Assembly (NCBI GenBank): GCA_903859215.1
Contig: CAIOLW010000130.1
Location: forward strand, 1-36,831
Length of the DNA: 36,831 bases
Direction: 5' to 3'
DNA from: an uncultured bacterium
GTDB taxonomy: Bacteria > Krumholzibacteriota > Krumholzibacteriia > LZORAL124-64-63
Shown piece after piece: positions 1 to 36,831 of the stretch (positions are counted from its first letter, which is position 1; every line of letters begins with the position of its first letter). The notes beneath the pieces were generated by a model that worked only from the letters and a program-made list of their open reading frames with translations, ran no database searches and was not told where the DNA came from. Made by a program: the position numbers and the translations under genes.

Positions 1-1238
1 CGCACCATGCCCGAGAGCGCGAACACCTTCGTGCCCTTGCTGCCGGCCGTGCCCAGCGCGGCGAAACCGGCGGCTCCCCGCTGCATGATGGCCGGCACGT
101 TCGCGAAGGTCTCCACGTTGTTGATGACGGTCGGCTTGCCGAACAGTCCCGACTGGATGGGATACGGCGGCCGCGGCCGCGGCATGCCGCGCTTGCCCTC
201 GATGGAGTGCATCAGGGCCGTCTCCTCGCCGCAGACGAAGGCGCCGGCGCCCATCTTGATGACGATCTCCAGGCTGAAGCCGCTGCCGAGGATGTCCTGC
301 CCCAGCAGTCCATATTCCCTCGCCTGCGCGATGGCCAGCTTCAGGTTCTCGATGGCCAGCGGGTACTCGGCGCGGATGTAGATGTAGGCCTTGGTGGCGC
401 CGATGGCGTAGCAGCCGGTGACCATGCCCTCGAGCAGGCGGTGCGGGTCCGACTCGCAGACCGCGCGGTCCATGAACGCGCCGGGGTCGCCCTCGTCGGC
501 GTTGCAGATCATGTACTTCTGCTCGCTCGGGTTCTCCAGCGCCATCTTCCACTTGCGGCCGGTGGGGAAGCCGCCGCCGCCGCGTCCGCGCAGGCCGCTC
601 TTGATCACGTCTTCCACGACGTCCTCGCGCTTGCGACCGCTCAGGACCGCGTGCAGCGCCGAGTAGCCGCCGCGGGCGATGTACTCGTCGATGGAGTTGA
701 AGTCGATGATCCCGGAGTTGGCCAGCACCACGCGCTTCTGGATGGCCAGGAAGGGATGGTCGCCCAGGTCGCGGATGCCTTCCCAGGCCTGCAGGCCGGC
801 AGCGGGGAACTGCCCCAGCGCTGCGCCCGCGGTCACGCGGCCGGCCAGGACCTGGTCCAGCAACGCGTCCACGCGGTCGGCGGTGACGTTGCCGAAGGAG
901 ACGCGCGTGCGGCCCGGCAGCTGGACGTCCAGCAGCGGCTCTTCCGAGCACAGGCCGATGCAGCCCACGCGGCGGAACTCGACATCGAGTTCGTGTTCGG
1001 CGCACCAGGCCTGCGCGCGGGCCAGGGTCTTGTCCGCGCCGGCGCCCAGGCCGCAGGTGCCCGAGCCAACGAAGATGACGGGCTTCGCGACGCGCTCACC
1101 GCGCAGGCCGCACATCAGGGCTTCCAGTTGCGCGCCCTCGACACCGAACGGGCCGGAGCGCAGGGCCTTCAGCAGGGCCGGCGCGTGGAGGGGCGAAGCG
1201 TCCCAGCATGACGAGAGGTTGGGATCACGCGTCGGCAT
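1..1238 (-). CDS. nuoF: NuoF/HydB-type NADH-binding diaphorase subunit (3' end outside window)
   Basis: Flavoprotein that oxidises NADH (or reduces NAD+) through FMN and passes electrons to Fe-S centres, in complex I or in an NAD-linked hydrogenase/bifurcating complex. My translation gives 412 codons before the window edge. Residues 50-130 form a thioredoxin-like 2Fe-2S domain with C62, C93 and C97; a fourth Cys is not obvious. The 51K core follows, with the FMN/NADH glycine-rich loop GLRGRGGGGFPTG (215-227), NADEGDPGAF (247-256) and GAGAFVCGEETAL (330-342). The C-terminal 4Fe-4S region lies beyond the window. The start ATG at 1238 overlaps the nuoE-like stop by 14 bp, so the two are translationally coupled. 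The extra N-terminal domain is typical of HydB/HndC and of some long NuoF proteins; the gene downstream, not visible here, would decide between them. Confidence 0.93.
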   Translation of the reverse strand, partial: MPTRDPNLSSCWDASPLHAPALLKALRSGPFGVEGAQLEALMCGLRGERVAKPVIFVGSGTCGLGAGADKTLARAQAWCAEHELDVEFRRVGCIGLCSEEPLLDVQLPGRTRVSFGNVTADRVDALLDQVLAGRVTAGAALGQFPAAGLQAWEGIRDLGDHPFLAIQKRVVLANSGIIDFNSIDEYIARGGYSALHAVLSGRKREDVVEDVIKSGLRGRGGGGFPTGRKWKMALENPSEQKYMICNADEGDPGAFMDRAVCESDPHRLLEGMVTGCYAIGATKAYIYIRAEYPLAIENLKLAIAQAREYGLLGQDILGSGFSLEIVIKMGAGAFVCGEETALMHSIEGKRGMPRPRPPYPIQSGLFGKPTVINNVETFANVPAIMQRGAAGFAALGTAGSKGTKVFALSGMV

Positions 1239-1710
1239 GGGTCGGCTCCTTCGCGCGGCATTCATCGAGGATGCGCTGCAGCTTCATGGGCGTGACCTTG
1301 GCGTAGAACTGCCCGTTGATGTTGACCACCGGCGCGAGTCCGCACGCGCCCATGCACGCCACCGTTTCCAGGCTGAACTGTCCGTCACGGGTTGTCTCGC
1401 CCGGCTGGATCCTGAGGGCCTTGGTGACCAGCTCGAGGGACTTGGCGGAACCCTTCACGTGGCAGGCCGTGCCGCGGCAGACCATGACGTGGTTGAGTCC
1501 CTTGGGTTGGAAGCGGAACATGTTATAGAAGGTGGCGACGCCGTAGATCTTGCTGGCGGGCAGGTTCAGGGCCTGGCCCACCCGCGCGATGGACTGCTGG
1601 GACAGGTAGCCGTCCCGGGCCTGCACCTCCTGCAGGATGGGGATGAGGCTGTCCCGGCCGGCGTCGGGATGATCCCGGAGGATCAGGTCAACGTCCTTCA
1701 GGTCGAGCAT
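1225..1710 (-). CDS. nuoE: NuoE/HndA-type 2Fe-2S thioredoxin-like subunit (24 kDa)
   Basis: 161 aa, the usual size for the 24-kDa subunit that pairs with the NuoF flavoprotein and carries the N1a-type 2Fe-2S cluster. The N-terminal helical part (residues 1-70) has the family signature IYGVATFYNMF. Cluster ligands are C78 and C83 (C-x4-C) and C119 and C123 (C-x3-C, in CMGACGLAP). A good AGGAG site lies about 9 nt before the ATG at 1710. It is the first gene of a leftward operon with the NuoF-like gene, which it overlaps. A Rex-like operator and a candidate promoter lie 67-116 bp upstream, implying control by the NADH/NAD+ ratio. It could serve complex I or an electron-bifurcating hydrogenase; the sequence here does not separate these. 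Confidence 0.95.
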   Translation of the reverse strand: MLDLKDVDLILRDHPDAGRDSLIPILQEVQARDGYLSQQSIARVGQALNLPASKIYGVATFYNMFRFQPKGLNHVMVCRGTACHVKGSAKSLELVTKALRIQPGETTRDGQFSLETVACMGACGLAPVVNINGQFYAKVTPMKLQRILDECRAKEPTHADA

Positions 1711-1776
1711 GCGGCTGCTCCTTGGTGACAGGGCTGGGGCGGTTGGCGAAACTGGGCCGTAGCTGTTGTCGGCACA

Positions 1777-1794
1777 TTGTGAATTGTTTAACAG
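1777..1794. promoter_or_regulatory. Candidate Rex operator
   Basis: The sequence TTGTGAATTGTTTAACAG is a near-perfect dyad with 7-bp half-sites around a 4-bp spacer. It fits the known Rex pattern TTGTGAAnnnnTTAACAA with only the last base off. It lies 67 bp upstream of the NuoE-like start and immediately downstream of a TTGACT -35 element on the minus strand, where a bound repressor would block initiation. Rex is the classic regulator of NADH-oxidising operons. Confidence 0.65.
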
Positions 1795-1796
1795 TG

Positions 1797-1826
1797 CTAA
1801 TTTGGTGACGACGGGAAGAAAGTCAA
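1797..1826 (-). promoter_or_regulatory. Candidate promoter of the nuoE-nuoF operon
   Basis: On the minus strand TTGACT (1826-1821) matches the -35 consensus at five of six positions. The AT-rich stretch about 17 nt downstream (AAATTAG, 1803-1797) is only a weak -10. Its location directly before the Rex-like dyad supports it. Confidence 0.4.
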
Positions 1827-1914
1827 CCCGGACTTGGCGAATGATGCGCTGATGCGAAAGTCGTTTTCAAAATCACCGAGAAGGTTGTGGAAATGATGGT
1901 TATACCTGAAAGTT

Positions 1915-1944
1915 TTGTGCCCGGCAGTCCTGTGGGATTTTGAT
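1915..1944 (+). promoter_or_regulatory. Weak candidate promoter for the 2101 gene
   Basis: TTGTGC (1915-1920) and TTTGAT (1939-1944) are separated by 18 bp, with four of six consensus matches each. It would give a leader of about 150 nt before the ATG at 2101. Confidence 0.25.
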
Positions 1945-2100
1945 ATCAGGTAAGACGGGCGCCGGTGGGCCGGAAGTTGGAGATGAGGCTCCCGGCGGTC
2001 CCGGACCGGTGGAACACCCCTTGCAAGTCGTCCCCCGGACCCATCGATCCGGGTGGCCCCTGCCGCCGCCCACCCTGTCTCCGCGCCCGAGAGGACGACC

Positions 2101-3210
2101 ATGCGGTTGCCGTCCGCCAGGACGACATCGTTGACGCCGGGAGCCCGCCTGGGGCTGTTTGCCGCCCTGATGGTGGCATTCACGCTCATGCCGGCGTCCG
2201 TCCGCGCGACCACCGTCGATGGTCGTCCGCCCCATTTCCTGCGCTTCAGCATCCAGGACCCGGACGGCAAGTTTTTCCCCAATGGCGAGGTGGAATTGTG
2301 CCGCCACGGGGGAGGCTGCGTGTACGCGGACATCGACCGCGGGTACCCCGGCCAGTTCATCGTGCCGGGTGACAAACTGGTGCCGGACGCCCTCTACCAG
2401 ATCCTGGTCTACGACAACGACGTGGACGTCGTGTACGAGATGCGCGACTGGCGCTACGTGGCCGCCGACTTCGACCCGGGCTACGACATCCTGCTGGGTG
2501 TGGATAAATTCAAAGTCTACGCGAGATTCCGCGGCCAGCCGGGCGGCGGGCTCACGTTCGAGATCGCCAACACGCTCAATCCCGAGTGGGAGGAGCGCGC
2601 CGGCCGCCTGCGGACGATGGCCGCAGACTCGCTGGTGCTGGTGCCGCGCCTGGTCGGGCGGGCCGTCGTGCCGGTGATGCTGGGCAGCCATTTCAAGGAT
2701 GATCCTGCGGCCGCCGGCGGCGTGAACAGCGTCGACCCGGGTCTGGGCGTCGCGCTGGCGTGGCGCAGCCACTACCCGCACCGCATCGACACCAGCGAGC
2801 GCTGGCTGCCGTTCAGCGAGTTCACGCTTGGTTGGGACGGCAACCGCTACGAGACGGACCAGGTGCTGACGCCCGGCCGCTCGAGCGACGTGTTCTTCCA
2901 CCGGTTGACCGTCGGTTACGGCGTCGGCCGGCTGAGCCCCAACGGCGACACGCAGGTCAGCCTGTCGGTGGTCGCCGGCGCGGGCGCGGTGCTCGACGGC
3001 ACCGAACTGCTGAGATACCGCGGCCGCGAGTACCGCATGTTCGGCGCCGGCGTGCGCCTGACGGCCATCCGCGAGGTGGCGTCGGGCAGCGGCGTGCGCC
3101 TCGGGCTGTGCGGCGTGGTCGAGGTGTTGCGCTGGTGGGCGCAACCCGTGGAAACGGATCACTGGTACGGCCTGGCGCCCTCGGCGGCGCTGGGCGTGGC
3201 GTTCTACTAG
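2101..3210 (+). CDS. Secreted barrel-like protein of unknown function
   Basis: 369 aa from the ATG at 2101, chosen because a GAGAGG ribosome site lies 6 nt before it and the first 35 residues then form a signal peptide (positively charged start, hydrophobic LGLFAALMVAFTLM, cleavage near SVRA). The mature N-terminal part (to about residue 150) is rich in Asp, Tyr and Val and looks like a small beta-sandwich. From about residue 175 onward alternating hydrophobic and polar residues and a final aromatic (GVAFY) suggest an outer-membrane beta-barrel. I do not recognise a named family. The Calx-beta lipoprotein starts 12 bp later, so the two are probably co-transcribed and may work together at the cell surface. 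An in-frame upstream start at 2053 is possible but lacks a ribosome site. Confidence 0.85.
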   Translation: MRLPSARTTSLTPGARLGLFAALMVAFTLMPASVRATTVDGRPPHFLRFSIQDPDGKFFPNGEVELCRHGGGCVYADIDRGYPGQFIVPGDKLVPDALYQILVYDNDVDVVYEMRDWRYVAADFDPGYDILLGVDKFKVYARFRGQPGGGLTFEIANTLNPEWEERAGRLRTMAADSLVLVPRLVGRAVVPVMLGSHFKDDPAAAGGVNSVDPGLGVALAWRSHYPHRIDTSERWLPFSEFTLGWDGNRYETDQVLTPGRSSDVFFHRLTVGYGVGRLSPNGDTQVSLSVVAGAGAVLDGTELLRYRGREYRMFGAGVRLTAIREVASGSGVRLGLCGVVEVLRWWAQPVETDHWYGLAPSAALGVAFY

Positions 3211-3222
3211 AAGGTGGCGGGC

Positions 3223-6200
3223 GTGAGCCGACGGCACGACAAGCGGGCGATGGCGGGGCGGGGCAGCCGGTGGTGGCTGCCGGCGCTGGCCATGCTGTCC
3301 GCCGCGCTGCTGGGCTTCGCCACCGGCTGCGACAACAAGGACAACGACTGGAACGACTTCGCGCCCGAGCGCAGGATCATGACCGTCGCCACCGACACGC
3401 TGCGCCTGGCCGAGGGCGGCATCGCGCGCACGCTCACGGTGACGCTGCTGATGGTGCCGGACGACACGGTGTTTGTGAACCTCGAGGCGGTGGGCGGCCA
3501 GGCCGTGGCCGAGCCGTCGGTGCTGGTCTTCGCGCCGGTCGACGACGAATGGGCGCAGCCCCGCACGGCGACCATCACGGCCGTCGACGACCGGTACCAG
3601 GAAGGCCGGCAGGAGGATGCGCTGACCGTGCTGGCGTCCTCGCGCGACATCGCCTACGACGGCCAGGGCGGTGTCGGCCTGGTGCCGCTGGTGATCGCCG
3701 ACAACGACCAGGCCGGCGTCATCGTCTCGGAGACCAGCGTGCACCTGATCGAGGCGGCCGAAGGAGTGCTGGAGCAGAAGTACCACCTGCGCCTGACTTC
3801 ACAGCCGACCGCCGATGTGACCATCACGATCACGCCGTCGCCGGCCGACCCGCGACTGCACATCGTGCCGCAGGCCGTCACCTTCACGGCCACGGACTGG
3901 GACCAGGAGCAGGTCATCCGCCTGTGGGCCGAACAGGACCAGGTCGATGCCGACAACCTCGCGATCACGATCAGCCACAGCGCCGCCTCGGCCGACCCGC
4001 AGTACGGCCCGGGGTTGGACATCGCGGATGTCGCCGTCGCGGTCTACGACAACACGCTGCCGCCCACCGCCACGCTGAGGCCGGCCGCGATCGGCGCATT
4101 GGCGCTGGACGAGGCGCACCCGGCGACGACAGCCGACATCGAGATCGTGCTCAGTCACGCCAGTTCGCTGCCGGTGCAGTTGCACCTGGCCACCGTCGAC
4201 GGCACGGCCATCGGCGGCGCGGACTACGTCTCCATCGACCAGGACGTCACGTTCCAGCCGGGCGATGCGCTGACGCGCGTGGTGCACCTGCAGGTGCTGG
4301 ACGACGACGACCTGGAGGATCCCGAGGCGTTCGAGGTCGTGCTGGCCGGCGTCAGCAACGCCGTGATCGGCGCCGACGACCGCCTGGCCTGCGCGATCGT
4401 CGACAACGACCAGACCACGCTGACGATGTCCGTGGCGCCGGCGACCGAGGACGCGGGCTCGGCCCAGTTCGTGGTCAGCATCCCGCACGCCGAGCCGCTG
4501 CCGATCACCTTCACGTTCACGACCGCGGCGGCCACCGCGACCAGCGGCGCCGACTACGCGGCGGTCAGCGCGCCGTTCGTCATCGCCGCCGGGCAGACGC
4601 AGCGCATCATCCCGGTGGTGCTGCTGGCCGATCCCTACCACGAGGGCGACGAGACGTTCACGGCGAACCTGTCGCAGGTGTCGGCCAACGCGCACTGGGC
4701 GGGGACGGCGGTCACGTGCACGATCGTCGACGACGACCCGCAGTCCATCGCGCTTGACGGCGTGACCGTGGGCGAGGCGGGCGGCACGGCGGTCTTCACG
4801 CTGCGGCTGCAGGCGCCGTACAACGCGCCGGTCACGCTGGCGGTTTCCACGCTGGCGGGCGACGGCCTCGGTTCGGCCACGGGCCAGGAGGACGCCGCCG
4901 CCGGCAACGACTACACGGCGGCGACGGGCGCCACCTGGACCATCCCCGCCGACGCGACGACGGCCACGTTCCCGGTCACGCTGCTGGCGGGCACGCAGGC
5001 CGAGGCGCTCAATGAATACTTCCGGCTGCGCATCGACAGCGGCAGCCGGCCCGGGTTCGCGGGCCTGGTCGCCACGGCGACGGTGGTTGACGACGACCAG
5101 CCGCTGCTGGCGGTGGCCGACGTCGCGGTGGTCGAGACCGCCGCGCAGGCCGTCTTCACCGTGCGGCTGGTCAATGCCCTCGGTCAGGCGATCACCAGCA
5201 CCGCCGACGTCACGTTCCGCGCCGACACCGTCGACCAGACGGCCAGTTCGGCCTCCGACTACACGGCCGTCGGGCAGGTGTTCACCATCGCCGCCGGCCA
5301 GGGCAGCGTGAGCGTGCCGGTGACGCTGCACGACGACGCCTGGGACGACGACAACGAGACCTTCGTCCTGCACCTGTCGGCCGCGACGAACGCCGTCATC
5401 AGCCCGACCGAGGCGGACGCCTTCTGCGCGATCACCGACGACGAGTTCCCCTCGATCAACCTGGGCGCCGTGCTGGCGCGCGCGAACGAGGGCAGCACGA
5501 TCACCTTCACGGTCAGCCTGACCACGCAGCGGCAGTCGGCCACGGCGTACAGCCTGACTTTGCTGCCGGGCACGTCGCAGGGACCCGGCGTGGACTACAC
5601 GTTCACGCAGAACGGCGCGCAGGTGATCCCGGCCTTCACGTCGTCGGTTTCCTTCACCGTGCCGCTGCTGGACGACCAGGTGACGGGCGAGGCCGACGAG
5701 GTCCTGCACGCGTCCATCGCGGGCGCCAACGTGGCGCTGGGTGTGACGGGGCTGGACCTGACGATCGTCGACGCGCCGCGCGTGTCCATCGCTGCGGCGC
5801 CGGCCGTGGTCGAGGGCCAGAACGCCGTGTTCCCGGTGACGCTGAACGCCGCCTCGACGGCGCCGGTCACGTTCCGCGTGCAGTTCTCGAGCGCCACGGC
5901 CAACGTGCTGAGCGATATCAACGGCGCGAACACCGGGCCGTTCACGATCCCTGCCGGCTCGACCACGGTCAACGTGCCGGTGCCGACCATCGCGAACGAC
6001 GGCGGCGACAACGCCGTCGAGACGTTCACCACCACGCTGATCCTGCCGACGAACGCGACGCTGAGCGGCTTCAACGCCGCCGTGGGCACGATCACCGACG
6101 GCGACCCGTCGCCCCTGTCGTTCACGGGTCCGGCTACGGCGACCGAGGGCGCCGACATCGCCTTCACGGTGCACCTGGCCTGGACCAGCGAGGTCGCCAT

Positions 6201-6777
6201 CCAGTTCTTCGTGCAGTTCACGGGCGGCACGGCGGCGGGATCGGGCATCGACTACGTCAGCGCGGGCACCGGCCCGTTCACGGTGCCGGCCGGCCAGGCG
6301 AACCTGACGATCAACGTGCCGACGATCGACGACGCCGGTCCCGAGCTGGCGACCGAGAACTTCACGATCACCGTCATCAACCCGACCAACGCGGTCGTGG
6401 GCGCGACGCCGACGGCAACGGGCAACATCCTCGACAACGACCAGCCGGTGCTGACCATCACCGCCGGCCCGGCCGTGATCGAGGGCGGCACCCTGTCGTT
6501 CACCGTGTCGATGGACCGCCAGTCGATCGTGCCGGTGACGTTCAACGTGATCTCGCTGGACGGCTCGACGCAGGGCGCTGCGGACTACACGGCCCCGAGC
6601 GGCCCGTGGACGATCGCCGCCGGCTCGACGACTCATGTCGTCCTGGTGCCCACGGTGCAGGACCTGGTGCACGAGAACCAGGAGATCATGGTGCTGCGGC
6701 TGGCGGCCAGTCCGGCCAACGGCGTACTGGGAGCGCCAGTCGAGGCGAACGGCGTCATCGACGACGACGATCCTTGA
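3223..6777 (+). CDS. Large Calx-beta repeat lipoprotein
   Basis: About 1184 aa. The start is probably GTG 3223, which follows AAGGTGG (3211-3217); GTG 3214 and ATG 3250 are alternatives. The N terminus has Arg/Lys, then a hydrophobic segment ending in a lipobox (FATGC), so the protein should be lipidated and membrane-anchored; the residues after the Cys are DNKDND. The remainder is about ten Calx-beta-like units of roughly 105-120 residues. Each has a G-x-DY strand, a D-x-x-x-E-DPE/ENE-type acidic turn and a closing acidic motif such as VDNDQ, VDDDPQ or LDNDQP. In this family the acidic loops bind Ca2+ and the repeats make stiff extended rods used in adhesion or surface interaction. No enzyme domain is present. 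Its partner is likely the barrel-like protein encoded just upstream. Confidence 0.9.
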   Translation: MSRRHDKRAMAGRGSRWWLPALAMLSAALLGFATGCDNKDNDWNDFAPERRIMTVATDTLRLAEGGIARTLTVTLLMVPDDTVFVNLEAVGGQAVAEPSVLVFAPVDDEWAQPRTATITAVDDRYQEGRQEDALTVLASSRDIAYDGQGGVGLVPLVIADNDQAGVIVSETSVHLIEAAEGVLEQKYHLRLTSQPTADVTITITPSPADPRLHIVPQAVTFTATDWDQEQVIRLWAEQDQVDADNLAITISHSAASADPQYGPGLDIADVAVAVYDNTLPPTATLRPAAIGALALDEAHPATTADIEIVLSHASSLPVQLHLATVDGTAIGGADYVSIDQDVTFQPGDALTRVVHLQVLDDDDLEDPEAFEVVLAGVSNAVIGADDRLACAIVDNDQTTLTMSVAPATEDAGSAQFVVSIPHAEPLPITFTFTTAAATATSGADYAAVSAPFVIAAGQTQRIIPVVLLADPYHEGDETFTANLSQVSANAHWAGTAVTCTIVDDDPQSIALDGVTVGEAGGTAVFTLRLQAPYNAPVTLAVSTLAGDGLGSATGQEDAAAGNDYTAATGATWTIPADATTATFPVTLLAGTQAEALNEYFRLRIDSGSRPGFAGLVATATVVDDDQPLLAVADVAVVETAAQAVFTVRLVNALGQAITSTADVTFRADTVDQTASSASDYTAVGQVFTIAAGQGSVSVPVTLHDDAWDDDNETFVLHLSAATNAVISPTEADAFCAITDDEFPSINLGAVLARANEGSTITFTVSLTTQRQSATAYSLTLLPGTSQGPGVDYTFTQNGAQVIPAFTSSVSFTVPLLDDQVTGEADEVLHASIAGANVALGVTGLDLTIVDAPRVSIAAAPAVVEGQNAVFPVTLNAASTAPVTFRVQFSSATANVLSDINGANTGPFTIPAGSTTVNVPVPTIANDGGDNAVETFTTTLILPTNATLSGFNAAVGTITDGDPSPLSFTGPATATEGADIAFTVHLAWTSEVAIQFFVQFTGGTAAGSGIDYVSAGTGPFTVPAGQANLTINVPTIDDAGPELATENFTITVINPTNAVVGATPTATGNILDNDQPVLTITAGPAVIEGGTLSFTVSMDRQSIVPVTFNVISLDGSTQGAADYTAPSGPWTIAAGSTTHVVLVPTVQDLVHENQEIMVLRLAASPANGVLGAPVEANGVIDDDDP

Positions 6778-6828
6778 TCGGGAGCCGTTGATCCGGACAC
6801 GACCTGATCCAATTTGCGACCTGCTCAA

Positions 6829-6842
6829 TTGCGCCGGCGCAA
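6829..6842. repeat. Intergenic palindrome TTGCGCCGGCGCAA, copy 1
   Basis: Perfect 14-bp palindrome 52 bp after the stop of the Calx-beta gene. A degenerate second copy, TTGCGCCGGCGCCG, lies at 6863-6876. The same palindrome recurs at 9762, 36347 and 36495, always between genes. It could fold as a 3' hairpin, but no T-tract follows it. Confidence 0.7.
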
Positions 6843-6916
6843 CTCTCACCTCGTCGTGACGGTTGCGCCGGCGCCGTTGCATCCCCCCAAGCGGCCGCTT
6901 CCGGCCACCGGGGTGG

Positions 6917-6945
6917 TTGTCCTTCGTTCCCGATGGGGATAGATT
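6917..6945 (+). promoter_or_regulatory. Candidate promoter for the MOSC gene
   Basis: TTGTCC (6917-6922), a 17-bp spacer and TAGATT (6940-6945) give four of six matches in each box at the ideal spacing. It lies about 55 bp before the ATG at 7001. Confidence 0.4.
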
Positions 6946-7000
6946 GGAGTCGTGACGGCCGCCGCTGTCATCCCGGCCCGCGCAATCAAATGAGGACGCC

Positions 7001-7816
7001 ATGCCGCTGACCCTCGCCTCGCTCCATGTCTACGCTGTGAAGGGTTGCCGCGGTACATCGCCAGCGAGCGCCGTCGCGCAGCTGCGCGGCTTTGCCGGCG
7101 ACCGCCGCTGGATGATCGTCGACGATGCGGGCCGGTTCATCTCGCAGCGCTCGCACCCGGCGCTCGCGCTGCTCGAGGCCGAACTGACGGCGCAGGCGCT
7201 GGCCCTCGGGGCGGCCGACCGACCCGTGCTGTCGATCCCGCTCGACGCGGACGGCAGCCCGGTTCGCACGGGCGCTGCGCGCGAGGCCACGGTCTGGGAC
7301 GACACCGTCCCGGTGGTCGATGCCGGCGACTTCGCTGCCGCCTGGTTGCACAACGTCCTCGGCACACCCGCCCGCCTGGTCCACATGCCCGCCGCCACCC
7401 ATCGCGCCGTCGACCCGCGCTACGGCGCGCCCGGAGATGAGGTCAGCTTCGCCGACGGCTATCCGTACCTGCTCGTCTCGACGGCCTCGCTTGCCGACCT
7501 CAACGCGCGGCTCAAGAGGCCGCTGCCGATGGACCGCTTTCGCCCGAACCTCGTCGTGGACGGCTGCGCGCCGGAAGCCGAGGACGGCTGGCGCCGCATC
7601 CGCATCGGCTCCGTCAACTTCCGCCTGGTCAAGCCCTGCACCCGCTGCACGGTGACGACCATCGACCAGGCCACGGGCGTGCCCGACGGCCCTGAGCCGC
7701 TGCGCACCCTGGCCGGCTATCGCACCTGGCAGGGCGGCGCCCGCTTCGGGATGAACGTGATCGCCGAGGGAGAGGGTATCGTGCGGGTCGGGGACGATAT
7801 CACCGTCCTCGACTGA
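7001..7816 (+). CDS. MOSC-domain molybdenum-cofactor protein (YcbX/mARC-like)
   Basis: 271 aa. The N-terminal part (about residues 1-115; LHVYAVKGCRG, GDRRWMIVD) is the MOSC N-terminal beta-barrel, and the C-terminal half is the MOSC domain. The motif KPCTRCTVTTID places C213 and C216; the Cys of the RC pair is the molybdenum-ligating residue in mARC enzymes. Proteins of this architecture reduce N-hydroxylated compounds using a sulfurated molybdenum cofactor, taking electrons from a separate ferredoxin or flavoprotein; no ferredoxin domain is fused here. GAGG lies 6 nt before the ATG. The moaA and moeA genes at the far side of the window show that the cell makes the cofactor. The exact substrate cannot be read from the sequence. 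Confidence 0.9.
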   Translation: MPLTLASLHVYAVKGCRGTSPASAVAQLRGFAGDRRWMIVDDAGRFISQRSHPALALLEAELTAQALALGAADRPVLSIPLDADGSPVRTGAAREATVWDDTVPVVDAGDFAAAWLHNVLGTPARLVHMPAATHRAVDPRYGAPGDEVSFADGYPYLLVSTASLADLNARLKRPLPMDRFRPNLVVDGCAPEAEDGWRRIRIGSVNFRLVKPCTRCTVTTIDQATGVPDGPEPLRTLAGYRTWQGGARFGMNVIAEGEGIVRVGDDITVLD

Positions 7817-7880
7817 CCGGGTTGCCGTCCCTGCGCCAAGGTGCGACCTTGCCGTCCTACCCCCACCGGGAGGCCCCGCC

Positions 7881-9746
7881 TTGGACCGCGACCAGACCCG
7901 CGATTTCCTCGCCCGCATCGAACTTTTTCGCGACCTGACGCCCGACGAACTGGCCCGCCTCGGCGAGTTGCTGGAGCCGGTGACGCTGGCCCGCGGCGCC
8001 CACCTGTTCGAGGAGGGCGAGCCGCGCCGCGCGCTGCACGTGATCGAGAGCGGCGAGGTCGAGCTGTTCCGCTGCCTGCCGGGCGGCGGCGAGCGGCGCC
8101 TGGCGTGGTTCGGCCCGCGCGACTTCCTGGGCGAGGGCGGGTTGCTCGAGGACTACCCGCACTCCGCGTCGGCCCGCGCCCTGCTCGACTGCCGCATCCA
8201 CCGGTTCGGCCGCGACACGTTCGTGGCGCTGATGGAGGCCGAGCCGCAGCTGGCGGCGAAGGTGATCTCGCGCATCGCGCGCGTCATCTCGCGCCGCATG
8301 CGCGGGGCCTCGGCCCATGTGGCGAACCCCGGCGCGCAGTACCTCAGCGGCCGCACCCGCACCGAACACGACCTGCTCGGCGACCGCGAGGTGCCCGACG
8401 AGTTCTACTACGGCATCCAGACCCTGCGCGCGGTGGAGAACTTTCCCATCAGCGGCGTCGTGCTGGCGCACCACCCGGCGCTGGTCGAGTCGCTGGCGAT
8501 GGTGAAGGCGGCCTGCGCCCGCGCCAACGCCGAGCTGGGCCACCTGCCGCAGCCCATCGCCGACGCCATCGGGATCGCGTGCCACGAGATCATCGAGGGC
8601 AAGCTGCACGGCCACTTCGTGGTCGACCTGGTGCAGGGCGGGGCCGGCACCTCGACGAACATGAACGCCAACGAGGTCATCGCCAACCGCGCGCTCGAGC
8701 ACCTCGGCTTTGCCAAGGGCGAGTACCGGCACTGCCACCCGAACAACCACGTCAATCTGTCGCAGTCGACGAACGACGCCTACCCGACGGCGCTGCGCGT
8801 GGGGCTGATCCGCTCCAACGTCGGCATCTGCAACGTGCTGCGCGAGCTGGTCGCCGCCTTCGCGGCCAAGGCCGCCGAGTTCACCGACGTGCTGAAGATG
8901 GGGCGCACGCAGCTGCAGGACGCCGTGCCGATGACGCTGGGCCAGGAGTTCGAGGCCTACTCGGTGACTCTCGGCGAGGAGATCGAGCGGCTCGAGCAGA
9001 ACGTCGCCCTGTTCCTGGAAGTGAACCTGGGCGGCACCGCCATCGGCACCGGCCTGAACGCCGATCCCGCGTTCGGCGCCAAGGCCGTCGCGCACCTGCG
9101 CGACATCACCGGGCTGGAGGTGCGCCTGGCGCCGCACCTGATCGAGTCGACCATGGATACCGGCGCCTTCATCATGTACAGCTCGGCGCTCAAGCGCCTG
9201 GCCGTCAAGCTGTCGAAGATCTGCAACGACCTGCGACTGCTCTCGAGCGGCCCGCGCACGGGCTTCGGCGAGATCAACCTGCCGCCGATGCAGCCGGGCT
9301 CGTCGATCATGCCGGGCAAGGTCAACCCGGTGATCCCCGAGGTCGTCAACCAGATCGCCTTCAAGGTGATCGGCAACGACCTGACGGTGACGATGGCGGC
9401 CGAGGCCGGCCAGCTCGAACTGAACGTGATGGAGCCGATCATCGTGCAGAGCCTGCTCGAGTCGATCGACATGCTCGGCAGCGGCATGGAGACGCTGCGC
9501 GTGCGCTGCGTCTCGGGCATCACCGCCAACGTCGAGCGCTGCCGCGAGCACGTGCGGCGCAGCATCGGCGTCGTCACCGCGCTGAATCCCGTGCTGGGCT
9601 ACGACGTGAGCACCGAACTGGCGCAGGAAGCGCTGATCACCGGGCGCGGCGTGTACGAACTGGTGCTGGAGAAGAACCTGCTCTCGCGCGAGGAGCTCGA
9701 CCGGCTGCTATCGCCCGAGGCGATGGTGCGGCCGCGGAAGATCTAG
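7881..9746 (+). CDS. aspA: Aspartate ammonia-lyase with N-terminal cNMP-binding-like domain
   Basis: 621 aa, against about 470-480 for ordinary aspartase. The enzyme converts L-aspartate to fumarate and ammonia. Residues 1-about 135 form a cyclic-nucleotide-binding (CRP-type) beta-roll, including the phosphate-cassette region FLGEGGLLEDYPHSASARA (82-100). The position that is Arg in cAMP-binding proteins is His94. From about residue 158 the aspartase begins with the family's typical TEHDLLGDREVP and GIQTLRAVENFPISG. It continues with GGAGTSTNMNANEV and the flexible catalytic loop GSSIMPGKVNP (473-483, Ser474/Ser475). The aspartase signatures argue against fumarase. The start is TTG 7881, supported by GGGAGG 7 nt upstream. 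It lies 64 bp after the MOSC gene. The fusion suggests allosteric control by a small ligand, but the His substitution makes cAMP itself uncertain. Confidence 0.93.
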   Translation: MDRDQTRDFLARIELFRDLTPDELARLGELLEPVTLARGAHLFEEGEPRRALHVIESGEVELFRCLPGGGERRLAWFGPRDFLGEGGLLEDYPHSASARALLDCRIHRFGRDTFVALMEAEPQLAAKVISRIARVISRRMRGASAHVANPGAQYLSGRTRTEHDLLGDREVPDEFYYGIQTLRAVENFPISGVVLAHHPALVESLAMVKAACARANAELGHLPQPIADAIGIACHEIIEGKLHGHFVVDLVQGGAGTSTNMNANEVIANRALEHLGFAKGEYRHCHPNNHVNLSQSTNDAYPTALRVGLIRSNVGICNVLRELVAAFAAKAAEFTDVLKMGRTQLQDAVPMTLGQEFEAYSVTLGEEIERLEQNVALFLEVNLGGTAIGTGLNADPAFGAKAVAHLRDITGLEVRLAPHLIESTMDTGAFIMYSSALKRLAVKLSKICNDLRLLSSGPRTGFGEINLPPMQPGSSIMPGKVNPVIPEVVNQIAFKVIGNDLTVTMAAEAGQLELNVMEPIIVQSLLESIDMLGSGMETLRVRCVSGITANVERCREHVRRSIGVVTALNPVLGYDVSTELAQEALITGRGVYELVLEKNLLSREELDRLLSPEAMVRPRKI

Positions 9747-9759
9747 CGCGGCGCGGCGC

Positions 9760-9777
9760 ACTTGCGCCGGCGCAAGT
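9760..9777. repeat. Intergenic palindrome, copy 2 (18 bp)
   Basis: ACTTGCGCCGGCGCAAGT is a perfect 18-bp palindrome 14 bp after the aspartase stop. It is the extended form of the 14-bp palindrome at 6829 and is identical over all 18 bp to the copy at 36493. Confidence 0.75.
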
Positions 9778-9817
9778 CGTCACGAATTCGTTGCGCGCGC
9801 GGCATCATGGTGACAGG

Positions 9818-9862
9818 CGACCGCCGACGTGAACAAACACGCCGGCGGTCGTCTTTCTTTCC
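9818..9862 (+). terminator. Rho-independent-type terminator after aspA
   Basis: CGACCGCCG (9818-9826) pairs with CGGCGGTCG (9843-9851) and is followed at once by the T-rich tract TCTTTCTTTCC. The loop is 16 nt. It separates aspA from the barrel protein gene at 10003. Confidence 0.65.
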
Positions 9863-9885
9863 TGGGCATTTCCCTTGTTTGTGCG

Positions 9886-9915
9886 TTGACCGGAGAGGTG
9901 ACGCGGAGCCAGAAT
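9886..9915 (+). promoter_or_regulatory. Candidate promoter for the 10003 gene
   Basis: TTGACC (9886-9891) and CAGAAT (9910-9915) are separated by 18 bp, just past the terminator and about 90 bp before the ATG at 10003. Confidence 0.35.
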
Positions 9916-10002
9916 CCAGGCCGGTGAGGGCGGTGGCGCGCGTCGCCGATGGCGGCGCTCGCCCTGCGGTGTGGAAGTGGCATCCGACCCGGGGAGATCG
10001 AC

Positions 10003-10638
10003 ATGAAGATCCTGCTGGCGATGATCTGCGTGGCACTGATGGCGACGGCGGCGGGCGCGGGCGCGGCCGAGGCGCCGGTCAACTGGATCGGGGTTTCGGG
10101 CGGCGTGTACTCGCCCCAGTCGAGCGACGTGGACGGCTATGACGCTGGGTTCGCCGGCAGCGTGTTCGTCGGCCACCGGCTCAGCCCGCGCTTCGCGGCG
10201 GAGATCGCGGCCGGGCGGTTCTCACTGGAAGGGCCGTCGGGCGAGTACATCGGGCAGATCTCGGGCGATGTGTGGAACGGCACGTTCGACATCACGGCGG
10301 TGCCGTTGACGGCGACGCTGCTGCGCGTGTTCCCGCGGGGCGAGACGTCCGAACTGTTCGCCGGCGCCGGCGTCGGCGCCTACCTGACCACCATAGATGC
10401 GCTGTTCACTTCCGATGGGCACCCCGACCAGTCGGTGGGCGACAGCGCGACGGCGCTGGGCGTGCACGGTCGCGTGGGCGGCCACTGGTTCCTGGGCGAC
10501 AAGTGGGGCCTCGGCGTCGAGGCGCAGTACGTGTCGGTCACGCCCCAGTACGCCAAGGTGATCGGCGGCACCGAGTATTCGCGCGACTTCGGGCTCGACG
10601 GCTTCACGGCGCAGGGCCGGCTATTCCTCCGATTCTGA
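10003..10638 (+). CDS. Small outer-membrane beta-barrel protein
   Basis: 211 aa from the ATG at 10003, which follows GGGGAG; an upstream in-frame start at 9949 has no ribosome site and would bury the signal peptide. Residues 1-22 form a signal peptide (MKILLAMICVALMATAAGA, cleavage near GAGAAEA). The mature chain has about eight alternating amphipathic strands with Gly/aromatic patterns (WIGVSGGVYSP, LFAGAGVGAYL, VGGHWFLGDKWGLGVEAQY) and ends in LFLRF. A terminal Phe is the usual signal for Bam-dependent barrel assembly. The size and pattern match the OmpW/OmpA-like eight-stranded barrel group. It is a single-gene unit between a terminator at 9818-9862 and a strong hairpin at 10672. The specific role is unknown. 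Confidence 0.87.
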   Translation: MKILLAMICVALMATAAGAGAAEAPVNWIGVSGGVYSPQSSDVDGYDAGFAGSVFVGHRLSPRFAAEIAAGRFSLEGPSGEYIGQISGDVWNGTFDITAVPLTATLLRVFPRGETSELFAGAGVGAYLTTIDALFTSDGHPDQSVGDSATALGVHGRVGGHWFLGDKWGLGVEAQYVSVTPQYAKVIGGTEYSRDFGLDGFTAQGRLFLRF

Positions 10639-10671
10639 CCCGCATGGGCGCGAACGTTGCGGAAACGAGGA

Positions 10672-10701
10672 GCGGCGGCAGCCCGGCCGGGTTGCCGCCG
10701 C
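10672..10701. terminator. Strong hairpin between convergent genes
   Basis: GCGGCGGCA (10672-10680) pairs with TGCCGCCGC (10693-10701). The inside CCCGGCCGGG is itself a palindrome, giving a very stable stem-loop. It lies between the rightward barrel gene and the leftward exopolysaccharide cluster and could end transcription from both sides; no T-tract is present. Confidence 0.5.
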
Positions 10702-10709
10702 CCCATCGG

Positions 10710-11822
10710 TCACGCCGCACGGCCCGCCAGCCGTTCCCCGCCCACGCGCAGGTAGATCGCTTCCATCGTGTCGACCCAGCGCTCACGCGGGAACTGGCGC
10801 TCGGCCAGGCCGCGCGCCGCGGCGCCGGTCACGGCCCGGTCCCGCGCCGGGTCCAGCCAACGGCCCAGGTGTGTGGCCAGGCTGTCGACGTCACGGCTCG
10901 TGAACAGGCTGCTGCAGCCGGGATCGCAGGCGATCTCGCCGCAGGCGCCGATGGCGGGCAGCACGACCGGCACGCCGCATGCCAGCGCCTCGCGCGCGGC
11001 GCGCGGGTAGCTCTCGCGACTCGACGCCAGCACGAAGAGGTCGTGCCCCCGCAGCAGTTCGGGCACGTCGTCGCGATCGCCGAGCATGGTCACCGAGTCC
11101 GTCAGGCCAAGCCGCGCGCGCTGCGCCTCAAGCGCCAGGCGCAGGGGACCATCGCCCACCACGGACAGCTGGTCACGGGGGGCCGTGCGCACGTGGCGCG
11201 CCCAGGCGTCCAGCAGCAGCTCGTGGTTCTTCTCCTCGCTCAGCCGCGCCACGCAGATGGCGCGCCGCCCCGCGGCCGGCGCCAACGTCAGCGACGCCGA
11301 CGATGGCCGAAATCGGGCGAGGTCGATGCCGGAGTAGACGATCGAGCTGGCCTCCCCGGTCGCGGTGGCGTCCAGGCCGACGAGATCCCGCTCGTAGCGG
11401 TTCTCGAACGTGACCACGTCCGCGAAGTGACGCAGCACGCGGCGGGCCTGCGCGGCGCCCGAGGGGGTGTGCAGGTTGTGGATCGACGTCACCACCGGCT
11501 GGGACGCGCGGCCGAGGCGGCGCAGCAGTCCGGCGGCCATCGTGGCGCGGATCGACTGCGGCGCCAGGACGCCGATGTTGTTCCGGCGCAGCACTCCGTC
11601 GATGTCGCGGGCGCAGGCCAGCACCGCGGCGGGCGAGCCCAGCGGCTGCCGCACTTCGTGGAAGCGGGCGCCGGTGCGCTCGAGCGTCCGCGTCAGGTCG
11701 CCCGGCGCCGCGGCGACGTGGACGTCGTGGCCGCGCGCCACGAGCGATCCGGCCAGCTGGACGATGTCGGTCTGGGTGCCGCCGCGGCAGAAGCGGTCGG
11801 TCATCAGCATCAGGATCTCCAC
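10710..11822 (-). CDS. GT4-family glycosyltransferase (last gene of EPS cluster)
   Basis: 370 aa GT-B enzyme expected to transfer a sugar from a nucleotide-sugar to a growing lipid-linked oligosaccharide on the cytoplasmic face. The N-terminal Rossmann half has the acceptor-side Gly motif (DRFCRGGTQTD). The C-terminal half has the donor-binding pattern SEEKNHELLLDAW, VVGDGPLR and the E-x7-E motif in SRESYPRAAREALACGVPVV. The start is GTG 11822, supported by GAGGAG about 6 nt upstream, inside a 9-bp gap after the STAS gene stop. It is the final gene of the leftward cluster and is followed by a strong hairpin. Sugar specificity cannot be read from the sequence. Confidence 0.92.
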   Translation of the reverse strand: MEILMLMTDRFCRGGTQTDIVQLAGSLVARGHDVHVAAAPGDLTRTLERTGARFHEVRQPLGSPAAVLACARDIDGVLRRNNIGVLAPQSIRATMAAGLLRRLGRASQPVVTSIHNLHTPSGAAQARRVLRHFADVVTFENRYERDLVGLDATATGEASSIVYSGIDLARFRPSSASLTLAPAAGRRAICVARLSEEKNHELLLDAWARHVRTAPRDQLSVVGDGPLRLALEAQRARLGLTDSVTMLGDRDDVPELLRGHDLFVLASSRESYPRAAREALACGVPVVLPAIGACGEIACDPGCSSLFTSRDVDSLATHLGRWLDPARDRAVTGAAARGLAERQFPRERWVDTMEAIYLRVGGERLAGRAA

Positions 11823-11831
11823 CGGGTCTCC

Positions 11832-12188
11832 TCAGCGGCCAAGCCGCAGGTTGGTGTCGTTCATCTCCAGGCCGCCTTCGCCCAGGGCCGCGAACAGGTC
11901 GGGCGCCCACTCGAACAGCTGCTCCAGTTCATTGATCCGCAACGCGCCGCTGACGGCGGCGGGCGGGCCCAGCATCACCAGGCGGTTGCCGGCGCGACGG
12001 CGCTGCACGCTCAGTTCGACGAGCCACGCGAAGCCGTCCAGGTCGATGCGGCGCATCTGCCGCAGGTCGCAGACGAGCGTTGCCGGCAGTTTGGCGGGCA
12101 GTACGGCCCCGGACAGCGCGGCGCCGTCCAGGTTGTGGCCGGCGTCGATGATGGCGGCGGCCGGCGAGAGGGAGCGGTACATGATCAT
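11832..12188 (-). CDS. STAS-domain protein with Asp at the usual phospho-Ser site
   Basis: 118 aa, a single STAS (anti-sigma-factor-antagonist-like) fold. The core LVCDLRQMRRIDLDGFAWLVEL lines up with the SpoIIAA-type motif in which DSSG carries the phosphorylated Ser; here it reads D49-L50-D51-G52, so Asp replaces the phosphoacceptor. Such proteins normally switch partners when phosphorylated by a serine kinase. A permanent negative charge would fix one state, or the domain may do something else, such as scaffolding. The ATG at 12188 starts 2 bp after the stop of the GT4 fusion gene; a second in-frame ATG follows two codons later. A longer open frame extends upstream inside the neighbouring gene but is not real coding sequence. 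No kinase or phosphatase partner gene is nearby. Confidence 0.82.
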   Translation of the reverse strand: MIMYRSLSPAAAIIDAGHNLDGAALSGAVLPAKLPATLVCDLRQMRRIDLDGFAWLVELSVQRRRAGNRLVMLGPPAAVSGALRINELEQLFEWAPDLFAALGEGGLEMNDTNLRLGR

Positions 12189-12190
12189 GG

Positions 12191-14080
12191 CTAGCGTACC
12201 CAGGGAAGAGGTGAGAAGAAGACGCGCGCGAGCGCACGCGCGTCGGCGCGCAGGTGTTGCGCGGCCGTTTGCCGCCGCAGTCGGTAGGCCAGTTCGGCGA
12301 CCAGGATGCGATCGTCGCCGCCGGCCCGTTCCGGGCGGCAGATGCCGGGGCGGACGCCGCGACGCGATGGGTGGTGGTTCTCGGGGGCGCCGTCGGCCAG
12401 CGCGTCTTCCAGCAGGCCGGGGCGCGGCCCAACCAGGTTGACGTCGCGCCGGACCAGGTTCCAGACCAGCGGCGCCGCCTGCACGACGAGCCGCGCCGTG
12501 TAGGTCAGCGGGTCCTCGAACCCGGAGGCGGGCTCCAGGCGCAGGGCCAGCCGGCGGAACGGCCGGCCGCCGAGGTCGTGGCGCCGCCGCTCGTGCGCGA
12601 CGGAGGCAACGCTGCCGATCCTTCGGTCGATGCCGAGCATGTCCTCGGGCGCGTAGCGTGGGCGACGGCCGCCGGCGACCAGCACCAGCCACGCCGGGGG
12701 CAGCAGCGCGAGAGTCGCGGCCGAGAGTATCGCAAACGTGATCCCGTGCACGGCCACGCGCAGGAGGCGGAAGACCAGGTTCGCGGTGGCGGGCGAGGTC
12801 CGTGCCGCCCGGCCGGGTCGCGAACGCGGCGCGGTGGTCCCGAGCAGGCGTTCGCGCCGGCGGGCGTCCGCGACGGCGCGCTGCACGTGCTCCGCCACGA
12901 CGTCGGCCTGCACCTGCCAGCCGAAGCGGCGCTCGATGAACTCGCGACCGGCGTGGCCCAGTGAGGCGGCGCGCGCCGGGTCGGCCAGCAGGTCGAGGAT
13001 GGCGCGCGCCATCAGGGCGGGATCCGCCGCGATCATGATCTCGATCCCGTGGCGAGCGTTGATGCCCGCGTTCGCCAGGCGGGTGGCGACGACGGGTCGC
13101 CCGCTGGCCATCGCCTCGAGCACCTTGTTCTGGATGCCGGCGCCCGAGACCATCGAGGCCACACAGACGTCGGCCGTCGCGATCGTCGCGGCCATGTCGT
13201 CCACGTAGCCGGTGAACTCGACGCCGTGCGACGTCTCGAGCGGCAGCAGGACGGTCCGGGTCATCTTGCCCGCGGCGACGAAGCGCAGCGAAGGCGCTTC
13301 GCGCCTCAGGTGCGGCAGCACGTGGCGGGCGAACCACGCCACGGCGTCCTGGTTGGGCCGGTAGTCCAGGTTCCCCGTGAACATCACGACCGGCGCCGCG
13401 CCGTGGGCGCCCGGCACGGAGTCACGCGGCTGGAAGTGGTCGGTGGCGACGCCGTTGGGCAGGATCTGCACGGGGACGGCGCTGCGGCTCAGCGACTCCA
13501 GTTGGCGCGCATCGTCTGCGCCGGTCACCAGGCCGCCGCCGCAGGTCTCGAGCAGGCGCCGCTCGGTACGGCGCATGTTGCGCGACTCGAGCCCGTGGAA
13601 CAGCGAGGCGGGAAAGCGTGATACCTGCCGGCGGCGCGCCCACTGCAGCGAGAGCGCATCGACGAAGTCGACCACCACCGGCAGGGGCGACAGTTCGCGG
13701 GTGACGCGGTCCAGGCGCGCCAGTTGCACGACGGCTGCCTCGTAGCGCCCCGAACGGGCCGCCGCGCCGGCCCGGGAGCGGAGCCCGGGAGAGTCGAACC
13801 AGCCGCACTGGGCCGGCCGTCCCGTGGCCATCGCCAGCACGGCGCCGACGGCCGCCCGCGCCCGTGAGTGCGGCACGACGACGATCTCTTCGCAGAAGCC
13901 CTGCAGTTCCACATCGATCCGCGCGAGCCCGGTAGTGTCCAGGCACATCAACGTGAGGCGGTAGTGGCGCGAAAGCCCCCGCAGCAGGTGCCAGGCGCGA
14001 AGCGCGTCGCCGTGGACATCCGCCGCCGGGATCCGCGCGGTCACGCACAACAGGCGGGGCAGGTTGTTGGTCTCGGCCAT
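12191..14080 (-). CDS. GT4 glycosyltransferase fused to a bacterial sugar-transferase-like domain
   Basis: 629 aa from ATG 14080, which has GGAGG 6 nt upstream and overlaps the deacetylase stop by one base (TGATG). Residues 1-about 400 are a GT4 enzyme resembling the exosortase-associated Stp1-type sugar transferases (LLCVTARIPAADVHGDALRAW, FTGNLDYRPNQDAV, GAGIQNKVLEAMASGRPVV). After a basic linker, residues of about 435-629 resemble the WcaJ/WbaP sugar-phosphate transferases that load the first sugar onto undecaprenyl phosphate. This part has one hydrophobic segment broken by PP, an acidic pair in FEDPLT, NLVRRDVNLVGPRP and RRGVRPGI. The usual SLDELPQ is not recognisable and the KFRTM segment is poor, so activity of this half is uncertain. 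No other initiating transferase is present in the cluster, so it may both start and extend the repeat unit. Confidence 0.88.
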   Translation of the reverse strand: MAETNNLPRLLCVTARIPAADVHGDALRAWHLLRGLSRHYRLTLMCLDTTGLARIDVELQGFCEEIVVVPHSRARAAVGAVLAMATGRPAQCGWFDSPGLRSRAGAAARSGRYEAAVVQLARLDRVTRELSPLPVVVDFVDALSLQWARRRQVSRFPASLFHGLESRNMRRTERRLLETCGGGLVTGADDARQLESLSRSAVPVQILPNGVATDHFQPRDSVPGAHGAAPVVMFTGNLDYRPNQDAVAWFARHVLPHLRREAPSLRFVAAGKMTRTVLLPLETSHGVEFTGYVDDMAATIATADVCVASMVSGAGIQNKVLEAMASGRPVVATRLANAGINARHGIEIMIAADPALMARAILDLLADPARAASLGHAGREFIERRFGWQVQADVVAEHVQRAVADARRRERLLGTTAPRSRPGRAARTSPATANLVFRLLRVAVHGITFAILSAATLALLPPAWLVLVAGGRRPRYAPEDMLGIDRRIGSVASVAHERRRHDLGGRPFRRLALRLEPASGFEDPLTYTARLVVQAAPLVWNLVRRDVNLVGPRPGLLEDALADGAPENHHPSRRGVRPGICRPERAGGDDRILVAELAYRLRRQTAAQHLRADARALARVFFSPLPWVR

Positions 14081-14919
14081 CACATTCCTCCGTGGGCTTC
14101 CGCGGGCGCCGCCGCCCGCTGCTTCCATGCGTGCCAGCGATCAAGGCCGCCCCGCAGCTTGGCCGCGAGCGTGGCGTTGTCGTCGCCGCCGGCGACTTCG
14201 GTGCGCGGCAGCAGGGTGGGGCGGGTGGCCGCTTCGATGACGCCCGGAGCGACCGTGGCGGCCCACGCGAAGCCGGCTTCCTCGACCATCATCGCGTGGC
14301 GCCCCTCGTGGGCGCCGCGCGGGTAGGCGAAGCCCGCGATGTCGTGCCCGAGCAGCTGGCCCAGCCGCCGGCGGCTGCCGGCGATCTCATGGCGCGCCGT
14401 GTCATCGTCGATATCGGTCAGGACATGGTGGCGCAGGCCGTGCGCGGCGATCTCGAAGCCGTCCGCGTCGAGCGACCGGATCATGTCGATCGTCAGGTAC
14501 GGGCAGCCGTCGGACCACGTGTACTCCGGGGCCAGGTTGCGGGGGAAGAGCGCGAACTCCGGCAGCACGAAGAACGTCGCGCCCATTCCCCGCGCGCGAA
14601 GTTCCCGTGCCACCAGCGTGTGCATCTCCCGGTACCCGTCGTCGAAGCTCAGGGCCACGAGCTGCGCCGTCGGGGCCCCGTCCGCGACTGCCAGGCGCTG
14701 CAGCAGTTCGCTGATCGAGACGACTTCGTAGCCTTGCCGCGCCAGGTGGTCCAGGTGCCGCCGGAACCGGTCCGGGTGCACCGAGAGCCGGTGCGGGTCG
14801 GCGCAGACGCGGTGGTACATCAGGATCCGGTGCCCGGACACGGGGGCCAGTCGCGCGCCGACTTCAGCCAGCGCGCGCCGCGCCCCGATCCGCAGCGTGT
14901 CGGTGGGACGGCGGCTCAT
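14080..14919 (-). CDS. Polysaccharide deacetylase (NodB family, CE4)
   Basis: 279 aa. Metal-dependent removal of N- or O-acetyl groups from a polysaccharide or glycan intermediate. Visible motifs are SFDDGY (91-96, catalytic Asp93 and metal-binding Asp94), the metal-binding H-x3-H in HGLRHH (H160, H164) and the later YPRGAH. An N-terminal segment with ILMYHRV (32-38) is common in this family. There is no signal peptide, so it either acts in the cytoplasm on lipid-linked sugars or is exported by another route. It overlaps the double GT4 gene by 4 bp (ATGA) and the next gene by 1 bp, so it is fully embedded in the operon. Confidence 0.93.
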   Translation of the reverse strand: MSRRPTDTLRIGARRALAEVGARLAPVSGHRILMYHRVCADPHRLSVHPDRFRRHLDHLARQGYEVVSISELLQRLAVADGAPTAQLVALSFDDGYREMHTLVARELRARGMGATFFVLPEFALFPRNLAPEYTWSDGCPYLTIDMIRSLDADGFEIAAHGLRHHVLTDIDDDTARHEIAGSRRRLGQLLGHDIAGFAYPRGAHEGRHAMMVEEAGFAWAATVAPGVIEAATRPTLLPRTEVAGGDDNATLAAKLRGGLDRWHAWKQRAAAPAEAHGGM

Positions 14920-17150
14920 CGCGCGCCTCCCAGCATCGTCACCGGATGCAGGTACCGGCGCAGTTCGTGGACGATGCTCGCGGGTTCGCGATCATTGTCG
15001 CCCTGCGCAACGCCCGCGGGCGCCACCGACAGTTCGGCCATGACGGCCCGGGACAGTTCGCCGGCGTTGCGTCCCGTGATGACGCGCCCGCCGCCCGCCG
15101 CCAACAGTGCGGCCACGTCGCCGACGTCCACCGACACGACGGGCGTCCCGACCGCCAGCGCCTCGAGCACGGCGTTCGGCGAGCCCTCGGAATGCGACGT
15201 CAGCAGGGCCACGTCCAGGGCGCGCAGGACCGCCAGCGTGTCGTTGCGGTGGCCGAGCATGGTCACCGAGCGCTGCAGGCCGCGCTGCCGGATGCCCTCG
15301 GCGATCGCCTGTTCCTGGGGGCCGTCGCCCGCGATCACTGCGTGCAACCGCGGCCGCCGGGCCAGCAGCTGGGCACAGGCGTCGAGGAACAGGTCGTGGT
15401 CCTTGACGGGTACCAGGCGCGCGACGATCCCGACCAGGGGCTCGCCCGACGGCAACGCCAGTTCGCGGCGGACGTCGTCGCGCGCGCGTTCGCGCAGGTT
15501 GCCGGCGGCGATCGCGTTGGGCAGCAGGGTCAGCCGGTCGTCCGGCACGCGCAATTCGCGCCGGCAGTAGTCGAGGACGGCGTGGCTGTTGCCGAAGACG
15601 TGGTGGGCCGCGCGCAACGTCCAGGAGAGCAGGCGCAGCGGGCCCGTGCGGGCGGGATCGTCGGTGAGCGCCGTTGCGCGCATCGAGAAGAGCACGCGCG
15701 GCACGCCGGCCAGTCGCGCCCCCGGGACGGTCCACAATCCCGCCGTCGTCAGCAGGGCCAGCACCGCGGCCGGGCGTCGGCGCGCGAGCAGCGCCTGTTG
15801 CCGGAAGAGGAAGAGCGGGTCGAGGGCGAAACGCTTGCCGAGCTCGTGAACGACAGCGCCATCGGCCCGGACGCGGTCGGCGGCCCGGCCGCCGCTGCGC
15901 AGGCAGGCAACCTCCACGGGCACGCCCTGGCGCAGGAATTCGCGCGTCCAGACCATCACCTGCTGTTCGGTGCCGCCGGCGTCGAGCGTGTCGATCGCGA
16001 TCAGCAGGGCGCGCCGCGGCCGCCGCCACAGCGGTCCCTGCGCGCCCCGGTCCGCGGTGGCGAGCAGCCAGTCGTACCAGTCCGTGTGCTTGCGGGCCAG
16101 GGCAGCGGGAGCGAACTCGCGCTCGGTGCGCGCCCTGCCGGCCAGGCCGCGCTGATGGCGGCCGTGGTCGTCGGCGAGCTCCGCCGCCAGCGCCGTGGCC
16201 AACGCCGCCGCATCCCCCACCGGGACGAGGCGTCCGTTGCCGCCGAGCGCAGCGGCGGCGCCGCCGACATCGGTCGCGACGACGGCCACACCGTGCGCCA
16301 TCGCCTCGAGTACCGCGTTGGGCAGTCCCTCCGAGCGCGAGGGCACGGCCAGGACGTCGATGTTCGCGAAGAAGACGCCCGGCGGCGTGGCCGGGTCGTA
16401 GGCGACGATCGCCGCGGACAGGCCGAGTTCGATGACCTGCCGGTCCAGCGTCGCCACCCACTCCGGGTCGCGCACGCGGTCGCCCATCAGGTGCAGGCGC
16501 GCATCCGGGCGGCTCTCGCGCAGGATCGCGAACGCCTGCAGCATCACGTCGTGGCCCTTGACCGGGCGCAGGTTCGCCAGCACGCCGACGTCGCGGCCGC
16601 GGCGCACGTCGCCGACGGCCGGTTGCGCCGGCACACAGACGCCGTTGGGGATGACGATCGGGCACGGCGGCCGTTCGCCCTCGCGCGCGGCTGCGGCCTC
16701 GATCACGCTGTGGTCGTTGCCGACCACGCCGTCCAGCCACCGGTTGACCAGGCGCAGGCTGCGCGCGCCCCGCGGCGTCAGGTCGTAGCCCAGGCTGCGC
16801 CGCGAGCCGACGACGACGGGCACGCCCGCCAGTCGCGCGGCAACGGCGCCGACCACGTTGGCCTTCAGCAGGAAGGTGTGGACGACGTCGGGCCGCGTGC
16901 GGCGCAGGTGGGCCGTCAGGCAGTAGAGCCCCTCCAGCGCCGCCGGTCGCGCCAGGCTGGCCACGGGGCAGGCGACGACGCGCACACCGGCCGGCGTGTC
17001 GGCGTCGGTCATAGCCGCGGGCTCGAGTGCGACAATCTCGACGTCGCGGCCGGCGGCCGCGAGCTCCGTCGCGAGCATCGCCACCTGGCGCTGCGTACCG
17101 GCGGCGCCGAGATGATCGACGATGATGGTGATGCGCCTGGCGTCGGCCAC
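14916..17150 (-). CDS. Tandem double GT4 glycosyltransferase
   Basis: About 744 aa, twice the usual GT4 length. Two complete GT-B units lie in one chain. Unit 1 begins RRITIIVDHLGAAGTQRQ and has the donor motif SRSEGLPNAVLEAMAHGVAVV. Unit 2 begins about residue 375 with ALLIAIDTLDAGGTEQQ and has HSEGSPNAVLEALAVGTPVV. Both E-x7-E motifs are intact, so both halves are probably active and could add two successive sugars. I prefer GTG 17150, which has CAGGAG 8 nt before it and gives a normal GT4 N terminus; ATG 17195 is in frame but has no good ribosome site. The 148 bp before GTG 17150 form the only sizeable gap within the cluster and may hold an internal promoter, though I see no clear one. The end overlaps the deacetylase start by 4 bp. 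Confidence 0.92.
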   Translation of the reverse strand: MADARRITIIVDHLGAAGTQRQVAMLATELAAAGRDVEIVALEPAAMTDADTPAGVRVVACPVASLARPAALEGLYCLTAHLRRTRPDVVHTFLLKANVVGAVAARLAGVPVVVGSRRSLGYDLTPRGARSLRLVNRWLDGVVGNDHSVIEAAAAREGERPPCPIVIPNGVCVPAQPAVGDVRRGRDVGVLANLRPVKGHDVMLQAFAILRESRPDARLHLMGDRVRDPEWVATLDRQVIELGLSAAIVAYDPATPPGVFFANIDVLAVPSRSEGLPNAVLEAMAHGVAVVATDVGGAAAALGGNGRLVPVGDAAALATALAAELADDHGRHQRGLAGRARTEREFAPAALARKHTDWYDWLLATADRGAQGPLWRRPRRALLIAIDTLDAGGTEQQVMVWTREFLRQGVPVEVACLRSGGRAADRVRADGAVVHELGKRFALDPLFLFRQQALLARRRPAAVLALLTTAGLWTVPGARLAGVPRVLFSMRATALTDDPARTGPLRLLSWTLRAAHHVFGNSHAVLDYCRRELRVPDDRLTLLPNAIAAGNLRERARDDVRRELALPSGEPLVGIVARLVPVKDHDLFLDACAQLLARRPRLHAVIAGDGPQEQAIAEGIRQRGLQRSVTMLGHRNDTLAVLRALDVALLTSHSEGSPNAVLEALAVGTPVVSVDVGDVAALLAAGGGRVITGRNAGELSRAVMAELSVAPAGVAQGDNDREPASIVHELRRYLHPVTMLGGAR

Positions 17151-17298
17151 TTCATGGACTCCTGTCTCACGGGAAACGTTTGCGTGCTTCTTCATCGGGC
17201 CTATTGCATTCGGCGGGCCGTTGCGCCCGGAATCGGCAAGTGGCTACGGGACATCCGGTTGCGTTGATTGAATATGTCGCAGGGTAACCGCGGCCGTA

Positions 17299-18702
17299 TC
17301 AGGCCGGGACAGTCGGCGCCTGCGGTGTCTCGCCGGCGCGCACGAGCGCCTGCAGCACGCCGAGCAGGATCCAGAAATAGCCGACCAGCTGGCGATCGTA
17401 GAGCCGCGTGCCGGTGAGGTTGACGATGAGGATCACGACGACCGCGGCCAGCAGGCCCTCGGCCAGCGCCAGCGTGAGCGGGTCCCGGGCGCGGCGATGC
17501 ACGCGCGCGCACCAGAAGATGACGGCGCCGAACTGGAAGTAGAGCGCCGCCAGGGCGGGCAGGCCGCCGCTGACCGCCGTGTTCAGGTGCCCGTTGTGCA
17601 CATCCATGCGCCCGTGGCCGAAGCGGGCGGCCGCCTCGCGGTCCAGCGGGTGCTCGATGTAGCGGAAGGCGAAGAACCCGTAGCCCGTCAGCGGCTCCTG
17701 CTTGATCAGCGAGATGGCCTTGCGCCAGGCGATCAGGCGGGCGCCGCTGGAATCGTCCAGCTGCTGCTCGCCGGTGCCCTTGCTCGAGACGGTCTCGGCG
17801 AACCGCATCCGGACCTCCGGCTGGGCGACGATCAGCGCAACGCCCAGCAGCGCGCCCAGCAGCAGCGTCTTCGAGCGCGTCGAGATGACGATGACCAGGA
17901 AGCCGGCGGCCGCGCCCATCAGCCCGCCGCGCCCGAACGTGACCGTCAGCGCGATGCCCGCCACGGCCAGGATGACCGAGTAGTACAGCCGACGGCGGCC
18001 GCCGAGGCGCACCGCCAGCGCGGCCAGCAGCGGCAGGTAGTAGGCGAAGAAGCTCGCCGCGTAGTTGGCCTGGTTGAAAAGACCCTGGCTGCGCTCGATG
18101 GCGCCCCCGGACACGGCCCGCGTGGCCATGTAGTCGCGGATGCCGAACACCGCGGCGACCAGCACCATCCACGCCACGGCGTCGGTGATCAGCTGCGCGT
18201 CGCGCCGGCCCTTCACCAGGGCCGCCGCGATCCAGTAGAACAACAGCCACTGCACCCACTGCTCGAAGGTGATGAACTTGTCCCACCACTGCACGTGGTT
18301 CATGTATTTCCAGGCGGTGACGATCGACAGCGTGGTGAACAGGATGTTCGTCAGCAGCGGCACGTCCAGCTGCGTGCGCGGCACCGGCCAGCCCCGCCGC
18401 TGCCAGCCCAGGATGCCCAGGATCCCCGCCGCGCCCAGCCAGGCCAGGTTGAACGGGTTGGCGAACGGAATGCCGATGCGGTCGATGAGGCTGTCGAAGT
18501 TGAACACGCAGACGAGCACGGCCGGCAGCAGCGCCCACGCGGGCGACAGGGTCAGCGAGCCGACGCGGCCGCGGCTGACCATCGCGGCCGCGAGCGCCGC
18601 CAGGGCCGCCAGCGCCGCCAGGGCGGGATGCACCAGTCCGGCCAGCACCACGAAGGCGGCGACCGGCAGCAGCCAGCGCTGATCGATGGCGGCGGTCCCC
18701 AT
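17299..18702 (-). CDS. O-antigen ligase/polymerase family protein (Wzy-like)
   Basis: 467 aa polytopic inner-membrane protein with about 11-13 hydrophobic segments. A central cytoplasmic or periplasmic loop contains the Wzy_C/O-antigen-ligase core: the stretch VTFGRGGLMGAAAGF and a long loop ending in MDVHNGHLNTAVSGGLPALAAL, where the conserved HN and glycine pattern are visible. In this family the protein either polymerises repeat units or transfers finished glycan to an acceptor at the periplasmic face. With a flippase, a Wzz-like and a Wza-like protein in the same operon and no lipid A genes, polymerase is the more likely role. The ATG at 18702 overlaps the flippase stop (TAATG). The last residues, PQAPTVPA, are a soluble tail. 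Confidence 0.9.
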   Translation of the reverse strand: MGTAAIDQRWLLPVAAFVVLAGLVHPALAALAALAALAAAMVSRGRVGSLTLSPAWALLPAVLVCVFNFDSLIDRIGIPFANPFNLAWLGAAGILGILGWQRRGWPVPRTQLDVPLLTNILFTTLSIVTAWKYMNHVQWWDKFITFEQWVQWLLFYWIAAALVKGRRDAQLITDAVAWMVLVAAVFGIRDYMATRAVSGGAIERSQGLFNQANYAASFFAYYLPLLAALAVRLGGRRRLYYSVILAVAGIALTVTFGRGGLMGAAAGFLVIVISTRSKTLLLGALLGVALIVAQPEVRMRFAETVSSKGTGEQQLDDSSGARLIAWRKAISLIKQEPLTGYGFFAFRYIEHPLDREAAARFGHGRMDVHNGHLNTAVSGGLPALAALYFQFGAVIFWCARVHRRARDPLTLALAEGLLAAVVVILIVNLTGTRLYDRQLVGYFWILLGVLQALVRAGETPQAPTVPA

Positions 18703-20213
18703 TACAGGATCACGCGCAGCATGGCCACCGGGCCGCGCCACGCGCAGGCCACCGGGCGCAGCGACGTGCGCGGCTTCAGGATCGCCAGCACCAGGACATA
18801 GGCGAGCGCGCCCGCGGCGATGGTCGCCAGCAGCGTCAGCGTCCCGGGCCCGAGCTCCGCGGTCAGTTTCGCGGCGCCCGCCAGGCCGCACAGGGCCGCG
18901 GCGCACACCAGCAGCGGCCGCCGCCCGCGCCACAGCGCCGCCGGCGTGACCTCGCGCCTGAAGATGAGCGCCGTCGTCACGATGGCGCCGGCCAGCGTGC
19001 CGAGGGCCGGGCCCAGCGCGCCCAGCGGCCGGGTCAGCAGCAGCGACAGGGCCAGGTTGACCAGCCCGCCCGCGCCGAACACGATCACGGCGCGGCGGTC
19101 GCGGCCGGCGCCCAGGAGGGCGTCGCGGCCGATCGCCGCCAGCGCCATCAGCGCCAGGGCCGCGAACAACACGGCGCAGACCACGCCGGCACCTTCGGCG
19201 GCCGACCCGTAGAACGATTTCAGCACGCGCGGCCCGACCACGGCGCCGCCCACCGCCGCCGGCACCACCAGCAGCAGCCAGAACTCCGTCATCGCGCGCA
19301 GCAGCCGCCGCGGCGTGCCCTTGCCGGCGGTGCCGGCCTCGGTGAAGGCCGTCAGGTTCGTCGTGCTCTCGGCGGCGCTCGTCGTCAGCGAGATCCCCAG
19401 GTTGGCCACCGTGTAGCCCAGCGTGTAGACGGTGACCTGCGCCGGCGAGGCCAACAGGCCGATGATGAGCACGTCGATCTCGCGGCCGAGGATGCGCTCG
19501 GCCAGGCTGAGCAGCCACGTGGGCCGGCCTTCCCGCAGCAGCGCCATCAGCCCCGGCGCGTCTTCGTCGGCGACGGCCGGCGCCGGCACTCCGGGCGCCC
19601 GCTTCGGCAGCGAACGCGACAGGAACCAGGCGGCGACCAGCGTCGAGAGGCCCTCGGCGACGGCGCCGGCGCCCAGCAGCGTCGCCGCGGTGGCCGTGCC
19701 GTGGCTCCACCACCAGACCAGGCCCAGCTTCACGACCACCTCGCCGGACGTCAGCAGCGCCATCACGTCCTGGCGGAAGCACACCTGCAGCGACCGCACC
19801 ATCGAGGCGTTGACGAAGCTCACCGCCAGGATGGCCAGCACGTACCACACCAGCACGCGCGGCCCGGTCGTGGCCGGCAGCCAGATGGCGGCCGCCAGCA
19901 GCATCAGCGCGGCCGGCACCAGGCTCAGCGCGCGCAGGGCCAGCAGGCGGCGCAGCAGGCCCAGCATGCCGGCGCGATCGCCGCGCGCGCGGCAGATCGC
20001 CAGTCTCCGGGTCAGCGGCGTGCCCAGCCCGGCCGAGACGATGATGTTGATGTAGAGCGTCAGCGACAGGAACCACGCCGCCTGGCCGTACTGGTCGGCG
20101 CCCAGCCAGCGCACGAACAGGACCGAGGCCACGAGCCCCAGCGCCATGCGCGACGCGTTGCCGGCCAGCTGCCAGCCGGCCGCGAACAGGAGCCGCCGCG
20201 CCAGGCTGCTCAT
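18702..20213 (-). CDS. Polysaccharide flippase (Wzx-like, MOP superfamily)
   Basis: 503 aa with about 12-14 transmembrane segments over the whole length. The start MSSLARRLLFAAGWQLAGNASRM and the following SVLFVRWLGADQYGQAAWF are typical of the polysaccharide-transporter branch of the MOP superfamily. It should flip undecaprenyl-linked repeat units to the periplasm. A soluble loop of about 30 residues (LPKRAPGVPAPAVADEDAPG) lies near the middle. The ATG at 20213 overlaps the upstream GT4 stop by 4 bp (ATGA) and the end overlaps the polymerase start. It pairs functionally with the Wzy-like, Wzz-like and Wza-like proteins of this operon. Confidence 0.92.
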   Translation of the reverse strand: MSSLARRLLFAAGWQLAGNASRMALGLVASVLFVRWLGADQYGQAAWFLSLTLYINIIVSAGLGTPLTRRLAICRARGDRAGMLGLLRRLLALRALSLVPAALMLLAAAIWLPATTGPRVLVWYVLAILAVSFVNASMVRSLQVCFRQDVMALLTSGEVVVKLGLVWWWSHGTATAATLLGAGAVAEGLSTLVAAWFLSRSLPKRAPGVPAPAVADEDAPGLMALLREGRPTWLLSLAERILGREIDVLIIGLLASPAQVTVYTLGYTVANLGISLTTSAAESTTNLTAFTEAGTAGKGTPRRLLRAMTEFWLLLVVPAAVGGAVVGPRVLKSFYGSAAEGAGVVCAVLFAALALMALAAIGRDALLGAGRDRRAVIVFGAGGLVNLALSLLLTRPLGALGPALGTLAGAIVTTALIFRREVTPAALWRGRRPLLVCAAALCGLAGAAKLTAELGPGTLTLLATIAAGALAYVLVLAILKPRTSLRPVACAWRGPVAMLRVIL

Positions 20214-21403
20214 GCACCCACCGCCAGCGGCCGTGTCGCGCCGGTACCCGACAGCTCGCGGTCCAGGGTCACGGCCGGGGCCAGGGTCCGGTCCCAGGTG
20301 CGCAGGCGCGCGGCCACACGGCCGCCGTCGCCGAGCCGCGCGCGCAGCGCTGGGTCGGCCAGCAGGCCGCGCAGCGCTGTCGCCAGTGCGGCCGCGTCGA
20401 ACGGCGGGACCAGCAGGCCGGTCTCGCCCTCGAGGATCGCCTCGGGCACGCCGCCGTCGCGGCCGCCCACCACCGGGATGCCGGCGGCGCCGGCTTCCAG
20501 GAAGACCATCCCGTAGCCTTCGTGCGCACCGTCGACGTTGCCGTTCGGCTGCACGAAGACATCGGCCCGTGCATAGAGGTCGCGCAGGGCGCCGTCCGTC
20601 ACGTCGGCCAGACGCACGACATGTCCTTCGAGTCCCAGCTCTTGCGCGCGTCGCTGCAGCCGCCCGGCTTCCGGGCCCTGCCCCAGCAGCACCCATTTCA
20701 GGTCCGGCCAATCGAGCAGCAGGGAGGGCAGCGCCTCCAATACCGTGGCGTGGCCCTTGTGCGGCACGAGCCGTCCCACCGTCAACAGCAGTGGCGCGGT
20801 TGCGCCGTTGCGCTGCTCGCCCGCTGCGGCCAGCCATTTCGCGTCCACGCCCGGCCGCGCCACCACGAGCTTGTCGCGCGCGATGCCGCAGGCAGCCACC
20901 AGGTCGGCCGTGTGGTCGCAGTTGACGACCACGCGATCGGCGGCGCGGTAGACCCAGGTCATCAGGTGACGGAACATTTTTCGCCGCGACGTCGACGAGA
21001 CGTCCTCGCCGTGCGCGTACACGACCCAGGGCACGCGCAGCGCCGGGCAGGTAAGCCTCGCCGCGAAGCCCGCGAAGGCATAGCCGCCCGCGTGCACGCA
21101 GCGCGGCCGGTCGCGCACCAGTTCCCACGCCAGCCAGAACGTCGTCGCCACGAGCCCCGGCCCATAGGCCAGCAGCAGGTTCAGCAAGGGGTGGCGAACG
21201 TCAGCAAAGCGGCTGGCGTAGTTCGGCCGGATGCCGCGGCGCCGCCGCGTCGGCACGCCCGAGGTCGCGTCGAACGCGTGCCAGCCGGGCTGCGGTCCGG
21301 TGAGCACCTCGGCGTCCGGCAGCCGCCGCGCCAGTTCGTGGTAGTAGCGCCGCGAGCCGCCGCGGTGCGGCAGGTAGCGGTCGACGACGACCAGTGACCT
21401 CAC
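20210..21403 (-). CDS. GT4-family glycosyltransferase
   Basis: 397 aa from GTG 21403, chosen because GGGAGG lies 6 nt upstream and the protein then begins directly with the GT-B strand RSLVVVDRYLPHRGGSRRYYHEL. A longer frame from 21490 would overlap the acyltransferase gene by 90 bp. Donor-site motifs are LLTVGRLVPHKGHATVLEAL, LLGQGPEAGRL and the E-x7-E motif in HEGYGMVFLEAGAAGIPVV, followed by GRDGGVPEAI, characteristic of GT4 enzymes. It overlaps the acyltransferase stop (GTGA) and the flippase start (ATGA). It should add one sugar to the lipid-linked repeat unit; specificity is unknown. Confidence 0.93.
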   Translation of the reverse strand: MRSLVVVDRYLPHRGGSRRYYHELARRLPDAEVLTGPQPGWHAFDATSGVPTRRRRGIRPNYASRFADVRHPLLNLLLAYGPGLVATTFWLAWELVRDRPRCVHAGGYAFAGFAARLTCPALRVPWVVYAHGEDVSSTSRRKMFRHLMTWVYRAADRVVVNCDHTADLVAACGIARDKLVVARPGVDAKWLAAAGEQRNGATAPLLLTVGRLVPHKGHATVLEALPSLLLDWPDLKWVLLGQGPEAGRLQRRAQELGLEGHVVRLADVTDGALRDLYARADVFVQPNGNVDGAHEGYGMVFLEAGAAGIPVVGGRDGGVPEAILEGETGLLVPPFDAAALATALRGLLADPALRARLGDGGRVAARLRTWDRTLAPAVTLDRELSGTGATRPLAVGA

Positions 21404-21942
21404 GCCGCACCTCCCATCAGCCGCGACACGAGCACCTGCTTCTTGTCGAGCGCACCCCTGTAGCCGAAATCGTCCTGGCGGACCGCCCACTTGGCGACGT
21501 AGTCGTCGGTCTGCGCGATGACGCGCGCCGGGTTGCCCCCGACGATGGCGCCGGCCGGCACGTCGCGCGTGACAACGGAGCCCGTCGCGACGATCGAACC
21601 CTCGCCCAGGCTGATGCCCGGCATCAGGCTGGCGTTCATCCCGACGAACACGTTGTCGGCGATGCGGATGGCGCCGAACTTCCGCAACCGCAGCCCGGTG
21701 CGCCGCGACAGCATCGTCGCCGCGCCGTCATGTGTCAGCAGCCGCACGCCGTCGGTCAGCCACACGTTGCGGCCCAGTTCCACGAGGTACGGCTCGTCCA
21801 CCAGCACCCCGAACTCGATGTAGCAATCGGGTCCCTGCCGGTGGAACCAGCCGCGGCGGCGCAGCAGTTCCGCGTAGGCGTGGCCGTCGCGGCAACGCAC
21901 CCGATCGAGGTAGTGTCGGACCCGCAGCAAGGCGCTATGCAT
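21400..21942 (-). CDS. Hexapeptide-repeat acyltransferase (maltose/galactoside acetyltransferase type)
   Basis: 180 aa left-handed beta-helix acyltransferase that probably acetylates a sugar of the exopolysaccharide using acetyl-CoA. Hexapeptide repeats run through VLVDEPYLVELGRNVWLTDGVRLL and again through FGAIRIADNVFVGMNASLMPGISLGEGSIVATGSVV, ending with the family-typical VPAGAIVGGNPARVI. The likely catalytic His is H71 in LLTHDG. The N-terminal 40 residues form a short helical region as in other trimers. The ATG at 21942 begins 2 bp after the Wzz-like stop and has AAGGG 8 nt upstream. It overlaps the next GT4 gene by 4 bp. Confidence 0.92.
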   Translation of the reverse strand: MHSALLRVRHYLDRVRCRDGHAYAELLRRRGWFHRQGPDCYIEFGVLVDEPYLVELGRNVWLTDGVRLLTHDGAATMLSRRTGLRLRKFGAIRIADNVFVGMNASLMPGISLGEGSIVATGSVVTRDVPAGAIVGGNPARVIAQTDDYVAKWAVRQDDFGYRGALDKKQVLVSRLMGGAA

Positions 21943-21944
21943 CT

Positions 21945-23324
21945 CTAATTCCCTTCCGGTTCGTCCCAGTTCATCATCGCCAGGGTGGGGGCGCCCAGGG
22001 CGCCCGCCAGGTCACGCGGCCCGCGCACGCGGCGGTCCGTCAGTTCAGCCATCGCCGCCAGCGCCAGCCCGGCCACCAGGCCGCCCACGAGCGAGAGCAG
22101 CAGGTTCGTCTTCAGCCCGGGCGTCTCGGCATGGTCCGGCCGCACGGGCGTCCGCAGCACGCGCACGACGTCGCCGTGGTTGACCCGCACCAGGTGCTCG
22201 GAGGTTGCTGCCCGCTCGCGCCGCCGCACCAGGTCCAGGTACACCTCGGACATGCTCTCGACATTGCGCGTCAGGCGCATGAACTCGGCGTCGTGGCTGC
22301 CGGCGGCGTTGATCTGCGTCTGCAGTTCGAGCACGCGCTGCGAGACCTGCTCGAACCGGCGCTCGAGGGCCTGCTGCTCGATGATCACCGAGCGGTACTG
22401 TTCCATCGCCGGGGAGCGCGCGCCGGTGTCCGTCGGCGGCGTCAGGCCCTGCTCGCGCATCTCGAGGTCGGCCCGCAGGTGCGACAGCCGGGCGCGCATG
22501 CGCAGCAGGTCGGGGTGGTTGGCGGTCAGTCGCGCCTCGGCGGCCGTGACGCTGCGCCCGGCCTGGCGGATCTGCTCCTGCAGCCCGGGCACCGAGCCGC
22601 TGCTCACCTCGGGCTCGGCCTCGAGCATCGTGCGCTCCTGCTCGATGGCGTGCCGCTTGGCGTCCAGTTGCACCTGCTCGGCCTCGAGCGACAGGAGCAG
22701 GTTGTACGTGATGGCTTCCAGCTCCGGCAGCACCTGGCCGTGCCCCGAGCGGTACTGGTCCAGTTCGACCTGCGCGCCGGTCAGGCTGGTGCGCGACTGA
22801 TCCAGTTCATTGCTGATGAAATCCTTGACGGCGACGGCGGCCTCGATGCGCGGGCGGTTGATCTGGTCGGTGCAGGCCTGCAGGTAGGCCATCGACAGAT
22901 CCATCGCCATGTCCGGCGTGCTCGCGCGCGCCTCGACGCCGACGACGTTCTGGGCGTTGACGTCCAGCTTGAGGCAGGGCACGAGGTCCTCGGGCTTCGT
23001 CAGCACCTCGCGTGTCGTGGGCTTCAGCAGCTTGTGCGTCGCGGCCAGCAGGTCGGGCGCATGTTCGGACTTGGCCAGCAGGTCCAGTTCGGCGGCCGGG
23101 TCGACGCGCATCGCATAGGTGTCGACGAGCGGGGAGTCGAGTGTCGAGGCCTGCACGCTGAACTGGGCGGTCGAGCGGTAGACCGAGGTCTGCATGCGCG
23201 TCTTGAGCACCGCGCCGGCGGCCATCGCGACGACAACCCCCATGATCAGCAACCCGCGCCGCCGCAGCAGCCCGGTGATCCCGCCGGGCAGCACGTCCCT
23301 TGTATTCCGGTCCAGTGCGGTCAT
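21945..23324 (-). CDS. Wzz/GumC-like chain-length determinant
   Basis: 459 aa. Two transmembrane segments frame a large periplasmic part: TM1 at about residues 22-42 (GLLIMGVVVAMAAGAVL) and TM2 at about 405-425 (LLLSLVGGLVAGLALAAMAEL). The N-terminal Wzz core (YRSTAQFSVQAS) precedes a long helical, coiled-coil region rich in Glu, Gln and Leu (about 165-390) with the PxxP-like RTPVRPDHAETPG just before TM2. Such proteins set polymer length and link the polymerase to the outer-membrane exporter. The C-terminal tail is short and has no kinase domain, so it is not a fused Wzc. The ATG at 23324 has GGAGG 7 nt before it and overlaps the pseudo-kinase stop (ATGA). Confidence 0.9.
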   Translation of the reverse strand: MTALDRNTRDVLPGGITGLLRRRGLLIMGVVVAMAAGAVLKTRMQTSVYRSTAQFSVQASTLDSPLVDTYAMRVDPAAELDLLAKSEHAPDLLAATHKLLKPTTREVLTKPEDLVPCLKLDVNAQNVVGVEARASTPDMAMDLSMAYLQACTDQINRPRIEAAVAVKDFISNELDQSRTSLTGAQVELDQYRSGHGQVLPELEAITYNLLLSLEAEQVQLDAKRHAIEQERTMLEAEPEVSSGSVPGLQEQIRQAGRSVTAAEARLTANHPDLLRMRARLSHLRADLEMREQGLTPPTDTGARSPAMEQYRSVIIEQQALERRFEQVSQRVLELQTQINAAGSHDAEFMRLTRNVESMSEVYLDLVRRRERAATSEHLVRVNHGDVVRVLRTPVRPDHAETPGLKTNLLLSLVGGLVAGLALAAMAELTDRRVRGPRDLAGALGAPTLAMMNWDEPEGN

Positions 23325-23956
23325 GCCGCGCCTCCTGCAGCCTTGAGTGGCGCCAACGTGCGGTGCGGGCGTTCGGCGTTGACCGGCCCGTGACGCATCT
23401 GGCCGGTGACGAGCACGCCGCCGGCGATGGTGAAGCCGCCGCGCCGCAGCCGTTCGGCCGCCTGGCGCATCTCGTCGTCGCTGACGAGACCCTCGCTGCA
23501 GACGACGATCACGCGCGTGCCGAGCGGCCCCCAGGCGAGCGGGTCCTGCATCGGCGAATCGGGGTCCAGCACCGGGCCGCACAGGTAGATGCGGCGCGCA
23601 TGCTGGCGCGCCGCCGCGGCCAGCTGGTCGAGCACCCGCTTGCGGTTGCCGCCGGCATCGCGCGGCGGCACGGTCATCTCGACCTTGCCGCGGCCCTGGA
23701 TCGCCACGACCGACGCGGCCTCGGCGACGGTGCCGCGCAGGTCGCACAGCAGCGGCTCCTGGCCGTCCAGGTGCCTGACGGCGTCCGCGAGGCATTCCGC
23801 GACCAGGGCCGCGGCAGGATCCGAGTGGACGCTGGTGACCAGCACCGTGTCATCGCCGCTGATCGTGAACAGGTCGCCGGCCAGGCGCACGGCGGCCGCC
23901 TGGACCTGGCCGCGCGCCCGCGCCTCCGCTTCGGCGGCGTTCCTGCGCCAGGGCAT
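23321..23956 (-). CDS. CpsD/Wze-like protein lacking the P-loop (degenerate BY-kinase)
   Basis: 211 aa. Position between the Wza-like and Wzz-like genes and overall fold point to the MinD/BY-kinase family that normally phosphorylates tyrosines to control polymer export. The matching strands are visible: TVLVTS (37-42, before the P-loop), LLCDLRG (69-75, Walker A-prime place), RRIYLCGPVLDPDSP (121-135, Walker B place), TRVIVVCSEGLVSDDEMRQAAERLRR (147-172) and FTIAGGVLVTG (175-185). The P-loop that should be GxGKS/T reads VHSDPAAAL (43-51), with neither Lys nor Gly. There is no Tyr-rich tail. It therefore probably cannot bind or hydrolyse ATP in the usual way and may act as a structural or regulatory partner of the Wzz-like protein. 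It starts 2 bp after the exporter stop. Confidence 0.75.
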   Translation of the reverse strand: MPWRRNAAEAEARARGQVQAAAVRLAGDLFTISGDDTVLVTSVHSDPAAALVAECLADAVRHLDGQEPLLCDLRGTVAEAASVVAIQGRGKVEMTVPPRDAGGNRKRVLDQLAAAARQHARRIYLCGPVLDPDSPMQDPLAWGPLGTRVIVVCSEGLVSDDEMRQAAERLRRGGFTIAGGVLVTGQMRHGPVNAERPHRTLAPLKAAGGAA

Positions 23957-23958
23957 CC

Positions 23959-24969
23959 TCACGGCAGGGCCCGGACGATGAAGGTGGACACGAGCGCCGG
24001 GACCGCGAAGTCCAGCGTGCGCGAGATGAAGCCGCGACGGCGCTCGGGCACCACCACGACGGTGCCGGGCGTGATCACGGGAATCGCGGCGCGGCCCGTG
24101 GCGCACGCCTCGAGGTCGACGCGGTACGGCTGGCCGCCGGGGGGGACGATGCTGATGTGGGCGACATCCGCGCCCGCGCTGGTGCCGCCGCCGAGGGCGA
24201 GCGCCTCGAACAGCGTCAGCGAGTGGGGGATGGCATGGGTGCCGCCGCGGGGCACCTGGCCCAGCACGTGGACGACGCTCGTGTCCTCGAGCGGCGCGCT
24301 GAGCGGCGCGAACGCCACGGCCACGGGCGCGCCGCGATCGGAGACGGGCACGAACAGGCGGTCGCCGGTCTGCAGCGCCGGCAGCAGGGCGTGGTCGCCC
24401 GACACGCGGTAGGCGCGCAGGTCGACGGTGACGGACGCGGCGCCGCGGTCCACCAGGACGCGCGTGAGCTGGCCGCCTTCGCTGATGCCGCCGGCCGCCA
24501 GGAGGGCGTCCTCGAGGTCGGCGTGCGGGGGCAGCATGTAGTCGCCCGGCTTGCCGACGTGGCCCTCGACGCGCACGGCCAGCCGCCGGCGCAGCACGCG
24601 GATCGCCAGCCCGTCGGGATGCTGGAAGAACTCGCGCAGTTTCAGCGACAGGCTGTCGGCCGCGACGTCGCATGCCAGCCCGGCCACGCGGCAGGGACCG
24701 GCCGGCGCCACGGTGATCTCGCCGCGCACATCCACGTCCTGCACGCCGCCCAGCTCGGACTGGTGCGGGAATTCGAGCAGGACCTCGTCCCCGGGCGCCA
24801 GGATCAGCGACGAAACCGGTGACGCCGCCATCGGCGCAACCGTCGCCGCATCTGCCGCCCTGGCCGGCGCCTCGACCACCGCCGCCTGCGCCGAAGCCGG
24901 CGCCACGCGCAACAGCGCCATCAGGACCAGCGTCAGGCAGCTTCCGGTGATGTGGTTCATGCGACGCAC
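23959..24969 (-). CDS. Wza-like polysaccharide export protein
   Basis: About 336 aa. Signal peptide at residues 4-28 (LTLVLMALLRVAPASAQA), without a lipobox, unlike E. coli Wza. The Poly_export domain spans about residues 55-135 (LILAPGDEVLLEFP, VRGEITVAPAG). Two SLBB domains follow (VRVEGHVGKPGDYMLP with LEDALLAAGGI, then VHVLGQVPRGGTHAIP with LFEALALGGG). The last 20 residues are a hydrophobic helix (FAVPALVSTFIVRALP), which in this family inserts in the outer membrane to form the pore. It is the first gene of the exopolysaccharide operon. The start is either GTG 24969 or ATG 24960; neither has a strong ribosome site. A sigma-54-type promoter candidate lies about 50 bp upstream. Confidence 0.91.
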   Translation of the reverse strand: MRRMNHITGSCLTLVLMALLRVAPASAQAAVVEAPARAADAATVAPMAASPVSSLILAPGDEVLLEFPHQSELGGVQDVDVRGEITVAPAGPCRVAGLACDVAADSLSLKLREFFQHPDGLAIRVLRRRLAVRVEGHVGKPGDYMLPPHADLEDALLAAGGISEGGQLTRVLVDRGAASVTVDLRAYRVSGDHALLPALQTGDRLFVPVSDRGAPVAVAFAPLSAPLEDTSVVHVLGQVPRGGTHAIPHSLTLFEALALGGGTSAGADVAHISIVPPGGQPYRVDLEACATGRAAIPVITPGTVVVVPERRRGFISRTLDFAVPALVSTFIVRALP

Positions 24970-25018
24970 GTCGCCAACTCTCGTTCGGGAACACTCAGGG
25001 GCACTCTCAGGCCTCCAT

Positions 25019-25034
25019 TACAAGAGCCGTGCCC
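25019..25034 (-). promoter_or_regulatory. Candidate sigma-54 promoter of the EPS operon
   Basis: On the minus strand GGGCACGGCTCTTGTA matches the -24/-12 consensus TGGCACGnnnnTTGCW at 10 of 12 defined positions, with exact spacing; the -12 C is T. Predicted transcription start is near 25008, about 40 bp before the exporter gene. The gene immediately upstream encodes a sigma-54 activator. Confidence 0.5.
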
Positions 25035-25061
25035 TGCGATGATGTGTTGTCCTGCAATGAT
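25033..25061. repeat. Tandem 11-bp direct repeat beside the sigma-54 promoter
   Basis: CCTGCGATGAT (25033-25043) and CCTGCAATGAT (25051-25061) differ at one base and are 18 bp apart, just upstream of the promoter for leftward transcription. They could be activator or co-regulator sites. Confidence 0.45.
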
Positions 25062-25140
25062 TTAGCGAGATCGACGGCGGGGATCAGTCTCATTCCGGGA
25101 CGACGGCGCGCCGCGCGTCCCACATTGGGCCGGGCGCGCG

Positions 25141-25174
25141 GCCGCCTCCCCGACCGGCAGGAGGGGGAGGCGGC
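25141..25174 (-). terminator. Hairpin after the response-regulator gene
   Basis: GCCGCCTCCCC (25141-25151) pairs perfectly with GGGGAGGCGGC (25164-25174), an 11-bp stem with a 12-nt loop, 19 bp after the response-regulator stop. No T-tract follows, so termination may be partial or Rho-assisted. Confidence 0.5.
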
Positions 25175-25192
25175 GCGGCCAGTCGGGCTCGG

Positions 25193-26572
25193 TCAGGCGA
25201 CCGTGAGGTTCAACTTGCGGTAGAGCGTGGCCCGCCCGACACCCAGCAACTGGGCCGTGCGCGACATGTTGCCTCCGGTCAGGCTGCGCGCCTTCGTGTA
25301 GATCTCCAGCTCGAGGTCGTCGAAGGTCCGCAGTTCGCCGGTCACCGGGTCGCGAAGGGTGATGACGTCCGGATCGTCGACGACCTGGCCGGGCGGTGTG
25401 CCGCCGCCCACGTTCCCCGGCAGGTGCGACGGCTCGATCGGCTCGCCGCGGCTGGCCAGGAGCGCGTACTGGACGACGTTCTGCAACTCGCGCACGTTGC
25501 CCGGCCACAGGTGCCGTGTCAGGAGGCGCAGCGTCGACTCGGCCACCTCCGGCACCGCCAGTCCCATGCCCTTGGCATAGAGGCGCAGGAAATGCCCCAC
25601 CAGCATGGGGATGTCGCCGACGCGCTCGCGCAGCGGCGGCAGGTCGATCGGGTAGACGACCAGCCGGAAGAACAGGTCCTCGCGGAACCGGCCCTCGGCG
25701 ACCATCTCCCGCAGGTCCCGGTGCGTCGCCGACACCACCTGGACGTCGACATGGATCTCGCGGTCGCCGGCCACGCGGCGTACCGTGCCCTCCTCGAGCA
25801 CGCGCAGCAGCGTCACCTGGGCGTCGAGCGTCAGCTCGCCGATCTCGTCCAGGAAGATCACGCCCTTGTGCGCTTCCTCGAAGAAGCCGCGCCGCAGGCG
25901 GTCGGCGCCCGTGAACGCGCCGCGCTCATGGCCGAAGAAGTAGCTCTCCTGCAGGTCCTTCGGGATGGCGCCGCAGTTGACCGGCACGAACGGACCGCGC
26001 GCCCGCTTGCCGTTCTCGTGGATCGTCCGGGCCACCAGTTCCTTGCCCGTGCCCGTCTCGCCCTGCAGCAGCACCGGCACATCCGCATCCAGCACCATGC
26101 CGATCTGCGACGCCAGCCTCAGCATGGCCGACGACTGGCCGACCAGCCCGTGGGCGCGCTGCTGCCGACCCAGCTGCAGGCGCAGCTCGCGCACCTCGAC
26201 CTCCAGGTCGTGGCGCTGGAGCGCCGTCAGCACGGCGCTGTCGAATTCGTCCGGCAGGATCGGCTTCACCAGGTAGTCGTGGGCGCCCGCCTTGATTGCC
26301 GTCACGCCGGACTGGGCGCCGTCGTCGCCGGTCATGACGATGACCGGCACCTGCGGTTGCCGTTCGCGGATCTCCCGCAGCAGTTCCAGGCCGGGCTTGT
26401 CGGGCAAGCCCAGGTCCAGGCAGATCGCCACCGGCGCGTCCGCCGCCAGCGCGCGCAGCACGCCATCGGCAGACGGGAACATCCGCGCCTCCAGGTCCAT
26501 CTGCTTCAGCCAGAACGCGTAGAGTTCGCGCGTTCCCGGGTCATCCTCGATGACAAACACGAGCCGGCTCAT
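25193..26572 (-). CDS. NtrC-family sigma-54 response regulator
   Basis: 459 aa with the full three-domain layout. The receiver domain (1-about 120) has the acidic pair at D10-D11 region (VIEDDPGT), phosphoacceptor D53 (CLDLGLPD) and the conserved Lys in LVKP. The AAA+ domain (about 140-370) has Walker A GETGTGKE, the sigma-54 contact loop GAFTGA, Walker B GVIFLDEIGEL and the arginine-finger region FREDLFFRL. The C-terminal Fis-type helix-turn-helix is SRTAQLLGVGRATLYRKL. It should activate sigma-54 promoters when phosphorylated. It overlaps the hybrid kinase gene by 4 bp (ATGA), making that kinase the obvious partner. The nearest sigma-54-like promoter is the one in front of the exopolysaccharide operon just downstream; PrsR-type regulators of other exopolysaccharide systems have the same architecture. 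Confidence 0.96.
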   Translation of the reverse strand: MSRLVFVIEDDPGTRELYAFWLKQMDLEARMFPSADGVLRALAADAPVAICLDLGLPDKPGLELLREIRERQPQVPVIVMTGDDGAQSGVTAIKAGAHDYLVKPILPDEFDSAVLTALQRHDLEVEVRELRLQLGRQQRAHGLVGQSSAMLRLASQIGMVLDADVPVLLQGETGTGKELVARTIHENGKRARGPFVPVNCGAIPKDLQESYFFGHERGAFTGADRLRRGFFEEAHKGVIFLDEIGELTLDAQVTLLRVLEEGTVRRVAGDREIHVDVQVVSATHRDLREMVAEGRFREDLFFRLVVYPIDLPPLRERVGDIPMLVGHFLRLYAKGMGLAVPEVAESTLRLLTRHLWPGNVRELQNVVQYALLASRGEPIEPSHLPGNVGGGTPPGQVVDDPDVITLRDPVTGELRTFDDLELEIYTKARSLTGGNMSRTAQLLGVGRATLYRKLNLTVA

Positions 26573-29500
26573 GGGGTCCTTCCTTTGGCAGGGGGCATCG
26601 GCGCCACGGGCGGCCAGGTGGCGATGCCGCGCCGGAGCGCGGCGGCGTCCTCGGTGGTGATTTCACGGATGGATTCGAGGTCGGTCTGGAACGCTTCGGC
26701 CGGCGTCTCGGCCGTCGCAGCTTCCAGACGACGGGCGATCTCCGCCACGCGCGGCGCCCCGACCGTCAGGGCCGAGCCCTTGATCCGGTGAGCGGCGCGC
26801 CGGGATTGCTCCCAGTCGCCGCGGGCGAATGCCGCGGCCAGGTTCTCGATCTGGCGCTGGGCGTCCGCGGCGAACGAGGCGATGAGTTGCCGCGCCAGGT
26901 CGGTCTGGCCGCGCGTCGCGACGCGCAACTGCGCCGCGTCGCAAGGGGGTGCAACGACGTCGGCCGGCGCCGCCGCCTCGCAGTGCAGCAGCCGGCACAT
27001 CGTTTCCTTCAGCGCCAGCTCGTCCTCGGTCTTGGAGAGGAACGCGTCCATCCCCGCCGCCAGGCACAGTTGCCTGACTTGCGTCGTCACATGGGCCGTC
27101 AGCGCAATGATGGGCGTGTTGGTGCCCGTGTCCCGCTCGCGCAGCCTGATCTCGCGTGCGATGTCGCACCCGTCCAGCCCGGGCAGTTCGATGTCCGACA
27201 GGATGATGTCGAACGTCTCGCGGGCATAGGCGGCCAGCGCGGACTCGCTGTCGTGTGTCAGGACGTAGTTGCACTGCCAGTATTTGAGCTTCTCGCCGAG
27301 CACGATGCAGTTGACCTCGTTGTCCTCGATCACCAGCACGCGCTTGCCGGCCAGGCAACAGGGATCCGAGGCGGGATCACACGCCGCCGCCGATTTCTCC
27401 AGTGCGCCCGGTACTTCGACGTCCGGATCGCGCGCCACCAGCCGCTTCAGGTGGGCCATGAGGTTGGCCGTGCGCACCGGCAACGGCAGTTCGGCGGCGT
27501 CCACGTGCCGGCGACGCGTGTCGATGACGATGAGCGCGCCCGCGCGCACCTCCAGGCGGATGGGCAGGTTCGGCTCCCACTCACAAATGCCCGCGCAGTC
27601 GGAAGGAGTGAAGTCGTCATCACACAGGCGCTGGGCCGCCACCTGGCGCTGGACGATGGCCACGTGGCGCGGGTCGTCACCGGTCACCTGCAGGCAGTTC
27701 GTGGCCGCCCGCACGGGGGTCGTCAGCAGGACGGGCATCATCATCGCGGTGAGCGGCAGGCGGCAGCGGAAGCAGGAGCCGCGGCCCGGTTCGCTCGTCA
27801 CTTCGATCGATCCCCCCATCAGTTCGACCAGCTGCCTGACGATTGCCAGGCCCAGCCCCGTGCCCTCGAAACGGCGCCGGGTCGAGTGGTCCGCCTGCAC
27901 GAACGGCTCGAAGATTTTGGGCAACGTCTCCGCATCGATACCGATGCCCGTGTCCCGCACCCGGATCTCGAGGCCAACATCGTTTTCGTCGAAGCGCGTG
28001 ACTCCCGCCTCGAGGCTGATCGAACCGCCGTTCGTGAACTTGACGGCGTTGCCCAGGAGATTGCCAACGATCTGCCGGAGGTGGACCGGATCGACGAAGA
28101 TCGTGCTCGGGAGCGTGGGTTCCAGGTCGCAATAGAAGGCCAGTCCCTTGGCCCGCGCGCTGGCCGCGTGCGTCTGGGCGACGTCCTCGAGCAGGTCCAC
28201 GGGGCTGATCGCCCGCGCCTGCGGCTGGACCTTCTTCTCGGAGATCTTCGAGAAGTCCAGGATGTCGCCGATGATGTCGCGCAAACTGCTGGCCGAGTTC
28301 AGCAGCGCGCGCAGGAACTCGCGCTGCCCGTCGTTCAGGTCGGTCCGCGCCAGGGCGCGACCGAGGCCGGTGATGCCCGACAACGGTGTGCGGATCTCGT
28401 GGCTCATGCGGGCCAGGAACGAGGCCTGGGCCTGGCTGGCCTCCTCGGCGCGCTCGAGGGCCTCGGCCAGCAGGCGCGTCGTGCTGCTCTGGATGCGGTT
28501 GGCGATCGTGCGCTCGACAGCGCGCGAGTACGCCTCGACCATCACCGCCAGCAGCGCCGTCTCCTCGTTGTGCCATTCGCGTGGCATGGACGTCTCGTCG
28601 AAGCCGAAGAACCCTTCCAACTTGCCGTTGATCGTCACCGGCAGCACCAGCAGCGCCTTGATGTCCTGCGACTCGAGCATGCCCCGGGTCTGGTCGTCCA
28701 GGTCGGCCTTGGCCAGGTCGGCGATGTGGATCGTGCGGCCTTCCTGCAACTCGCGGTTCCACCAGGGGAATTCACTGGCCGGCAACTGTTGCAGGTTCTG
28801 GATCTGCGCCGCGACCCCGGGCGCGCACCATTCATGCGTGTTCGAGAGCCAGGACATGTCGTTGCGGTAGCGGAACAGGTACGAGCGGGACACGTTCAGC
28901 GCCGAGCCGACGCGCTCGAGGATCATGTTGATGGCCGCGCTCAGGTCATCCGCCCGGAGGAACGAATTGAGCACATCGGATGTGATATCGCGCAGGCTCT
29001 GGAGGAGACCGATGCGGATCGCGGCATCGCGACGGCGCGTCACGTCCAGCGTCGTGCCGGCGGCGCGCAGAGGCTGGCCCTGCTCGCCCCAGCGCAGGAC
29101 GCGTCCGCGGTCCAGGACCCATACCCAGTGGCCGTCGCGGTGCCTCAGCCTGTGCTCCGTCTCGTAGGTGGGCGACCGGCCTTCCATGTGGGCGTACATC
29201 GCCGCGGTCACCATCGCGACATCGTCGGGGTGGACACGCTCTTCCCAGGCCTGCAGCCCGGGGGGCAGCTCGCCCGGGCCGAAGCCGAGGATGGCGGCCC
29301 AGCGCGGGTCGAAGCGGACGATGTTGGCCGGGATGTCCCACACCCAGTTGCCCAGGTCGGCGCCCGTCAGCGCCAGTTCAAGCCGCTCCTCGCTCTCTTC
29401 CTTCTCTGCCTTCGCCGACTGCAGGTCGCGATGGTCGAGGCAGCCCTCGACCGCGACCGTGAACTTCTCCATGACGTGCCCGAGCTGGTTGATCTCGCGG

Positions 29501-29943
29501 GCCGTGAGCGGATCGCGCTGGCCCGTGGCCACCATCTTGAGGAACCCGATCCTCCCGAGCGGGAACAACGTGACCACGCCCCGGATCCGGCCTTCCTCGG
29601 TGATCAGCTTGAGCCCGTCGTCCCCGTCGCCCCCGTCGATCGCCAGCGAGATCGCATGGTCGTCGAGCGCCGCCAGCGCCAGCGGATGCGTCGCGGGCAG
29701 GCACGCCGCGCCGGCGCCCGCTTCGGGCAGGGACAGCACGCGCACGAAGTGGTCTTCCGGCCGTCGCAGCCGGTCGCCGCGCACCCAGACGGAGATCGAG
29801 GACAGGTTGTGGATCTGGGCGAGCGTGCGGCAGAACGCCAGGCACATCTCGTCCAGGTCCGGCGAGCGGCCGATCGCCAGCGTCATCTCGTAGAGTCGCG
29901 CGATTTCCGTCGCCAATTCGATGCCGCGGCGTGTGTCATCCAT
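26569..29943 (-). CDS. Cytosolic hybrid histidine kinase (GAF-PAS-GAF-HisKA-HATPase-REC-HPt)
   Basis: 1124 aa from ATG 29943 (an upstream start at 29988 is possible but would overlap the FIST gene further). There is no transmembrane segment, so the kinase is soluble. In order: a GAF-like domain (about 10-170), a PAS domain (192-312, HPDDVAMV and GHWVWVLDRGRV), a second GAF (320-490), HisKA with phospho-His H515 (SHEIRTPL), HATPase_c (N box LLGNAVKF, DTGIGID, GTGLGLAIVRQL), a divergent region of about 130 residues that may be a pseudo-receiver, a receiver with D917 (ILSDIELPG) and an HPt domain with H1052 (AHRIKGSA). This gives a full His-Asp-His relay ending on the HPt, whose likely target is D53 of the sigma-54 regulator encoded next. 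The FIST gene upstream overlaps it by 8 bp and probably supplies the signal. Confidence 0.95.
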   Translation of the reverse strand: MDDTRRGIELATEIARLYEMTLAIGRSPDLDEMCLAFCRTLAQIHNLSSISVWVRGDRLRRPEDHFVRVLSLPEAGAGAACLPATHPLALAALDDHAISLAIDGGDGDDGLKLITEEGRIRGVVTLFPLGRIGFLKMVATGQRDPLTAREINQLGHVMEKFTVAVEGCLDHRDLQSAKAEKEESEERLELALTGADLGNWVWDIPANIVRFDPRWAAILGFGPGELPPGLQAWEERVHPDDVAMVTAAMYAHMEGRSPTYETEHRLRHRDGHWVWVLDRGRVLRWGEQGQPLRAAGTTLDVTRRRDAAIRIGLLQSLRDITSDVLNSFLRADDLSAAINMILERVGSALNVSRSYLFRYRNDMSWLSNTHEWCAPGVAAQIQNLQQLPASEFPWWNRELQEGRTIHIADLAKADLDDQTRGMLESQDIKALLVLPVTINGKLEGFFGFDETSMPREWHNEETALLAVMVEAYSRAVERTIANRIQSSTTRLLAEALERAEEASQAQASFLARMSHEIRTPLSGITGLGRALARTDLNDGQREFLRALLNSASSLRDIIGDILDFSKISEKKVQPQARAISPVDLLEDVAQTHAASARAKGLAFYCDLEPTLPSTIFVDPVHLRQIVGNLLGNAVKFTNGGSISLEAGVTRFDENDVGLEIRVRDTGIGIDAETLPKIFEPFVQADHSTRRRFEGTGLGLAIVRQLVELMGGSIEVTSEPGRGSCFRCRLPLTAMMMPVLLTTPVRAATNCLQVTGDDPRHVAIVQRQVAAQRLCDDDFTPSDCAGICEWEPNLPIRLEVRAGALIVIDTRRRHVDAAELPLPVRTANLMAHLKRLVARDPDVEVPGALEKSAAACDPASDPCCLAGKRVLVIEDNEVNCIVLGEKLKYWQCNYVLTHDSESALAAYARETFDIILSDIELPGLDGCDIAREIRLRERDTGTNTPIIALTAHVTTQVRQLCLAAGMDAFLSKTEDELALKETMCRLLHCEAAAPADVVAPPCDAAQLRVATRGQTDLARQLIASFAADAQRQIENLAAAFARGDWEQSRRAAHRIKGSALTVGAPRVAEIARRLEAATAETPAEAFQTDLESIREITTEDAAALRRGIATWPPVAPMPPAKGRTP

Positions 29944-31084
29944 GGCAGACACCCACGACCGCGGTCCAGTTGTAGAAGTCGAGCGCACCCGACTGGTTGC
30001 TGGCGATCTCGCCGGTGGTCAGCAGTCCCGCCGGCTTGCGCACGGCGCCGGCCGCTGCCGCCGTCGCGGTGATCGATTCCAGTTCGGCGGCGAACGTCGA
30101 CCGGAGGAACTGCTTGCGGAAGATGCAGTCGATGACGAAGGCGCCCGGCATCCCGCCGTCGCCGCGATCAGCAGGCACGCCGGCGAGCGCCTGGATCGTC
30201 GCCTCGCGGGCGGCGGCCAACAGCGCCGCCGGCGTCCCGTAGAGCAGCGAGAGCGTCGCGTGCTCCGGCACCTCGGCCTGGCAGACCAGCGCGCCTTCGG
30301 TGGTCACGCCCAGGGGATTGCGGACGACCGACTCGGCGTCCTTGCGGTAGAGCCCGAACGGGAACCAGCGGGCCACCTCGGCGAAGTGCTCGACATCGAA
30401 CGGTTGGCCGGTCTCGGCCTCGACCAGGTCGCGGTAGACGGAGTAGGCCGGCTGCCAGTTCAGTTCCTCGATCAGGTTGCCGCGCGTGCGCGACGCCAGC
30501 AGCGGCTCGTGCAGCACGCGCCAGCCGTGGCGCGCTCCCAGGCTCCAGCGATCGGCCAGCGGCACGACGATGGCGCTGCGCGCGCGCACTTCCGTGCCCA
30601 CGAACAGGCACGCGAGGTCGTTCTGTTCGTACGACCCGGCGCCGCCGCCCAGGTAGCACAGCCTTCGGCCGACGGTCCGGTAGATGCCCTCGAGGAAGTT
30701 GCCGATGTGCGGCGCGTGGCCGTCGATCAGGATCAGCGCCGAGGGGCGGTCGGCCAGGATCGTCGCCGGGGCGTCGGCGCCCAGACCCCAGGTGTCGTAG
30801 GGGCGGCCCAGATCGGACATCAGCACGGGGGTGCCCGCGCCCTCGAAGAAGACCAGCAGGGCGCCGCTGTCCTGCGTCACGCCGTCGAAGATGAGCCCCG
30901 GGAAGAGCCCCCCGAAGACGGGAACTGTAAGCGTGGCCAGGCCGGGAAGCAGCGCGCCCAGGCGGTCGACATCGGCGGCGAGGAGGAAAACCCCCAAGGC
31001 ACCCTGTCGTCCCGCAATGAGACGATTGGCATCTTCCTGCATGGTTGTTATATCAAAATGGGACACATGTGCAATGTCAATCAT
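29936..31084 (-). CDS. FIST-domain signal sensor
   Basis: 382 aa. The FIST_N domain covers about residues 25-220 and FIST_C about 225-360. Visible features are VFGGLFPGLIFDG, the Gly-rich YLGGGAGSYEQND and the C-terminal half with ITATAAAAGAVRKPAGLLTTGEI and DFYNWTAVVGVC, which are typical of the family. FIST proteins are intracellular sensory modules thought to bind small ligands such as amino acids and to feed two-component systems. There is no signal peptide or membrane segment. It is the first gene of the sensor-kinase-regulator operon and overlaps the kinase by 8 bp. ATG 31084 has AGGAGA unusually far upstream (13 nt). The 131-bp gap before it contains an AT-rich patch (31149-31164) likely to hold the promoter, but I cannot fix the boxes. 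Confidence 0.9.
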   Translation of the reverse strand: MIDIAHVSHFDITTMQEDANRLIAGRQGALGVFLLAADVDRLGALLPGLATLTVPVFGGLFPGLIFDGVTQDSGALLVFFEGAGTPVLMSDLGRPYDTWGLGADAPATILADRPSALILIDGHAPHIGNFLEGIYRTVGRRLCYLGGGAGSYEQNDLACLFVGTEVRARSAIVVPLADRWSLGARHGWRVLHEPLLASRTRGNLIEELNWQPAYSVYRDLVEAETGQPFDVEHFAEVARWFPFGLYRKDAESVVRNPLGVTTEGALVCQAEVPEHATLSLLYGTPAALLAAAREATIQALAGVPADRGDGGMPGAFVIDCIFRKQFLRSTFAAELESITATAAAAGAVRKPAGLLTTGEIASNQSGALDFYNWTAVVGVCHG

Positions 31085-31215
31085 GGCGTTAAATGGCTCT
31101 CCTGATGGAACTTAGGTCTTAGGTGGCGCCGTCTCATTACGGTGCAGTATTCATAATGATACAAGATCCGTGCCGCCGGGTCAGCAGCCGGTTTGGGTCG
31201 CCGTCAGCCGGGGGC

Positions 31216-32286
31216 TCAGTCCCGGAAGAGCAGGGCGTGGTCGGGCGCCTGCAGGGACCACATGACCGACGCACCGGCCCCCAGCGGAACCAGTTCCCCG
31301 GCCGTGCCGCCGGGCACCGCGTCAGGCACCGGGCGCGGCGTGCACACCAGGGTCAGCGTGCCGCGGTTGAACGGCAGGCCGTAGAACATGGGCCCGTGGT
31401 GCCCGGCAAAGCCCTCCAGCCGGTGCAGCGCCCCGGCCTGGTCGAACACCGTCGCGTACATTTCGATGGCGGTCGGCGCGCTGAAGATCCCGGCGCACCC
31501 GCAGTTGCATTCCTTGGCGCCCCGCGCGTGCGGCGCGCTATCGGTGCCCAGGAAGAACTTCGGCGAGCCGCCCGTCGCCGCCGCGACCAGCGCCAGGCGA
31601 TGCTCCTCGCGCTTGAGCACCGGCAGGCAGTAGTAGTGCGGGTTGAGCCCGCCCCTGAACATCGCCCCGCGGTTGTAGAGCAGGTGATGGGCGGTGATGG
31701 TCGCCGCCAGCGTGGGCGGTCCCTGCAGCACGAAGTCGACGCCCTGCTTCGTCGTCACGTGCTCGAGCACCACCTTCAGGCCGGGCACCGCATCGATCAG
31801 CGGGCGCAGATGCCGCTCCAGGAAGACAGCCTCGCGATCGAAGACGTCCACTGCGGGATCGGTCACCTCGCCGTGCACCAGCAGCGGCATCCCGCAGGCG
31901 GCCATCGCCTCGAACACGGGCCGCGCGCGCACCAGGTCGGTCAGGCCGTCGTCCGAGTTCGTCGTCGCGCCCGCCGGATACAGCTTCGCCGCCACCACGA
32001 CACCGTCGGCGCGCGCCCGCTCGATCTCGGCCGGCGTGGTCGCGTCCGTCAGGTACAGCGTCATCAGCGGCGTGAAGTCGAGGTCGGGGTGCAGCGCGTC
32101 GAGGATGCGGTCGTAGTAGGCGCGCGCCGCGGCCGCCGTCGTCACCGGCGGCTTCAGGTTCGGCATGATGACGGCGCGGGCGAAGCAGCGCGCCGTGTGC
32201 GGCAGCACATGGGCCATGAGGTCGCCGTCGCGCAGGTGCAGGTGCCAGTCGTCGGGGCGCGTGATGGTCAGGGTCGATGGTGTCAT
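31216..32286 (-). CDS. pyrC: Dihydroorotase (class II, PyrC)
   Basis: 356 aa, normal length for E. coli-type PyrC. It interconverts N-carbamoyl-aspartate and dihydroorotate, the third step of pyrimidine synthesis, using two zinc ions. Metal and substrate motifs are DDWHLHLRDG near the N terminus (H-x-H), the carbamylated Lys in AKLYPAGATTNSDDG, the His in LVHGE, VLEHVTT, and the catalytic Asp in FLGTDSAPHARGAKECNCGCAGIFSAP-type C-terminal sequence (Asp in GTDSAPH). The ATG at 32286 overlaps the moeA stop by 4 bp, so it is co-translated with the molybdenum-cofactor genes, an unusual pairing. No other pyrimidine gene is in the window. Confidence 0.96.
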   Translation of the reverse strand: MTPSTLTITRPDDWHLHLRDGDLMAHVLPHTARCFARAVIMPNLKPPVTTAAAARAYYDRILDALHPDLDFTPLMTLYLTDATTPAEIERARADGVVVAAKLYPAGATTNSDDGLTDLVRARPVFEAMAACGMPLLVHGEVTDPAVDVFDREAVFLERHLRPLIDAVPGLKVVLEHVTTKQGVDFVLQGPPTLAATITAHHLLYNRGAMFRGGLNPHYYCLPVLKREEHRLALVAAATGGSPKFFLGTDSAPHARGAKECNCGCAGIFSAPTAIEMYATVFDQAGALHRLEGFAGHHGPMFYGLPFNRGTLTLVCTPRPVPDAVPGGTAGELVPLGAGASVMWSLQAPDHALLFRD

Positions 32287-33587
32287 CGCTCGAACCACTC
32301 CAGTCGACGCACGGGGACGGATGTGCCGGCCGGCAGCTTCTCGCCACCCGCCGCGATGACGGCCAGCGCCTGCGCGCGGGCCAGGCTGCTGAGCATGTGC
32401 GAACCCTGGCCGCGCTCGGGCGCGACGCACAGCGCGCCGTCGGCATCGCTTGCCAGGCGAGCGCGCAGCCAGGTCATCCGGTCGGAAGCAGGCGCTGCGT
32501 CGTCGCTCAGCAGCGCCGGCAGCGCCGGCAGGTCGGCATCGGCATTGGCGATGCCGTCGGCGGCGGCCGCTGCAGATGCGCCCATCAGCCTTCGCAAGGC
32601 CGGCCGCACCAGCAGCTCGAACGAGACCAGCGCCGACACCGGGTTGCCCGGCAGCCCGAACACGGGCACGCCGTCGGGCGACAGTCCGAACCAGTTCGGC
32701 AATCCGGGGCGGATCGCGACACGCCCGAACAACTCGGTGATGCCCAGCTGCGCCCGCACCGCCGGCACGTGGTCGTGGTCGCCCACCGAGGCGCCGCCCA
32801 CGGTCACCACCAGGTCGGCGGTGCGCAGCCCGCGGGCCAGCGCGCGGCGCAGCGCCGCCGCATCGTCCCGCACGCACACGTGCTTTGCCACCGCCACGCC
32901 CGCCGCCCGCAGCGCCGCGCACAGCGCCGGCCCGTTCGCGTCGACCACCTGCGCGCGCCCCGGCGTCACGCCCGCCGGCACCAGTTCATCGCCCATCGTC
33001 ACGACCAGCGCGCGCGGCCGCCCGCCCACCTTCACGGTGCCCTGGCCCAGCTGCGCCAAGAGGCCGATGACCGGCGGCGTCACCGCTACCCCGGCCGGCA
33101 GCAGTTCCTCGCCCTTGCGGTATTCCTCGCCGACGCGGCGGATGTGCGCGCCCTCGCGCGCCGGCGTGCGGAACACGGCCACGTCACCCTCGCGCGTGAC
33201 CGCTTCCTGCACGACGATCGCGCCCGTGCCGCCCGGCAGCGGCGAACCCGTGAACACGCGCACCGCCGTGCCGGCCTTGATCGTCATGCGCCGCGCCGAC
33301 CCCGCCGCCAGTTCGCCCGCCACGCGCAATGAAACCGGGTTTGCCGCGGAAGCCGCAGCCAGGTCCCCGACCCGCACCGCATACCCGTCCATCGCCGACT
33401 GCTCGAAGCGCGGCGACTCCCAGCGCGCCTTCGCCGGCGCCGCCAGATAGCAGCCCAACGCCTCGGCCAGCGCGACCTTCACGGCCGGCAACGGCCGCGT
33501 GCGCGACAGGACCAACTGCAATGCTTCTTCGTAGGGGAGGGCGCCGCGGGCGGCGCAGGCGTCGAAAGTGGGCACGTCGCAGGACAA
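32283..33587 (-). CDS. moeA: Molybdopterin molybdenumtransferase (MoeA)
   Basis: About 434 aa. MoeA inserts molybdate into adenylylated molybdopterin to complete the cofactor. The N-terminal part has the family signature SPRFEQSAMDGYAVR and RVFTGSPLPGGTGAIV. The central MoCF domain has VVTMGDELVPAG, VVTVGGASVGDHDHV (acidic metal-site region) and GLPGNPVSALVSFELLVRP. The C-terminal beta-barrel domain IV ends in VPVRRLEWFER. No ATG fits: TTG 33587 follows AAGAAGGGA at a 9-nt spacing and is preferred, with GTG 33575 as the alternative. It lies 26 bp after moaA and overlaps pyrC by 4 bp. Confidence 0.94.
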   Translation of the reverse strand: MSCDVPTFDACAARGALPYEEALQLVLSRTRPLPAVKVALAEALGCYLAAPAKARWESPRFEQSAMDGYAVRVGDLAAASAANPVSLRVAGELAAGSARRMTIKAGTAVRVFTGSPLPGGTGAIVVQEAVTREGDVAVFRTPAREGAHIRRVGEEYRKGEELLPAGVAVTPPVIGLLAQLGQGTVKVGGRPRALVVTMGDELVPAGVTPGRAQVVDANGPALCAALRAAGVAVAKHVCVRDDAAALRRALARGLRTADLVVTVGGASVGDHDHVPAVRAQLGITELFGRVAIRPGLPNWFGLSPDGVPVFGLPGNPVSALVSFELLVRPALRRLMGASAAAAADGIANADADLPALPALLSDDAAPASDRMTWLRARLASDADGALCVAPERGQGSHMLSSLARAQALAVIAAGGEKLPAGTSVPVRRLEWFER

Positions 33588-33613
33588 GGCGGCAGTTCCC
33601 TTCTTTGCGAAAA

Positions 33614-34648
33614 TCAGCCGCCGATGTTGACCATGCTGTCGAGATTGTGGCGGCGATGGTCCAGCTCGGACGCGACACCGTCGGTCAGCCGGCCGGCCAC
33701 CGACTGGCGGATGGCGGCGACCAGCGCGCGATCCTCGGCCCCGGCGCGGATGAGCGGCCGCAGGAACGCCGACGGCCGTCCGTACAGGCAGGTCCGCATC
33801 CGCCCGCGCGCGTCCAGGCGCAGCCGGCGGCACGTGCCGCAGAACGTGCGGCTGTGCCCCTCGATGACGCCGATGCGCCCGAGGAACCCGTCGATGCGGA
33901 ACAGCTTCTCAACCGAACCGGCGACCACCGGCTCGGCCTCGATGGCGTGCGACTGGGCCAGCTTCGCCAGGATCTCGGTCCCGGTGATGCCCGGCCCGCA
34001 CAGCCGGCCTTCGCCCACGAACGGCATCGGCTCGATGAAGCGCACCGTGACCGGCCGCTCGCGCGCCAGGTCGGCGAACGCGGCCAGCTCGTGGTCGTTG
34101 GTGCCGGGCAGCACCACCATGTTGATCTTCAGGCCCAGGCCGCGCGCCAGCACCTGGTCGACGGCCGCGCGCACGCGCTCGAAGCCGTCGCGCCGCGTGA
34201 TCGTCGCCCACGTGACAGGGTCCAGCGAGTCGAGGCTCAGGTTCACCCGCTGCAGGCCCGCCTCGGCCAGCGCATCGAGGTGGTCGGCCAGCAGCAGCCC
34301 GTTGGTCGTCAGCAGCACCTCGGGCGCCGAAGGCAGCGCGCGCAGCGCCGCAATCAGCGACACCACGCCGCGCCGGACCAGCGGCTCGCCCCCGGTGATG
34401 CGGAACGTGCGCACGCCCAGGCCGGCGAAGATGCCGCCCACGCGGATCAGCTCGTCGATGGAGAGGATCTCGTCGCGCTCGCCCAGGGTGACCCCGGCCG
34501 CCGGCATGCAGTACTGGCAGCGGAGGTTGCAGCGGTCGGTCACGGCCAGGCGCAGGTAGTCCAGGCGACGACCCTGGGGGTCGACGAGCGTCCCGTCGTG
34601 AGTCGACGGGAACGTGCCGAGCGAAGCGGCCTGCAGGCCTGGTGACAC
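33614..34648 (-). CDS. moaA: GTP 3',8-cyclase (MoaA)
   Basis: 344 aa from GTG 34648, which has GAGG 8 nt upstream; an open frame continues to 34816 but would add a non-homologous GC-rich N terminus. MoaA is a radical-SAM enzyme that converts GTP to 3',8-cyclo-dihydro-GTP, the first step of molybdenum-cofactor synthesis. The SAM-cluster motif is C-x3-C-x2-C in CNLRCQYC, followed by FRITGGEPLVRRG. The second 4Fe-4S cluster uses the Cys pattern in FCGTCRRLRLDARGRMRTC. The chain ends in the required double glycine (NIGG). It heads the moaA-moeA-pyrC operon and is divergent from the pyrophosphatase gene. Confidence 0.96.
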   Translation of the reverse strand: MSPGLQAASLGTFPSTHDGTLVDPQGRRLDYLRLAVTDRCNLRCQYCMPAAGVTLGERDEILSIDELIRVGGIFAGLGVRTFRITGGEPLVRRGVVSLIAALRALPSAPEVLLTTNGLLLADHLDALAEAGLQRVNLSLDSLDPVTWATITRRDGFERVRAAVDQVLARGLGLKINMVVLPGTNDHELAAFADLARERPVTVRFIEPMPFVGEGRLCGPGITGTEILAKLAQSHAIEAEPVVAGSVEKLFRIDGFLGRIGVIEGHSRTFCGTCRRLRLDARGRMRTCLYGRPSAFLRPLIRAGAEDRALVAAIRQSVAGRLTDGVASELDHRRHNLDSMVNIGG

Positions 34649-34809
34649 TATTGAGACCTCTGGTGGCGCCCCCGGGCACAGGCCCGGCGACACCCGCCGG
34701 AACGGGCCGGAAGCGGTTCTCCCCACAAGAAAACACACATCGGGGCCCATGTCCATGCGGTCGGCCCGCTGCCCGTCCGGCGCGTCCGAAGCCCATGGCA
34801 GGTCGCCGC

Positions 34810-34838
34810 TTCGCATTCCCGCCAGATCGCGCTATCAT
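34810..34838 (+). promoter_or_regulatory. Candidate ppa promoter with overlapping inverted repeat
   Basis: TTCGCA (34810-34815), 17 bp, then TATCAT (34833-34838) gives four and five of six consensus matches. The -10 box sits within an inverted repeat, CCCGCCA (34818-34824) and TGGCGGG (34838-34844), which could be an operator. The rest of the 240-bp gap back to moaA is GC-rich with short stem-loops; I recognise no riboswitch. Confidence 0.5.
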
Positions 34839-34888
34839 GGCGGGCGTCAGTCGCCGTCCGGGGCATCCATCTGGCGGGAGACCTTGCC

Positions 34889-35560
34889 ATGGAAAGCGTC
34901 AACATCGACCTGCTTCACCAGCTGTTCCGCGCGCATCCCTGGCACGGGGTGGCCATCGGCGACGAGTCGCCCGAACGGGTCACGGCCTACGTCGAGATCG
35001 TGCCGTCGGACACGGTGAAGTACGAACTCGACAAGCCCACCGGCCTGCTCAAGGTCGACCGCCCGCAGAAGTTCTCGAACGTCTACCCGACCCTGTACGG
35101 ACTGCTGCCCCAGACTTACTGCGGCCCGAAGGTGGCCGAGTACTGCATGAAGCAGGCCTCGCGCACGGGCATCGTCGGCGACGGCGACCCCCTCGACATC
35201 TGCATCCTGGCCGAGAAGACCATCACGCACGGCGACATCCTCCTGACGGTGACGCCCATCGGCGGTCTGCGCATGATCGACGGCAACGAGGCCGACGACA
35301 AGATCATCGCCGTGCTCGGCACCGACGCCATCTACGGCCACCTGCGCGACATCTACGAATGTCCCGCGTCGATGATCGAGCGCCTGCGCCACTATTTCCT
35401 GACCTACAAGGACGCGCCCGGCGCGCGCCGCAGCGAAACCGAGATCACGCACATCTACGGCCGCACCGAGGCCCACGAAGTCATCGAACGCAGCATGGCC
35501 GACTACGCCGACAAGTTCGGCGACCTCAAGGGCCTGTTCGAGCGCCTGCGCTCGCGCTGA
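34889..35560 (+). CDS. ppa: Inorganic pyrophosphatase (family I)
   Basis: 223 aa, longer than the roughly 175 aa of the common bacterial enzyme. It hydrolyses pyrophosphate and so drives biosynthetic reactions, including nucleotide-sugar and nucleic-acid synthesis. Core motifs are KYELDKPTGLLKVDR, YPTLYGLLPQTY and the metal-binding D-x-D-x-x-D signature in GDGDPLDICIL. Between LPQTY and that signature lies an insertion of about 18 residues (CGPKVAEYCMKQASRTGIV) not found in the E. coli type, and the N terminus carries the extra AHPWHGVAIGDESPE seen in some long variants. GGGAG lies 8 nt before the ATG. It is divergent from moaA and 41 bp before the methyltransferase gene. Confidence 0.95.
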   Translation: MESVNIDLLHQLFRAHPWHGVAIGDESPERVTAYVEIVPSDTVKYELDKPTGLLKVDRPQKFSNVYPTLYGLLPQTYCGPKVAEYCMKQASRTGIVGDGDPLDICILAEKTITHGDILLTVTPIGGLRMIDGNEADDKIIAVLGTDAIYGHLRDIYECPASMIERLRHYFLTYKDAPGARRSETEITHIYGRTEAHEVIERSMADYADKFGDLKGLFERLRSR

Positions 35561-35601
35561 CCCGCCTTCGGCCCGCATCACCAACCGGGGAGCCCGCGCT
35601 C

Positions 35602-36342
35602 ATGGGCATCCAGGACCACTTTTCCCGTCAGTCGGCCGACTACGCCGCCTATCGCCCCACGTATCCCGCGGCGCTCACCACGTGGCTGGCCTCGCAGGCC
35701 CGCCGCACCGGCCTTGCCTGGGATGCCGGCTGCGGCAATGGCCAGGCCACGCTCGGCCTGGCGGAACACTTCGCGCACGTCGAGGCCAGCGACCCCAGCG
35801 AAAGCCAGATCGCCCAGGCCACGCCGCACCCGCACGTGCACTACCACGTCGCCGCCGAGTCGCTGCCCGTGCTGGCCGACCACACCGTCGACCTGATCAC
35901 CGTCGCGCAGGCCCTGCACTGGTTCGACCAGGCCGCGTTCGCCGCCGAAGTGCGCCGCGTCGCCGCGCCGGGCGCGGTCATCGCCGCGTGGACGTACAAC
36001 CTGCACCGCGTCACGCCCGGTGTTGATGCGATCATCGATGCGTTCTACGCCGGGCTGGACCCGTGGTGGCCGGCGGAGCGGCGGCATGTCGAGGATGGGT
36101 ATGCGCACCTGACGCTGCCGGGGCGCGCGTTGGAGGCGCCCGCGTTCGCGATGACGGCGGACTGGGATCTCGAGCACGTGCTCGGCTACCTGGCCAGCTG
36201 GTCGGCAGTGGCGCGCTGCGCCGCCGAGACGGGGCGCGATCCGATCGGTGACGTGCGCGCGGAGCTGGAAGCGGCGTGGGGCGGGTTGCGGGTGAGGCGG
36301 CGGGTGGTGTGGCCGTTGGCGGTGATCGTGGCGCGGGTTTGA
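35602..36342 (+). CDS. Class I SAM-dependent methyltransferase
   Basis: 246 aa. The Rossmann-fold methyltransferase motif I is WDAGCGNGQATLGLAEHF (about 39-56), the acidic ribose-binding position is in VEASDPSESQI, and motif IV appears as VDLITVAQALHWFD. The N-terminal FSRQSADYAAYRPTYP and the HWFD motif are characteristic of the trans-aconitate/small-molecule methyltransferase-like group of this superfamily. The C terminus reads RRRVVWPLAVIVARV. Substrate unknown; it could equally be a lipid, quinone or organic-acid methylase. GGGGAG lies before the ATG, 41 bp after ppa, so both may share a transcript. A degenerate copy of the last part of this gene occurs at 36659-36763. Confidence 0.9.
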   Translation: MGIQDHFSRQSADYAAYRPTYPAALTTWLASQARRTGLAWDAGCGNGQATLGLAEHFAHVEASDPSESQIAQATPHPHVHYHVAAESLPVLADHTVDLITVAQALHWFDQAAFAAEVRRVAAPGAVIAAWTYNLHRVTPGVDAIIDAFYAGLDPWWPAERRHVEDGYAHLTLPGRALEAPAFAMTADWDLEHVLGYLASWSAVARCAAETGRDPIGDVRAELEAAWGGLRVRRRVVWPLAVIVARV

Positions 36343-36346
36343 GGAG

Positions 36347-36360
36347 TTGCGCCGGCGCAA
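36347..36360. repeat. Intergenic palindrome, copy 3
   Basis: Perfect TTGCGCCGGCGCAA, starting 5 bp after the methyltransferase stop codon. Confidence 0.7.
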
Positions 36361-36440
36361 GTCGAGTTCGGCGCAGAGAGCCGGGCGGGGCAATTTTCCC
36401 GCATGCTTGATTAGGCCGCGATTGCGGCCCCCAACTCTGC

Positions 36441-36488
36441 GAAATTGATAATCAACAAATTGGCTCCGCATTGTGGAGCCAATTGCCG
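36441..36488. repeat. 48-bp hairpin repeat unit, copy A
   Basis: Starts GAAATTGATAATCAACAAAT and ends AATTGCCG. A 13-bp stem is formed by 36458-36470 and 36472-36484 (outer arms AATTGGCTCC and GGAGCCAATT), with one G-T pair. The left part TTGATAATCAA is itself a small dyad. A second unit of identical length starts 104 bp later. Confidence 0.8.
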
Positions 36489-36492
36489 CGCC

Positions 36493-36510
36493 ACTTGCGC
36501 CGGCGCAAGT
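36493..36510. repeat. Intergenic palindrome, copy 4 (18 bp)
   Basis: ACTTGCGCCGGCGCAAGT, identical to 9760-9777, located between the two 48-bp hairpin units. Confidence 0.75.
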
Positions 36511-36544
36511 CCCGACGAGCGCGGGCCGTGGGCGCTGAGCCACT

Positions 36545-36592
36545 GAAATTGATATCCAACAAATTCGCGCCGCACTGCGGCGCGAATTGCCG
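36545..36592. repeat. 48-bp hairpin repeat unit, copy B
   Basis: Aligns without gaps to copy A (40 of 48 identical). The stem AATTCGCGCCGCA (36562-36574) pairs perfectly with TGCGGCGCGAATT (36576-36588). Two of the stem differences from copy A are compensatory on both arms (unit positions 22/40 and 25/37), and a third changes a G-T pair to G-C. Confidence 0.8.
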
Positions 36593-36658
36593 TTGGCCTC
36601 ACGACGCGCATTTCACCCAGATACTGGATGAAGCCGGCATCGTCCTTCGTTTCCGAAA

Positions 36659-36763
36659 GACGGCGGTGTGCTGCATCGCCGAGAAGGGGAGCGATCCGGT
36701 CGGCCGGGTGAGGGCGAGACGGCGGTTCGTGTGGCCGTAGGCGGCGATTGAGGCGAGAGTTTG
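36659..36763 (+). pseudogene. Decayed 3' fragment of a methyltransferase gene
   Basis: The translation IAEKGSDPVGRVRA then RRRFVWP-stop-AAIEARV matches AAETGRDPIGDVRA and RRRVVWPLAVIVARV at the C terminus of the methyltransferase encoded at 35602-36342. The fragment lacks about 11 residues between the two blocks, and a TAG (36738-36740) stands where that protein has Leu. Homology upstream fades into the hairpin repeats. It is best read as the remnant of a tandem duplicate or of a related second gene. Confidence 0.65.
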
Positions 36764-36831
36764 TGTTTGCGGATTTCCGTATCACCGGCCAAACGCATGG
36801 CATACCATTGATGCGCCTGATATCCCGTTGA

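Follow-up and report, generated by a model that had tools for sequence, protein, structure and literature searches.

Repeat units near a contig end of an uncultured Krumholzibacteriota bacterium resemble a hairpin segment carried inside DUF1016/YhcG nuclease genes

Introduction

Short palindromic DNA repeats that are linked to, and lie beside, one nuclease gene are known from REP/RAYT systems (REPtrons), in which copies number in the hundreds and some fall within genes (PMC3733652). Palindromic DNA can also sit in frame in protein genes, as well as between genes, in the form of the Rickettsia palindromic elements (RPEs), which measure 100-150 nt and occur in many unrelated genes (PMC4316617). 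The DUF1016/YhcG nucleases (PF06250, PF17761) are widespread in bacteria, and no function is established for them; an earlier study linked them to the archaeal Holliday junction resolvases without assigning a function (PMC1189080), and PADLOC lists the family as a single-gene phage-defence candidate (PDC-S02).

Here we describe two repeat units on a contig of an uncultured Krumholzibacteriota bacterium (GCA_903859215.1, CAIOLW010000130.1; the whole 36,831-nt stretch is referred to as the window). That they are stray extragenic copies of a hairpin segment from DUF1016/YhcG genes, with which the family is associated, is well supported by sequence comparison. In contrast to REPtrons, there are three copies in the genome, and the element lies inside the partner gene's own coding sequence; the genome has no match to the RAYT Y1 tyrosine transposase (PF01797), of which one broken fragment occurs in a genome of the same genus (G001), and the unit sequence lacks a GTAG or CGTC tag at the palindrome foot. 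A preliminary description of this DNA had suggested looking for a cognate transposase or recombinase. A RAYT-type enzyme is absent, but the DUF1016 nuclease gene is a candidate partner: since the unit is a copy of a segment of that gene, the cognate enzyme is probably encoded by the gene carrying the repeat. Unlike RPEs, we find a 27-nt hairpin, copied as a unit of 60-75 nt, in one nuclease family, with covariance-model matches clustering in or beside DUF1016 genes and no in-frame copies in many unrelated genes.

As with homing endonuclease genes, the nuclease gene sits at the site it is proposed to recognise, or has that site on its borders, and other strains carry empty-site alleles; here, however, such a site is also found within the reading frame of the nuclease itself, its stem sequence is variable, and homing is putative. 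By domain content the hairpin-carrying gene is an ordinary DUF1016/YhcG member, but the in-gene hairpin and its dispersed copies feature in no description that we found in the open-access literature, and an earlier account in subscription papers is possible. The hallmarks of REP/RAYT and RPE systems are missing here, and we are aware of no other system in which the partner nuclease gene itself contains the hairpin.

Results

Two hairpin units beyond a methyltransferase gene

Both units are found downstream of a methyltransferase gene, in the stretch from its stop codon to the contig end (36831), as follows:

34642..36342, + strand: methyltransferase-domain gene, a locus marker (a DUF1016 nuclease gene comes after it in G003 and G001)
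36347..36360, no strand: P palindrome TTGCGCCGGCGCAA, a separate genome-wide repeat, neighbour of the units only
36441..36488, + strand: unit 1, extragenic copy of the DUF1016 hinge segment (alignment, folding, covariance model)
36458-36484, + strand: unit 1 hairpin, with one G.T pair
36495..36508, no strand: P palindrome TTGCGCCGGCGCAA between the units, likewise a separate repeat and neighbour only
36545..36614, + strand: unit 2, extragenic copy of the DUF1016 hinge segment, its 48-bp core ending at 36592
36562-36588, + strand: unit 2 hairpin, perfect

The 48-bp cores (36441-36488 and 36545-36592), 104 bp apart, align without gaps at 83% identity, and the eight differences with two compensatory pairs reported in the preliminary description are confirmed by the alignment. 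The TTGAT-side spacer contains two of the differences and the loop a third; a fourth turns a G.T pair into G-C, and the remaining four form two complementary stem pairs (G-C to C-G and T-A to G-C). Both stems fold more stably than shuffled sequences (z -5.4 and -4.4). The extent first assigned, 36441-36592, holds for the cores but is too short for unit 2, whose homology runs to about 36614.

Read in the DUF1016 gene frame, unit 1 gives EIDNQQIGSALWSQL, which has 70% identity over 20 aa to its counterpart in the DUF1016 hinge of the same genome, DIDTQQIGSALRSQF; unit 2 gives EIDIQQIRAALRRELPLASRRAF and, over 71 nt, has 76% identity to the in-gene segment of G003, a genome of the same genus. Compared with DUF1016 proteins, the units match in the hinge only (tblastn E 1e-4 and 6e-4), and the same search found no other part of a DUF1016 gene beside them. 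Judged by these matches, the units are segment copies and not remnants of a whole DUF1016 gene.

The same methyltransferase gene is present in G003, where an array of units and P palindromes comes next and a DUF1016 gene after that, while in G001 the DUF1016 gene comes directly after the methyltransferase gene, with P but no unit in between. Hence, the window probably shows the front of such a locus, its contig stopping before the point where G003 and G001 have the DUF1016 gene. Close to the contig end, 36702-36763 (62 nt) partially duplicates the methyltransferase gene, with 79% identity to its 3' end (36280-36341).

The P-unit-P-unit order had been taken to indicate a composite array, which would make units and P palindromes one repeat family independent of DUF1016. 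The order itself is correct, and the alternation recurs in G003, but TTGCGCCGGCGCAA occupies 263 places in the window's own genome (G000; up to one mismatch allowed) against three for the unit, and in-gene units at the loci examined have no directly adjacent P. We consider such a family very improbable; copy numbers have already largely refuted it, and P is a separate genome-wide repeat. Within the window P was found four times (6829, 9762, 36347 and 36495) against 0.02 expected, and it often has GT after it or AC before it.

A structured RNA family, also put forward at first, is unlikely because imperfect stem pairs show no sense-strand G-U preference (see below) and no Rfam family reaches its gathering threshold. 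All Rfam matches were chance matches below it. In a terminator scan of both units, a GC-rich stem with a T run appeared only in unit 1, on the minus strand, and an intrinsic terminator was rejected. The first proposal of a mobile element or protein-recognition array belonging to no known family was largely right, more copies with covarying stems having been found.

The same hairpin inside DUF1016/YhcG genes

The window's own genome (4.33 Mb, 391 contigs) holds a single further copy of the unit, on another contig, in frame within a gene of 389 aa whose domains, DUF1016_N and YhcG_C, mark it as a PD-(D/E)XK nuclease gene. Three genomes of the same genus contain more copies, with stem sequences that are different yet complementary, and each has at least one copy at the same place of the DUF1016 gene, just before the LSWTHY motif. 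Units of one locus differ in stem sequence and keep their geometry. Flanks are common within a DUF1016 subfamily, and a second subfamily in the window's own genome has its own, longer flanks, which are common to in-gene and upstream copies.

A genome-wide pattern scan returned nine stretches, five of them from same-genus relatives (L033, L034, L039, L040, L041). Three more (L035-L037) have no full stems and look like chance, and one (L038), on an Omnitrophota contig from a distant phylum (JAHFGE010000128.1, 4069-4100), is a complete hairpin, CAACAAATTTGCTACGCAGTGCGTAGCAAATTG, with close similarity to the window unit. No viral contig carrying the unit pattern was found by pattern search, and a peptide-pattern search confirmed no viral DUF1016 relative.

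Among DUF1016 genes sampled from 193 genomes across bacteria, together with E. coli K-12 yhcG, most carry a hairpin in their own coding sequence, in the hinge, K-12 yhcG included; some have no clear hairpin. It is perfect or near-perfect, with an 11-13 bp stem, a 3-nt loop and ATT/AAT outer ends (AATT end). A perfect 11-bp stem with a 3-nt loop is present in 38 of 75 DUF1016 genes, against 0.04 expected from synonymous codon shuffling, and the best hairpin falls in one codon phase in 65 of 69. Only three of 100 control frames scored, and by their coordinates all three are antisense over DUF1016 hairpins. The stem covariation score is 0.76 against 0.16 when shuffled, from alignment rows picked for good stems, so that the pairing percentage is biased upwards.

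The covariation had been read as showing selection for the folded form. A constraint on the folded or palindromic form is largely borne out, but covariation alone is no proof of selection, because template switching between the arms can make paired changes. A neutral origin would follow this line: a palindromic element in the insertion-tolerant linker of an old gene, its arms kept identical by template switching, with no selected role. Mutational processes are known to include quasi-palindrome correction, disorder is predicted for the encoded segment, and the hinge segment varies in length and copy number. We nevertheless regard a neutral origin as improbable, given that the hairpin recurs in one gene family across distant bacteria at near-constant phase and loop size and is nearly absent from the other genes checked.

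The imperfect stem pairs comprise 11 G.U, 29 A.C and 55 others, and this lack of a sense-strand G-U excess argues for DNA over mRNA. It bears on whether the hairpin acts in the transcript, through translation pausing, as an RNase site or by attenuation. Transcripts of the gene include the hairpin, always in the one phase, and its stems are stable as RNA, but besides the missing G-U preference, a perfect hairpin outside any gene is conserved between yhcG-less E. coli strains, and we hold an mRNA element to be improbable.

Hairpins gather in and beside DUF1016 genes

A covariance model (R1) built from 36 in-gene hairpins of other lineages only, with the window's genus left out, detects both window units, unit 1 at 36456-36486 (31.5 bits, E 6e-6) and unit 2 at 36560-36590 (38.2 bits, E 6e-8). 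The preliminary description had proposed a covariance model built from the two units and a search of the genome and its relatives; further copies exist in both and their stems covary, so its account of a folded unit was not refuted.

PF06250 is present in 27 of the 32 genomes with a model match and in 17 of the remaining 161 (193 genomes; Fisher p 1e-16), a count that takes in in-gene matches and training genes; 17 of the 44 PF06250 genomes have no model match at E 0.01. Of the 86 hairpin places in the 193 genomes, the hinge accounts for 45, and another 22 are no more than 3 kb away, almost always upstream; several hairpins on contigs without PF06250 lie inside degraded DUF1016 pieces. In a held-out test on 24 genomes outside the training set, 57 of 80 hairpins were within 3 kb of a PF06250 match, ground that makes up at most 1.3% of the bases. 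Extra copies are few and mostly close to a DUF1016 gene; hence any mobility is low.

This placement could also reflect autoregulation, in which the DUF1016 protein would limit expression of a potentially harmful nuclease by binding the palindrome in and near the gene that encodes it, with the palindrome serving as operator or transcription roadblock. Extra copies in the window's genus being mostly upstream of the gene, and the in-gene copy lying early in the coding sequence, are consistent with this. Stems differ between units of one locus, however, unlike the sites of sequence-specific repressors, and the extra copy in E. coli lies after the stop codon; we think autoregulation unlikely.

One locus in the window's genus (L158, G003:C7:64000-80500) has three DUF1016 genes in 16 kb, most with upstream hairpins, and an SNF2-type helicase and an NYN-domain gene nearby. 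Clusters of four to five closely spaced hairpins occur at L150 (G171:C19), in a DUF1016_N-only remnant, and at G210:C65, on a contig without YhcG_C.

The hairpin as a candidate nuclease substrate

The predicted structure of the DUF1016 protein has a mean pLDDT of 76; a sequence search found no solved structure for it. Residues 122-149, which the hairpin encodes, are of low confidence and unstructured in the predicted model, and the C-terminal domain matches the fold of NucS/EndoMS and, more weakly, Bax1, both PD-(D/E)XK nucleases whose substrates are mismatched or forked DNA. No Type I restriction neighbours were seen among the 10 neighbour proteins scanned.

Position, geometry, phase, covariation and gene-family association of the hairpin are direct observations, and the presence of a hairpin within the gene suggests that this structure is either acted on by the nuclease or involved in the nuclease's spread or control. 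A stem sequence that is free to vary at fixed geometry speaks more for recognition of structure than for a sequence-specific operator, and a cruciform, being a four-way junction, fits a resolvase-like enzyme. We place at about even the chance that the DNA hairpin or cruciform is a candidate site of the encoded structure-specific nuclease, probably aiding its copying or homing. As an extruded cruciform, or as a fold of single-stranded DNA, the hairpin would be recognised and nicked or cut, and repair would proceed from the other arm or from another copy. Such repair may keep the arms matched, flip loops and change copy number, and hairpin sites may receive copies of the segment or of the entire gene, which would amount to homing or to a REPtron-like strategy based on a different enzyme; the array in the window would then be the upstream array of a DUF1016 locus. 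A nuclease that recognises this structure, and would thereby drive copying or homing, would need some protection from cutting its own gene, which counts against the proposal.

More tentatively, and with less confidence, we suggest a structure-specific nuclease gene that carries its own hairpin target in frame, copies itself, seeds sites and acts on imperfect arms until a perfect palindrome results. DUF1016/YhcG could on that reading be a widespread self-marking, homing-like gene, found also in E. coli K-12. In either form, the embedded hairpin, with its free stem sequence and fixed geometry and codon phase in distant bacteria, points to a candidate substrate for the family and makes its function testable in K-12. 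Within a gene, constraint this strong on the form of the DNA, and not on protein or RNA, would be a rarity, and the hairpin could represent a new route for the spread of short repeats and genes.

Empty and filled yhcG sites in E. coli

The E. coli evidence consists of selected genomic regions and BLAST counts. The yhcG gene lies between gltD and nanQ, with one to three in-gene hairpins (spaced 39 nt, or 13 codons, in K-12 and UTME-14) and one more after the stop codon; K-12 has an additional hairpin immediately past gltD. In L167, L181 and L182, three strains that lack yhcG, the empty site is occupied by a single perfect hairpin, so the alleles read gltD-hairpin-nanQ versus gltD-yhcG-hairpin-nanQ. 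On its left side the empty-site hairpin has a flank matching that of the hairpin past gltD in K-12, and on its right side one similar to the nanQ side. About 948 of 5,381 E. coli genomes show the low-identity nanQ-side match seen in these three strains (BLAST count). From strain to strain, the hairpin after yhcG shows a double complementary change and flipped loops. The left hairpin is absent from most yhcG-positive types examined, and the empty site is explained equally well by insertion and by a deletion between hairpins on either side.

In strain MS 21-1 (L168; yhcG at 8676-9775), two in-gene hairpins are 23 nt apart, compared with 36 in CI5, and yhcG carries a frameshift annotation, consistent with a deletion from one hairpin to the other. 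In MIN14 (L184, about 3518) and J2 (L185, about 2730), yhcG ends a few bases past the third in-gene hairpin, and an annotated transposase gene stands next to the cut gene, as if an insertion sequence had entered at the hairpin edge.
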